The notes beneath the pieces were generated by a model. That model saw nothing but the letters and a program-made list of their open reading frames with translations. It did not search any database and was not told the origin of the DNA. This document shows, in pieces, positions 1 to 64,000 of a DNA stretch of 64,000 nucleotides (the stretch's first letter is position 1; every line of letters begins with the position of its first letter). The position numbers were made by a program, and so were the translations under genes. The DNA comes from Naegleria lovaniensis (taxonomy: Eukaryota; Heterolobosea; Eutetramitea; Acrasida; Naegleriidae): the NCBI RefSeq assembly GCF_003324165.1, contig NW_025407849.1, positions 496,001 through 560,000 of the forward strand, read 5' to 3'.

Positions 1-666
1 CTCGAACACATTCACTCACAACATGTACTTGGAATTGATCCTTCTCTCAACTCTCCACATGATGCGTTGACACTTTATATTTTTCACACTTTACAAAATA
101 TTCTAGCTGAGTGTGAAAACAGTAACTCATCTTTTAATGTATTAAGCCGTATGAACTCACTTTATTACGAGTTATTATACGAACGATCTGTCAGTGATCC
201 AACCGTGGACCAGTCGACACATCCTTCAACTGTCATCCACCAAACTCTTCCTCGTAAATTCTACGCTTACCGAATGGCCAATCGAACCAAATTCATGAAA
301 TGTCATAATTGTGGTAGTGATCAACATTTTTCTAGAAATTGCAACAAGGCAGAAATGTGTCACAATTGCAAACAAATTGGGCATTTAGTGAATCAATGTC
401 CATTTCCTCAAAAATGTCATCATTGTGGTAGTTTTGAACATTTATCGAGACAATGTACTGCCATGATTTGTTTTAAATGTAAACAAGTTGGACATCGAGC
501 CAATGAATGTACATTACTCGTTCAAGCAAGTGGTGGAAATCATTTCAATCCAAATGGAAAGGACAGAAATGATCGTTCGAGTCATGAAAGAAATGACTCG
601 AGTCATCGAGGAAAGAAACAAGGACGAAATGATCATCACATAGGAAATTCTAGCACTCGACATTAA
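1..666 (+). CDS. CCHC zinc-knuckle protein, 5' end outside window
   Basis: The frame is open from base 1 to the TAA at 664-666, so the gene starts upstream. Four CCHC zinc knuckles (C-x2-C-x4-H-x4-C) lie in tandem between about 300 and 510: CHNCGSDQHFSRNC, CHNCKQIGHLVNQC, CHHCGSFEHLSRQC and CFKCKQVGHRANEC. A basic, Ser/His/Asp-rich tail follows. This arrangement is typical of single-stranded nucleic-acid binding proteins of the CNBP/Gis2 type or of RNA-processing factors, so an RNA- or ssDNA-binding role is likely. Nothing visible upstream (no protease or reverse-transcriptase motif) suggests a retroelement Gag, but the missing N-terminus leaves that possibility open. Confidence 0.8.
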   Translation, partial: LEHIHSQHVLGIDPSLNSPHDALTLYIFHTLQNILAECENSNSSFNVLSRMNSLYYELLYERSVSDPTVDQSTHPSTVIHQTLPRKFYAYRMANRTKFMKCHNCGSDQHFSRNCNKAEMCHNCKQIGHLVNQCPFPQKCHHCGSFEHLSRQCTAMICFKCKQVGHRANECTLLVQASGGNHFNPNGKDRNDRSSHERNDSSHRGKKQGRNDHHIGNSSTRH

Positions 667-1039
667 ATGATGGAGCAATTTACTTTGAGGTGAATGCAGA
701 CAAAGCAGTCATTCTGTCAAATCAATTTGAAAATATGTTGCGGCTGAGTTTTTCTGCAATTCAATGAAGTCACAAAAATGAATCAAGAAATTTGTTGCAT
801 TTCAGTTGACACAATCATGATCAATGAAGTGAATTTAGATGTTATTTGACATTGGTGTTGTTGAAATTACAATTACAATTCAAAGGAAACCTATGTTACA
901 TTACAAAATTAAACCTTAGTAGCTTCATCATGCATTTCTTGATTCATTGATTGAGTAGAAACGGTGGCATTTTGTTCCTTCTTGTCATGATAATAAGATG
1001 ATGTAGTTGATGAGGATGATACTGAATTACTTCTATTTC

Positions 1040-2304
1040 TCACGTGGTATTGAGCTTCCTGATCACTCTTTTCATTCCACAATGGCTGTACAACAACAAG
1101 ACGAAAATGGCAAACACCACAACTCCAAGAGCTTGCACAAAGTAATCCAAAATGTGTAAATAACCTGCAAAAGTACTTGTTAAGAAGGATATAATGGCTG
1201 CAACAATTTGCAGGGAAGCAGTCAAAATCAGTCCGGACATGAGTCCAACAATTTTCGTGAATGGTCGATTCATGAATGAAACCTTTTCCTTGCAGAGGAA
1301 ACATTTGAAGATGTTTTTCTCACAATGTGAAGTAACGGGCACTGACCACAGTGAAAACAACTAAATTTGCAACGTTGACAATAAAGAAGATACATAAAAG
1401 TACAATTTGGAAAGGAACAGCTAGGGTTCTGTTGAGAAGTGTCATTTTCACTAACAAGTTCAAAATGGCGTTGAGAAGAATGATGATACCTAAAATTCCA
1501 CCAGTGATCATGTTAAAGGCAAAGAGCGACCATCTGATGATTATATAGGCCTTCTTGGACATGGCTCCAGCAGCTGCAGCTGTGGTCAAGCTGTTGTGTT
1601 TGTGATCAGTTTGGGAGAATGGAGGAATACGTCGTGATGATGAGTCATTGTAGTGTGATGACAAATGACAGCAATTTTACATGGTGCCATGGAGATGTTA
1701 GTTGATAATTTCGATATCATACCATATTTGTAATAAATTCCACCAAAGTGTGTGGACATGCGGTTTGGATACAAATCACGAAATTATCAAGCCAGATCCA
1801 ATCATCATCATATTGTTATTAACATCCGTCATCATCAACTAACAATCAAAACGTTGTGATTACTTACAACAAGTCTTGAAGAAAACCAATAATGATAGTA
1901 ATGGTCACAATGGCACCAAAAGACAAGGAGTTCTCAAATACAGCAAAGACCCACAACACAATTCTATAATCCAGCAAATTGGGAAAGGCAATCCAATTCG
2001 TGCCATTCATATAGACTGAAGTACCATTGTACACAATACGGAAAAACAAAGCAGCAAGTTCAACAACCACCAGTAAGCCAGTCAAAAAGAAGAGAACCGT
2101 TTGCTTTCGTTTCATTTCCTCTCGCAATTTGATGTAATAACCAATGAGTACTGCCAGTAACACAGTCAACACAATGACATAGAAGGCAGAATTACTGAGG
2201 GAAGCAATGTTTTCATTAGCGTCTGCAATTTTACCTTGAGTTGCGTTGATGGTTTGGAATAGAGTGTAGGGAAGAGAGAAAATATCTAGAACTGGTTCTG
2301 TCAT
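1040..2304 (-). CDS. Seven-transmembrane protein, three exons
   Basis: No family signature was recognised. Proposed exons are 2304-1868, 1533-1347 and 1288-1040, which join without any indel to 290 aa. Exon 1 holds three hydrophobic spans, exon 2 two (starting WSLFAFNMITGG), and exon 3 two (starting IVGLMSGLILTA and ILDYFVQALGVV), giving seven in all. Intron 1 starts GTAAGT and ends CAG. Intron 2 (58 bp) has an unusual GTCAGT donor; without it the frame is broken near 1320. A GPCR-like receptor or other 7TM protein is plausible. In an alternative frame a Ser-rich cytoplasmic tail could extend to 909. The first exon is the most secure part; the splice sites are inferred by eye. Confidence 0.65.
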
Positions 2305-3738
2305 CTTTGAGGTTGGTTTGTTGTTTGGTGTTTTTTTGTTGGATGTGGAAGGAGATGAGTGTAACCATCAGGACTCGCAGAAAATGACAAGATCTCAGCA
2401 ACACGCGTTGGATTCAAGTTCTTGCGTTTGGCCCTTACCGCATATAAGGTGGCTACCCGTTTGTTCAAGCTGTTCCAAATCATGTTAGTGCTATCGTGAT
2501 CTTGGAAGGAAGGTTGACAAAATGGATGGGTATCCAATTACGATGGAATAATTGTTCGAGGAAAGTATTCCCACGACATATTGGAAAAGGCAAGTCTCAT
2601 TGCATTGTCAAACATCCTTTAGTGATGTTTTTCACGGATAAAGCAACACGATATTGGGCTTGTGAAGATATGATTATCTAATTATTTCAACACCATACTG
2701 TTTTTGATATCCAAGGCAACCGTTGCACATCTACAGACAAAATTCATCTCTACCAAAGCGAATGAACCTGACCTTCCGCGGGTCATCATGGATATCTCCT
2801 CGTTCTGGACTTTCTTCATTGGTCATCATGGAAGTTAAACTGTATGATATTCAAAAACACACCAGTTGGTAGTGTCTTCTCTTGTCCTTCAGCTTCTTCA
2901 TCATGCAGAACATCATACGGACGCTTCATCACTACTCGATGTGAGGCATTTTGCTCCTCTCTTGATGCATCTAGAGGTTTCGGGATGACTTCCTAACACG
3001 ATTCAAGTGTTCCAAATCTGAGAGATGTAATTTCAGTGGCCGTAGAATTTAATGTTCGTACTTTTGTGAGTGTGGAGAATATAGAGCCTTCTCATACTGG
3101 TAGTCTGAGTCCGAATGTAGATGGGCAAAAATGTGTTGTTTCTGTGAGAGTCATCATGATCATATTGGATCGTAGAGTATTTACATTCAAGCCAACCACC
3201 ACTCTACTGTTGGTAGAACTAACAAACATTCAGAGAGGATCCAACAAGGTTCTTCTTCATGCCTTTCCGAAACATACGAAAGGCTTTTTCATATAACGGC
3301 GAATGCGTTTTCCATTCACAAAATTTTTTTCTAAATTTGGTCGTTGCTCTTCTTTACAAATTGTTTACTGTTTTCAAGATGCAAGCTTAATCAATTTAAA
3401 AAAAACTTTAATCTTCACTGAATGATGGAGTTCAAAACTTAACAACACTTTGTCCTATCTATAAAAAAATCGTTCATTGTTATTTGTCACGAAGACTTGA
3501 AGTAAATAACACGATTCATCATTCATTAACCATCGTTTCAAGTCAAACATTTCTATTAAGGTCTGAGGAAGTGGAATGATCAACAACAAATTCGTACCAC
3601 TCTCGAACCAAATTTTGCTTTGGTGCTTTCATGTGTTTTTGACTTTATTTCTCCACATGACAAAGGGACATTAAAACATACATTCTCTCGAGCCTCATTA
3701 TACTTTACTCTGTCAACATGAACACTCGACTGGAATTG
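2305..3738. other. Long intergenic region, no supported gene
   Basis: About 1.4 kb between the 7TM gene start and the next gene. Only short open frames occur here (for example 3036-3296 on the plus strand), without an A-rich start context, recognisable domain or clear splice partners. The minus strand around 2760-3010 has stretches that read like protein but are broken by stops, so a decayed gene cannot be excluded. No RNA gene was seen. Confidence 0.5.
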
Positions 3739-4092
3739 TCAAATACGGGACTTGTTCTGATCACTCCTCTTTGCTCGTGGAGGACAGATAAAGCAGTCCA
3801 TGTGACCATGCCGCATGTCATGAGAGATCTGATGATTATGTTGTTGAGTATACACATGAGGAGGAGGAGGTGCCATTGGTTGGTTTGGATGAGTTGATCG
3901 CTGTTGTTGAGTAAATGGTGGTTGATGCTCAATCAAAGGAGAACCACTTGAAAAGCTTGTTGGAAAAGAAAGTTGTTCCTCACGAGTATCAACATGGAAG
4001 TGAACATTCATTAAGAGAGTGAGGAAGAGAATGAAAAGTATAAGACCGGCTGTGAGTATTGAAATGTTGTTGTTGAATGAAAGAGAAGACAT
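3739..4092 (-). CDS. Small single-pass membrane protein, Pro/Gln/His-rich
   Basis: A 117-residue frame begins MSSLSFNNNISILTAG. One strong hydrophobic segment lies at about residues 11-29 (ILTAGLILFILFLTLL), followed by a polar tail with PPPP, QQQ and His-rich runs and a short CFICPP motif near the end. The hydrophobic segment could be a signal anchor or an uncleaved signal peptide. No family was recognised. The start is the only ATG placed before the hydrophobic segment. It is probably a real small gene because its composition is structured, but there is no independent support. Confidence 0.5.
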   Translation of the reverse strand: MSSLSFNNNISILTAGLILFILFLTLLMNVHFHVDTREEQLSFPTSFSSGSPLIEHQPPFTQQQRSTHPNQPMAPPPPHVYTQQHNHQISHDMRHGHMDCFICPPRAKRSDQNKSRI

Positions 4093-4835
4093 TTGGAGGA
4101 CATACCTTTTAGCACCTTACACCTTACACTTTAGTGCCGTTTGCAATGGCAGGTAGTCCCAAAAAGGAGATACAAATAGCACTTAACACTGGATGAAAGT
4201 GTTTGTTTTGTTGACCAAGAGGTTTGGAGAATGTTGTCTCAGACAGTGAGATGGTTTACAGTCACAAGTATCAAATTACTAATTTGATAATAAAAGGAAA
4301 TGGATTTCAAAGAATCAGATCTTGCCATTGGATATACGTGGAATGGATTAGGGCTTCCTTTTGTTCAGTAAGCGTTAACAAGGTCCCTTGTGAAGTCATC
4401 TGTTAGGCTGAATACAAAACACTCTCTTTATCACATAATTCATTCAATTGACAAAGTTCTGTAATCAAAGTTGCTCCATTTATTCTAAACTTCTACAAAT
4501 CTAAAAAAGGTTTTCGACATGATTCTCTTGGAGGGCGTGTCTTTGATTTCGATACACAGGAGATTGTTTCTCTTCAAACTATTTGGATGGTTACACTCGC
4601 ACAAGTGTTGAATTACTATTTGGATCAAAAATGGAAATCGATTTTGAAAGATCTGATTTCGCTCTTTTGAATGATTTTCTCTGAACTGATTTGGTCAAAC
4701 ATTCGAATTTACAATGTATCTCACCTCTCCGTGGGATTGCAAAATTAAAACGATTTCCATTCTTTGTCACTATTTACAACATTGTTTTCATGAATGACTC
4801 AACTGTTTATTTGTCATCCTTTCACACACAACTCT
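4093..4835. other. Intergenic region with a possible gene remnant
   Basis: No complete gene is supported. On the plus strand, roughly 4455-4670 is open for about 70 codons without an ATG and reads like coding sequence (it includes SLGGRVFDFDTQEIVSLQTI), ending at a TGA near 4670. It could be the last exon of an unrecognised gene or a remnant. No domain was recognised and no clear upstream exon could be assigned. Confidence 0.3.
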
Positions 4836-5567
4836 CTAATGAGGTCCATCACATTCACTCTTACGAGGACATGCATTCGATTGCATCACATAATTCATCA
4901 TTTGATCAAACACAAGATTCTCATCAAATTTCAACGCATGCTTGGTATAACGTTCGGAAGATGAGACTTTGGATTGTTCGGTGGACATGAACAAGTCAAC
5001 ATTGACCATCCATGAAATTTTGTCTTCATTGCCAACATCACCACTGTGTAATCCAGTGGGCATGGTCACATAGGAAGCTTTTTCAATATAACCTGAACGA
5101 AGTGTCATGGAAGTGTAAATAGTTACTGGAATGGGTCCCATATTCGATTGTTCAATCTTCATTCTTGGAGAAACATTTAAACAAAAAGGACGAGATAGAA
5201 AATCAGATTGATACTTGGAACATGAACATTCATTCAATGTGGTATTCATGTAGACATAGGTCATGTTGTCTTGAGGAGAATAAAATTCAAAAACAGTTCT
5301 CAATGGAATGACAGAACCATTTCGAACGGCAAATATTTCATCATTACGATACATTTTACGATGCATGTTGAAATGAGCGATATCGGTCACAATGATGGAA
5401 GTGTTGGTCTTGTAATAATTACTGGAATGAACACTTTGGTAATCTCTTTGAACGGAGAACACACTTGGACGACACACTTGTTTGTATGGTTCTTGTGCCA
5501 ATGTGAATTGGACACAAAGAAGGAACAAGGCCATGGAAAGGACGAGGCAGAAGCGAATGGTTATCAT
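4836..5567 (-). CDS. Secreted protein, possibly ependymin-related
   Basis: The frame opens at 5654, but the Met at 5567 starts directly at a strong signal peptide (MITIRFCLVLSMALFLLCVQ, cleavage near LAQ), so that start is preferred; the mature protein would be about 220 aa. The mature part has several N-glycosylation sequons (NTS, NGS, NMT, NTT) and cysteines spaced CRPS... / CSCSKY / PFCLN / NACPRKSEC. The size, the secretion signal and the Cys/Pro ends resemble ependymin-related proteins, but this is pattern resemblance only; a generic secreted or lysosomal lipid-binding-like protein is the alternative. Secretion is much better supported than the family name. Confidence 0.6.
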   Translation of the reverse strand: MITIRFCLVLSMALFLLCVQFTLAQEPYKQVCRPSVFSVQRDYQSVHSSNYYKTNTSIIVTDIAHFNMHRKMYRNDEIFAVRNGSVIPLRTVFEFYSPQDNMTYVYMNTTLNECSCSKYQSDFLSRPFCLNVSPRMKIEQSNMGPIPVTIYTSMTLRSGYIEKASYVTMPTGLHSGDVGNEDKISWMVNVDLFMSTEQSKVSSSERYTKHALKFDENLVFDQMMNYVMQSNACPRKSECDGPH

Positions 5568-5901
5568 GTTGAGGACAATCGTCTTGTTGTTTGGATCAAT
5601 TTTTGTTATCACACTCTTTAAAATCACAACAGTTTGAATTTGATGGATTTTCATGTGCGCGCGGGTTACACCGACTAGAAGTGAACTTCCTTTTTGAGAA
5701 TGTGGTTTTTTAGATCTTGCTTGAGAGAAAAGGACTTTCGATTCTTGAATTGTGAGATTGAGCTTGATGTTTTGGTTAGGAGGACAAAGTGTTTTAATGT
5801 TGGATTTTTTATAATCACAAAATTTTTTTAATCTTAAAGTTTAAGATATTTGCAGTAAAGGTGTTTTTATTGTCTTTAAAAGTTTTAAATATTTTTTGAT
5901 T

Positions 5902-5982
5902 GGTCGTGTAGCTCAGAGGTAGAGCGTTTGTCTTATGAGTAGAGTCAGCAGATGGCCGAGGGTTCGATTCCCTCCATGACCA
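5902..5982 (+). tRNA. tRNA, probably Ile(UAU), with short intron
   Basis: The acceptor stem GGTCGTG pairs with CATGACC. The D arm is GCTC-AGAGGTA-GAGC (A box). The T arm GAGGG-TTCGATT-CCCTC carries the B box. Between the D and T arms there are 9 nt more than in a class I tRNA. The best fold has the anticodon stem TTTGT/GCAGA (some G-U pairs), a loop starting CTTATG and a 9-nt insertion at the usual 37/38 intron site, giving anticodon UAU (Ile). A long variable arm is the alternative. The tRNA call is secure; the isotype is moderate. Confidence 0.85.
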
Positions 5983-5985
5983 TCA

Positions 5986-5993
5986 TTTTTTTT
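5986..5993 (+). terminator. Pol III terminator of the tRNA
   Basis: A run of eight T starts 4 nt after the discriminator base of the tRNA. This is the standard RNA polymerase III stop signal. Confidence 0.75.
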
Positions 5994-6459
5994 CTTTCTT
6001 GGTACCATCTTGTTCACAAAAAAATATACACACCCTAGCAGCAACATCTTGTTGTCCCATTCATATCCTTGGATGTCGCTCTGCAACCTCTTGTCATCCC
6101 TTTCATTCATATCCTGAATGTTTCTTTCATATTCAAAAAAATCATTCAATTTCATCATCAACAGAACACACATTTCGGAACATGAATGACATGAAAATAT
6201 TAAAATTGTGAATATTATAATGTCCATTCATTCATCATTACAAGATACTTCTCTACTGTAGGAGCTGGTGATGTTGTTGAATTGTTTGTGCCTCCTACAA
6301 GTTGTTCGTGTTGAGGTACTGGTGGATTTGTAATGACTTGAAAAAACGCACTTATGAAAAGATTGTGACATGCAATACATTAGCTATTCTGAAACATTGA
6401 GGAACGTACAATGTAAACTGGACGTATAGTGATTTAATGGAACACCTATGGAAATTCCT
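5994..6459. other. Intergenic, no supported feature
   Basis: The region between the tRNA terminator and the stop codon of the next minus-strand gene has only short shadow frames, one of which is simply the antisense of the tRNA. Nothing else was seen. Confidence 0.6.
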
Positions 6460-9234
6460 CTACTTTTTCAACACACTTTCATAGGTTGGCTCTACCGTTA
6501 TAAATTTCACAAATCGATAATCCTCATCCACACTGGTCACATGAATTTCCTTTGGATGAGGATTTAACGTTTTGAATGGACATTTCACCACTTGAATCAC
6601 ATTTTGATTTTTGGGTTTTGAATTTTCTTGAATCCAAAATGCTCGATCAAATCCTCGTAATAATTCATAATCGATGCGTCCAGTTGGTGTTGATGTAAAA
6701 TAATTTGGTAAATGTCGTTGCATAATTTTCACAAATTCATCTAACATGTGATGCGAGTGAAATTTGATTCTTTGAAAATTACTTTTCGAAAGTTCATTCT
6801 TCAAATCCCAAATACAATCCGATCGATCAAAGATTTGTTTTGCCAATGATATCTCTTGAAAGGTAAAACTCATTTCACCATACGATTCTTCTTTCAATGC
6901 TGATAAATACAAGTGTGACTGTGGAATGAGAATGGCATTGGGAGGAGATGGTGATTTATCTGTCAAATTTTGCATGAACATTAAGGCATAATGACAGAAC
7001 TGTAAAGTATTGTACTTGTTGAGAGTATATTGTTTTTCAACGGTCCAAAACGAACAAAAAGATGCCAAATTTCTCACAGCCAATTTGACTTGTGTGTCAC
7101 CTCGAATGGTTCCAAGTTCAATAACGCTTAATGGTGTAAAAGTGGGTTGACTTCGTACAATGGCCATGGCGTAATCGGTCCATTCAATTAACCATGGTCC
7201 AACAAGGAGAGCACATTGAATCTATCATGATGATTGTTGAATGAATAATAATTAATGGAATATAATGTCAATTTCTTACATTCAGAGAATTTTCAAATGA
7301 AAAATTCACTCTTCACTTACCACATCAGTAGTCATCTTATTTTTCAGTAATGGATTCATATTCAATTGTCTCTTGACACTCGTTGGACTTTGTTTCATCA
7401 TGACCAATTTAATTTTCAAAAATTCTTCACCATTGGTTTGAGCATGTCCATATTGAGGTAATCTTTTTGGATTGAGATATTTATACAAGAATCTGTGAGG
7501 AAAGGTATAGTTTTGTGCAATAATGGAGACTTGTTCTTTTGAAAGTAATGAACCAAAAATTTTGAGTTTTCTTTTTACAGCTTCAATTCCTAGTAAAATG
7601 TGAATTTTCAAGAATTACGTGTCAACAACGTTGTCACAACATTACACAACCATTTCATGTACAATTCAATTAATAAACACAAAATACTTACGGTCTAAAT
7701 GTTTAAATTCCATTTTCGATACATTCCACAAGGAAGCCTCAGAAACGGGAATTGGATTAATTCTTCCAGCAACACTTGTTCCTCCGTAATGAGTGGCCAT
7801 CAATTCCTGAATCACAATTTTTAATTCTCGTTCTTCATCATTCATGGAAGGCATAGATTCAGGAATGAAATCTAAAATTCGTTGCTTAATAGATTCAGCA
7901 ATGACTTGATCAATATCTTCACTGGTCAACATTTCAACCACTGATGAAAGATCCATAAAGGAAAATCCATCGTATTGAGAGTGATAAATTTCTGGTGTGA
8001 AATTTCATGTGTGAAAAAAAAATCGTATAGTCACCACACTATAACATTTTCCTACTATACCTACTTGCAATTACATTCTCAGGATAACCATGATATCTCA
8101 ACCACAAGACCACGTCCTCACATTTCCAATCCTTAATATTTTTCTGAAGAACTCTTTGAATGGTATCGTAATTCAAATCCATGAGAGGAGCGAAAAGTTG
8201 TGGTAGCGCTCCTACTTGTAATTGTTGGAGAGGAGTTTTCTGTTTCATCTGTTGCGATAGATCCGTGATACGTTCGTCGACATTGAGAGGATCCTCATTT
8301 CGAACATCTTCATCATTGAGTGGTTGTTGATAAGAAATGGCAGGAGATTCGTCTTGTGGTTGTCCATTCTGTGAAATTGACATTTCATTTCGATTCTTGG
8401 ACTCATATTGAGGTGGAGGAGGATTCGACTGAAAGACTACTACTTGTGGATGAATACTTTGATAAGAAGGTGGTAATGGTGGATTCGTCACGACAGGTGG
8501 CATATTAGGGATAGATCTCTGACCTAGCTCAGTAAATGGATATTGAGGTGGTGAAATCATTCCTTGAGATTGATAGGGAGGAGGAGGTTGAATTGTTTGT
8601 GGCACATTTTGATAAGATGGAGGAGGTCGAGTGGGATTTGTTGCTACTACTTGATGGTAAGGAGGAGGAGATTGAACCGTTATTGAGGTTGGCTTTGTAA
8701 AACTGTAAGAAGGAGGAGGAGGTTGCATGATGACATTTGACGTTGTGACAGGATGTGGACTGGTGGAATAGTTTGGAGGAGGTTGAATGTTTAAATTCAA
8801 TTGAGTTGAGAAAGATTTTTGCAGATCTGGATAGAGAGGTGGAGCAGTTGCTTTAGGAATGTTCACTTGTGCCGTGGCATTGCTGGGAGTGTCAGATGTC
8901 AATATTTCAGGTAATGTTGAAAGATCCAATTGTTCAAATTCATCCAATTTTTGAGAAAGACGTTCGGCTTGATCTTTTTCCAATCCACAATTTTCGATTA
9001 TAAATGAAGAGGAATGGTCGATGAGAGCAAACCATCAAATCCATCTTGTTCCATATCTGGAAATATTTGTGAATAATATTTTGAATTTTAAATTCCGAAA
9101 TAATTTAGAAATTAATTTTTCGAACACTCACTTTCAATTATTGAATTTGGAAAATTATGAAATTTCAAAAAATTGACTAAATCTGTGGTGGACCATGCTT
9201 TGATGGGTTTGCGAGGAAGTTGTGGAGATGACAT
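6460..9234 (-). CDS. Paralog A: two SAM domains plus degenerate papain/LRAT-like domain
   Basis: Five exons are inferred: 9234-9132, 9056-8065, 7991-7692, 7589-7321 and 7221-6460, about 808 aa if one missing base near 9003 is allowed. The start ATG follows an A-run. The first SAM domain is split by intron 1 (AWSTTDLVNFLKF ... DGFDGLLSS). A long Pro-rich linker with PPPPSY-type repeats follows. A second SAM domain (WKCEDVVLWLRYHGYPENVI ... YDGFSFMDL) is split by a phase-1 intron at the same place as in B and C. The last exon starts IQCALLVGPWLIEW, matching B and C, but the His seen in B is Gln and the NC of B's NCQHF is TL, so the catalytic residues are absent. The likely role is a scaffold or adaptor. 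It is divergent to B, with 76 bp between the starts. Confidence 0.82.
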
Positions 9235-9310
9235 TTTTTTTCGTGAAACTGCCAAACGTCATCAAATTCAATTTACGACCTTGAGGCCCATAAATAGTCT
9301 ACAAAAAAAA
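9235..9310. promoter_or_regulatory. Short bidirectional promoter between paralogs A and B
   Basis: Only 76 bp separate the two start codons, which point away from each other. A TAAATAG element and an A-run precede the plus-strand ATG, and an A-run (T-run on the plus strand) precedes the minus-strand ATG. Both transcripts must start within or very close to this stretch, so shared control is likely. This is inferred from position only. Confidence 0.5.
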
Positions 9311-11182
9311 ATGTGGTTCAAATCATCATCGGTGCAGTCTGTTGATTCATCCCTATCATCCATAGTATCTACAACCATTGATGTCAAAGAAATTCCAATC
9401 GAACAGTGGTCGGTCAATGACTTGGTCCTTTTTCTCGTCGAATGCGGAATTAAAAAAGAAGTCATTGAAAGTACGTTTAACATCGTTCAGGAACCATCCT
9501 TTTTGAAAACCAAGATTACTTGTTATTTATATTTAATATTTTAATAATTTTTTATAATATTTATAATATTAATGTAAAATTATTTGGAACTCAAATTTCA
9601 CACATTCCGACAGAAATTGCATCTCATCACATCGATGGTGCTGCTCTCTCCGATATTACCATCTTACAAAAAATAGGAATTCCAAAAGGAACATACATTT
9701 CATTGTGTAATCGAATCAATGAATTGAGACATCAACAAAGTCAAAAACAACAACAAGAAGATGATCAAGAAATGCATAATCTTGAATTGGATATTAAAAG
9801 TTCGATGTATTTGGGAACTACATCTGCTCCATTGTCTGAATCGTCAAACAATCAGAATGAAAAACTAGTAGAGATTGGAAAATGGGATGTTGAAAAGTTT
9901 TCATTTCAAATGAAAGAGAGTATGTTTACAATGTGTGAAACCAGTCAATAATTTTGATTTCAATTATTATTGAATTATTTTTGAATAATAATGAAATTAT
10001 TTAAATTAATTTTCCTTTGTAGATCACATGATGTGCATGCCAAAAGTTGAAAAAGCACTCGCGACCAGTTCTTCCTCAGAACGAGAAATTGAATGTCAAA
10101 ATTTAATCATTCCTTCCAGATACATGTACAAGTATTTTAATCCATTAAGAATACCTCAAAGTGAATTGAATTTGGCTTTAAAAAATCAACTTCCTTTCAT
10201 GAAACTGAAATTGGTCGTGACTGAGCTCAGTACTACTTCAGGACATCGATTCCTTCGAAAATTTGGAAGTATTTTTGGAGCATCAAAAAAAACAACATAT
10301 GGAATGGTAAGTGTGTGAAATTTCAAAAAGGATAATTTCACAATTTCATGATCAATTCACACTCTCAATGTTTACGATATTGATATGTATTTGCGAAATT
10401 TTTTGTTGGAAATTTCCTCTTTCGACAGTTTCACACGGCGTTAATTGTTGGACCATGGTACATTGAGTGGGGAGATTCATCCATTGTCGTTCCACGTAGT
10501 CGATCTTCATCAAAAGCTGTTTTTACGATTGATGTTGGACGTATTGAGGGTCACGAGAATATTTCACAAGCTCTCAAAGCTTTGGCCACATTGTGTTGTC
10601 GTTGGAATTGTCGAAAAATGTATCACAACGAGACTTGTAATTGTCAACACTTTGTCGAAGAAATAATTTCAACCTTACAATTAACGTCATCATTTGAAAA
10701 AGCAATTAAGGGACCTATTCGATTATATTTTGACAAATTAAAGTCCAAAGGCGTGTGTGACATGACGTATGAAGTTTCACAAGATATTCGACAAAAAATT
10801 TTGGAACACGAACATACCAGCGACGATTTGAAACAATTATTGAAACAACATTCTAAAATCGAATTCAAAACTCATGCAATTTTGGACGAATTTGTACAAC
10901 TAGTCAAGGAATTATCTCCACTTTATTTCCAATTTTCAGGAGAATATGAATATCAATTATTGAAAGGCTTCGATCGTGCCTTTTGGTTACGACATTCATC
11001 ATTGAAAGCAAATCAGACACTGCTTCGTTGCCGAGAATGCATCCAGAAACTATGGTCGTTTATGTCCATTTAATTCTCAACAGAATGTTCAATTGCAAAA
11101 TGTTCACATGACTGTGAAAGGTCAAGATTATGAATTGTCGACCGTTAACATGTCCATTCCAAGTCCATATTATGGAGTTTAA
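9311..11182 (+). CDS. Paralog B: SAM domain plus intact papain/LRAT-like catalytic motif
   Basis: Exons are 9311-9470, 9614-9919, 10023-10306 and 10429-11182, about 500 aa. One extra base near 11010 must be skipped: in the shifted frame the C-terminus (CPFNSQQNVQL...) aligns with that of A (CPFKTLNPHP...). The SAM domain reads IEQWSVNDLVLFLVECGI ... HHIDGAALSD ... KIGIPKGTYI, split by a phase-1 intron. The last exon begins exactly at FHTALIVGPWYIEWGDSS, followed about 50 residues later by CNCQHFVEEI. A His in an FHTAL-type strand and a Cys in an NC-Q-H-F helix are the layout of permuted papain folds (NlpC/P60, LRAT, PPPDE). That suggests a cysteine peptidase, acyltransferase or deubiquitinase-like activity. 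Only this member keeps both residues. Confidence 0.82.
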
Positions 11183-11300
11183 ATGTTGTCCTTTCCACCA
11201 AAGAATATTCGATCGTCTGTTCATGAGAGCTATTTCTCGCTGTCACTTGTATTTGTTATGGAAAGAAAAATTTGACAACAAAACATTTTCACAACAACCT

Positions 11301-12697
11301 TTAATAATAACAAATAATTAAATCAACGCCGTTTAGACTTGTTCTTTTTCGAGTTTTCATATCTTTCGAGGACCTTCTTGGAATTGGAGAGGGTGGTAAT
11401 TGATCATCTGATGAATCATCTTCAGCGTAATCGTTATTCCAGTCAAATGGAGATCCATATGGACTATTATATCCATCACATTCATCATCGCAATCCATTC
11501 TCAAAGAGATCAAATTCTTAAAAAATTCCATATTTTCAATACATTCTCTATTTTCATCTGAAATCAAGTTTCTACTTAGATCCAAACTTGTAAGATTTAC
11601 CAAACATTCATTATTCGCAAGAAATGGTATCGCTTTGCCTTCAATACAATTGGAACTGAGATTTAAATACGTAAGGTTTTGAAAATATTCACTATTAGCA
11701 AAACATTGAATTCCTTTGTTTCGTATTCTATTGGAACTCAAATCCAACCATCTAAGATTTTTCAAATATTTACTTGTAGCAATATATTGAACTCCTTTTC
11801 TTCCAATACCATTACCTCTCAACTCCAAACATGTAAGATTATTCAAATGTTCATTATTGGCAATATGTTTAACTCTTGCATCCCAGATTCTATTTTCATT
11901 CAATGTTAAACAAGTAAGATTCTTCAGATGTTCAGGATTTGCCTTATATTCTGCACCTTCTGTACCAATATTGTTATAATTTAGGGTTAAATATTTTAAA
12001 CTTTTCAACCGTTCACTATTGGTAATATATTCAACACTTCTGTAGCTAATTTTTGAGTTTTTTAGAGACAATGAAGTCAAATTTTTGAAATTTTCACTAT
12101 TAGCAATATATTTAACTCTTCATCGTCAATGTTATTACGATATATATAGTCCCAACATTGTCTCTTGTTGCTGTTTAGTCTTAGAGAAGTTAAATTTTTC
12201 AAATAGTTGCTATTAGAAATAAATTGAACTCCTTCGTTGTCAAGGTTGCAATGTAGGTTCAGAGAAGTTAAAATTTTTAAATTTTCACTGTTAGCAATTA
12301 GTTTGGCTAAACAATTATTACCATCTCCATAGAATGTAATTTTCAAACAAGTCAAATTTTTAAAATAGTTACTGTGAGCAAGACACTTGATTCCTTCAAT
12401 ACCAATGTCATTGCGATTTATATTCAACGAAGTCATGTTCTCCAAACATTCGCTATTTGCGAGATGTCTTATAAGTTGTGGGGGAGCAAAAATGGAATGG
12501 TAAACAGGAACTGTAATAGATAAAGGAATTCGAAATGCCACTTGTCTCCATTGTCTTGAAATTTTCATACAGACTTTAATGATAAACCATGAGGGAAAGT
12601 AATGAAATATTTCATAGAGAATGTCATCCACGAGTAGTAACCAGATTTTTCTCTTGGATTTCTTTTTTTGGTATTTTTTCAATTTCTTCTCATTCAT
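11301..12697 (-). CDS. F-box / leucine-rich repeat protein, one apparent frameshift
   Basis: The N-terminus has a basic stretch then an F-box (LLLVDDILYEIFHYFPSWFI ... SRQWRQVAF), followed by about ten 24-residue LRRs of the pattern NLTSLxLxxNxIxxEGxxxIANSExL. A single-base loss near 12115 breaks the frame: the text reads IDDEE and then, in the next frame, VKYIANSENFKNL, where IDDEGVKYIANSE is expected from the repeat. With that base restored the protein is about 465 aa and ends in a Ser/Asp-rich tail. FBXL-type proteins act as substrate receptors of SCF ubiquitin ligases, and this class is abundant in Naegleria-type genomes. A similar architecture occurs at 46675-48682. Confidence 0.78.
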
Positions 12698-12967
12698 GTT
12701 TCAGAGTATGATAGAACGAGAAGATGACAAAGAATGTGGTGGTGTTTTTTTGTTCAACAAGCTCGGTTGGATTGAAAATTTGATTAAAGTTGTCAACACA
12801 TCAACGTCAAGGTTAGAATGATCCTAAATAGCAAGTTATCACCTCTCGTTCACGAATTCAAGAATTGAGCAACCTTCAACTCACTGTAACATGAAAACTG
12901 TAAAATGTTGTTCATGACTTTAAGCAAGTAACGACCACTTCAACTCCTAAAGTTGAACATTTAAAAA

Positions 12968-14897
12968 AATGCCAAGATGGCTTTTATCGTTCATTGATCT
13001 CATGGGAGCATCATCAAATCTAAAACCTCGTTGGATGTGAGGATTTCTCCTCTCATCTCGATTCCGATACTCAAATTGAAGAACATGTGTTACGTTCAAA
13101 TATTCGAGAAATTTCAATTAAATATTGGACGAATGAACATGTTGTTCAATGGTTACGGGAAGAAAAATATGATAAAAGCGCAGTTATTGATGGTAGGTGT
13201 GGGAAGTACAATCAAAAAAACAATTATAAATTCATAATTTATTTTTTGAAATATGTTAATATAATTAATTATTCACTGAAATTATTTCACAAATATGTAA
13301 ATAATAGTGATTACAAAACACCAGCTTAATGGAGAATTGCTATTATTCATTACCGAGGACTATTTGAAATTGTTGCAAATACCTTTCGGAGCAATTCAAT
13401 CAATTCTTATCAAATTAAGAAATTTAGTTCAAACTCAAATCGATCAACAAATACTAAAACCTTCGGATTTACCACCTGAAAATATATTTTATGCATGTGA
13501 AAGTCAATCTCCTTCGATATCTCTGTGTACTAATTGTGATGTAAAAGTAATGACAGACTCAGCGATAACATTTGACAGCTGTCAGACGAATAGCTCCATT
13601 GATTCGTCCCAACCAACCTTACCAGCCGTTCCTTCTTACTCTGGAAAAACACAAGGCTTGGAAGAAAATGAAGATTATACATGTGAACTGGCAACGGATG
13701 AAATATGTCAAGTTAGTGACTACTATCAACCAAAAAGTGCATTTTCAATGTTATTAACAAAATGGTTACTAGTATAGAAGATCTTAAGACGTGGAAAAGT
13801 TGTCTACTTTACACAAAGATCGTAAGTGGTTGGTGAGAATGTTTATTCGTATTGAAAATTATTTAAATCTTTGAATGGAATGTTCATTATTTACTCCTTT
13901 TGGACATGTATTCTGCAGATCGACAACGATGTATGAAAAAAATTGACAAAATTGCCAAAATTCTGCCCTCTGAAGAAAAGGAAATTCTTTGTCAGAATTT
14001 AATATTTCCAGATCGATTCATGAACAATTATCTAAATCGATTACCTCCATCATCATTACAAAGCTCCAAAACTCAAACAGATTCCTCTGATTGTAAAATT
14101 AAGATTATAGTCATTGAAATGAATGAAATCCAAACTCAGAGATACAACAAGAGAGTTGGTACCAGCGCTAACTTTTTAGTAAGTAATTCTTTCAACAATT
14201 GCCTTATTATTTACAATGTAAATATTCGGTAAAGTTCCATAGTGCCTTAATAGTTGGACCCTGGTATATGGAATGGAATGACTCATCGTTGGTAATCCCA
14301 CGACCACTCACTCAAATAGACTCGATCATTCATGACCTACAAGTTTTCACACTTGACATTTGTGCCATTCAAGACCAAAAAATTCTAGACAAATTGGTGA
14401 CACTCTGCATGAGTTACAACATTTCAAAACATTATCATTTTCAACATTTTATTGAACAATTTTTGGAATTTATTGAAGTGAAATCAGAATTTGACAAATT
14501 ATTGCAAGGTCATGATTTTATCAATTTCTTTTTTGAACAATTACGTCAACAAGGAGTGATTCGAGACGTGTCTCTTTTCATGAGCGCATCTATCAGAGAA
14601 TACATTCTCAACTCCAATTCTTGTAGCCATGAATTGAAAGAGCTTGTGTCTACTCAACCCTACTCTGAAACGATCATTTCATTTCATTCACATGTTCTGT
14701 TCGATGAATATGTGAATACTATTTTAGAACAAGATGCTTCTTATTTTTTACTGAACCATGGCAAGTTGGAATTTGAATTTTTAAAGAAATTTGATGACAT
14801 GTTTTGGAGGCATGCAACAAAATTGACAAGTTCCAATCCATCCAGCCATGTAAAGATGAATTGTCCTTTTCATCAGGATGAAGATTTTAAGAAATAA
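12968..14897 (+). CDS. Paralog C: SAM domain plus degenerate papain/LRAT-like domain
   Basis: Third member of the family, in several frame-broken pieces. The SAM domain spans 13087-13192 and 13308-13440 (YWTNEHVVQWLREEKYDK ... HQLNGELLLF ... LQIPFGAIQSIL) with the shared phase-1 intron (13193-13307). Then follow a Ser/Thr-rich linker, an exon from about 13918 to 14178, a 56-bp intron (14179-14234), and a final exon starting FHSALIVGPWYMEWNDSS. The His is kept, but the site aligned with B's NCQHF is HFQHF, so the Cys is Phe and the protein should be catalytically dead. The start is uncertain (A-rich ATG at 12968), and the frame fails near 13005 and again around 13765-13917. Either the sequence has base errors or the gene is decaying. 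Confidence 0.65.
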
Positions 14898-15053
14898 TTT
14901 TTTATCGTTTTAATTTCAAACAAATCACAACGATGATGAATGACCACAAAAATCTTCACACGATGACTTTCTTGTTCAAATGGCAATTTTAATGACTTGT
15001 CGATTAAGCCAGTGAAAGAGATCATCTTTAAGATATTTTCACATCAAAAAAAA

Positions 15054-16135
15054 ATGTCAGAATCCACAGAAACCACTCCACCAACCATCGAAGAGATTCT
15101 TCGCGTGAGAGATCGTCTCGAACAACTCATTTCTCTCACCGACAACAAGACTCGACGATTTGCATGGCCTTCCGATGATGAAATGTATTCAGAAAGTGAA
15201 AAAAAGTTTTATCTCTATCTTGGGATGAAAATTAATTGTCGACGAAAGGCGAATGAATTACAAATCGACAAATTTGATGAGAGAAGATTTGAACAACGAG
15301 AAACAAATATAAGAATGAAGTTTCTGATTTATTTTTTACCATGTGTTTACGTAGGTTATGATTGTGAAATTTTATATATCTGTATCATTCTGAATTTCCT
15401 AATTCATCCATTCAAATACAAACCGTTGATTCGATTAATTTCAAATCTATTCACACATTAGAAAAGGAAGCCATTGGTACACCTCCATGTCTAAAAAAGT
15501 ATGAAAATCTCTCTCTTTTAGAACACCAATTCAGTGCCAAAGAACGAAAAGAATTATTTTCTGATCTCTTATCATGTGCCTACATGAGTGAAAGTCCAAC
15601 TAAACAACCAGTCTATCAATTCTATGACAAGGTTGCTCTAGATCGATATTTATTGATTCGCGAATATGAAAATCAATTTATTTATCAACCTGGATCACTC
15701 AAAACAATGCCTTCTCTCTATCATGCTTTTACCACACAAATTCCTGATCCTCGTGACAAGTTAGAAGGAGACAATATGGATCAACTCACCGAAGAGGACA
15801 TTTCCAAATTGAAAATTTTGTTTCAAAAATTTAACTATGAAAAACAATTCAATCACATCTTGCAAGATTATCAAAACATTTCAAAATTTCCACCCTTGTT
15901 TTTGGCATTTGCAAATACGGCTTGCATTCCCTATTGTAGAAAACATGTCATGAATTGTTTGAGAAATGTACTTGAGATCAGAAATGTGTTCAAAGCGAAA
16001 GAAATGGATGATTCTGCTGTTCTTGATCAAGTCACTCTTGAAGAGGCCTATCATTGTTTATATGAACCATGTTGTGCCAAGGTGTCAAATTTAATCGATC
16101 ATGTGAAAAATATGGAAACTAAAAGTAAGATTTAA
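15054..16135 (+). CDS. Uncharacterised spliced protein
   Basis: The start ATG at 15054 follows an A-run. Exons 15054-15354 and 15462-16135 join in frame to 324 aa (donor GTTATG, acceptor TTAG). Exon 1 encodes a charged N-terminus (TIEEILRVRDRLEQLISL). Exon 2 is a mixed alpha-helical sequence with several cysteines (CIPYCRKHVMNCL, CLYEPCCAKV). No signal peptide, TM segment or known domain was seen. The exon 1 / exon 2 junction is the least certain part because the donor is not the usual GTAAGT. I do not recognise a family. Confidence 0.65.
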
Positions 16136-16283
16136 TGAATGATAGAGAATTGTCATTATCATGGATAGATGGTTTTCAATAAAGATAGAACTCAATCGGG
16201 ATTGAATTTTTATTGAATTTTTATTGAATTTTGAAAAAACTGGTGTGAAGTTCCAAATTCACCTAAAAATTACAAAAAAAAAA

Positions 16284-17310
16284 ATGTCTTTACCCGATCA
16301 TGAAGATTTCACTTCTCGTACGAGCATGATGACGATTTTCGGAAATGATTTGATCTTGGAGATCATTGGAAATTATCTTGAACTTGTGGATATTCTTTCA
16401 TTGTCGTCGGTTTGCCAAGTCATTTCCTTTTCAATTTCAAATCTTTCCATTTGGAAAAATTATTATTTCGATCATTTACGAGCATTTGAGAACTTTAGAT
16501 CGAATTTTGAATCCAATTCACCAAGTAAAAAATATACATTCCTCGAAATCTTCATCATTATTACTACCAACAACTCTTCAACAAGATTCAACTTTTATGG
16601 AAATGATTCAAAATTACAAACATGAATTAGCTCTTCTTCTAAAAGCAAGTGAAGGCAAAAGATTTATGCGTGAACATGTCTTGTTGAAAAAAAACATGAA
16701 AAGTTATATTCCATTCTTACCAACAAAGTGGATCTCACGAGGTTGTACCGTTTGTTTTGTTGGAGATGTTTATCAAGAAGATACATTTTGTTATTTGTGT
16801 GGAGAACCAGAGACGACAAGTGTGATTCGACCATTCTTGTGTGAAAAATCTGTTCGTATCCATGGAAAAGACATGTTGTTATTGAGAACCGTGTGTTCAG
16901 ATGATTACAAACGACTGCGACAAGTCATGTATCCAGCATGTGATTTGATTGTATTTTGTTATTCATTGAGAGATGATTCTTTATTGGGACCACTCTCCAC
17001 ACAATTGATTGAGGAAATTCGAGAGAGTGTTCGACATTACATTCCATCCATGGTTTTGTTTTCGTTAAATGGAAAGAGTCAAGAAACATCTCAAGAACAT
17101 ATTGAGGCACTTCGAAAAGGAGGAGAAAAACTTGCCCGAGAAGTCACAAATTCGATCACTTTGGTAGAAATAGATATTTCGAATTCGAGTAAGGATCAAT
17201 CAAGATGGGATCAAGAACGCCAAAGAGTGATTGAAATCATGTATCGAATTCTGGTGCTTCATGGTTTGACAAGTTCAAATAAGACCGTGTCTCGCTGCAG
17301 TATTTGTTGA
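16284..17310 (+). CDS. F-box protein fused to a degenerate Rho-like GTPase domain with CaaX end
   Basis: The ATG at 16284 follows a run of A. The N-terminus is an F-box (IFGNDLILEIIGNYLELVDI ... LSIWKNYYFDHL). One extra base near 16510 must be skipped to continue into the second part, giving about 341 aa. The C-terminal half aligns by eye with Rho GTPases but has lost the active parts: the P-loop GDGxxGKT reads GDVYQEDT, the DTAGQEDYxRLR switch II reads RTVCSDDYKRLR, and TKxD reads LNGKS. The core CDLIVFCYSLRDDSLLG is retained. It ends CSIC, a good CaaX prenylation box, so membrane attachment is likely. A substrate receptor that docks on membranes through a dead Rho fold is inferred, not shown. 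Confidence 0.72.
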
Positions 17311-17517
17311 TGATGTGTACAAAGTGGCCTTAGCCCAGCATGATAATAACAGTGTATGAATAACAGTGTAAGAGATTGAAATGTTTCGATATGCGACCGA
17401 GCTTCAAGGATTCCATTTTGATGAAGTGTTCAATGTTTAAGAGAACACTAGAGTTACGGCATGTGAAAATTCAATAAACATCATGATTCAGTGACAGATA
17501 TGATCGTTTTATGGCGA

Positions 17518-18678
17518 TCAATATTCATCCATACCCTCCTCATTGTTCACTGCAGAATCGTGTTCAAAGTCGTCATCGTCCTCTTCAAAAGAAAGACAAA
17601 AAGGGAAAAAATCCCTCGCGTTCTCGTAATAACCTGCATCCACTGGCGATAAAACTCCAAGCAATAACCATTCGTATAATAACGTAGTCACTCCACGTTC
17701 AAATCCAATACTCGACTCTGGTTGTTCTTTGTTTCTGAAGAGTGATTTTCTTTCTTCTCGAGTGAATTTCTCTGTGTCCAACAACACTGTTTTGACAAGT
17801 GCAAGCATCTTGGAATCGTGGTTCGACGAACACTCCGTTTCAACTAAACCACGATCATTTCGGAACAAGGAATTGGAAAAAAACTCACAAGAGTTCACTA
17901 AAACCGTTTCACGATAATCATGATTGCTATATTCCGAGTCAAAATCGTGTGAAGAAGCTGTAGAAAAACTAAACGGAAATCCACAATCAGAAAAGACAAC
18001 ATAATCCAACGTCTTGTTATCAGAATCAGCTATGTCAACTCCTGTCACATAAACACCTTTCAGCTTGCCAAAAAGTTTGTTTACCACTATTGGCGAAATT
18101 ATTATATCCTCAATATTCTGTGGTTGTGTGAAAAACTTATTCATACTTTCCAACAATTCCACTTGTTGTTGCTCAATTTGAAGTAATGTTTCAATTTTGT
18201 TAAGACGGTGTTTAACTTCTTTGGACTCGAGGTGTTGTGATGATGGAACAGATTTGGGAAAAGTATTCATAAAAAAATCATAGCTTGTTAAATTTTGATT
18301 CATTTGTTTGACATGATCTCTATTGTGTAGCTCCACAAAAGTTTCGAGAATGAGCCAATAAGTATGCGCTTGGGGTTTCTTTGTTTCCTTTGAAGTTTTC
18401 TTTGAATATTTTCTCTTCTTTGTTTTTGGTACAAGAGTCAACTCTTCATCATCATCAAGCGCAAAACATCGATTCGCAACATTCATCACATGATTCAATT
18501 TTTCCAACTGCCTTTCATTCAATGAAAACACATTCCGTAAATAATCTCTAGCAAATGATTCTGAATGGAAACATGAATAAAAAGTCTTGCTTATCAAAAA
18601 AGGTTGAAGCCTTCTCCATTCCGAGTGATGAGAAAATTGCAAAATCAAGGATGAAACAAGAGAATCAAATGAGGCCAT
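17518..18678 (-). CDS. Uncharacterised 386-aa protein with basic, NLS-like segment
   Basis: An intronless frame whose start (MASFDSLVSSLILQFSH) follows an A-run on the minus strand. The N-terminal 40 residues resemble a short F-box-like helical element (LISKTFYSCFHSESFARDYL), but this is weak. A Lys-rich segment (KTKKRKYSKKTSKETKK, about residues 85-101) could be a nuclear localisation signal. A coiled-coil stretch rich in Leu/Glu/Gln follows at about 160-185, and the tail is very acidic (FEEDDDDFEHD). No family was recognised. Confidence 0.75.
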   Translation of the reverse strand: MASFDSLVSSLILQFSHHSEWRRLQPFLISKTFYSCFHSESFARDYLRNVFSLNERQLEKLNHVMNVANRCFALDDDEELTLVPKTKKRKYSKKTSKETKKPQAHTYWLILETFVELHNRDHVKQMNQNLTSYDFFMNTFPKSVPSSQHLESKEVKHRLNKIETLLQIEQQQVELLESMNKFFTQPQNIEDIIISPIVVNKLFGKLKGVYVTGVDIADSDNKTLDYVVFSDCGFPFSFSTASSHDFDSEYSNHDYRETVLVNSCEFFSNSLFRNDRGLVETECSSNHDSKMLALVKTVLLDTEKFTREERKSLFRNKEQPESSIGFERGVTTLLYEWLLLGVLSPVDAGYYENARDFFPFCLSFEEDDDDFEHDSAVNNEEGMDEY

Positions 18679-18811
18679 TTTTTTTCAAGTTAGAAGAGAA
18701 CTTTGAAAAATATTAAGAAACAGATTCATTAAATGATGTTGTTGAAACACTGTGTTGACACCTTTACGAAATCTTAATTGGAAAACACATGTGATGGAAT
18801 TTCAACAAAAA

Positions 18812-19732
18812 ATGTCTTCAAGTCAGTCCTCTCAACAATCTTCATCACAACAAATTTTCAAAAAACGACCCATCTTGTATCTGCTGGGAGACTCCATTAC
18901 TGAACAATCCACACGTTTGAATGGTTTACATTCACTCCTACTCGACTGGTATTCAGTAAAAGTCGATATCATCAACCGAGGATGTTCAGGATATAATTCC
19001 GATATGATTTTGGAGGCTTTAAAAAACAATTTCAATGAAGCCTTTTATGAATGTACTTGTCGTAGGGTACAAACAAATCATCATCATAATTCAAACAAGG
19101 AATTAATTGCTAATGTTCCATCAAATTCTTCATCATTACCCACTGTTTCTGTTTTTATTTGTTTAGGAGCTAATGATGCCAGTAGTGAACATGTTTCAGG
19201 TGGTGTCAAACAACATGTTCCTCTCGTACGATATTCCGAGAATTTACAAGCCATCATTCAATTGTTGAAAACAAATCTCGCATATGCGAGATTGGATATT
19301 TTACTTTGTACGCCTCCTCCTGTTCATACTTTGCAATATGCCAATTATTTGAAAGAAAAGCATAACGATGATGGAATTATAGAAGTGAGAAGTGAAGCAT
19401 TGGTGAGACCCTATGCACAAGCTGTGAGAGATTTAGTCGAGCAATATCACACAAAAAAGACATTGGAGGATGATTGTTCTAATTTCGCAATACATTTGGT
19501 TGATTTATGGAAAGGTAGTAGCAATGTGGAGGCATGGAAACAACAGAGTGCATTTACTGATGGATTGCATTTATCAAGTGATGGATATAGAATCGTTTTT
19601 AAATGTCTGAAATCTGTCATTTCCAAACAAGTGCCACATTTCAATGCTGATGCAATGTCATTCTCTCATATTTATTGGAGAACGTACTTGGAATTGGTTC
19701 AACAGAATGGTTCAGAGCAACATCAACAATAG
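18812..19732 (+). CDS. IAH1: SGNH-hydrolase, IAH1-type esterase
   Basis: The SGNH blocks are clear: GDSITE (catalytic Ser), NRGCSGYNSD (Gly block), LGANDAS (Asn block) and DGLHLSSDGY (Asp-x-x-His). The segment KQHVPLVRYSENL and the terminal YWRTYL match the isoamyl-acetate-hydrolysing esterase 1 subfamily, which hydrolyses short-chain acetate esters. The start at 18812 is chosen because it follows an A-run as in neighbouring genes; an in-frame ATG at 18794 is possible. The Ser/Gln-rich N-terminal 15 residues and the Asn/His-rich insert near residue 90 are lineage-specific additions. It is intronless and about 306 aa, slightly longer than the usual 240-250 aa of the family. Confidence 0.9.
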   Translation: MSSSQSSQQSSSQQIFKKRPILYLLGDSITEQSTRLNGLHSLLLDWYSVKVDIINRGCSGYNSDMILEALKNNFNEAFYECTCRRVQTNHHHNSNKELIANVPSNSSSLPTVSVFICLGANDASSEHVSGGVKQHVPLVRYSENLQAIIQLLKTNLAYARLDILLCTPPPVHTLQYANYLKEKHNDDGIIEVRSEALVRPYAQAVRDLVEQYHTKKTLEDDCSNFAIHLVDLWKGSSNVEAWKQQSAFTDGLHLSSDGYRIVFKCLKSVISKQVPHFNADAMSFSHIYWRTYLELVQQNGSEQHQQ

Positions 19733-19960
19733 TAGTAGTAGCAATCATCATCATCATGACATGATATTCAATAACATGTGACACCAATGCCCTACAACCA
19801 TGGTTGTTTCGATCAAATATATCTTCATATGAATTCGGCTCTAAAATTACGTTTTTCTCAAAGATGGTATGTCTCTCTAATTACTGAGAAACGGTGTGGA
19901 GAGATCTGTCGCATTGATCGAAAACCAAATTAAGCGAGAGCTCATCAAATTCCAAAAAAA

Positions 19961-21994
19961 ATGCCTCAATTCAAACTGCATATTTCGTTATGGACGACCC
20001 TTAGGAGCAACATGAAAACTACGATTCCGAGGAGGCAAATAGATTCCCCTCATCGGAAATGGTCATTATTGATGATCTCTCTAATATTCATCATCATGAT
20101 AGTTTCATCACCAGCTGATTCCGTAACTGGTAATGGTGTGAGAGCCTCAGATGTAAATTCAGCAAAGGCATGTCATTCCAAACTGGCCAAGAATTTAATA
20201 TTCGAGAAAGTTACATCATTGTATCGGGGAAAGGGAGAAGATGGAAATTTGTATGAAACGCAAATCGAGAGCATGATGGATCTACAAATGAAATCCGTGA
20301 TTAAGGAATGTACAGGAGTTTCCTTATTGTTCAACCCGACAGATATCAAATCGTATCGATTGGCCCTTTCTTCAGAGTCTGATTTGCTCGAGTTGTCGAA
20401 AAAGAGTCAATTCGAACGTGTCATTGAAGAGATTTCCAAGTTACCGTTGATGTCATGTCAGCACAAAGTGGTTGAATCGCTTGTTGGAAAAGAAGCCCTT
20501 CTATTTGTGGAAAGAAAACTGCAAGTGACCACAAGTCTCATCGGTGACTACTTGAAGGAAACATTGCATAATGTTCCAAATAGCCAAGGCGAAGTGACAT
20601 GTGCAAAGAGCATGAACCAAATATTTAAGTCCTTAGATACCATGCTCACCAAAGAGGAGAAGCTATCATTGACCGAGCTGATACAAGTGATACCCATTGG
20701 AGGTTCATTGGTAGTGGTTTCATCGGACAAGCAACAAGGGGCTGTTTCATTATTTGAAAATCTTGTTGGCCCTCACGAGTATGTCATTTCAATATCATGG
20801 CTGTTCATTGCTGTCATGGCAATTTCCGGAGTGATTATGCATTGCATTAATGTACGCGTTCAAACAGCACTCAAAAATCAAATTGAATGTGTCAAACAAG
20901 AAAAGTTGCAACAAGAAATTGTCTTCAATGAAAAGGAAAAGAATTTACAGCAAAATATCTCAAATTTGAATACAAATTTGGAGAGAAAGGAAAGTGAAAT
21001 TGTAGAAACCAAAACATTTTATGAGCAACAAGTCGAGTTGGAGCATCAAAAGCTCGTTGAATTTGAAAATAAGGCCTCACAGATTCAAGAACAAATTTGC
21101 AACGAGAATAAGCAATTGGAATGTCTTCTCAAAGATCAGGAACTCAAGGTCTCCACTTTGTCCAATAGTCTCGCTACACTCTCCCAAGAACGATCGCAAA
21201 TTGAAAAAGAAAAACAGCAATTAATGAAGAAAACTGAAATTTTGGATAGCAGTTTGAAAGGTACCATAGAAGAGAGCACTGAGTTGCGTGATCTGTGCAA
21301 TAATTTGAGAGATCAATTGAGAGAAAAACACTCCCAGTTGGATAAGGCCTTTGCCAAGAATATTGAACTGCAGGAATCCATCGACCTATATGGTACTGAA
21401 TTGAAACGTATGAGAGATGTCATTGAGAATGTGTCAGAGCAACATTTAAAAAACACAACAGAGAAGCTACAACTCGAAGAAGACTATCGATATCTAACCA
21501 TGGAAAAGCTGTCGTTCGAACAAGAGAGAAAGGACTATCAAGTCAAAATTGAACAACTTGTACAACAACAAGCTCTCACCGAACAATTTATTGAGTCTGA
21601 AAAGGAACGTCTTCAACAATTGTTTAAGCAACTCGAGGATGAAATGACTAGAATTGAGAAGGAACATTTACTCAATGTTTGCCGAATGACAGAAAACAAA
21701 CAAGTCATTCAATTGGATAAAGAAGCCACCATCATTGCTCAAATCTTGAATCTGAAAAAGATGGTGTCACAAGCCAGTTTAATGGGTGGAGTGATGATGT
21801 CTTCACCAAGAAGCCCTTCCTCACGCAACAATTTCAACAATGCTACAAGTGCAACTTTGACCTTACGAAAAGACAGAGACACGAATGCAGCTGAATCCAA
21901 GCAACATGCCACGAGTACCTCAAAGGAAAAAGACATGATCTACACAAGCATGCCTCCGTTGAGGGTATTTAGCTCACCTCGAAAATTGCAATAA
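19961..21994 (+). CDS. Single-pass membrane protein with lumenal domain and long cytosolic coiled coil
   Basis: 677 aa, intronless, with an A-run before the ATG. A hydrophobic signal segment lies near residues 35-50 (LLMISLIFIIMIVSS), followed by a lumenal or extracellular domain of about 220 residues with cysteines at KACHSK, IKECTG, LMSCQH and VTCAKS. A second hydrophobic span follows at about 270-290 (ISWLFIAVMAISGVIMHCI). The remaining 380 residues are a heptad-rich Glu/Gln/Lys/Leu coiled coil and a Ser-rich tail. The topology is type I membrane. Possible roles are an organelle tether or nuclear-envelope or Golgi coiled-coil protein; no specific family was recognised. Confidence 0.8.
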   Translation: MPQFKLHISLWTTLRSNMKTTIPRRQIDSPHRKWSLLMISLIFIIMIVSSPADSVTGNGVRASDVNSAKACHSKLAKNLIFEKVTSLYRGKGEDGNLYETQIESMMDLQMKSVIKECTGVSLLFNPTDIKSYRLALSSESDLLELSKKSQFERVIEEISKLPLMSCQHKVVESLVGKEALLFVERKLQVTTSLIGDYLKETLHNVPNSQGEVTCAKSMNQIFKSLDTMLTKEEKLSLTELIQVIPIGGSLVVVSSDKQQGAVSLFENLVGPHEYVISISWLFIAVMAISGVIMHCINVRVQTALKNQIECVKQEKLQQEIVFNEKEKNLQQNISNLNTNLERKESEIVETKTFYEQQVELEHQKLVEFENKASQIQEQICNENKQLECLLKDQELKVSTLSNSLATLSQERSQIEKEKQQLMKKTEILDSSLKGTIEESTELRDLCNNLRDQLREKHSQLDKAFAKNIELQESIDLYGTELKRMRDVIENVSEQHLKNTTEKLQLEEDYRYLTMEKLSFEQERKDYQVKIEQLVQQQALTEQFIESEKERLQQLFKQLEDEMTRIEKEHLLNVCRMTENKQVIQLDKEATIIAQILNLKKMVSQASLMGGVMMSSPRSPSSRNNFNNATSATLTLRKDRDTNAAESKQHATSTSKEKDMIYTSMPPLRVFSSPRKLQ

Positions 21995-22318
21995 TACTGT
22001 CATCGAGATGGTACCAAAATGACATGTAATAACACGTTTGTGTAATCTGTAAATATTGTATAATGTATACTTGTGAATCTCGAGATGATATGTGTCGACA
22101 ATGCATATGATTATCGCTGAATTGAAAGAAATGAAAAAGTTTGAGGGTGAACGTAATAAGGAAAGTCGTTCATTTGTCATATCTCTCCATAATTATCATC
22201 AAAGAAGCCTTCATCGATCTTTGAAATGCATTGACGTGTTAAACCAGAAAACGGTGAGGGAGAGAGAAACACGGTTGATATCGCTGTAGTGAGACTTCAT
22301 TCAAAAAAGAATTCAAAA
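21995..22318. other. Intergenic, no supported feature
   Basis: Region of 324 bp between the coiled-coil gene and the EF-hand gene, presumably 3' and 5' untranslated sequence plus promoter. A short open frame (22092-22289) has no recognisable content. Confidence 0.55.
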
Positions 22319-23500
22319 ATGAACAGTGAGGAATTGCTTGCTCAATTAATGGATAGCAAGAAGAAGGCTCGTCCACGATTAGGTTCCGTTAAAATGGATG
22401 CCAACACTCCCTCGGACTCACTCATGAAGGGAGGAGCAGGCATCGGAAGTAGTGGTGGTGTAAATGTTGTACAGGAGCATTCAAAACATTTGAAATGTAA
22501 GTAGTGTGTTGTGCTGGGGTTGTATGGATGAGATTGGCATTTTGTATTATTTTTGAACTTGCACCATCATTAATGCCTTATTTGACGCTTATCAAAATTT
22601 GAATTTCCAAATCATCATGATCATCCGGAACCGAAATGACCATGATCGGGAAAACCCATTCACGCATGAACAAATGACGACGAATGGTTGTTCTTGGTTA
22701 TACTTCTCTCATGACGCGTTGTTGCAATGAATTGTTGTGCCTCCTCATTCCAATCATGCCAAATAGTAACACAAAAGGATATGAAAATTCTTTTAGCCAA
22801 CTTTAAGAAGAAGAGTGATAGTAAGGGTCGAATCAATCGGGAACAATTCGAAGAGGTGATCCGAACCACCTTGTCAAGTTCTCTAGATCATCAGGCACTC
22901 GCTTCCGTAAATAAGATTTTTGATGTTTTTGATAGCGATAAGACTGGACACGTCGATTTTGTTGAACTCTCTACTGGTTTGAGCAATACCTTGTACACTG
23001 ATAAGAAGGAGCTATTGAAGTGTAAGTATTGCTAAGTGGTGAGATCATTGGGCGATAACCTCACCAAAATATAACAATTATCATTCGTCTATTTTATTTA
23101 TCTTGACCTCTTTAATGCACAGTTGTGTACAGCTTGATTGATATCAACAACGATGGAACCGTTGAAAAGAATGAGCTATTAGCATTCTTCAAGAAGTTTT
23201 ACCGTAAGTACTTGTAGTATTTTCGGGGGTTTTTGTGAGAACAAAGCATTGTTCCTTGTAATTATATTAATCCAACATTGTATCATGTCAAATATGACAC
23301 ATACAGTTGGACAAGCCAAAATGAATGGATACAGGCTCTCGCATGAAAGGTGGCATACGTTGGAACAACATCTTTCCTTTGCATTCGATCGAATGGATTT
23401 AGACGGAAGTGGTGCAATTGACTATGAAGAATTTATTGTTGCTGTCAATGATCCAGACTCTGCACTAGGCTATGCTTTTTATAACTGCATGAAATTTTAA
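22319..23500 (+). CDS. EF-hand calcium-binding protein, four exons
   Basis: Exons 22319-22497, 22768-23021, 23123-23203 and 23307-23500 join in phase 1 at every junction to 235 aa. After a 60-residue Lys/Gly-rich extension comes LTQKDMKILLANF and four EF-hand units. The first is degenerate (KKKSDSKGRINREQFEEV). The next three have canonical loops: DSDKTGHVDFVE, DINNDGTVEKNE and DLDGSGAIDYEE. Domain order and length resemble the calcineurin-B / neuronal calcium sensor / calcineurin-B-like group. There is no myristoylation start (MNSEE). The protein is likely a calcium-dependent regulator; its partner is unknown. Splice sites are GTAAGT donors with AG acceptors. Confidence 0.88.
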
Positions 23501-23678
23501 AACCAAAAGCAAACTTTCATCAACAATAAAATGTAAAGAGAGTTCTTTGTTTTGGTTGAACGACCTGGATATCCAAGCAAATCCCGCCAAACCAAAAATA
23601 TTTGAAAAATTCACAAAAAAAAATATCGAAAACCCACACTTGGTTGCCTTACCACTCATCATCACTACACCATCACCC

Positions 23679-25367
23679 ATGGCATCCAAAGAATTTAATT
23701 CAATCTTGCTCGGTCGTACGGCCGGACCACAAGGTACACTCACAGTTGATGCAAAAAAAGATGAAACATTTATATGGAAACCTATAGGTAACGAAGCGAT
23801 CATATCATCAGGAAGTTCTGTCGTTAAAAAGAACGAAATTGAAAAGTTTGAATGGCTCTACACAACAAAAGGTTTTTGCTTGCGGATTTGGAAGGACAAT
23901 GAAGATATGGTCGAATACATTGGATTTAAAGAAGCCGATTATGATGCTTTAGAATCACAAATTACACAATTACAATTAGAAAATGATAAGCCATTTAACA
24001 AGGTTGACGCTTGCGTAACTGGTGTCAATTGGGGCAAACCAGCCATCAAAGGAAACAACATGACCATGTATTTTGATAATAAGGAAATCTTTTCAATTTC
24101 ACTCGCCGATGATGTCAAAAACTGTCAAAACATTCCAAAGAATTCTGAATTAGTACTAGAGTTCAGAGACGATGATCCAGCCGATAAGAATTCGATACAG
24201 CTCACTGAAATTCGGCTAGTATGTCCGGAAGATACCGATGAAGACGGAGCTGCAGAAGATGGAACAAAAGAAAAGAGCACTGAAAAGAAACAAAATCCAT
24301 ACTCGGCTGAAACACTTCATGAAGAAATTGCTAAAAGAACAGCCTTCTCCAATGATACTGCCAATGCCATTGCTTCATTTTCTCAAACGCCTGTGGTCAT
24401 TCCTAGAGGTAAATACAATGTCGATCTCTACAAGAATAACCTCAGATTATACGGTAGAACTTATGCTCACAAGATTTTCTACAAACAAATTTCCACACTC
24501 TTCCTTCTTCCAAAACCTGACGAGAAACACATGTATTTGGTACTTAGCTTGGATGTACCTGTTAGACAAGGTCAAAAATCTCATTTCCATATTGTCTTTC
24601 AGTTTGATAAGGAAGCCAAAATCAAACCAGCAGATCCACTCCAACTTAACTATGATCCAAATGACTATCCAAAAGATGCACTCTCTCCCACAATGAGCGG
24701 AAAGACTTATGAAGTTTTTGCAAAAGTTTTGAGAGCCTTGACAGGAAAGAAACTCATTGGACCTGGAAAGTACAATAGTTTCCATGGCAAGAAGGGAATC
24801 AAGTGCTCACTCAAAGCCAACGAAGGATTCTTGTTCTTCCTTGAAAAATCTGTCTTCTTCCTTCACAAACCTGTTATTTATTTGAGACATGACGAAATCA
24901 AATCCATCAAATTCCAAAGAGCTGATACGACTGGAAGTGGCTCGAGATTCTTTGATTTAGTTTTTGTGTTAAAGAATGGTAAAAATCACACCTTCTCCAA
25001 CATTGACAAGAATGAATACGACGCTCTTGCAGAATTCCTTCCAAGTAAGGGTCTCAATGTTGAAAATATCATTTCTAGGGAACAACCAAATATTAATGAA
25101 ATACTAGGAGGTGAAGACGATGAAGAAGATGACGAAGACTTTGTTGATTCCAAGTCCGATGAAGAGGCAGAGGAGGAGGAAGATGACGACGAAGAATTTG
25201 AAAAGTTCGTGGAGGAAAAGGATGCCCTTCAATCCGAAACGGAAGCACTTCTTAAAGATGCTGGTGACATTGACGATTTGTCAAGTAAGAAGCGAAAGAA
25301 AGCAACTAGCAGCAGCACCAGTGACGATACTTCCTCTGACCCAAAATCAAAGAAGAAGAAGCAGTAA
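23679..25367 (+). CDS. SSRP1: SSRP1/Pob3, FACT histone chaperone subunit
   Basis: 562 aa from MASKEFNSILLGR. The order is an N-terminal POB3-N/SSRP1 domain (GLxxx-like WLYTTKGFCLRIWKDN), the structure-specific recognition PH-like domains (VVIPRGKYNVDLYKNNLRLYG, then KCSLKANEGFLFFLEKSVFF), an acidic stretch (GGEDDEEDDEDFVDS...), and a short basic tail KSKKKKQ. There is no HMG box, as in yeast Pob3 (HMG supplied in trans) and unlike animal SSRP1. FACT acts with Spt16 to disassemble and reassemble nucleosomes during transcription and replication. This is the complete copy; its 3' part from 24362 on occurs again after the assembly gap. Confidence 0.95.
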   Translation: MASKEFNSILLGRTAGPQGTLTVDAKKDETFIWKPIGNEAIISSGSSVVKKNEIEKFEWLYTTKGFCLRIWKDNEDMVEYIGFKEADYDALESQITQLQLENDKPFNKVDACVTGVNWGKPAIKGNNMTMYFDNKEIFSISLADDVKNCQNIPKNSELVLEFRDDDPADKNSIQLTEIRLVCPEDTDEDGAAEDGTKEKSTEKKQNPYSAETLHEEIAKRTAFSNDTANAIASFSQTPVVIPRGKYNVDLYKNNLRLYGRTYAHKIFYKQISTLFLLPKPDEKHMYLVLSLDVPVRQGQKSHFHIVFQFDKEAKIKPADPLQLNYDPNDYPKDALSPTMSGKTYEVFAKVLRALTGKKLIGPGKYNSFHGKKGIKCSLKANEGFLFFLEKSVFFLHKPVIYLRHDEIKSIKFQRADTTGSGSRFFDLVFVLKNGKNHTFSNIDKNEYDALAEFLPSKGLNVENIISREQPNINEILGGEDDEEDDEDFVDSKSDEEAEEEEDDDEEFEKFVEEKDALQSETEALLKDAGDIDDLSSKKRKKATSSSTSDDTSSDPKSKKKKQ

Positions 25368-25661
25368 TTTAGTAAAAAACTACTTGTTCACATGTTTCGT
25401 TTGGGTGACTGATTAAGGTTGTTTAAACGTGTCGTGCTGAACTCGTGTGGATGTGTTCCCATTGTTCTCTTCTCTCCCTATGAGAAACCTATTTATGATT
25501 ATTGGCATTCAATATTAAAAATTGACACCCTAGATGGGACTGTTTAGGAAATTTGTATATCCAAGTTTACAAAACATCACAGAGACACTTCTTTGATTTT
25601 GGGTCAAACTACTTGTTCACATGCTTCGTTTGAGTGCCTAATTAAGGTTGTTTTAACATGT
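25337..25661. repeat. Direct and inverted repeats at the SSRP1 3' end
   Basis: A 19-bp segment at the end of the SSRP1 coding region (25337-25355, TGACCCAAAATCAAAGAAG) recurs inverted and perfect at 25588-25606. Directly beyond each arm an imperfect direct repeat follows: 25378-25431 and 25606-25661 share AAACTACTTGTTCACATG and ATTAAGGTTGTTT. This reads as a local rearrangement that copied the gene's 3' flank. The same structure appears in the second contig copy near 28150-28473. Confidence 0.7.
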
Positions 25662-26031
25662 ATTAATTTTTAACGGCGGTATTGGTGATTCAGGAAGTAT
25701 GGGTGAGCAGCTATCCAAGTTTACAAAAAATCATGCTGCAACCTCCTTCGGCACGTGTCGCTCTAGCAAGCACTTGCAAAAAAAAATATCAAAACATCTT
25801 TCCTCCAATCATCACCTTGGCAAGCCTTGCGATTGATTTCTGAGAGAAGGAAAATTCATCATCATCGTATTACCGAACTCGTTTCCCATAGTTACTACTG
25901 GTTTTGTAAAGATCTTCTTTTCTAGTACAATCCTACTACTATAAGAAAAGATTAATCTTTGTTTTACTTCATACAATTAAGTGTGCTTGTTTTCCCACTA
26001 GATAGTGTGTATTCATTCTTTTTTCATCATC
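25662..26031. other. Intergenic before SND1
   Basis: Region between the repeated SSRP1 flank and the SND1 start. It contains a short repeat of the TATCCAAGTTTACAAAA block (25558 and 25712) and an A-run, but no supported gene. It presumably contains the SND1 promoter. Confidence 0.5.
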
Positions 26032-27162
26032 ATGTCTGCTTCCCTCGACGGTATTGTCAAATCAGTGGTTAGTGGTAACACCATCAAAGTTTGCCATCCT
26101 CAAAGAGCTGATAAAGAGAAAGTGTTAGTACTTGCCGATGTCAAGACTCCACGTATTGGATCCAAAAACGATGAAGACGAGGTATGTTCTTATCCAATAG
26201 TTGTTATAAATTAACTCATCGTGAATCATTATATATTTGCTCGTTATGATTTACATTGGTACAAACGACTTGAATTATATCATCCAATGTATTATTGCTG
26301 ATTCATTATAATCATCGTTCTCAATTGAAATATTTCAATTCGTCTGATTAACAACATCATTGGTACAACAACAACATTCTGGATCACTCTTTCCACTCCG
26401 TATTGTTATTATTATGGATTCGGATAATGACCACCATCATTCAAATGACACACGATCATCATCATGTGGCTCATGATTCTCTTCGAATAGCCTTTTGCCT
26501 TCGAAGCAAGAGAATTCTTGAGAAAGAAGCTTGTTGGTAAGCCAATCAAGTTCAGAGTCGATTACACTGTGAAAGAAACCGGCTTGAATTATGCCACCAT
26601 CTTTTTGGGCGACGAAAATGTGAACGAGGCTGTTGTGGAGGCTGGTTTTGGTGAAGTCAAAGAGGTCAAGAATCCAAGCGAGGATCACAAGAGATTGCTC
26701 GAACTCCAAAAAGTTGCCAAAGAAAACAAGATTGGAAGATGGGATTCTGGCAACAAAAAGATTGCCAAGACATCATCCAACAATGCCGAAATTGATACCC
26801 AACAATTGTTGAAATCATTCAAGTCGAAGGCCATCAATGTCATTGTCGAATATGTACTCAATGGTGCTACTTTGAAGGTCAGACTTCCAACTCATGAAGT
26901 TGTCTTGTTGAATTTAACTGGTGTCTATTGCCCACTCTTCATCAAGAATAAGAAGGAAGGAACAGAACTTGCTCAACCTTTCGCAAAGGAAGCCAAGCTT
27001 CACACTGAATATCGTTTGTTGAACAGAGATGTTACTGTTTTGTTTGAGGGTATTGATAACACTGGTAACTTGCACGGAAGTATCATTATTTCTGCCGATG
27101 AAACCAGCGATAAGCCAGTCACTTATCAAGAAGAATTGTTATTGACTGGTTATGCATCTGTC
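26032..27162 (+). CDS. SND1: SND1 N-terminal part, first contig copy (truncated at gap)
   Basis: Exon 1 is 26032-26181 (MSASLDGIVKSVVSGNTIKV), the intron is 26182-26490, and exon 2 starts PFAFEAREFLRKKL and runs into the N gap. It is identical in content to the start of the complete gene at 28844-31864, so it should be treated as the same locus seen on the end of the upstream contig, not as a second gene. The frame that appears to read through the Ns into SSRP1 sequence is an artefact of the join. Confidence 0.9.
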
Positions 27163-27172
27163 NNNNNNNNNN
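27163..27172. other. Assembly gap (10 N)
   Basis: Ten ambiguous bases. The sequence left of the gap (ending ...TATGCATCTGTC) reappears at 29974, and the sequence right of the gap (CAATGCCATTG...) already occurred at 24362. The correct join is probably an overlap with no missing sequence. Confidence 0.95.
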
Positions 27173-28178
27173 CAATGCCATTGCTTCATTTTCTCAAACG
27201 CCTGTGGTCATTCCTAGAGGTAAATACAATGTCGATCTCTACAAGAATAACCTCAGATTATACGGTAGAACTTATGCTCACAAGATTTTCTACAAACAAA
27301 TTTCCACACTCTTCCTTCTTCCAAAACCTGACGAGAAACACATGTATTTGGTACTTAGCTTGGATGTACCTGTTAGACAAGGTCAAAAATCTCATTTCCA
27401 TATTGTCTTTCAGTTTGATAAGGAAGCCAAAATCAAACCAGCAGATCCACTCCAACTTAACTATGATCCAAATGACTATCCAAAAGATGCACTCTCTCCC
27501 ACAATGAGCGGAAAGACTTATGAAGTTTTTGCAAAAGTTTTGAGAGCCTTGACAGGAAAGAAACTCATTGGACCTGGAAAGTACAATAGTTTCCATGGCA
27601 AGAAGGGAATCAAGTGCTCACTCAAAGCCAACGAAGGATTCTTGTTCTTCCTTGAAAAATCTGTCTTCTTCCTTCACAAACCTGTTATTTATTTGAGACA
27701 TGACGAAATCAAATCCATCAAATTCCAAAGAGCTGATACGACTGGAAGTGGCTCGAGATTCTTTGATTTAGTTTTTGTGTTAAAGAATGGTAAAAATCAC
27801 ACCTTCTCCAACATTGACAAGAATGAATACGACGCTCTTGCAGAATTCCTTCCAAGTAAGGGTCTCAATGTTGAAAATATCATTTCTAGGGAACAACCAA
27901 ATATTAATGAAATACTAGGAGGTGAAGACGATGAAGAAGATGACGAAGACTTTGTTGATTCCAAGTCCGATGAAGAGGCAGAGGAGGAGGAAGATGACGA
28001 CGAAGAATTTGAAAAGTTCGTGGAGGAAAAGGATGCCCTTCAATCCGAAACGGAAGCACTTCTTAAAGATGCTGGTGACATTGACGATTTGTCAAGTAAG
28101 AAGCGAAAGAAAGCAACTAGCAGCAGCACCAGTGACGATACTTCCTCTGACCCAAAATCAAAGAAGAAGAAGCAGTAA
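27173..28178 (+). CDS. SSRP1: SSRP1 C-terminal part, second contig copy (truncated at gap)
   Basis: Same coding sequence as 24362-25367, starting inside the gene at the gap and running to the same acidic stretch, basic tail and stop. It lacks the N-terminal domain and any start codon of its own. It should be read as the downstream contig's view of the single SSRP1 gene. Confidence 0.9.
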
Positions 28179-29974
28179 TTTAGTAAAAAACTACTTGTTC
28201 ACATGTTTCGTTTGGGTGACTGATTAAGGTTGTTTAAACGTGTCGTGCTGAACTCGTGTGGATGTGTTCCCATTGTTCTCTTCTCTCCCTATGAGAAACC
28301 TATTTATGATTATTGGCATTCAATATTAAAAATTGACACCCTAGATGGGACTGTTTAGGAAATTTGTATATCCAAGTTTACAAAACATCACAGAGACACT
28401 TCTTTGATTTTGGGTCAAACTACTTGTTCACATGCTTCGTTTGAGTGCCTAATTAAGGTTGTTTTAACATGTATTAATTTTTAACGGCGGTATTGGTGAT
28501 TCAGGAAGTATGGGTGAGCAGCTATCCAAGTTTACAAAAAATCATGCTGCAACCTCCTTCGGCACGTGTCGCTCTAGCAAAGCACTTGCAAAAAAAAATA
28601 TCAAAACATCTTTCCTCCAATCATCACCTTGGCAAGCCTTGCGATTGATTTCTGAGAGAAGGAAAATTCATCATCATCGTATTACCGAACTCGTTTCCCA
28701 TAGTTACTACTGGTTTTGTAAAGATCTTCTTTTCTAGTACAATCCTACTACTATAAGAAAAGATTAATCTTTGTTTTACTTCATACAATTAAGTGTGCTT
28801 GTTTTCCCACTAGATAGTGTGTATTCATTCTTTTTTCATCATCATGTCTGCTTCCCTCGACGGTATTGTCAAATCAGTGGTTAGTGGTAACACCATCAAA
28901 GTTTGCCATCCTCAAAGAGCTGATAAAGAGAAAGTGTTAGTACTTGCCGATGTCAAGACTCCACGTATTGGATCCAAAAACGATGAAGACGAGGTATGTT
29001 CTTATCCAATAGTTGTTATAAATTAACTCATCGTGAATCATTATATATTTGCTCGTTATGATTTACATTGGTACAAACGACTTGAATTATATCATCCAAT
29101 GTATTATTGCTGATTCATTATAATCATCGTTCTCAATTGAAATATTTCAATTCGTCTGATTAACAACATCATTGGTACAACAACAACATTCTGGATCACT
29201 CTTTCCACTCCGTATTGTTATTATTATGGATTCGGATAATGACCACCATCATTCAAATGACACACGATCATCATCATGTGGCTCATGATTCTCTTCGAAT
29301 AGCCTTTTGCCTTCGAAGCAAGAGAATTCTTGAGAAAGAAGCTTGTTGGTAAGCCAATCAAGTTCAGAGTCGATTACACTGTGAAAGAAACCGGCTTGAA
29401 TTATGCCACCATCTTTTTGGGCGACGAAAATGTGAACGAGGCTGTTGTGGAGGCTGGTTTTGGTGAAGTCAAAGAGGTCAAGAATCCAAGCGAGGATCAC
29501 AAGAGATTGCTCGAACTCCAAAAAGTTGCCAAAGAAAACAAGATTGGAAGATGGGATTCTGGCAACAAAAAGATTGCCAAGACATCATCCAACAATGCCG
29601 AAATTGATACCCAACAATTGTTGAAATCATTCAAGTCGAAGGCCATCAATGTCATTGTCGAATATGTACTCAATGGTGCTACTTTGAAGGTCAGACTTCC
29701 AACTCATGAAGTTGTCTTGTTGAATTTAACTGGTGTCTATTGCCCACTCTTCATCAAGAATAAGAAGGAAGGAACAGAACTTGCTCAACCTTTCGCAAAG
29801 GAAGCCAAGCTTCACACTGAATATCGTTTGTTGAACAGAGATGTTACTGTTTTGTTTGAGGGTATTGATAACACTGGTAACTTGCACGGAAGTATCATTA
29901 TTTCTGCCGATGAAACCAGCGATAAGCCAGTCACTTATCAAGAAGAATTGTTATTGACTGGTTATGCATCTGTC
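27173..29974. repeat. Second copy of the 2.8 kb duplicated segment
   Basis: Matches 24362-27162 with one 1-nt length difference. It continues at 29975 into the unique remainder of SND1, which shows that this contig extends the first one. Confidence 0.9.
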
Positions 29975-31864
29975 GATGAAAGAAGTGCTCCAAAATCTAA
30001 ATATGCACAAAGATTCAGAGCAGCAGAACAAAAGGCAAAGGATGAAAGAAAATGTTTGTGGGTTGACTATCAACCAAAGAAACAATCATTGGAACAAACT
30101 GATACCGATTTCACAGCTAGAGTTTTGGAAGTCTTGTCAGGTGATACCTTGAAGATTATCAAGAATGATGGAACTGAAGAGAAGATCAGTCTCTCCAACA
30201 TCAAGACACCAAAATATAATCCATATGCTAAGAAGCAACAAGAAAAGAAGGAAGAAAAGGAAGGTGATTCCGAAAAGAAGGGTGAAAGTCAACCATGGGG
30301 CTATGAAGCTAAGGAATTGTTAAGAAGCAAAGTAGCCGGAAAGGAAATCCATGTTGAAGTTGACTACAAGAAGGAAATGCAATCAACAAAGGAAGTGAGA
30401 AGATACTGCACAGTTTTGGTAAATAAGAAGTCAGTTGCAGTCGAATTGGTGAGAGAGGGATTTGCTTCTGTCATTAAACTCAGAGCTGATGAGGAGAGAT
30501 CATCTGCTTTTGACCAACTTATTTTGGCTGAGAATGATGCTCAAAAGAGACAAAAAGGTATTCATGGAAAGAGAAGAGCACCAAACCAAGTCTTTACAAA
30601 CGTTACTACTTTTGACGCTGTCTCCAAATTGTACAAATTATTGAGTGGAAAGTCAACTGCCACAAAGGGATATATTGAAAAGGTCCTCTCTACCAACAGA
30701 TTTGTTATTAACCTTCCTGGTGATAATTCTACAATCAAGTTCTCCATGTCTGGTATTGCTACTCCAACCACTGGTAATGACTTGGCAAAGGAAGCTTTCC
30801 AATATACCTTGCTCAACACTTCATGCAGAGATGTTGAACTTGTTCTCGAAAGTGTCCTTACTTCAGGAGACAAGCAACAACAAGGTGTCAAGCAAGGAGT
30901 TTTGTGTGGTCAATTGTTGATCGGAGGAAAGAACTTTGCTTACAATTTACTCGAGAATGGATTGGCCATTACTCAAGATTTTGCTAGAAAATTAAAGTAC
31001 TTTGATGATATGAAGGAAGCTCAAGACAGAGCTGAGAAGGCCAAGAAGGGTGCTTGGAAATCAGCTGAACCATTTTCTCTGTTCCCACAAAGAAAGAAGA
31101 AGGTCCGAGAACAAGAAGAAGAGGAAGTTGAAAGACCAATTTCCCAACGTTTCTCTGTTTCTTCAGCAAGAAATGCTCAAACTATTAGAGTCACTGATTT
31201 TGACGATGTCACTACCTTCTATTACCATGGTGCTGATGTTGTGAATAGATTGAAGGATATTGACCAATTAATTCAACAACTCAACCCAGAATCACTCCCA
31301 ACTCTTTCCACTCCATCTGTTGGTGCTTTGTGTCTTTCACAATTCACTGAAGATAACAATTGGTACAGAGCCAAGATTGTTTCTATCAATGATTCCAACT
31401 GCATTGTTTTGTATTCTGACTTTGGTAACAGTGAAGAGAAGCCACTCTCCTCCCTTAAACAAGTTCCAGCTGAAAGTGAACTCTTAAAGATGAAGCCATG
31501 TGCTCAAAAGGCTCGTTTGGCTTTCGTTAAACCACACAGACAATTGTTCAGAGTTGATTTGGAAACCCTTTTGAGAGATACTTTAATGGAAGGTGAATGG
31601 TTATTAACTGTTGAGTATGCTGATAATGGTATTGAATATGTCACCTTGCAACCAAAGAATGCCAAGAATCAAGATACCATTAACTCTCAAATTGTGCGAA
31701 GTGGTTTGGCATTTATTGACCGAACAGTTCTTCAAAGACATTTCAAGAATTTATTGGCATCCTATGAAGAGGACAGAGAATATGCTGCCTCCAAGCATTT
31801 GAACCTTTATGAGATGGGTGACTTTGGTGAAGATGATGCTGAATATGAGGAAGAAGAACTCTAA
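28844..31864 (+). CDS. SND1: SND1 / Tudor-SN, complete copy
   Basis: Exon 1 is 28844-28993, the intron 28994-29302, exon 2 29303-31864; 903 aa, close to the usual ~910. Four staphylococcal-nuclease-like repeats occur in order (GxVxxVxSGDTLKI-type motifs at about residues 7, 145, 310 and 480; e.g. ARVLEVLSGDTLKIIKNDG). A Tudor domain follows (GALCLSQFTEDNNWYRAKIV ... LYSDFGNSE) embedded in a fifth, split SN fold. SND1 is a multifunctional RNA-binding protein and nuclease involved in RNA silencing, decay of edited RNA, stress granules and splicing. The C-terminus is acidic (EDDAEYEEEEL). The N-terminal part also appears on the upstream contig. Confidence 0.96.
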
Positions 31865-32070
31865 ACTCATTTAGTTTTTTCAAATCACAAATGTTTTGAT
31901 GCTTTCATAATGACATTAAAATTTTAATATTATTATCATTTGCCATACACACTGCGTCACATAATGACGAACACTTGCAGTGAGGCATTCTTTTTTGTCT
32001 AAACTCCGTTTAGGAGAAAAGGAGTGTCAAATTGAACGTTGATCTATTTCGTGTTTGTTGCGACAAAAAA

Positions 32071-33905
32071 ATGTCTCTATGGATCTGGTTACTCATTCTC
32101 ACCATTCTTGTCGTTGCATTCTTTGTGGTGTTTTTCACAGACTATGTATTCTATTGGACAGATCCTGTCAATTGTCCTCCATCCGAATTCCCCTATCAAT
32201 ACGACATTAAAAAGTATGATGAAATCTTTTGTGATAAACCATTCGAAAAGACTGAAAAGAAAATTCTAATTGTCGGATGTGGTTTCAGTGGATTGTCAAC
32301 AAGTGCAGCACTCACTCGATATGGTATTCCATTTGATGTGGTCGGTAAGTTTTTCGTATTTTCATGATTCAATGACAAGTGTGAAATTTAATAATTTAAA
32401 TATTTTGTGAACGACATATTTAATCCTATTCTTTTACACTTTTCAAATATAATGATAAACATGTACAATTATGATATATTATTTTGAATATTCAAGAGGT
32501 AAACAATCAAATCGGAGGAAATTGGTTTTCTGGAGTTTATGAAACGGTTCACATTATCAGCAGCAGAAAAACTACAGAAATGAAAGATTATCCAATGCCT
32601 TCTTCATATCCCGATTTCCCATCGGCAAAACAAATGTTAGAATATTTTCTTGATTATTGTCAACATTATCGAATCAATGAACGATTGGCACTCAATACAG
32701 AAGTGACAAAAATTTCTGAAAATGGAGATGCCTATGTTGTGGAATTTAAACAAGGAGATCAAACGTTTTCAAGAGTATATAAGGGAGTGATCATTAATAA
32801 TGGACATCATTGGTCTCGAAGAATGCCTAAATATGAAAATCAAGAACAATTTACGGGAAAGATTATTCATAGTAAGGATTATAAGGAGCCTTCACAATTA
32901 AAGGGACAACGCGTGTTAGTAATTGGTGCTGGAAATAGGTATGTGATTGGATTATATTTTGTGCATCTGATTTTGTTCATATTGTAAATGGTATTTGACA
33001 TGTGTGAAATTGAATGTCATTCCTTTTTTCAACAATTTGAATTGAAACCCCAAACCAAATTTTTCAATCCAACAACAACAACACACAGTGGTTGTGATGT
33101 TGCTGTTGAAGCTGCTCGCTTTGGTGCTGAGAGTCACATTTCCATGCGTAGAGGATACTTCTTTTTACCTCGTACCTTATTTGGAAAACCAGCAGTAGAG
33201 CTCATTCCAGCATTCCTTCCGGTCTTTATCCAACAAATAATGTTTAAACTCATTCTTCTCGTAGTTACTGGAATTGACTATCAAAAAGAATACAATTTAC
33301 CAAATCCAGATCACAATCTTTTCGAATGTCATCCAACCATTAATTCTGAATTGTTGCAATTTGTGAAATTAGGAAAAATTCAACCTCACAGAGACATTTT
33401 GCGCTTTAAAGGAGGTAAAACCATCGAGTTCAAAAACGGAGAACAAGTTGAAATCGATTTGATTGTGTGTTGTACTGGTTATAACACTTCCATTCCATTG
33501 CTCGAACCATTTGTAGAAAAGAGTGAATTTGGATATCCAAAATTGTACACTGGAATTTTTGTTCCACACAAAAAGTTCTTGTACTATGTTGGACTTGGTC
33601 AACCCAGATATGGAGCTGGTCCATTATTGACTTCATCCTGTGATATGCTTGCTAAATTAATCCAATTACAAGACTCAATGAAATATCCAGTAGGAGATGT
33701 ATTGGCAAGTGTGGTCGGAGAGAAATTCCCTACTCCCCAAAAACCACACGTTTCTAAGGATTTGCTCATTGATCCCCATGTTGCATGGAAATCTTCTCGA
33801 TTCTTTTCCTTACTCCTCATTCATTTGATGCCCTTGTTTGAAAAGTTATCCATTATGAGAAAGAAACTTCCATTAGCACAACAGGAAAAGAGGAAACAAC
33901 AATAA
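32071..33905 (+). CDS. Flavin-containing monooxygenase-like protein, membrane-anchored
   Basis: Exons 32071-32344, 32497-32938 and 33089-33905 join in frame to 510 aa. The start ATG follows an A-run. An N-terminal hydrophobic anchor (LLILTILVVAFFVVFF) precedes the FAD-binding GCGFSG (KILIVGCGFSGLS). The NNQIGGNWFSG motif crosses the first junction region, and the second Rossmann fold for NADPH is GAGNSG, itself rebuilt across intron 2. FTGKIIHSKDYKEP is the FMO identifying sequence region, and CCTGYNTSIP the C-terminal ATG-type motif. It likely oxygenates N- or S-containing xenobiotics, or acts as a Baeyer-Villiger or YUCCA-like enzyme, at the ER membrane. Substrate unknown. Confidence 0.93.
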
Positions 33906-34051
33906 AATCTCTTGAAATAGGAATGATTATTGTTCTTCCTAAGTATGTGTTACTTCTCTTTCCTTTGAGTAATCCATTCCGAAAACCGTTTTTGAAGAAT
34001 TTGGGGAATAGTTTTGATGGTAATTTTTATTTTGAAATTCAGAAAAAAAAA

Positions 34052-34695
34052 ATGTCCGTTCAAAAAGGAATCAAAGCAGCCTCCGAATACGTGAAAGAAG
34101 CCATCGCAACAACCGAGAAATTCAATAAGAAGGGAGCAAATTTGTTTGATTTGCTTTCAAGAACACCAAAGAATGGAGTGGATAGTTGCTATAAACGTAA
34201 AAATTGGAGATTTGATACTTATTATAAAATTACCAAAGTGATTTTGAGTGCTGTAGGTGTTATTGTTGTTATTATTTTGGATAGAGATGATGATTGGAAT
34301 TCATCATTTTATTATTTATGATTTGCTGTGATGATAATTGTGTTTGGATGAATTGGAATTTTCTCTTCGGAACTTGGTCATGATGATGACGATAATATAT
34401 TTTCAATTTTTGCAATAACAATAATAATTATGGAATGAAATGCATTGCAATTTTTACACAATAGGATGGTAAACATGGTACTGCTTGGGGCATTCATTAT
34501 TATCATGGCAAAGCAAGATCTGAAACACACGAAAAGATTCACGGAGCCTTGAAAAAGGATTTATGGAAACATATTCCACAAGAAAAACTTCAACAATATG
34601 CCATCTCTAGGGAAGTTCACGAATATGACCAGTGGATTCTTGAAAATGCCATGAAACAAAACGAAGAAGCTGTGAAGAATGTTGCTCAACAATAA
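34052..34695 (+). CDS. Probable mitochondrial small-subunit ribosomal protein mS34
   Basis: The start ATG follows an A-run. Exons 34052-34252 and 34465-34695 give 143 aa; the donor GTAGGT is inferred from phase. The sequence CYKRKNWRFDTYYKITKV followed by DGKHGTAWGIHYYHGK and HGALKKDLWKHIP resembles the core of mS34 (MRP-S34): a W/Y-rich YYxITxV strand, then GKHGxAWG. The short N-terminal helix (KGIKAASEYVKEAIATTEKF) could overlap a targeting peptide. Identification is from memory of the family pattern. A small unrelated mitochondrial protein is the alternative. Confidence 0.62.
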
Positions 34696-34899
34696 TCAAC
34701 GAGCATTGAATAGTAGTTCTCCTCTGCTCATTCCCTAATTTTTGAATGGATACCATCAACTTGCTTTAATTAAATCATGATTATTTCTCTACTTTGGTGA
34801 ATTTTCAAATGGATTTCAAACTCTTGATTTGGACATTTTCATTTGGCGCCTCTTTCGTTCGTTACCAAAATTTATGTTTTTCCAAAACAAAAAAATATT

Positions 34900-36192
34900 A
34901 TGTCCTCAGAAGAACCCACACACGAAGAAAGCAGCAACTCTCCTTCAACCACCACCACAACGACGAGTAGTAATTTGGGAAAACGAACATTGGAAGAAGC
35001 ATCTCCAACTTCTACAGAAGCAAGTTCCGAGAGCAACAAAAATCAAGCAACCTTGCAAAATTTGGCTCAAGATGTTCAACAATTGATCAACGCCATTCCG
35101 AAGGGTTGGTATTTTACTCCGTTGGATCCTATACGTCCTGGACAGAATGAATATTCGACCTATGAACGTTTTCCATATCATGAATTACCTAGTGCTGAGG
35201 ATGTTCATAAAAAGACTGGACAAGATCCCGAAGAATCAACATTTACATTTGATGGAGTATTTAAAGGTGTGTGTGAAAATTGTTATTCTGTGTTGACGAT
35301 CATTATCACAATATGATTTGGTTCATTTATTATTATTCATGTGTATTCACATTATTGACGATCATCATGTAGGTGATTGGAAATGGAAGCTTGATAGTAT
35401 GAAGAAAGATATCGAACAATATCAAGAATTGAGAAAGAAAGAACTTGAAGAAAAGGAGGAGCAAGAAGAAGGCGACAATAGCAAATTTGGATTGATAAAT
35501 GTCGATTCAGAATTTGAAGAAGGTGATCTTGAATTAATTCCTCCAGTGATTAGAACATTATTTGATAGTGTTTATCACATGTTTTTGGTACGTATCGAGT
35601 TGGAGGTGCTTTATAACTTTATATCTTGTGACATTAATGCAACATTGGATCTATTCACATATGAACATTATGACAATTCTCATGTCTCACACAAACCCAT
35701 TAGACCGTGGACGCAGAATCTCCAACAGCTTGCTATTTCAATTTAATGAAACCCATTGGTCCACTCAAAAAGTATTATCCCAAACATGAATTTTATTTAT
35801 TACCATTCTTCAATGACCAACAATCATGTTTAACTTGGTTTGCATTATATGACAACAAAGTGAAAATGTCTGAATTAGATCCAACATCTCCACCAATTCT
35901 TGGATCGTTTGATCATCCAGTCGTTGTGAGTGGCATTTCAATTTGTGACGAAGATTTGGAAAATATTTCCTTCTCCGATATTGAATATCAATCGAATGGA
36001 GTTGAAGAATTTGTGTGGAGAACAGTACTAGAAGGAAAACTATGGATGTGTTTACACCCAAGCGTTGGCAAAATGCAAATCAAAGACATTAAATTCCTTC
36101 CTGCCAAACGTTATGCCATGCACTTGGAAAAATTAAACAATGAAAAAAAGAACAAGCAACAACCACAATCATCATCGACTGATTCCAAATAA
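34900..36192 (+). CDS. Uncharacterised spliced protein, 356 aa
   Basis: Exons 34900-35266, 35373-35587 and 35704-36192 join in frame. The N-terminus is Ser/Thr/Glu-rich (SNSPSTTTTTTSSNLGKRTL) and probably disordered. The middle is a Glu-rich helix (LRKKELEEKEEQEEGD). The C-terminal 160 residues look globular (KKYYPKHEFYLLPFFNDQQS ... TWFALYDNKVKMSEL ... FSDIEYQSNGVEEFVWR) and end in a Lys/Ser tail. The last part has a vague resemblance to SMI1/KNR4 (SUKH) domains, but the key motif is not clear. No function is assigned. Confidence 0.75.
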
Positions 36193-36268
36193 ACTCTGAA
36201 GTATTTATTGACAAGTGGATTGATCAGTTGGTTGACAAGCTTAATGAAATTTGAAAACAACAAAAAAA

Positions 36269-38515
36269 ATGAAAAAACAATTCCACAAGATCATTCATCG
36301 ACTCGAATTTCTCCAATCACGATCGATCATTTCTGATCGTCAAATTTCCTTCCTTTCACGATCATCCTTACTGAATCTTTCATCACCGGAGAATCTCACA
36401 TCATCTCTGAATGATCATCATGGCCACGATCGTTTCTTTTCCTCTTGTAATATCATTTCAAAACAATTTTCTAACAATTATGAAAGAAAAGACTTTCGAG
36501 GAGAAGATTCTCGTCATGATGATCATGATCAAAAAATTCATTCATTGGGATCGAGAAAAAAGATTCTTTTCGCATGGTTGATTGCTATTGGAATTGGGTC
36601 TACTTTATATTGGATTGAAACGGATGATCAAGAGGAGAATGGTTTATTGTTGTTGTCGGTTCAGGATTCAGCGGCAACGACCATGACACCTCGAACCACA
36701 CGTCATCATGGAGTGATTAATGAACATCATGGAACTGGAAAGAAGAAATTGGTTGTGTTAGGTAAGTGATCATGATCTTGATTTTTCACACTTTACAACA
36801 CACTTTACAACACACTTTACAATGAATGCCTAACACTTTTTGAATGTCCAATACTTTTATAAATTCACACAGGAAGTGGATGGGGAAGTGTTTCTTTGAT
36901 TAGTGACATTGATCTCAATTTATACGATGTCTATGTCGTCTCTCCTCGAAATTATTTTTTATTCACACCCATGCTTCCATCAGCATTGGTTGGAACTGTT
37001 TCATTACAATCCATTATTGAACCTATTCGACGAGTGTTGGAACGAAAACGTCGAAAATCTCAATCTCATGACAATATTGGTTTGATTGAGTATTTCGAAG
37101 CTGAATGCTTCGACGTCGATCCCATTTCTCAAACTGTCAAATGTCGAGACATGTCCAATTTTGTCGTGGAACATGCCCATCATGGAGCCAATCAATTTGA
37201 ATTGAAATATGATAAATTAGTGATTGCTGTAGGAGCTCAACCTAATAGTTTTGGAGTGAAGGGAGTTGAGGAGTTTAGTGTTCCCATGAAACAACCTGAA
37301 CACGCTCAAATGTTGAGAGAACGATTGTTGGATGCTTTGGAATCGGCTTGCTTACCTCATTTGACTGAAGAAGAGAGAAGAAATGCGTTGAAGATTGTTG
37401 TGGTTGGTGGAGGACCAACAGGAATTGAATCAGGTAAGTTGTTGGAAAGATGAACTGTTGAGATTTAATTTTTCACACTTTACAAAAATATAAAAAACAT
37501 TGAAAAATTTCACACAGTGGGTTATTTGGTGGATTTTATCAAACAAGATGTGAGCAAGTTATTTCCAAAAGATATTGTCGACAAGATTCAAATTATCATG
37601 ATTCACAGCTCTGACCATATTCTCAACATGTACGACGCTAAAATTGTTGAATTAACTGAAAAACAATTCAAACTTAATAATGTCGACGTGAGAACAAATG
37701 CACGAGTCATTGAAGTTCGAGAAAAGGATTTACTAGTTGCTAATAAGGTCGATGGTGGAAACAAATCAGAACCTTATTCGTTGCCTTTCAGTGTTTGTAT
37801 TTGGACGACTGGTATTTCACAAGTGCCACTTGTCAAAACACTTGTTGACAAGATTCCTGCTCAAAAGAATGAAAAGTCACTGGTCATTAATGGATATTTG
37901 CAAGTCATTGGTTTGCAACATGTCTACGCACTTGGAGATTGTAGCAAAATTCAACAACCTCAACTCATCAAAAAATATGAATCATTCTATGAAGAGGCAG
38001 ACACCAATCACGATGGAATTTTGACGTATGAAGAATTAGAAGCTCTTATCAAGAAGAAGGAAAAAGAATATCCACATTTTGTGATTATTAATCAAAAATT
38101 GAAAAAACTGTTCGAGAAGGCAGATATCAATCATGATGGCGTGTTGAGTAAGGAAGAATTCAAGACTTTATTAGAACAAATTGATAATGAATATTATTCT
38201 CCATTGCCATTGACAGCTCAAGTGGCCTCACGTCAAGGAAAATATTTGGCTGAATGTTTGAATCAAATAGAGGAACAAAACGAGGAAAATGTCAACCTTA
38301 CACCATTCATGTACAAACATTTGGGATCGTTTGCATATATTGGAAGTAATCATGCTGTGGCAGATTTGGGTGCAATGAAAATGGGTGGTTTCACTACTTG
38401 GTGGCTTTATCGAGCTGCTTATTTCTCAAAACAGGTGTCATGGAAGAATAGATATTGTTTGGCATCAGATTGGATTCGAACGACACTTTTTGGACGGGAT
38501 GTTAGTCGATTTTAA
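36269..38515 (+). CDS. Type II (alternative) NADH dehydrogenase with two EF-hands
   Basis: Exons 36269-36761, 36873-37433 and 37518-38515 give 683 aa. A long polar N-terminus with a hydrophobic segment (ILFAWLIAIGIGSTLYWI) precedes the FAD motif GSGWGSVS, which is rebuilt across intron 1. RNYFLFTPMLPSALVGTV is a hallmark of NDH-2. The NADH-binding motif is VVVGGGPTGIES. Two EF-hands are inserted near residue 510 (DTNHDGILTYEE and DINHDGVLSKEE), followed by the terminal YKHLGSFAYIGSNHAVAD. The layout matches calcium-regulated external NDB/NDE enzymes of plants and fungi, which oxidise cytosolic NAD(P)H on the outer face of the inner mitochondrial membrane and pass electrons to ubiquinone without pumping protons. 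Confidence 0.95.
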
Positions 38516-38622
38516 GTGTCGAAACAAAATTCTGATTTCATCTTAAATCTCCGTTTGATGAATGCTGCCGAATTGTGTAAAATAGTAAAAATCGTTGAGA
38601 AAGCAGTTCCTAATTCTTGACC

Positions 38623-41600
38623 TCAAAGATCCATGTTGAAAATGTCAGTCAATTTGAGAAGAATTCTTTCAAAAGAAGGTCTTTCTCTGGGATTCGTTGA
38701 CCAACACTGCTTCATCAATTTGATATACATGTCAAATCCAATTAAGAAATCTTCGTTGGTTGCGTCATCGTTTGTCATGAATTTTTCACACCAAATACAC
38801 ATTTCATCCACATTGGAAAATGGAATCAATGGTCTTTTCTCATTGTTTGCAACGTGATACAGCAAGTTGAACATTTTGATTCTTTCTTCAGAGCTGTCGT
38901 CTTCGAGAATTAATTCAGGACTCATGTATATTAACGTACCAATGTTGGCTGTGAGAGAGTTCGTCTGGGTGTTAATGGAAACAGCACGACTTAGACCAAA
39001 ATCACAAACTGGTATGTTGTATTTTCCATCGAAACACAAGTCATGTTGATTCCAAAATAAAAATATAAATTCAAAATACCCTTGATAGAAACACATACCT
39101 TTGGGAGTATTTGAATGATCAAGAATGATATTTCCTGGCTTCAAATCTCTGTGAATCAAGCATTTGGGTTGAATACTATGGAGATATTTCATTCCATTCG
39201 ATATTCCAATTAATATTTTCAATTTTTCTTTAAATGTCATTTTCATCTTTCCTTTTTTCATTTCCTTAATCATTTCTTCCAAACTTCCATTTTGGCCCAA
39301 CTCGACGACCATACACATTTGGCTTTCAGAAATGCAAATACCGTAAAAACTGATAATATTAGGATGTCTGAGTTGCACAAGGAGCATAACTTCTTTTTCA
39401 AAATTTTCATGAGTGTCATCACTCCTGACAATACTCTTCACAGCAACGTCCATCATGTTGTACTTGGCCTTGTAGACGCTGTTAGTGATTCACAAGTTAT
39501 TTTGAAATTAATAAAATGTTTGTTCGTGACATTACATACCTTCCACTCGAGCCTTCTCCAATTTTCTTTTTAATTTTCAATTCGTGAGCTGAAATGATAT
39601 AGTAATCATTGTTGTGAGTTGCAGCTGACCTATTATGTTCGTCAGAGTTCACAGAACCATATTCTTCAATTGGTATATTCTGTTGTAATAATTTTTCCTC
39701 AATTTCTTTTTCAGATCTTTGTCTTACATAGACACCTCTTGCAACTTTTATCATTTTCCAGGAGCAAAGGCCACAAAAGACACAAATAAAGGCACCTCCA
39801 ACAATGGCCAGAAACGTCAATACAATAGATGTTGCAATGATGGCTGGAATGACCTTGCTTAGTGGAAATCCGCTCACACATTTGCCATAGCTGACGACAA
39901 AGTCTTGTGGACATTCGTCAATTAAAAAAGGTATGACTATAGAAAAATTCGTTTCTGAAAAAGAAATGCTGATGGAAATTGGTGCATGGTAATTTGTCAA
40001 ATCAACCGTGCTCGTTTGTTGAATGGCTATTTGAATTTCAATGAGGTTTTCTTTGTGCTTGGAATAATTTGTTTCCAGCACAAAGTTGTTATCTGAAATT
40101 TTGATTGAGGGTAACTCATACAACACTGGAATATTGTTTCCTTGTCTGTCGAGCATGTGATTGAATTGCAGTACCATTTTCTCTCCTGGATAATATTTGA
40201 AAATTCCTCCGTCTGTCATCTTTTCAACAATGGACGCTGAAAAGGAAACAATTGGTGATGAAATGTTTGAGCCGTAAATTGCGGCTCTATTCTCTTCCAT
40301 TAACACATTGTCCAATAAAACTGGGAGTGTTTGGTTTACATAATCAAACTCACTACCAAAGGAACTTGCATAGAATATTGCTCCTCCAGTATCGAATGCA
40401 AAGTTATTCTTGAACAGTGAATCGCTAATGGCTGTAGCATCTCCAGTGTATAATGCACCACCACGGTTTGCTTGATTGTTGATAAACTTGGTATCCGTAA
40501 TTGTTGTCGCTTGGCAATTGAACAAGGATATTGCACCTCCACTCGAAAGATAAAATGATGAGTCGTCACGAATTATGTATTCTACTGTGTTTCTCTGAAA
40601 AGTGGTTAAACTAATCTCCAGATGATGAACATGCATGGCATGCAAAGCACCACCTGATATTTTGGCTCCATTACTTGAAAAATCGTTGTCCATCAGATAC
40701 ATCTTGTTTCTGCCTCCAAGTACCGACATTGCTCCTCCACTGCCTTTCAGTGCATGATTATTTGTAAAAACTGAGCTATAAACGCTAATTGTGTCACAAA
40801 TTTCTGCAAGAGAAATTGCACCATTCTTGATAGCAGTATTTCCATCGAGTATTGTGTTACCTATAGTGACAGAATCTGATTTCATGACAATCATTGCACC
40901 ACTATGAGATGCGGAGTTATTTGATAACAAGGAATTCGATATTTCAACAATCTTGCACAAATAGAAATAGAAGATAGTTTCTGCTTTTGTACAAGTGTTG
41001 TTAGAAGCTGTCAGAGCTGCAAATACTTTCCCTACCGAAACCATCTTGATCCATCCACCTCCTTTCTTGTTTTTAAACACGCTCCCTAAAATCTTCATGT
41101 TAAATACTAAGGAAACCGTGATTGTGTACTCGTCTTCATCACCATCCTCTGTATGTATGTATTCGAACTCTGACGACGAAATAGCAACATTGATGGTTGT
41201 CTCAAAAATGATTGCAGTACGTTGTGCTATATGGAATTTTGAGTTCTCCATAAGCACCGTGTTACAGTTTGTAAATTTTAAACGAGACCTATTGTTCTCA
41301 TGATACCATAGGTTATTGATGTAAACTGTTTTACAGCCATCGATCAGCAAGTAGCCAGAGAATGTCGTATTTTCAAGAAATACTTCATCTGTTTCAGGTA
41401 AAATGATTGAAGAATCAATTAGCTTGGAGTGTTCAGCTTTGAAAAAGTCAGTGTTCACATGGTTGTCCTGAATAATGACGTCTTGCAAAATTGTACGGCG
41501 TATTCCATGAGCACGCAAAAACATATTGTGAACCTTAACATTGTCAATAATGATTGATGTCATTGGTTGAGGCTCCAATAGAAATGGTGGATGTGAAAGA

Positions 41601-42166
41601 ATGTGCCTCTCCTCTTTAAAGCAAGAGATGACTTTGGGAGTTAGAGCATCTGTACTCGTAATTGTCAAAGCAATATGCACTCGGTTCACTGTAAGATCAA
41701 CATCTGGAAGATTGTTGTAACAAGCTGTACGCCGACCTCTATTCTCAACCATGTCACTGACTACATTGATGGTTACAGTGTAATTAAGGCATACATAATC
41801 AGTAGAATTTGATTTTGGTAATCTGTTAAGGATATCTATTGAAAGATGTGTAAAAATTTCATTGAAAGACCAGCACGGATTTTGCTCTGTCCTGTTCAGT
41901 GTACAAGAAATATTGCTCAATGATGGATTTTGTGGCGTCCCAACAAAATATACCCAGTTTATGCTTGTTGTGTGATCCGTGCAGTAGGAATCTGCTGATG
42001 ATTGTTCCTTTGCCGTTGATGAGAGCTGTATTACTTTCTTCATTTCTGATCTTGGTGTTGCACCCATGATGATTGTCGTCATCATACATGCCAATATAAT
42101 CACTCCCAAATGAGTACCTATCACTGCACCATAAGCACCACGAAACAACCGATTCATCATGATCAT
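38623..42166 (-). CDS. Receptor kinase: beta-helix ectodomain, TM, TKL-like kinase
   Basis: Exons 42166-39540, 39478-39099 and 39008-38623 join to 1130 aa. The 90-bp second intron is a multiple of three with no stop and can be missed; removing it restores the kinase text TPKVCDFGLS. An N-terminal signal-type hydrophobic segment is followed by about 700 residues of short repeats (SGGAMSVLGG, NRGGALYTGD, NNFAFDTGGAIFY) typical of right-handed parallel beta-helices, with many N-glycosylation sequons. The TM segment is IIATSIVLTFLAIVGGAFI. Kinase motifs are GEGSSGSVY, VAVKSI, HRDLKPGNI, DFGLS and MSPE, followed by CWSTNPRERPSFERIL; this is tyrosine-kinase-like (TKL) style. It is a probable surface receptor; the ligand is unknown. 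Confidence 0.92.
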
Positions 42167-42477
42167 GTTGTTTAATATTTTGAAAAATAGCTGTGTTTTT
42201 TACATGTGCAAAATTTGAAGAGAATCAAAATTATCATCACGTATCAGTATCGGTCTCTCGGTTATTTTCGGCATTGAATCATCAAGCCTCATCATGAGAA
42301 AAGAAGGTATGCATTTTTTTTGTAACACTGAATTTCGAGATAATGAACAAATTGAATGTCCAATCAACTAGGTTCTAGGCTCTCCAAATTTCTAATAGTA
42401 TTGATTTGAATTTCATCATAATGAATCTTGACAAAAGAAATCATTTTCGGATTGGATTGAAATTATTTTCAAAAAAA

Positions 42478-43581
42478 ATGCAAAATCATATGGATACAGC
42501 TCATGATCGGATGAAATTTAATAATACTCATGATTATCATCATGATCATCCTCATCAGCCAGACGTGAAATTAATTTTATGCTCGTTAGTAGAGAATTTT
42601 ACATGCTCAATGGAATTGAAAGATGAGGATGATGAATGGATGATGATGAAAAAATTAAAAGAAACGATGAATATAACGAAAAACAAAAAGAAAAAGGGAT
42701 TTTTAATGAATTTCCATTTTGTTCAAGAGATAGTTCCGAAACCAAAGAGCACATACATTCCAGAACTTATTTACATTTCATACAATCATTCTTGTATATT
42801 ATTGAAAGTCTATGATATGAATAGATTGTATAACGAGGCTTCCATGAAGGATGTCATTCAAGTGTTCGATCTATACACAAGAGAATTTAAAACAACAATT
42901 GATTTTTCAATTTCTGAAAACGATTCCATCGAATTTGCATTACAGGAAAATTATGATGGGCATAATAATGATGCAATTATTATGCATTCAACCTCTAAGC
43001 ATGTTTACAAATGTGACTTGAGAACAATGCTATTACAGAGTGGAAATGAATTCAAATTTATGGAAAATTATGTTTGGAAGAGCGAGTCATGCTTTCTTTC
43101 TCCAAGAAGAATTACGATTTTAAATTCAACCAACCAATGCTATATTTGTGATTCAAACTACTCATTGGTTGTGTTAAATTTACATTTTGGAACATTTATT
43201 CAGAGAATTGACTTGGGATCACAGTTATCTAGTTTCTCCCACATTGATTTTGTGGACTCTTCTACAATGGTTCTCTGTGATGACCATGGTGTTTCCATCT
43301 ATAACAGGAAAGATGATTCTTGGGTGAAAATGAAAACTATAAACAATGGTCATCGATATCATAGCATATTATGTGACTCAATTTCACACCATATCATCAT
43401 TTCAAACCAACTAGCCGCTGGATATATTCAAATTTTCACCTCCTCTGGAGAATTAGTGAAAACCTTTCAAGCAATGCTAAACGAAGATTTTATCACTCCC
43501 CGTGCAATGTGTATCAATTATTTGACAGGAGAGTTATTAATATGTGACTCAAGCTCTCAAAGGGTTGTTTTTTTCCAGTAA
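42478..43581 (+). CDS. NHL-repeat / beta-propeller protein
   Basis: The A-run before the ATG at 42478 favours that start; an in-frame ATG at 42421 would add 19 residues. A His/Asp-rich N-terminus and a Lys/Met-rich segment lead into repeated blade-like units: YISYNHSCILLKVYD, VIQVFDLYTREFKTTIDFS, MVLCDDHGVSIYNRKDDSW and YIQIFTSSGELVKTFQ, then a final NHL-type unit (TPRAMCINYLTGELLICDSS). There is no signal peptide. Such propellers mediate protein-protein contacts. No RING or B-box partner domain is present. Confidence 0.75.
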   Translation: MQNHMDTAHDRMKFNNTHDYHHDHPHQPDVKLILCSLVENFTCSMELKDEDDEWMMMKKLKETMNITKNKKKKGFLMNFHFVQEIVPKPKSTYIPELIYISYNHSCILLKVYDMNRLYNEASMKDVIQVFDLYTREFKTTIDFSISENDSIEFALQENYDGHNNDAIIMHSTSKHVYKCDLRTMLLQSGNEFKFMENYVWKSESCFLSPRRITILNSTNQCYICDSNYSLVVLNLHFGTFIQRIDLGSQLSSFSHIDFVDSSTMVLCDDHGVSIYNRKDDSWVKMKTINNGHRYHSILCDSISHHIIISNQLAAGYIQIFTSSGELVKTFQAMLNEDFITPRAMCINYLTGELLICDSSSQRVVFFQ

Positions 43582-43917
43582 TTGCATAAATGTAATTATA
43601 ACAGAACAAGTCCTATAATAATTGGGTTTCAAACTGTAAAGTTTTGTAAATAATTATTCTGGACACTCTTGTCTCAACAAGCGTCCAGCGTCCAGACAAT
43701 CACTCGTTTGGATTCACTTTGGAATCTTCAGATAGATCCAAGATCTAAGACAGGTTTGGAAAATTTTTATCCGAACTGTAACTTTCAGTGTCAACATGTA
43801 GCGAACTCGAGATGACCCATGCAACCAATTTCAAAGGACTTTTGACGGACAGAATATCAAGTGCTATTTTGCATACGTTCTCTTTCTCGCTCATTTCTCG
43901 TTCACAACAAAAAAACA
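43582..43917. other. Intergenic upstream of secreted precursor 1
   Basis: 336 bp with no gene. It contains the short conserved block listed separately and leads into the A-rich start context of the precursor gene. Confidence 0.55.
43817..43836 (+). promoter_or_regulatory. Upstream block shared by the two precursor genes (copy 1)
   Basis: CCATGCAAC then one base then AATTTCAAAG, ending about 80 bp before the start of precursor 1. The same two words occur in the same order upstream of precursor 2 (49141-49168) with a 9-bp spacer. It could be a regulatory element, a remnant of duplication, or chance. Confidence 0.3.
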
Positions 43918-44340
43918 ATGAAATTACTTTTCGTAGTTGTGTTGGCACTTGCAGTAGTATGGTGCATGTGTGCTGGTCATTCAGTACAAGCAAAACGTCA
44001 TGACCTTGAAGAACAAGCTTATAGATCTCAAGATTGGTCTCCCAAACCACTCTACAATCGTCTTCCCAAGTATGTTGAAGAACAAGAAGATTGGTCATTG
44101 GCAAGATTCACTCACGAAGAGACAAATGAATTGAAAGAACGTCATAAAAAACACTTGAACAGAGTAAAACAACTCATTCATTCTGCTTTGGAGGAAGTAC
44201 TTGAAGAGGAATCAATGGATGAAGAATTTGAAGAAGTACCAATGTCTGACAGTGCACGTCGTCGTCCTTGTGTTCCTACTGGAATGTTTTCATTTGCAAG
44301 ATTGATGGGACAACAATGCAGAACAGGAACTGGATATTAA
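43918..44340 (+). CDS. Small secreted precursor 1 with Cys-flanked C-terminal peptide
   Basis: 140 aa starting MKLLFVVVLALAVVWCMCAG, a clear signal peptide. The mature chain is about 100 residues of acidic, helical, low-complexity sequence (EEVLEEESMDEEFEEVPM), then ARRRP and a compact C-terminus: CVPTGMFSFARLMGQQC plus seven residues. The gene at 49226-49801 has a different body but ends in the same motif (CIPTGAFSWARLFGQKC): 12 of 17 positions are identical, including both Cys. An ER signal, an acidic spacer, a polybasic site and a disulfide-sized C-terminal peptide are the organisation of peptide-hormone or pheromone precursors. That role is inferred. A small secreted defence or adhesion peptide is the alternative. 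No homologous family was recognised. Confidence 0.85.
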   Translation: MKLLFVVVLALAVVWCMCAGHSVQAKRHDLEEQAYRSQDWSPKPLYNRLPKYVEEQEDWSLARFTHEETNELKERHKKHLNRVKQLIHSALEEVLEEESMDEEFEEVPMSDSARRRPCVPTGMFSFARLMGQQCRTGTGY

Positions 44341-44592
44341 TGATGTATTTTAAATTATGTTATTAGTAAACGAGAGCAATATGATACATCAATTTCATGA
44401 GCGTTGGATATAATTTCGGTAGTAGCACCAGAACTTTGGTCCAATAATAGTAGATGTACCTCAAGGTTTTGATCGCTGTCATTTCATGGCTGATGGGAGC
44501 CGCATGTTATAGTACTGTAACATGAAGTGTGACAGTCTCCATGTTCAGGTCCAAAGTTACAAACCAGATATAGATTGCAATGTCAACATGCA

Positions 44593-46550
44593 TTATTGAA
44601 ATTTGACTCGTTCAATAGTGGCAATCATTTCCTCAATTCGAGAGGAAATGTTATTAATCCATTTGTTCACTGCTTTGAATTTTGGTTTCATCACAGTGAA
44701 AGCACGTAAATCCTTTTTTAAAATGCTGCAATAGTCGACTCCATTATGTACAAAGTCATTCCCTCCCTGTTGTAGTATGGAGTTGCATATTTCTAAATGT
44801 TTTTCGACTGCTTGTTTCACACAAAACACAACATCAATTGGGAATAGTGGGTAAAGAGGATTTTCGGTGTGATTGGTAATGCTAAGTGCACTCTGTTCAA
44901 TAACTTCTCGTGTGATGGATGATTGAGATTTTGACAATATTGCTATCCTCAAACTGTCCAATATCATTTGATAAAGAGGTTCAACAAATTCAAGCCTATT
45001 CACTGTGTCAGGTATTGAAAGCATGTCTGATTTTTCGATATTTTTGAACTTGTTCACAAGTAATTCAATAATGCTCCAAATCTCAAAACAATTTTCAGGT
45101 GTCACTTTGCTAGTCATCAATTGAATCCATTCTTGAGGCAATGGTTCTTGACAAAAAAAAGAATATATTTCAGGAATGCAAGACAAAAAATTTTCAACAG
45201 ATACCTTATCGAAATCTTCTATAATACCCAATTTTAGAGCAGCATTGTAGCTATAGATCCATACTTCCAAATTCTTTTCATAAATAGTTGGTTGGGATGG
45301 AGTAACACTCTCAGAGTCTTCTGGTGCAAATAATTTCTTTGATAAAAAGTCGAGAATTGTAAAATAGAATTTGGCTTGTTCTGTCTTTCCAGTGTATAAT
45401 TCATACATTACCAAATGTGCATATACTGCAGCTACGGTGATTGATGTTCGATCAAATACTTTGGAAAGACAATCTTTAGATTTTTGAATGCTTTTTTCTG
45501 ATTGTTCAAACAATCCATTTCGAGATTCACACAATGCCCGAACACTAAAATACATGGCAAACATTTCACAATTTTGCAACTTGTTAGTGTCATTTCCAAC
45601 ATCATCACAATTTGGAAAATGTGTGATAAAATTTTCCAATTCTTCTCGTGACACCAACGGATAGCCTTCACATGCCACATCAAAATAAAGATCAAAGACA
45701 GCTCGTGAGCTCAATGACTCGGAAGTTTTCAACTCTTCATTAACTGACTTTTTCCCAAGAGGATAAGGTGAGAATAATGGGTTCATGGAATGGGTCGATG
45801 GATTATTTACATTTCTTTGGTGTACGTTCGATGAGTGATTTCTGGAGTTTTCTGGAGTCTTTACATTGTTATCATGATTGGTTTTCTTGTTTCTTCTAGG
45901 TTCTCTATAGACACATTCAACTTTTCGTTGGGTGCACAAGTAACATTTTGGTAATCGTTTATCACACCTTCGATGCTGTTGTCGGCACTGTCATTTCATA
46001 AATAATGTTATTTAATAAATTCATTACTACTACCATAAATAAATGCTTAATTGCATACCTGTTCACAAGCAATTGGAAAAAATTCCGAACTGTTCTCGTC
46101 ACTACTGTTTGATAAATTATTTACATTATTGCTCTCGTTATTACTAGTGATATTAGCCTGTGCAGTTGTACTTGAAGAAAACGAAGGTATGATAAAGCTA
46201 CCGATGAAACTCTGCAAGTGTTGGAGAGGGTCGTTATTATTGTCTGTCCAATGTTGTCCCGATGGTATGAGTTCATTTCCATCTCCATCCCGATGAATGA
46301 ATGAACCTAAAACTTGTTGTCCAGAACTGAATGATGAATATCCGTCATCATTTGCATTCCGTTGTGATTTGGACTCATCCACCAGAAAATCCTCAAGATT
46401 TAAAAATTCATTGTCCGTGTATGTAACACTATTGCTTTCTTGATGATGTTGGTTGATGACTCTAGCACACGGCCGTGGTTTTTGTTGTTGTTGTTGATAT
46501 TGGTCGTTGTTGTTGGTATAACAACTCTCTCCATGATTATTTGGAAACAT
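44593..46550 (-). CDS. Zn2Cys6 (fungal-type) transcription factor
   Basis: Exons 46550-46059 and 45987-44593 join in phase 0 to 628 aa. The binuclear cluster is assembled across the intron: ACEQ from exon 1, then CRQQHRRCDKRLPKCYLC and QRKVECVYREPRR from exon 2, giving the six cysteines with the usual spacing and a basic tail. The N-terminus is Asn/Gln/Ser-rich and acidic, typical of an activation region. The C-terminal 350 residues are helical and look like a middle-homology (fungal-specific) regulatory domain, though the match is loose. It is a likely DNA-binding regulator binding CGG-type half-sites. It lies 250 bp downstream of and convergent with secreted precursor 1. Confidence 0.88.
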
Positions 46551-46674
46551 TTTTTATGAATGATAAACCGATTTCCCAACGTTTTCTTCCATCAAACTCC
46601 GAATTCAGAATAAATCACGCCCATGTCATCCTTGAAAATAGAAACTGAAACTCTATTTTGTAGTTACTAATAAA

Positions 46675-48682
46675 ATGCTCCAACATGATGAACTTTTTGC
46701 AGATGATATGCTTTTCCATATTTTTCAATACGTGGAAGACCGAAGCCTTATTGTCGTGTGCAGGCTTGTTTCCAAGCAGTGGTATGGGGAAGTAATGGAA
46801 ATGCCTTTGAATTTGGATTTTTCAAAGAGTCGTTTGCGTCCGAGAGTTGATCATCATTCATTGTTGTTGGAGCAAGAAGAAGAAATTTCAGAAACTGGTT
46901 CAACAATGATCAAACAACAACAACAACCTTCAACAGAGCTACGAGAAGCAGAAACAATTTCGGAAGCAACACGAATTTATTCTATCCTAAGTCCTCCAAT
47001 TTCCAATATTACTTGCTTGAATTTATCCAACAATTTATTGGGACACGATCAACTGAATACTCTAGCCTCGTGCGAAAACTTGAAAAATTTGAAATCATTG
47101 GATCTTTCTGCAAACGATTTCAGTCGGAATAGTTCATCTTCATCGTCGTCTTGCAGTGCAATTTTTTCACTCGTATGGAGTAAATTCATGTCTAACTTGA
47201 CAAGTTTGAATGTAAATGCTACAACACTGGAATAATAGCTATTGCAGCAAGCCCAGTCATGTCCAACTTACGCGAGCTTTATGTACAAACAAATTCGCTC
47301 ACCAGAGCAAGTGTTGAAGCAATTGGAAATAGCAAGACTCTGACAAATCTTACAATATTGGATCTTGCTTATAATAAGATTCAAGCCTGCGATGTTGAAT
47401 GCTTGACACAAAGTAGCAACATGAAAAATCTTACTCTATTGGATTTAAGCCATAATGCTGTTCGTCTTGTGGGTGCAAGATGTATTGCCTCAAGCAAATA
47501 TTTGAATAACATTAGAACGTTAAATTTGGCAAATGCTATTGATGATGAAGGGGTGAAGGTGCTCATTACAAGTCGCTCTATGAGCAATTTAACACAATTG
47601 AATTTAGAAGGAGTTTATTCGCCAAGAATAACTCCAAAACATCCCTTTCCAATGTTTGCCTCCAGCGTTTTCAACAGTAGTTTAACCCACTTATCCATAC
47701 AGATTCGTTTTGTCGTACCCAAGGCGTTTATGAAGGATATTACCGTACTTCACAACTTGCAGTACTTGAAACTTTCGTTTTCTCCAATTGACATTGATGG
47801 AGCAAAGGAATTGGCTGCCCACGAAAGTTCGAAACGTATCAAAACGCTTCATTTGATCTGTTGTAAAATCAGCGAAGAAGCGGGTGCTTTACTCATGCAG
47901 AGCCCACATTTGGTAAATTTAACTAGTTTAAATTTGAGTGGGAACCAATTAGATGGCACCTTATTATTTAACTTATCCATGTACACTACAATTCATTTCG
48001 AAAAATTAACATCTTTAGATCTAAGCTCGAACGGTATCAAGTCTGACGGAGCTGTTCTGATGTCCCAATGCTCTCGATTATTAAGGAACGTTAAAGAATT
48101 GAATTTAAACTACAATACCATTAACGACCAAGGACTCTCAGCATTGGCGTCCAGCAAATATTTGAGCAATTTAACTATTTTAAAGCTGAGTAGCAATGGA
48201 ATTGGTGACTATGGAGTTGCTTCTCTTTGTGAGAGCGAATATTTGAAACATCTGACACATCTCAATCTTTTTGCGAATTCACAAATTTACAGCGAAGGTG
48301 CAATCTCTATTGCAAACAGTGTTAATATGAAGAATTTAACATTTATAATGTTGAATAATTGCAATATTGGATCGAAGGGTGCCGTGGCATTAGCCTCAAG
48401 CGAATTGATGCAAAACTTAACAGGTGTGTTGTTTATTATTTCATTGGATTTTTGTCACACATGCTTGATCTAACAATAATAGGGTTACATGTGTCCTGTA
48501 ATTGCATTTCATCAACAGGAGCTCTTGCTATTGTGTCAAGCAAGTACTTGACCAAGTTGCAAGAGCTCGACATGCAAGGCAATGTATTTGGGGGAAATAC
48601 ATACGAAGAGATTACCACACGACTATCCACATTCAAATATTTGACAACAGTTGTCATACAAAGGCAGAGACATTTTATATGA
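46675..48682 (+). CDS. F-box / leucine-rich repeat protein, one apparent frameshift
   Basis: The ATG at 46675 opens with an F-box (LFADDMLFHIFQYVEDRSLI ... CRLVSKQWYGEVM), followed by about 18 LRRs of 24 residues (NLTxLDLSxNxIxxxGxxxIASSKYL). A single base appears missing near 47233: the first frame ends NATTLE, and the next frame continues IAIAASPVMSNLREL, exactly one repeat on. The intron 48424-48482 (59 bp, GTGTGT donor) links to the last repeat, ending at 48682. With the base restored the product is about 649 aa. It is a probable SCF substrate receptor, of the same class as 11301-12697. Confidence 0.82.
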
Positions 48683-49225
48683 ATTATGGTTCACTTGTTT
48701 TCGTTGGAGTACTTTCAGCCAGTAGTAGCTGTTCACTTTACGGAGAATTTTATATCATAATCTCAGCATGTTCATCACCCCAATTGATTTCCAACCTTAT
48801 TTTGGAGAATATCACAATTCAATTTACCTGGAAGAGAGGAAAACTAGGATGGACACAATAATTCAATTATTCGACCGCTCGAGAATTGTGTTTTCAAATG
48901 TAACTTGAAACTAATGACAGATGGAAAGATTGCAACTTTTTGGACAATTTATATTTCTTTGGGACTTGGTCTTTTTAATTGTTGGATAGGACAGGAATCT
49001 TATCAACTACTGTATTATCAGATAGATAATCAAAGTTGATGTTCAAGCAAATCATTGTTGTAATAGAGCCAGATTTGGAAGTGTTGAATTGGTTACAGTC
49101 ACTTCCATTAACTGAAAACACGAACTGAACTCCCCCACAACCATGCAACACATCAAGAAATTTCAAAGCACGTATTTAAAGAGTCCTTCTTCCAACGTTA
49201 TCAACCTGAGACCATTGAAAAAAAC
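48683..49225. other. Intergenic before precursor 2, no supported gene
   Basis: Only short shadow frames occur. The last 90 bp contain the block shared with the promoter of precursor 1 and an A-run before the start. Confidence 0.55.
49141..49168 (+). promoter_or_regulatory. Upstream block shared by the two precursor genes (copy 2)
   Basis: CCATGCAAC at 49141-49149 and AATTTCAAAG at 49159-49168, ending 57 bp before the start of precursor 2. It matches the pair at 43817-43836, but with a longer spacer. Confidence 0.3.
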
Positions 49226-49801
49226 ATGAAATCCATCGTCGTGTGTAGTGTTTTGGCACTTGTCATCATTGCCTTGTTGAGTTTGAACGTTTCACATGCA
49301 CAACAACAAAATGATATTTTGCCAGCTGTCCATCCACAAAACAACCTTGCATCCGAGTTGAGACGTCTCCTTTCTCAACTTCGTAGATCATCTCCACAAG
49401 CTGATTTATTACCAACCGATGCATCTCTTGAAACCATTCGTCAAAATCTCGAACAAGAACAACGTCAAAACAAACGTTGGTTGATTCAACCAGCACGCAA
49501 GTCTGCTGAGAAGAGTGTGGTCGAGATGGCTGATTTGAGAATTGTCGAACAACTTGAAAGAATGAAAAAGAATATGGAAACTCGTCATAAACAAGATTCC
49601 GTATTGTTGAAACAGAAATTAAAGGAAGAATTACAAGTGCTTCGTGCTGCTTGGAAGGAATTACTCGAAGAAGATGCCTTTGAAGAAGAGGAGCAAGAAG
49701 AGGACGCAGAAGAATTGGCAGATTCTGAATGGGGTCCTCGTTGTATTCCAACTGGTGCTTTTTCATGGGCAAGATTGTTTGGTCAGAAGTGTGTTTATTA
49801 A
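49226..49801 (+). CDS. Small secreted precursor 2 with Cys-flanked C-terminal peptide
   Basis: 191 aa with signal peptide MKSIVVCSVLALVIIALLSL (cleavage near SHAQ). The body is long, charged and predicted coiled coil (LRRLLSQLRRSSPQAD, LERMKKNMETRHKQDS), turning strongly acidic (EEEEQEEDAEELAD) before GPR and the terminal CIPTGAFSWARLFGQKCVY. No other cysteine follows the signal peptide, so the two C-terminal Cys can only pair with each other or between molecules. The body shares little with precursor 1 apart from composition, while the last 17 residues are strongly conserved, so the terminal peptide is probably the active part. The A-run before the ATG supports the start. Function is unknown. 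Confidence 0.87.
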   Translation: MKSIVVCSVLALVIIALLSLNVSHAQQQNDILPAVHPQNNLASELRRLLSQLRRSSPQADLLPTDASLETIRQNLEQEQRQNKRWLIQPARKSAEKSVVEMADLRIVEQLERMKKNMETRHKQDSVLLKQKLKEELQVLRAAWKELLEEDAFEEEEQEEDAEELADSEWGPRCIPTGAFSWARLFGQKCVY

Positions 49802-50191
49802 GAAGCACACAATGATTTGGAAATGAGTTGATTGTTGTTGTAACATGTGAAAGTAAATTGTTTCAGAAATTGACTCTTTTTCAATGAATTATTGAAGGTG
49901 TTTATTTTTCATCAACCAGGATTCTAAGGAACAGCCGATAAGGTCATGACATTGTAAAGTTTGATAAATAAATATATTTAGTGACCTGTTAAACCATCTA
50001 TCGCTCCAACAGCATTGTTCTGACTGTGTTCACAAAGATCGACCTTCCATTTTACACATATGTTTCAAAAACACAAAAACGCTCTTTCTTGATTCCACTT
50101 TCGAATTAAAATGAACTTTTCCCATCACAACATCAAAAAAAAATCATTAAAACATTTGGATTCCTATTGATTCCTTTTAACATCACTCAGC
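49802..50191. other. Intergenic, no supported feature
   Basis: 390 bp between precursor 2 and the C2-domain gene. It is AT-rich, with no open frame of note and no RNA signal seen. Confidence 0.55.
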
Positions 50192-51282
50192 ATGCCTTTC
50201 GCCTTCTTAGATTCTCTCTCAATAACTGTAAAACGTGCTGCCGATCTTGAAGCTGCAGATTTCAATGGTAAAAGTGATCCCTATGTATTGGTTCAAGCCA
50301 AATCTCTTTCAACCGATGCCATTCCATCCTATCTGAAAGATATTGCTAAAGGATGGAAACAAAAGACGAGCGTCAAGAAAAAGAATTTGAATCCGGAGTG
50401 GAATGAAACCAAGACTTTTTATCATTTGGATTATTTGGATAAGAAGAATGAAGGAATCAAGTTGTTGTTCAAGGTCTATGATTGGGATATGCTTTCCCGA
50501 GATGTACGTGAGTTCATCATTGTTTTTATTTCTTCTTTCTGATGCAATAATTCATGAATTCCTGATTTGGATTTATTGATCTCGGATGATGATGAAAATA
50601 TCTGAAATTTCTGAAAAATATATATTTCAAAAAGGATTTCATTGGCAAAGCCGAATTGATCCTTCACAACGACAAACTCGAACACGAAAAGGTCTATGAA
50701 GAAACTCTAAAATTACAAGATGTCAAAAGTGGTACCTTGTACATTTCGTACAAATTATGTCGACACGAACAATACGTGTTGGATCATGAGTACAGTTACA
50801 TTCCACTCGGAACCAACCCTAATTTGGCTGCACAATTATGTGTCCCCAAAGATTTCACCATGCTCTCCTCAAGTGAAGTTTCCGGATCTCATGCAGCAGT
50901 GTTGGCCAACATGAACACTGGACATGTCATTGTAGTCACTTATTGTAAAATTGGTGAATTGAATTGGGATCAAGTTTCCAAGAATTTGACAGAAGAACGT
51001 TTTCGTGAAATGAAAAAGGAATATTCGAAAGTGGAAATTGGAGAAAAGAAGGATCTTGTGCCTGAAGCTCATGCAAAGAATAAGGAAATTACACACATTT
51101 TGGAAATACCACTTACAGTTGAAAAGAAGGGATTGGCCATGTTTGCCACAATGAGAATGGTCGGCCATTCGAATGGTGTCTTGATGATCTATGTGTATAC
51201 TGAACCAAAAACTGGCTTCGGTAGTTATAGAAAGGGAGAGGATTATGTGAAGAAAGTTTCTGAGAATTCTACTGTGTATTAA
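50192..51282 (+). CDS. C2-domain protein, two exons
   Basis: Exons 50192-50500 and 50635-51282 give 318 aa. The N-terminal C2 domain begins [20 protein letters not shown] and continues DPYVLVQA and [10 protein letters not shown]; the second Asp cluster ([13 protein letters not shown]) is formed across the intron. All the usual calcium-binding Asp positions can be seen, so calcium-dependent membrane binding is likely. The C-terminal 180 residues are a separate domain ([20 protein letters not shown] ... [15 protein letters not shown]) not recognised; it is not a copine vWA domain. Confidence 0.85.
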
Positions 51283-51406
51283 TGTGTGTATGATAAGGAG
51301 ATCGATGCTTTGGTTGTGTTGGAGCGTGGTATTCATTGATTCAGGTATTGCTTGTTCATTAATATCATTTCAAACTAAAAGCTATTTTTTCACACTTTAC
51401 AAAAAA

Positions 51407-52018
51407 ATGTCCCAACATCAAGCATCTTCATCGGGTCTGAACACATCAGCAGCATCGTCCTCGACAACATCCTCGGAAATAGTCATTAAAACCGTCGACA
51501 TGACCGAAGAAATGAAAGACATGGCAGTAACGGTCACAAAACAAGCCATGGAAAAATATACAATCGAAAAGGATATTGCATCGTTTATTAAAAAACAATT
51601 TGATGAAGTGTATGGAAAATATTGGCATTGTATCGTCGGAAAGAGTTTCGGAAGTATGGTATGTTTTTTTTGGAGTGAGTTCATGATCGGAACGAAAGAA
51701 TTTTGTTGAATATTATTGGAATGATCATTGGTTGAAAAAACAAAATTAATATTATGGACAAAATTAATGATGGTATTGAAAATGAACAAACACATGCGCA
51801 ATTGATTGATGTAACCATGATTTTAAAACGATTGATTTGGATTGTGTGCTTTATATTTGGGAAATGTCATGAACGACACTTGTCAACCGTTGGAAACGTA
51901 CAATCAAATGCAACTAACATTGCGATTACTACATCATTACCAGGTCACATACGAATCCAAGTGTTTTATTTACTTTATTTTCTCTGGCTTAACAATATTA
52001 CTATTTAAATCAGGTTGA
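51407..52018 (+). CDS. DYNLL: Dynein light chain LC8
   Basis: Exons 51407-51658 and 51944-52018 give 108 aa. The LC8 core is clear: [53 protein letters not shown], and after the intron [11 protein letters not shown] ... ILLFKSG. A 25-residue Ser/Thr/Ala-rich N-terminal extension is extra compared with the usual 89 aa. LC8 is a homodimeric hub of axonemal and cytoplasmic dynein, fitting an organism able to build flagella. Exon 2 is only 75 nt and was found by homology. In other LC8 proteins the FIYF segment continues YLG; here it reads IFSG. Confidence 0.93.
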
Positions 52019-52161
52019 GAGATAACAGAATAATTCGTGAGCAAGAGCATGCAAATAAAACAAAAAAAGAAAATATGAGGAGACCAAGCATTAGAAGATG
52101 TTTTCGCACTCATTCATTTCAAAACAATACCGAACACTATTTTATCGACACGGATGAATTC

Positions 52162-53070
52162 TTATTCAAGTATATGCTTCTTGAACGCTTCAATATTATG
52201 TGTCACCTTTTGCAACACTTGGCCGATTTTATCTTGTAAGTGCATTATTGCCTTCTCTGATGAAAACAATTTCCAAAGCTGTTCAGAACCCTCCAATGCA
52301 GTCATGGTCTTTTCTACCTCGAACAATGGTCCACCTTTGGAAAACAATTCATTTGCAATATTCCTCGCCCGAATGATAGCAGGACGTGTTCGCAATGGAA
52401 ACCTCAAACAACGATGAGCTGACACATAATTATAACTTCCGTTTCCTGATAAAAAGTATAAAAAGTCTACTTCCTCCAACTCATGAAGGTTGTATCTGAA
52501 ATCTACCAACTTTACAGATCCTCTTGGTAAAATTATCAGGATTTCCAAACACGTCAGATAACACTAAATTCAACAAAGTACATCCACCATTGTGACCTGC
52601 TTCATGAAATCGCGTGCCTGTTCGTTCAACACGTCTTCCATTTAGAGTTCTAAATTGTTATCGAATTCACCTCGAACAGGTTCATGGCTTGTTAAATATT
52701 CTTCCAAATTTCCCCAAAAGCTCTCAGATGTGTGAGTGTATGAAATGTCTCTTTGGGATGGACGTTCTATTTTACTGAACTCCACAAACTGATGACCGTA
52801 AGTCATGGCATCCGTAGTGGCAATATAGAATTTTTGGGCGTCTTGTAAAACGAAATGGACTTTAGGAATTAAGTTCTGATTGGATCCGTTACTATGTGTA
52901 TTAACAAAAAAGCGTTTTGGTTGGGAAACATCGCTGGCTGTCAAAACACACCCCATTTGAACACCTATTAGCTTACGATGGAGTCTACCAACAAGGCAGA
53001 AAAGTATTCTTGTGTAGGGAATTGTAATCGTTGCAGCATTACCTCTGGTAATTTCTTAACATGAAACTAT
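52162..53070 (-). pseudogene. Frame-broken, unrecognised gene
   Basis: Coding-like text on the minus strand is spread over three frames. About 53070-52985 reads PEVMLQRLQFPTQEYFSALL; 52956-52642 reads VHFVLQDAQKFYIATTDAMT and LTSHEPVRGEF; about 52641-52560 reads RFHEAGHNGGCTLLNLV; and 52548-52162 reads KLVDFRYNLHELEEVDFLYF to the stop. Joining these needs at least two frame changes, and there is no convincing start codon. It is either a decayed gene or one with several base errors or unseen introns. No family was recognised. Confidence 0.5.
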
Positions 53071-53159
53071 TGATGTTTTGTTCAGATCATGCCTTTTCAT
53101 GTAATCGTTCGGGACTTTGAAATTCCATTCTTTTCGAGAAAAAAAAATATACCAACACC

Positions 53160-55040
53160 ATGAAACGACCCTCGGATCAAGTCTCACTCACTTCGACCAC
53201 CAACAACCACGACCTGAATACCTGTACTAAAAAAGTGAAACGCACTCCTCCTACTGTTCATGAACAAGACCCCTCCGTGATTGTTTCTATCGATTCGGAT
53301 CAACAATTACAAACTCATCATCATGATGGAATGGTGAGTCTTTTGAAATTAGATGATGACTCGTTGGCTCATGTTTTTTCATTTCTTCATCCGCTCCATG
53401 ATCTTCTCGGAAGTATCATGAGAACTTGTCGACGATGTTATGAACTCACCGGAGGAATTGCTTTGGATGCTCTGGACAACAAGGTGTTGATTCCGAATGA
53501 TCAACAATCTTCTCATCATGATGATGGAAAGAACAGCATACTCGTGCACAATGAAAAGGAACAGAAGAATGAAAAACAAGATGGCCGTAATTTCCATTCA
53601 CTCTATGAAAAGGTTTCGTTAGGATTCAAACCCACAGGATGTCCCACACGATACTATGCCACTAAAAAGAATATTCAATTCTCGAGTGATTTCATGTTGA
53701 GATTATTTAAAATCATTCACAAGTGCAATCCAGTGAATGGATGCAAATATTTGGATTTGGGAAGGGAAGGTGATTGCAATGATCTGGTTAAGATGAATTT
53801 CTCGATGGAAATGTTTCAATTTGCATTACAAACTGGAATATTCACGGGACTGAAAAGATTAAGATTTGGTTGTTCCTTTCACACTTTTGTGAAAAACTTG
53901 AAACAGGACGAAATGCAAGTGCTGTTGGCTTGGTTTTCAACTTTGAAGAATTTGGAACATTTGGAAGTACCGTCGTTGGATTCGTGGGAAGACTACTCCA
54001 ATGAAATGCCGCCTCAGTCCTTGACATACATGCTCTACAAGACTCTTCTCACCAATTGCACAAAACTCAAGTCGTTGAAATGTGGTCTCTGTTGTACACA
54101 GCCATTTGGAGACCACCTTGTTTTTGACAGCTTGGAAGAATTGGATCTGTTGTACTACTTTCCCGAAGAAAATTTTGATTATCTGTTCAAGACCATTCCA
54201 AACTTGAAAAAGCTCACTATGGGGTATCACATGTGCTATTCTAATGAGCTGTTTCAATCGATTGCCACCAATTGTAAGAAATTGTTGGATTTCAAATTTG
54301 GTGAACGATATTTGCATGAAAGTGGAAATGTGCCAATAATTTTCAACTCAATGACTCAACTTGAAAGTTTACATTTCGATGGAGGCATGCCCTACGAAGA
54401 AGACTTGAGAGAGATTGCTGCAAAATGTACAAATCTTGTCTATTTCTCAACAAGTGAGGAATATGAAGGCGATGATTATTCCATACAGGACTTTTTGAAT
54501 GACATGAAACTAAGACTGAGAAATTTTGACTTGAACTACTTGTTCAATACAGATGAAGAAGGCGACGATCAAGAAGAGAATGAAGAAGATGGCGATCAAG
54601 AGAATGATGAAACGGGAGATGATAAAGTAAATAATGAATCAAAGAGAGCTGAAAAGACCTTGCATTCTATTAACAAGAAATATCCTTGCATTGAAGTTTT
54701 AAATGGCCACTCTGAATCACTCCCAGCAAATATGACTATTCAACAATTATTCCAACATTTACCAAATTTGAAAATTGTGAATATCAACATTATGGCTGAG
54801 GGATGCGACAAGACATTTGAGGACGTTGAGCAGGATGTGAAAACAAGATTGGAAGCAACCAATACTTTATTGAAATTGATTCATGGAGAGAATAGAGAGC
54901 TGTGTGACCATCTCATTGATGATCGTTTCACATTCACAACCATTCGCATCGATGAAGGTGCCACTGTTCGCTTGAAAATCAAAATTGTAGAAGTGAATTA
55001 TGACGGATTTGTTTCTTTCAAAGTCATGAAACTTGAATAA
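53160..55040 (+). CDS. F-box protein with divergent LRR-like repeats
   Basis: 626 aa, intronless. A basic N-terminus with a possible nuclear signal (KRPSDQ ... KKVKRTPP) precedes an F-box (LLKLDDDSLAHVFSFLHPLH ... TCRRCYELT). The rest has irregular leucine-rich repeats (LKNLEHLEVPSLDSW, LKSLKCGLC, LEELDLLYYFPEENF, LKKLTMGYHMCY). An acidic insert EEGDDQEENEEDGDQEND lies near residue 465. It is a likely SCF ubiquitin-ligase receptor, differing in repeat type from the two 24-residue LRR genes in this window. Confidence 0.85.
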   Translation: MKRPSDQVSLTSTTNNHDLNTCTKKVKRTPPTVHEQDPSVIVSIDSDQQLQTHHHDGMVSLLKLDDDSLAHVFSFLHPLHDLLGSIMRTCRRCYELTGGIALDALDNKVLIPNDQQSSHHDDGKNSILVHNEKEQKNEKQDGRNFHSLYEKVSLGFKPTGCPTRYYATKKNIQFSSDFMLRLFKIIHKCNPVNGCKYLDLGREGDCNDLVKMNFSMEMFQFALQTGIFTGLKRLRFGCSFHTFVKNLKQDEMQVLLAWFSTLKNLEHLEVPSLDSWEDYSNEMPPQSLTYMLYKTLLTNCTKLKSLKCGLCCTQPFGDHLVFDSLEELDLLYYFPEENFDYLFKTIPNLKKLTMGYHMCYSNELFQSIATNCKKLLDFKFGERYLHESGNVPIIFNSMTQLESLHFDGGMPYEEDLREIAAKCTNLVYFSTSEEYEGDDYSIQDFLNDMKLRLRNFDLNYLFNTDEEGDDQEENEEDGDQENDETGDDKVNNESKRAEKTLHSINKKYPCIEVLNGHSESLPANMTIQQLFQHLPNLKIVNINIMAEGCDKTFEDVEQDVKTRLEATNTLLKLIHGENRELCDHLIDDRFTFTTIRIDEGATVRLKIKIVEVNYDGFVSFKVMKLE

Positions 55041-55131
55041 CACTCTTCACGTGGGCAATAGAATTTTTAACAGGTCATGATTTGAACTGTTTTGATAATT
55101 TATAATTTACAAAATTGTATACCAATATTGA

Positions 55132-56328
55132 TCAATACAATGAGATTCCTAAGGACTTGCTCAACTCATCCAAATTCCAATACACAATTCTTCCGTCTAA
55201 GGCAGCTGTTGAGAACTTTTGAATGCAGAACTCTTTTTGAGAGGAACTCATGGATGATAACGAACAAATGGATGTGATTGATCGGTAGTGTCGAGTCGTT
55301 GGAAGTTGTAAATTTTGCAAATTATGTAATCCAACGACATTTTGTGCTTGGATACGACCAATAACCGTTTTGACAGATGGCACTGATTGTCCAGATGATG
55401 ATTGAGGAGTTGTCACACCTTTTCCATCGTCACACGATCCTTTGAGAATCCATTGAGAAGTTCCTTCTTGCAAAGCAAAAGCATAAGGTACACAATCATG
55501 ACCAACAGCAATGAATGAATGATCCGATAAAAAGAGACCTCTCGTGAATGGTAATTTGGAATGTCGAACAATTTGAGCTAATTGGTTTTTGAAATCAAAA
55601 TTATTCAAATCCACAAACTGAACCGTAGAATCATGAGCCACTAATGCAATCCATCGTCCACTGGGTGAAAATTGAACATCATGGAGCCAACCTTTGGAGT
55701 GGAATTCTGCCAAACAATCTCCAAATTTTTGATCTTTGTTAGGGTTTTTACCATCCAATTCATTCATATGCACCTTAAATAATCGACTTTTGAAATCACA
55801 TGATCCGGTCAAAAGCAGTGTTGGATCGTGTGGATGCCATGCGAGACAAGTGACAGTACTTTTATGTTTGGTAAATCGTTTCGAATAGTAAAATCTATTT
55901 TCCTTATCATAGCAGCAAATAGAAACAGTTTTCGAAGAGCTTCCCACAGCAAAACGAGATTCATCGGGAGACCATTTACAACATGTTGCAGATTTTGAAA
56001 TGTATATTAACACAGGAATTGGTTTCCATTCTCCTTTGTCGTTGTTTTCAGATGAATGAAATTCCCAAACAAAGCAATTTTTATCTTGGGAGCAAGACAA
56101 GAGCTTGTTGGAATTTGGAGCCCAATCGAGTGCAGTAATGTAACTCGCATGTTCGGAAAGGACATGTTGCAGTGTCCAATGTTGAAAACTTTCAGAGTGA
56201 CAAGTGTCATAAATATGAATTTCAGAATTTGCTGGAGATAAGGCTGCAAGTGAACGATCCTTATTGAAGCAAAGACAAGAAATGGCAGGAACTAGAGGTG
56301 GTTGTTGAGAAGAAGCGACCAAGGACAT
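55132..56328 (-). CDS. ARPC1: ARPC1, Arp2/3 complex WD40 subunit
   Basis: The start MSLVASSQQP at 56328 is the first true ATG; 398 aa, typical for p41-ARC. Seven WD40 blades are visible: HASYITALDWAPNSNKLLSC, DKNCFVWEF, ISKSATCCKWSPDESRFAVG, HKSTVTCLAWHPHDPTLLLT, GWLHDVQFSPSGRWIALVAH, and the terminal FSTAALDGRIVYWNLDEL. KSATCCKWSP and WLHDVQFSPSG are subunit-specific. The Arp2/3 complex nucleates branched actin needed for amoeboid motility and phagocytosis. The insert between blades 6 and 7 (SSSGQSVPSVKTV) is in the usual position. Confidence 0.95.
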   Translation of the reverse strand: MSLVASSQQPPLVPAISCLCFNKDRSLAALSPANSEIHIYDTCHSESFQHWTLQHVLSEHASYITALDWAPNSNKLLSCSQDKNCFVWEFHSSENNDKGEWKPIPVLIYISKSATCCKWSPDESRFAVGSSSKTVSICCYDKENRFYYSKRFTKHKSTVTCLAWHPHDPTLLLTGSCDFKSRLFKVHMNELDGKNPNKDQKFGDCLAEFHSKGWLHDVQFSPSGRWIALVAHDSTVQFVDLNNFDFKNQLAQIVRHSKLPFTRGLFLSDHSFIAVGHDCVPYAFALQEGTSQWILKGSCDDGKGVTTPQSSSGQSVPSVKTVIGRIQAQNVVGLHNLQNLQLPTTRHYRSITSICSLSSMSSSQKEFCIQKFSTAALDGRIVYWNLDELSKSLGISLY

Positions 56329-56429
56329 TGTTTTCAAAATTTTTGGTTTTTTTTTATTGAATCAAGCAAGAAGAAGAAGAATTTATTTGCACAAGTTCTC
56401 AGTTCCTTCATTCATTGATTTCACTGAAT

Positions 56430-57965
56430 TCACTTGTGTTCATAGAGAGGAATTTGCAGTTGATCACTCACTTTCACTGTCTTTTCTTTCAACCTAAAAT
56501 ATTTGGGCTCAAACTCTTGATTCTCTTCCATTCGTTTTTCTCGTTGTACTTGTTCAATTTGGTGTTTCTCTTGATAGGCACCATCCAAATCTCCCATTTG
56601 AAGAGCATACGTAAGGGGATGCCATACTTTTCGAGATTCATTTTCAGCTTGTTCATGCAAAGGTTTCACACAAAGTTCGTTTGAAAATTCTGGGATGGCA
56701 TTGGTAAATGAAGCTTGATAGAATAGCCATCGATGGTTGTTCGTCTTTTTTGAGGAATGTTTGAAATCATCATTCAATTCGGTAATTGTGTCATGGATGA
56801 ATGGTAGTAGTTCACTTTGTTCACATAACACGTCGAAAGGTTGACATGGTGTCATGAAAATTTTACCTCCAACGTTTCCCTTAAAAGTAAATAATTTCTG
56901 ATTCTTATATTGTACAAGTTCTCCCTTAATATCATTTTGTCCACTAAAGGAAATGTTCGCCTCTAATCCACTCTGTGGACATGAAATTTTCAACACATCA
57001 CCATTCGAAACATGGGACGAACCAAAAAACAGTCCATTGACAACCATATTTGGTAATACAAATGAATACTCTTCTTCCAAATCCTTTTGCACTCCACATT
57101 TGACATTCAACACATGACTTCCAGCAATACATGTTGCAACGGAATTTCCTCGAAATTTCACTACAATTTGAAACGTGGATTCCATTTTAAAGTTTGCTTC
57201 CGAGTTGTCCATATAAAACGCACTCACTGGTGGATGATGAGAAATTTGTTCGGCCAAAACTGAAGTATTCGATTGGACGAGACAATGACGGAGAGTAGAG
57301 AAATTATGTGAATTTGATTGAGAGGACAACCATTTAGAAAACCAAGGGAGAGTTTGAGAGGGTTTTGAACAGCTGTCAGTTGCCAAATCATGTTCGAATG
57401 GATTCAAAGGTTTCCATTTTGCTTTAAAAATTTCTCCTAAAATTGGGTTATACGGCTTAATTCCTTCAAAACTATCTCCCCTCGTATTCGAACAGGATCC
57501 TAACGCAAACATTAAACACATCAACATTCGATCCAATTTCTTGTCCAAAAAACTCAATACTTTCAAACCAGCGGTCGGTTCACAATAATAAGTAAATAAT
57601 TCTAGAGTTGAAATGGGTCTTAATAAGAACACTGGCGAACACATTTTGAGCAAATCAGTCTGAGGAGAAAGCTGTTTCAGAAACTGCCATAAAAGGGAAT
57701 GATTGGATTTGGAGTCGGAATTTAATGATGGTTTTTTGTGAATCATACCACGATGGACATAGGGAGCTTGTTCATAAATAAATTGTTCCGAAGTGTTGTT
57801 TTCAGAATATTGTTCTTGGAAAGAGTTATGGTCGACAGTTCTTTCACAATTTTTATGCTCATTGACAGATGTTTCCAAAGGCATTAGAAACAGTTGGTCA
57901 AAGAAAATTGGAGAGTCGGAGAGAAGGATTCGATGAACTTTTTTTTTGATTTGGCACTGAAACAT
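56430..57965 (-). CDS. Oxysterol-binding protein-related protein (ORP)
   Basis: 511 aa as shown, containing the full ORD lipid-transfer domain: GIKPYNPILGE, the signature EQISHHPPVSAFY (about residue 238), VNGLFFGSSHVSNGD, FTFKGNVGGKIF, and the C-terminal amphipathic helix region. There is no PH domain or FFAT motif in this part. The start is doubtful: TTTCAG just after the apparent first ATG looks like an intron acceptor, and coding-like sequence lies further upstream (about 58270-58120, minus), so one or more 5' exons may be missing. ORPs exchange sterols or PI4P between membranes. Confidence 0.88.
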   Translation of the reverse strand: MFQCQIKKKVHRILLSDSPIFFDQLFLMPLETSVNEHKNCERTVDHNSFQEQYSENNTSEQFIYEQAPYVHRGMIHKKPSLNSDSKSNHSLLWQFLKQLSPQTDLLKMCSPVFLLRPISTLELFTYYCEPTAGLKVLSFLDKKLDRMLMCLMFALGSCSNTRGDSFEGIKPYNPILGEIFKAKWKPLNPFEHDLATDSCSKPSQTLPWFSKWLSSQSNSHNFSTLRHCLVQSNTSVLAEQISHHPPVSAFYMDNSEANFKMESTFQIVVKFRGNSVATCIAGSHVLNVKCGVQKDLEEEYSFVLPNMVVNGLFFGSSHVSNGDVLKISCPQSGLEANISFSGQNDIKGELVQYKNQKLFTFKGNVGGKIFMTPCQPFDVLCEQSELLPFIHDTITELNDDFKHSSKKTNNHRWLFYQASFTNAIPEFSNELCVKPLHEQAENESRKVWHPLTYALQMGDLDGAYQEKHQIEQVQREKRMEENQEFEPKYFRLKEKTVKVSDQLQIPLYEHK

Positions 57966-58439
57966 AAAATCTCAAGTTCAATTTGTGTACTTGAAGTAAA
58001 TATGATTTCCAGTAACCCGCCTTAAATGTCCTCAAAAAAGATTTTCATCATCCTCCTTGATTGGAACAATGTACACAAAGGCTAATACATTCATCTTTAA
58101 TACCTCCTTTTTGTTTCTTCTTACCATGCCGATCTAAGGATTTGATGATGAGAATGTTTCTTCCAAGTTGGAACCTTGTCGAGCATGTTAAGTTGTTTTT
58201 AGAAAAAAAATTGTTGATACAGAATAGGAAGCATACGGAGATTATTTTCAACGTTAACAACTGCTGCACCTGTAACAGTTAGATTCATCATCTCTCGCTG
58301 CTCACTCGAGTATCATCCAAGTGGACATCTTTGAGAGAGATTTTGGGCACTCACTCTCCGTGATGTTTTAGAAAAGATCTCACCCACAGAGTCAATTCCT
58401 TTCATCATCGTTGTGTTTATTTTGTGTGTGGATATCATC
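57966..58439. other. Intergenic between ORP and CCCH gene, possible ORP 5' exon
   Basis: On the minus strand 58269-58120 is open (LGRNILIIKSLDRHG) and ends at a GTAAGA that could be a donor for the acceptor at about 57956. This would extend the ORP gene upstream, but there is no clear start. The plus strand carries the CCCH gene's 5' leader. Confidence 0.35.
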
Positions 58440-60080
58440 ATGAATATTCCGTTCAGAAAGGATCAACACCATCATCATCATGGAAGTTTTGATCATCATA
58501 TCACGGCGGAGAGGAATACGTTAGGATCATCTTCCTACATGTCGGATGGTGCTGGTTTACTTTCATCAAGTTTTTCCAACGCTTCCGATTTGAGTAGCAG
58601 CAGTATTGGGAGTTATAATAGCGTGAACAGCACCAATTCATCTCTACTGAGCACGAGTACGGCTGCAACAGGATGGATGGGAATGAGTCCTCCGAATTAT
58701 GTGATGGGTTTCAATGGAGGAAATCATTCATCATCATCTCCTCAACCTAACGGTTATCATCACACCAAGAGTAAAAGTATGAACAGTGCGAATAACAACA
58801 TGACCACATGGTTATCCTCTTCGGGCGGTAATCATCATCATTCCCAACAACATCCTAACAATACCATGCCGCAACAAGATCATCATCAACATTTCGGTAC
58901 TTCTCTTCTTTCCAACAGTCATCATCACCAACTCGGCACCCACCAACGCAGAATCACCACAGGTTCCTCGTCTTTTGACTTTTCATCCTCTATGGATGAC
59001 ATATCTCTTATGGGACACAACTCGTCTGTGAGAGGCAGATCTGCTGCCACCAGTACTTTCAACTCGGTGTTTGGACCTACTCAAACGAATTCAGTGCCAA
59101 CAGAGCTTGAAATTCCCTCTCGCACTAGTGTTTGTTCAAATAACGTCATGACAAATATGGCTGAAGAACACGTGGATCCCACCATGCTATTACTTGATTC
59201 TCCCAAGGTGGGTCACAATCACAGTCGTTCTCAACATCTCAGTCATGACGATGGAATCAATGTGAACATGTTTGTTCGATCAGTTGTTGGCAAGGTACTG
59301 TCGGATGACATGGAAGAATTCAACTCCTTCCATCATGTGAGTGGTCAACAGAATCATCATCATCATCACCACAACTACCAACAACAGCCAGCACTAAACA
59401 ATAATCTCAACATGTCACCACAACCATCATCACCATTGTCACGTCGGTTCATGTCCATGTCCTGTCCAACTGTTCTAAATTCGTTCCAAAATAGTATTGG
59501 ATTCCAACTCTTTCAACAACAGCAACAACATCCTTTACAGCATGACAGTCATAATGGAACCAACAATTCATCAGTATCCTCAATCGATTTTGACTTAATT
59601 GAGTCTGTTATTGCTGGTGATGAATCCACAAGTGACCACACATTGCAAGGCAAAAAACCTTGTAAATACTTCTTCTCGGCAGAAGGTTGTACTTACGGAG
59701 ATAGCTGCACTTTCCTACATTCACTCACTCCAAACACACGAAACAATCCACCAAATTTTGTATTAGGAGTTTCAACAACCACAACAGCACCACCTTTGAA
59801 TGGTAACTTGCATGGTTTTTCTTCTCATGCACCTGAACATGAAGATTTCCATCAAAATGGTTTTGTCATGAATAAGAATGAACAACTTAATGCATACCAA
59901 TACCATACGATGCAACAATATCCATCTAATAGCTCAATGGTGTCCACTACCCATGCAGTACATGGTGATGTTGCATCATCTGTAAATAATGTCGCTAATC
60001 ATTCAAACTCCTCTCTGGTATCTCATCAACAGCAAACATCCAATTCTCCTCCACAACAGCAACAGCAAATATGTCAATTA

Positions 60081-60133
60081 TGGCGGCGCATCCGACGTTG
60101 AAGCGCACTAAAAACCTGTCAGATATTCGTCAA
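60081..60133 (+). repeat. Left terminal inverted repeat (two blocks)
   Basis: TGGCGGCGCA at 60081-60090, a 21-bp spacer, then a 22-bp block at 60112-60133 (AAACCTGTCAGA...). Both blocks recur inverted and perfect at the right end. Confidence 0.95.
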
Positions 60134-60165
60134 GTCAAAAATGAACATGAAAGCACAAAATAAAT

Positions 60166-62232
60166 TTATTCGTTAGCTGTCATGCAGCAGAAGAGGTAAT
60201 AGTACTGGTTTAGGGTTGCAAGGTATCTGTCTTCCACAAGCTGTTCGTTGGAAGAGGTACGATAAATTCTCGTGGGATTTCCGTTCCCTCCAAACCTCAT
60301 AGTATGAGCGAACATATCTTTGCCATACTTGTTCAGTCGTTCATGCACTGTCATGGCAAATGGGTACAATGTTCTGTAAATAAATAAATACATGATCACA
60401 TGTTCTTGGAGAATGTGTAAATAATAAGGCATTTTCCAATACGTGCCTATTGTGTCTCCAATAACAGGGACAATGACAGAAATATAATGGTCAATTTTCT
60501 TTGCAACGTTGTGTAAATCATTGTCTGAGCAAAATGTTGGTTGTACCAATAATTTAACGAGTTCAGATCCTGCTTGAAATATTCTTGTCACCTTTCCAAT
60601 CCAAACGTATGCAAGAGTAGAGAGTTGTTGATTACTTGCGTGCTTTTCCATGATTTGAGTGATATCTTCAATAATTTTGTTGCCATATGTTTCCCATACA
60701 TCGTCTCCCATTAAATTAATTTTGTCATTTTGGCCATAATATCCTTTGTCCTTGTAGTATTGTTTCAACTCTTTTTGACATTGCTTTGAAATTTTCAATG
60801 CAGCATGCAATGCAATCTGTAAATGATTTTCTCCCAATCTCATGAATTGGTGCAAAATGTCAGGAATTCTTCGTAAAATGGAAATATTGGCGAAAATAAT
60901 ATCACCTAAACCAGGGTGTCGGTGTCCCTTGTCAGTAAAAAGTTCAGTGAAACAATCCCAGGTTTCAATTTGGATTTTGCCTTCAATTGTCTCTCGTAAT
61001 GATTTTCGTGTGTTTTCTTTGGACTGAAACAACATTTTCAGTATTTCTTGAGCTCGATTATTGTTTTTCCACTTGAGCGAAAACAAGAATTGTTTGTGTG
61101 TTTCATAATCAATAGGGCATACAAAACATATTCTATTCTTATCATCCGTTTGCAATGCAAGCATGTTTTTTAAATCTCCACCCATTGCTACATTAAATTG
61201 CAACCGAATAATAATTTTCTCTGAGGTACAGGTTTTCACAAAATTTTTCAAAAACGAATCTTTCTGAAATAGAGCAATTGGTAATTCAAATATAAACCGA
61301 TGGCTTTCAAATTTTGCAATCAATGATTCAATTGGCTTGAATGAGCTCAATAATGTACAATGATTGTCGCTGTTTTTAGGTAACGCTGCCAATAATTTGT
61401 AATTACTATGATGTTGTGCAGCATCGCAAATAACAAGCCCTAAAAAGCAAAGTATTTCATTCACTTTCCTACTTAATTTATGGGCATCAGTGGACACTCT
61501 TGCCATTGAATAAACTTTAAATTCTCCTTTTTTGTTAAATCCAAATTTTCGGCTTCTGAATCCAGAAATCGGAGCATGTTCCAACCATTTTCCTGTCGAG
61601 CGTATCACTTCTATTACTTTTGTATTTGTTAATAATTTTGAAAAAGACTGAATTGGATCAATCGCAAAGCCTTTGATATCGTTGTTGCTTTTGATGATGA
61701 TCATCTCTTTTGCTATTTCATCCTTAATCCCTTTCCGATATTTCGAAATGGTTCGGTCACTGAATGGAATGTATTTTGTTTCATACAACTTTTTAATTTG
61801 TTTTTTGCTTAAACCAGTGTTGATGATATTACGTTCAACTTCTTCAATGGACAATCGATTATGTTTCTTTTCGACCATGTTGTTGTTTTCGTCAAGTGTT
61901 ATGATTCGGAATTTAGTGTACCGCATTGTTGGGTGTATTGGATCAGAAAGCGTTAACGAGATATTTAATTCTGCATTAGTTTGATTGATGTAATTGAATT
62001 CCTGTAATTGCTTTGTAATTGATGAAATGATGGAGGACCATAATTGAGAACAAGCTGTTGTTTTACTAGCTTCAGCTAAAGCGAATAATGGTGTACGTTT
62101 TTTCTGAGCTAAATCCAGTCCTAGGACCTCTATCTTTCGTTTCAGTTTGTCTGTTGTTGCTTCAGTCAGCACTACTTGTTGCTTCGGTTTCCCTCTGCCC
62201 TTGTTGAACCAATCAGGAAGAGACTCACTCAT
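60166..62232 (-). CDS. Transposase, probable DDE type, 688 aa
   Basis: Intronless and uninterrupted, starting MSESLPDWFNKGRGKPKQ just inside the right end. Three conserved-looking acidic sites fit a DDE catalytic triad: Asp in VICDAAQHHSN (about residue 268), Asp in MGGDLKNMLAL (about 351) followed by CFVCPIDYETHK, and Glu in TVHERLNKYGK (about 631). Between them come RHPGLGDIIFANISIL and DILHQFMRLGENHL, then PYYLHILQEHVIMYLF. This CxxC / LHxxxRL / LHxxxEH / ERxNK pattern recurs, from memory, in poorly classified invertebrate and protist transposases. It is not mariner, hAT or piggyBac by eye. The triad assignment is inferred. Confidence 0.8.
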   Translation of the reverse strand: MSESLPDWFNKGRGKPKQQVVLTEATTDKLKRKIEVLGLDLAQKKRTPLFALAEASKTTACSQLWSSIISSITKQLQEFNYINQTNAELNISLTLSDPIHPTMRYTKFRIITLDENNNMVEKKHNRLSIEEVERNIINTGLSKKQIKKLYETKYIPFSDRTISKYRKGIKDEIAKEMIIIKSNNDIKGFAIDPIQSFSKLLTNTKVIEVIRSTGKWLEHAPISGFRSRKFGFNKKGEFKVYSMARVSTDAHKLSRKVNEILCFLGLVICDAAQHHSNYKLLAALPKNSDNHCTLLSSFKPIESLIAKFESHRFIFELPIALFQKDSFLKNFVKTCTSEKIIIRLQFNVAMGGDLKNMLALQTDDKNRICFVCPIDYETHKQFLFSLKWKNNNRAQEILKMLFQSKENTRKSLRETIEGKIQIETWDCFTELFTDKGHRHPGLGDIIFANISILRRIPDILHQFMRLGENHLQIALHAALKISKQCQKELKQYYKDKGYYGQNDKINLMGDDVWETYGNKIIEDITQIMEKHASNQQLSTLAYVWIGKVTRIFQAGSELVKLLVQPTFCSDNDLHNVAKKIDHYISVIVPVIGDTIGTYWKMPYYLHILQEHVIMYLFIYRTLYPFAMTVHERLNKYGKDMFAHTMRFGGNGNPTRIYRTSSNEQLVEDRYLATLNQYYYLFCCMTANE

Positions 62233-62268
62233 TTTATTTTTGATTCCTTGTGATCAGCTGACGTGGGA

Positions 62269-62311
62269 TTGACGAATATCTGACAGGTTTCTAGTACCAA
62301 TTGCGCCGCCA
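62269..62311 (-). repeat. Right terminal inverted repeat (two blocks)
   Basis: The 22-bp inner block lies at 62269-62290, then an 11-bp spacer, then the 10-bp outer block at 62302-62311 (TGCGCCGCCA on the plus strand). These are the exact reverse complements of the left-end blocks. Confidence 0.95.
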
Positions 62312-62802
62312 TAAAAGGTGAATGTCGTTTTGGAGACAAGTGTCGCAATCTTCACCTTAAAAACAAATCAAAACTTGATGAACACACCAAAAAGAAGCTC
62401 AAAACAATTCGTTGTAGATTTGGAGTGAATTGTCCTTTCGGTCACGAGTGCTATTATTTCCATGAGCAGTCTGATTTTGATGATGACAGCAACAACACTT
62501 CCAAACCACCCTCTTCCTCAACTCAAAAACAACAATAAGGACTTGTGTAAATTTTGTGACAAAATGTAAATAACACCAAAACTAAATGTAAATAAATTCG
62601 TCTTCATCATGGCATGATTCATTGGTAGGACTTCAACAATGAATTGGATGTGTTGCGAACAAGGTAGTCAAATTTGATCGTCAAAACGCAGCGCAACGAT
62701 TCCTTGAAGAAAAAAGTCCCAACATGTCGTTCACATCCTTGAATTGTGTTCACCAAGATCGGAGCCAAGGCATCAAGACTGTCACCCTGTCAACGCAAAA
62801 AA

Positions 62803-64000
62803 ATGAGTCAATCACCCAACAATAATGAGAAATCATCATCCAAGGGTAGCAAGATCCAACTTCGTCTCAAGAGCTTCTTTTCCAAAGTATCATCTTCGTC
62901 ATCGAGCGGCGGAGGATCTTCATCCACACCATCGTCATCGGGAACCACTTCACCCAATCGCTCACCAAGCTTGACGAACATTCATCATGATACCTCACCA
63001 AAAACAACACCAACAACAACAACTCAAACCCTACTCAATTCTAACATTTCCTCTGTGAATAGCTCTCCAAATATTACCATTACCAATGTTGCAACTACAC
63101 CAAACCATTCGACGACCAATCATCTCGATATTCCCTTCCGTAAAAATAGTTTGAGTAACAATGATGATGGTGATCTGAGCTCAGCATCTTCCTCTACGGT
63201 CAATACCTTTACCAATAATTCCTCCCTGACTCTGATTCCAAATCAGCAGCAAATTCCTCTTCATCCGTCCTTGTCATCATCCCCACCTAACTCGCCCTCT
63301 CCCATTTCCAAGAGTCCAATTCCCAAAACACCAACGCAAACACATAAAAATAATGCATCCTCTCCTCCTCGTGTCATTGATCCATGCGTTTCGGAAGAGG
63401 CTCATGAAGAGGATGATCATCCTCTCACGCCAATGAAAAATACTAGTGGTGGTGGTATTTTTGGAAAAAAGGTAGATTATGTATTGGGATCATCTCCACA
63501 GAAAAGTACAGCTCATGAATTATCAGCCGCCTTATCAATGAGTCGGACAGAAGTACCAACGTTGGACGATGAAAGTCGGCAAAAAGGTGTATTGAATGAA
63601 GAGGAAGAGGATGAGTTTTCATTGGAACCACCTCCTCATCCAAGAGGTTCCAATGCAGCTCGAAAAACTTTTGATTTTGCATCATCGGTTGGATCTTCCC
63701 AGCCTTCTTCGAATTTTGACAAGTATGGAAGTTTAGGAATGGTTGGCTTGGGAAGTAGTTTAGGAAGTTTACAAAGTAACATTTTACATCATGGTTCAGA
63801 AGATCATTACTTACATCAACATCATCATCAACATGATCCATCCTTTAGTACAACAGCCTCCTTTGACTCCACAAGGTCAACACCTCAAGTACATAGTTTT
63901 CGATTAGCTCATCGTTTGACATTGGACCCTAATGCAATGAGTCACTTCAAAGATTCTCATCATTTAGACGCCTCATTTTCAGATGATGCAAGTACACAAG
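62803..64000 (+). CDS. Ser/Thr/Asn-rich protein, 3' end outside window
   Basis: The ATG at 62803 follows an A-run and the frame stays open to the window end (about 399 codons). It starts MSQSPNNNEKSSSKGSKIQL and is dominated by Ser, Thr, Asn, Pro and His runs (SSPPNSPSPISKSP, HHHQHD), with many SP/TP sites, so this part is probably disordered and phosphorylated. One short acidic patch (NEEEEDEFSLEPPPHPR) is seen. The functional domain must lie beyond the window. It is in the same orientation as the CCCH gene, about 265 bp downstream. Confidence 0.8.
   Translation, partial: MSQSPNNNEKSSSKGSKIQLRLKSFFSKVSSSSSSGGGSSSTPSSSGTTSPNRSPSLTNIHHDTSPKTTPTTTTQTLLNSNISSVNSSPNITITNVATTPNHSTTNHLDIPFRKNSLSNNDDGDLSSASSSTVNTFTNNSSLTLIPNQQQIPLHPSLSSSPPNSPSPISKSPIPKTPTQTHKNNASSPPRVIDPCVSEEAHEEDDHPLTPMKNTSGGGIFGKKVDYVLGSSPQKSTAHELSAALSMSRTEVPTLDDESRQKGVLNEEEEDEFSLEPPPHPRGSNAARKTFDFASSVGSSQPSSNFDKYGSLGMVGLGSSLGSLQSNILHHGSEDHYLHQHHHQHDPSFSTTASFDSTRSTPQVHSFRLAHRLTLDPNAMSHFKDSHHLDASFSDDASTQ

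Follow-up and report, generated by a model that had tools for sequence, protein, structure and literature searches.

Two paralogous Naegleria lovaniensis genes encode apparently secreted precursors with a conserved Cys-to-Cys C-terminal tail, a candidate peptide signal

Two genes in the stretch of Naegleria lovaniensis DNA analysed here (64,000 nucleotides, hereafter the window) encode apparent secretory precursors, P0001 and P0002 (proteins 1 and 2), which end in similar tails of 17 residues, from cysteine to cysteine, and the likeness of these tails is beyond chance. Judged from their sequences, both proteins are apparently secreted, the two tail cysteines are probably joined in a ring, and the conserved tail is a good candidate for their functional part, perhaps a peptide signal. 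We tentatively propose that these old tandem duplicates encode secreted prohormone-like precursors in which the C-terminal ring would be the functional element, most likely an extracellular ligand. This proposal is based on the open reading frames, the two-cysteine tail, the better conservation of the tail than of the body, the purifying selection seen between alleles and the traces of duplication, which are presented below.

Gene 1 (43918..44340, 140 amino acids) and gene 2 (49226..49801, 191 amino acids) are single-exon genes on the + strand, as are all the parts of them given below, and at the coordinates of the original prediction each runs from ATG to stop as an open reading frame without interruption. 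Their start-to-start distance is 5.3 kb, where 5 kb had been claimed. The signal peptides predicted for both proteins were recognized by eye as a hydrophobic core followed by a small residue near residue 25, and would thus comprise residues 1-25 in protein 1 (43918..43992) as well as in protein 2 (49226..49300); an N-terminal helix is present in the AF2 models of both. The tail extends from C118 to C134 in protein 1 (44269..44319) and from C173 to C189 in protein 2 (49742..49792), and realignment gave the same count as reported before, with 12 of the 17 positions identical. Past residue 25, these are the only two cysteines of each protein. The tails have net charges of +1 and +2, and they form a terminal, low-confidence part of both AF2 models (pLDDT <50 in that of protein 2). 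When the protein 2 tail (32 residues) was searched against the whole genome at E <= 10, the four matches obtained corresponded to the two genes and their alleles, these being the only four candidates to get past the first screen, with likewise four in the reciprocal search. Genome-wide, the cross-match between the tails of the paralogues had E = 6e-4 (4e-4 and 8e-4 in the reciprocal search), and the full-length proteins match one another in BLASTP with E = 5e-9.

The bodies between signal peptide and tail have followed a different course. Both were said to be acidic and they are, with a net charge of -7 in protein 1 (43993..44268) and of -8 in protein 2 (49301..49741), the acidity being concentrated in both toward the body end. 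In the aligned bodies 20 of 96 positions are identical, versus 12 of 17 in the tails (Fisher p = 1e-4). The pattern of a diverged body and a kept terminal loop is therefore real for one paralogue pair; a putative mature peptide kept better than its pro-part, as looked for in peptide hormones, is seen here in two paralogues only. The original prediction went further, holding that the two proteins share only the tail; the tail is indeed kept, but the word "only" was wrong, as the bodies are still weakly homologous. Aligned without signal peptide and tail, they score 86, whereas 1000 residue-shuffled controls, which are lenient for biased, helical sequences, average 39.4 (s.d. 6.8) and reach at most 72. 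Since some homology persists, the body could be functional in itself, which counts against the ligand proposal. In the AF2 models both bodies are rich in helix: the model of protein 1, with a mean pLDDT of 65.7 as a whole, has a helix at residues 49-99, and that of protein 2 a long one at residues 65-166, with a mean pLDDT >90 in four ten-residue blocks.

Comparison of alleles indicates that these are genes under selection. In the gene 1 allele on haplotig C55, four codons are changed synonymously and four nonsynonymously, in that of gene 2 three and two, respectively, and neither allele has an indel. Pooled, the 6 nonsynonymous and 7 synonymous changes depart from neutrality (P = 0.009) with a dN/dS of ~0.22, so both genes look real and constrained. 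The tails hold none of the 6 nonsynonymous and one of the 7 synonymous changes, a share that by itself is not significant because the tails make up ~10% of the codons.

The surroundings of the genes bear on their history. A common upstream block had been claimed, of which a faint alignability under one scoring stands and disappears under a stricter one. Thus, the stretches at 43748..43882 (+, 36-170 nt before gene 1) and 49067..49202 (+, 24-159 nt before gene 2) are weakly alignable in a colinear manner, with a score of 18 versus a shuffled mean of 11.3 (one of 200 shuffles as high), and the alignment limited to 150 nt scores 15 versus a maximum of 13 in 200 shuffles, whereas with stricter scoring over 400 nt no similarity was seen (score 23, versus a mean of 20.1 and a maximum of 27 in 200 shuffles). 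The gene that precedes gene 1 (42421..43581, +) belongs to a large family in this genome, with 91 matches at E <= 0.1; it has no Pfam family at E <= 0.01, and our impression is that its product may be propeller-like. Before gene 2 lies a decayed, interrupted fragment (48836..48956, +) that resembles the mid-part of this same gene (approximately codons 175-218), with 69% nucleotide identity over 133 columns (pairwise E = 8e-11; 1.7e-7 under another scoring; 0.039, with an internal stop, by tblastn against the window). Since a decayed fragment resembling the gene upstream of gene 1 sits before gene 2, these remains suggest an old tandem duplication, and genes 1 and 2 would be ancient tandem duplicates accompanied by traces of segmental duplication.

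No third copy was found in the 30.7-Mb genome by the searches used, which are blind to members with an intron inside the tail or with greater divergence. The fifth-ranked matches (E = 1.44 and 0.46) do not cover the tail and were rejected as relatives. With the second half of the tail as query nine matches were obtained (three in the reversed control), four of them being the known genes and their alleles; the other five, with two mismatches, have no cysteine where the first one of the tail should stand. The first half gave 35 matches, 4 known and 31 with two mismatches, versus 38 in the reversed control. Outside this genome, inclusion of the motif in a larger known domain, which was to count against the original prediction, was not observed: no Pfam, NCBIfam or PDB family was found for the loop, with nothing past the curated cut-offs of Pfam (best E = 0.04) and NCBIfam (best E = 0.034) and no significant match in the PDB (best E = 0.029, with protein 2 as query). 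A PDB match of the two-sequence profile (E = 0.004) was discarded, as it involves profile positions 39-108 and excludes the tail. Among ~5.8 billion proteins, both the P0002 query (442 candidates) and the two-sequence alignment (1698 candidates) returned only the window's own proteins, in a search that detects proteins 0.55- to 1.75-fold as long as the query and with exact words in common. In viral contigs 600 pattern matches, and in bacterial and archaeal contigs 589, yielded no confirmed relative; both scans would miss tail-only relatives, because the pattern words derived from the body. As a control, an F-box/LRR protein encoded nearby on this contig was searched and gave a single foreign relative (66% identity across 70% of its length). 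This one control suggests that Naegleria is sparsely represented in the protein database, and the absence of relatives there is weak evidence. Our comparison is one of two paralogues of one genome. The four tail strings do not occur in the literature text searched, nor was a peptide signal in Naegleria found described in titles and abstract openings among the matches listed.

In the mechanism that we propose, the signal peptide would bring the protein into the ER, where the two cysteines would close a 17-residue ring. The long, charged and partly helical body would be a carrier that serves folding, solubility and transport. The functional element would be the ring, exposed at the C-terminus, most likely as a ligand of an extracellular partner molecule. 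A kexin-like convertase may free the ring at the preceding basic residues (RR/RRR of protein 1, GPR of protein 2) or, alternatively, the ring may act while attached to the precursor, and the two paralogues would offer two close variants of one ligand. The more specific idea that the tails are released as ring-closed hormones for signalling among heterolobosean amoebae (in density sensing, differentiation, encystment or mating) we regard as doubtful.

The tribasic site claimed ahead of the peptide in one gene is there: residues 114-116 of protein 1 (44257..44265) are RRR, followed by proline and then by the first cysteine. This site is not kept in gene 2: protein 2 has at the same place a single arginine (GPR-C, versus RRRP-C in protein 1), and the paralogues have no common dibasic cleavage site beside the peptide, of the kind that a convertase would use. 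A proline right after RRR disfavours kexin-type cleavage behind the third arginine. Further dibasic pairs occur at two places in protein 1 and at five in protein 2, so the RRR of protein 1 is not singular. These sequence features, namely a cleavage site that differs between the paralogues, the proline after RRR and the scattered dibasic pairs, argue against a ligand. A kexin-like convertase gene is present in the genome (G000:C2, ~530690-532961), and processing at basic sites is hence possible in principle. It matches Peptidase_S8 (E = 1.4e-43) and, in the next reading frame, P_proprotein (E = 4.4e-12), followed by an apparent transmembrane segment recognized by eye; its S8 matches in NCBIfam lie below cut-off. 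Other subtilases can carry a P domain as well, and one of 14 control genomes gave a match. Upstream, at 38623-42166, there is a gene, or a pair of genes, for a receptor-like kinase, which was set aside as the receptor: its ectodomain matches 12 other genome stretches, at about ten places, and because of this recurrence the neighbourhood says little about a receptor.

A disulfide loop that is kept in a secreted acidic protein may, instead of being a ligand, serve granule sorting or aggregation (PMC8807871) or the assembly of a structural protein. We consider it rather unlikely that the tail is a sorting loop of granin or prohormone type, with a ring that self-aggregates or binds a receptor and so loads the acidic protein into a compartment of regulated secretion; the product would then be the body and not the ring, or the protein would be a packing helper. 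Such a role would work without a conserved cleavage site, and small disulfide loops, often at protein ends, have aggregated reporters and sorted them into granules (PMC8807871). The CC-loops in Table 1 of that paper comprise 6 to 13 residues and the larger CgB loop 22; the one described here, terminal and behind a strongly acidic stretch, has 17 by the same count. However, the loops of Table 1 have no common sequence, whereas 12 of 17 positions are kept in Naegleria, which is more than aggregation should need. A structural protein of the cell coat or cyst wall, with coiled-coil rods formed by the charged helix and a Cys tail that cross-links or docks them, is unlikely. The predicted helices of both proteins, with the high-confidence blocks of protein 2, agree with it, as do the weak body homology that persists and the two cysteines, which could pair between molecules; but the tail is hydrophobic and constrained at more than its cysteines, only two genes were found in the genome, and charged sequences tend to be rendered as long helices by AF2 when the alignment is not deep.

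The remaining explanations appear less probable still. That an antimicrobial or defence peptide is freed from an acidic precursor would fit the acidic stretch that precedes, in a secretory precursor, a hydrophobic and slightly cationic ring, and yet we hold it to be improbable: the charge is weak, no family of Pfam or NCBIfam gave a match past its cut-off, and arms races normally leave a variable peptide behind a conserved pro-part, the reverse of what is seen here. It is very improbable that conservation is only mimicked, either by gene conversion, through a short tract swapped between tandem copies, or by coincidence. The genes are in tandem, 5 kb apart, and their codons for FS and ARL are identical in both tails, but 5 of the 12 shared residues differ in codon, and the 7 that match are near the 4.8 expected at saturated synonymous sites (P = 0.15), so the tail identity was not left by a very recent exchange; against coincidence stands the genome-wide cross-match of the tails (E = 4e-4 to 8e-4).

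If the tails are released ligands, as an extension of our proposal would have it, a free-living amoeba remote from animals, plants and fungi would possess disulfide-ring hormones of its own, and a defined, synthesisable molecule would be at hand for Naegleria development. With a peptide of only ~17-25 residues, this can be tested at little cost. Even if the loop only sorts, it would provide a handle on regulated secretion in the Naegleria lineage. Were the tails hormones, they would be, to our knowledge, the first peptide-hormone family identified genetically in Discoba, and would represent an independent origin of the somatostatin-like design of a disulfide ring at the C-terminus.

Several known systems would be comparable in their way of working. 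In the granins (chromogranins A and B), an acidic secreted body has changed whereas a short disulfide loop has been retained, much as with the putative loop of the Naegleria pair, although their loop is N-terminal and that of the pair C-terminal; the granin family is absent among the Pfam matches of the two proteins. The SDF-2 precursor AcbA of Dictyostelium, unlike the Naegleria proteins, is not known to have a signal peptide or a disulfide ring. Dictyostelium, of a lineage unrelated to Naegleria, exemplifies peptide signalling from cleaved precursors in an amoeba: in SDF-type signalling TagC cleaves a precursor to release small peptide hormones (PMC11589745). The disulfide loop of somatostatin, cortistatin and urotensin II is located at the C-terminus or one residue away (Table 1, PMC8807871), and, as far as that table goes, the Naegleria proteins resemble them in being long secreted precursors with one loop, containing aromatic residues, at or near the C-terminus, and some of these animal prohormones have a convertase-type basic site shortly before the loop, as protein 1 does. 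The Naegleria pair differs from them in that its loop has 17 residues versus 6-12, in that it has no sequence match to solved or catalogued proteins, in that the basic site differs between its two genes, and in that its host is no animal. We claim no membership of a known family; the likeness to all these systems would be one of way of working.

The two genes, both on the forward strand, each run in a single uninterrupted frame and encode, as originally predicted, proteins of 140 amino acids (protein 1, 43918-44340) and 191 amino acids (protein 2, 49226-49801). By inspection, the first 25 or so residues of both proteins resemble a signal peptide, after which each contains exactly two cysteines, and these bound the terminal 17-residue stretch (C118-C134 and C173-C189, respectively), here called the tail or ring, which is followed by six residues in protein 1 and by two in protein 2. 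The tails are identical at 12 positions, and a domain check placed neither protein in a Pfam, NCBIfam or PDB family. We searched the genome (30,690,286 bases in 97 contigs, the window being positions 496001-560000 of contig C28, with a GC content of 33-38% in 8-kb blocks) with both full proteins, both tails and two degenerate motifs. Only these two loci and their alleles rose above background, the leftover matches being at chance level (E = 1.44 and 0.46 for the full proteins; 5 and 31 two-mismatch motif matches). No relatives were found in viral contigs, in prokaryote contigs or among 5.8 billion proteins, a collection that, judging by a single control, seems to hold hardly any sequences from other Naegleria species.

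The tail is the slowest part of the two proteins: in the BLASTP alignment of the pair, 12 of its 17 columns are identical, against 20 of 96 in the body, that is, the protein minus signal peptide and tail (Fisher p = 1e-4). The original prediction was right about this contrast and went too far in saying that the tail is all they share, since a body-only alignment scores 86 and beats all of 1000 shuffles (mean 39.4, s.d. 6.8, maximum 72). By this score the pair appears to share ancestry over much of the sequence, with the tail as the slow-evolving part. Of the 12 residues on which the tails agree, 7 use the same codon, where saturation predicts 4.8 (P = 0.15); the same holds for 12 of the 20 identical body residues, where it predicts 9.5. 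These expectations come from the codon usage of 17 long ORFs in the window. Being close to saturation, these matches argue for an old duplication, after which it was the protein sequence of the tail that was preserved, not a recently copied stretch of DNA. Within the body of protein 1, residues 59-64 (WSLARF, 44092-44109) are encoded by DNA that agrees at 13 of 14 bases with the sequence for FSFARL in the tail of protein 1 and for FSWARL in protein 2; this is possibly an internal trace of the tail motif, or possibly chance.

The surroundings bear on how the duplication arose. Just 5' of gene 2 lies a decayed fragment of about 120 bp (48836-48956; 69% identity, with a stop inside) that resembles the middle of 42421-43581, the gene preceding gene 1. 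The simplest account would be duplication of a block carrying this upstream gene and the precursor, with the precursor copy as sole survivor, and a weak colinear alignment of the regions upstream of genes 1 and 2 (score 18, reached by 1 of 200 shuffles) fits it. Under stricter scoring no similarity between these regions was detected, and the common upstream block of the original prediction thus shrinks to a hint. The gene at 42421-43581 lacks a Pfam match at E ≤ 0.01 and is one of a large family, with 91 genomic matches at E ≤ 0.1 that include its allele, so the fragment may derive from another member. Further upstream, at 38623-42166 on the minus strand, one gene, or a pair of genes, encodes a receptor-like kinase that has a beta-helix ectodomain, a protein kinase domain and, apparently, a transmembrane segment; the ectodomain matches 12 other genome stretches in about ten places.

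A second copy of the region (window 23408-59698 compared with contig C55, 117001-157000) is 98.0-98.5% identical across about 33 of the 40 kb compared, with no alignment past window position 59698 among those listed. Most simply, it is the other haplotype, so that each gene would have two alleles and the loci would number two, not four; PMC9928731 reports two N. lovaniensis strains as diploid. Comparing the alleles gives equal numbers of synonymous and nonsynonymous codon changes in gene 1 (4 each), and 3 synonymous against 2 nonsynonymous ones in gene 2; pooled, 6 of 13 are nonsynonymous against 79% expected (P = 0.009, dN/dS near 0.22). Indels are absent from the 999 coding bases, and gaps occur in 3 of 4 adjoining noncoding stretches tested. 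These changes provide moderate evidence that both proteins are translated and constrained. None of the 6 nonsynonymous changes falls in the tails, an outcome expected about half the time given that the tails make up a tenth of the length. Immediately 3' of gene 2 (49802-50191), the alleles are only 80% identical, with 56 gap positions, far more divergent than their surroundings. Judged from sequence, genes 1 and 2 are a real, old, two-member family, apparently secreted, with a constrained C-terminal two-cysteine tail, and seem to be an orphan as far as the databases searched reach.

Regarding processing, the tribasic site predicted before the ring is present in protein 1 (SARRRP-C), and protein 2 differs (EWGPR-C). 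Proline after RRR is unfavourable to cleavage at that point, and, given the specificity of yeast Kex2, a cut could follow either the second Arg or Pro-Arg. These unlike residues, the proline and the dibasic pairs elsewhere in both proteins weaken a simple prohormone reading. An enzyme type for cutting at basic residues would be available, since the genome is predicted to encode a kexin-type convertase: a gene of apparently at least two exons on contig C2 (530690-532961; positions 2690-4961 of the stretch L033) has a subtilase domain in one frame (Pfam S8, E = 1.4e-43) and a P domain in another, presumably the next exon (E = 4.4e-12), followed by a serine-rich stretch and, by eye, a C-terminal membrane segment.

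Proteins 1 and 2 as candidate peptide-signal precursors make a good hypothesis; we hold only tentatively that the ring is a functional ligand-type element, and release of the tail as a peptide hormone seems rather unlikely. By analogy, the ring may instead be a packing signal: PMC8807871 shows that rings of this kind can serve as self-aggregation signals and direct proteins to secretory granules, and here a conserved ring sits on an acidic body, although side-chain conservation at 12 of 17 positions mildly favours a specific partner. The long helices predicted in both proteins would suit a structural rod cross-linked through its tails, a possible reading, but such helix models are unreliable where no deep alignment underlies them. 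The low charge, and a tail that is conserved instead of variable, make a defence peptide less likely.

The layout of these precursors, with a signal peptide, a long charged pro-part, an acidic stretch and a single disulfide-sized terminal ring, is also that of animal prohormones whose terminal ring is the hormone. Table 1 of PMC8807871 gives C-terminal rings of 12 residues for somatostatin and cortistatin, 9 for growth hormone and prolactin and 6 for urotensin II, the last with one residue beyond the ring; compared with these, the Naegleria ring, at 17 residues, is larger.
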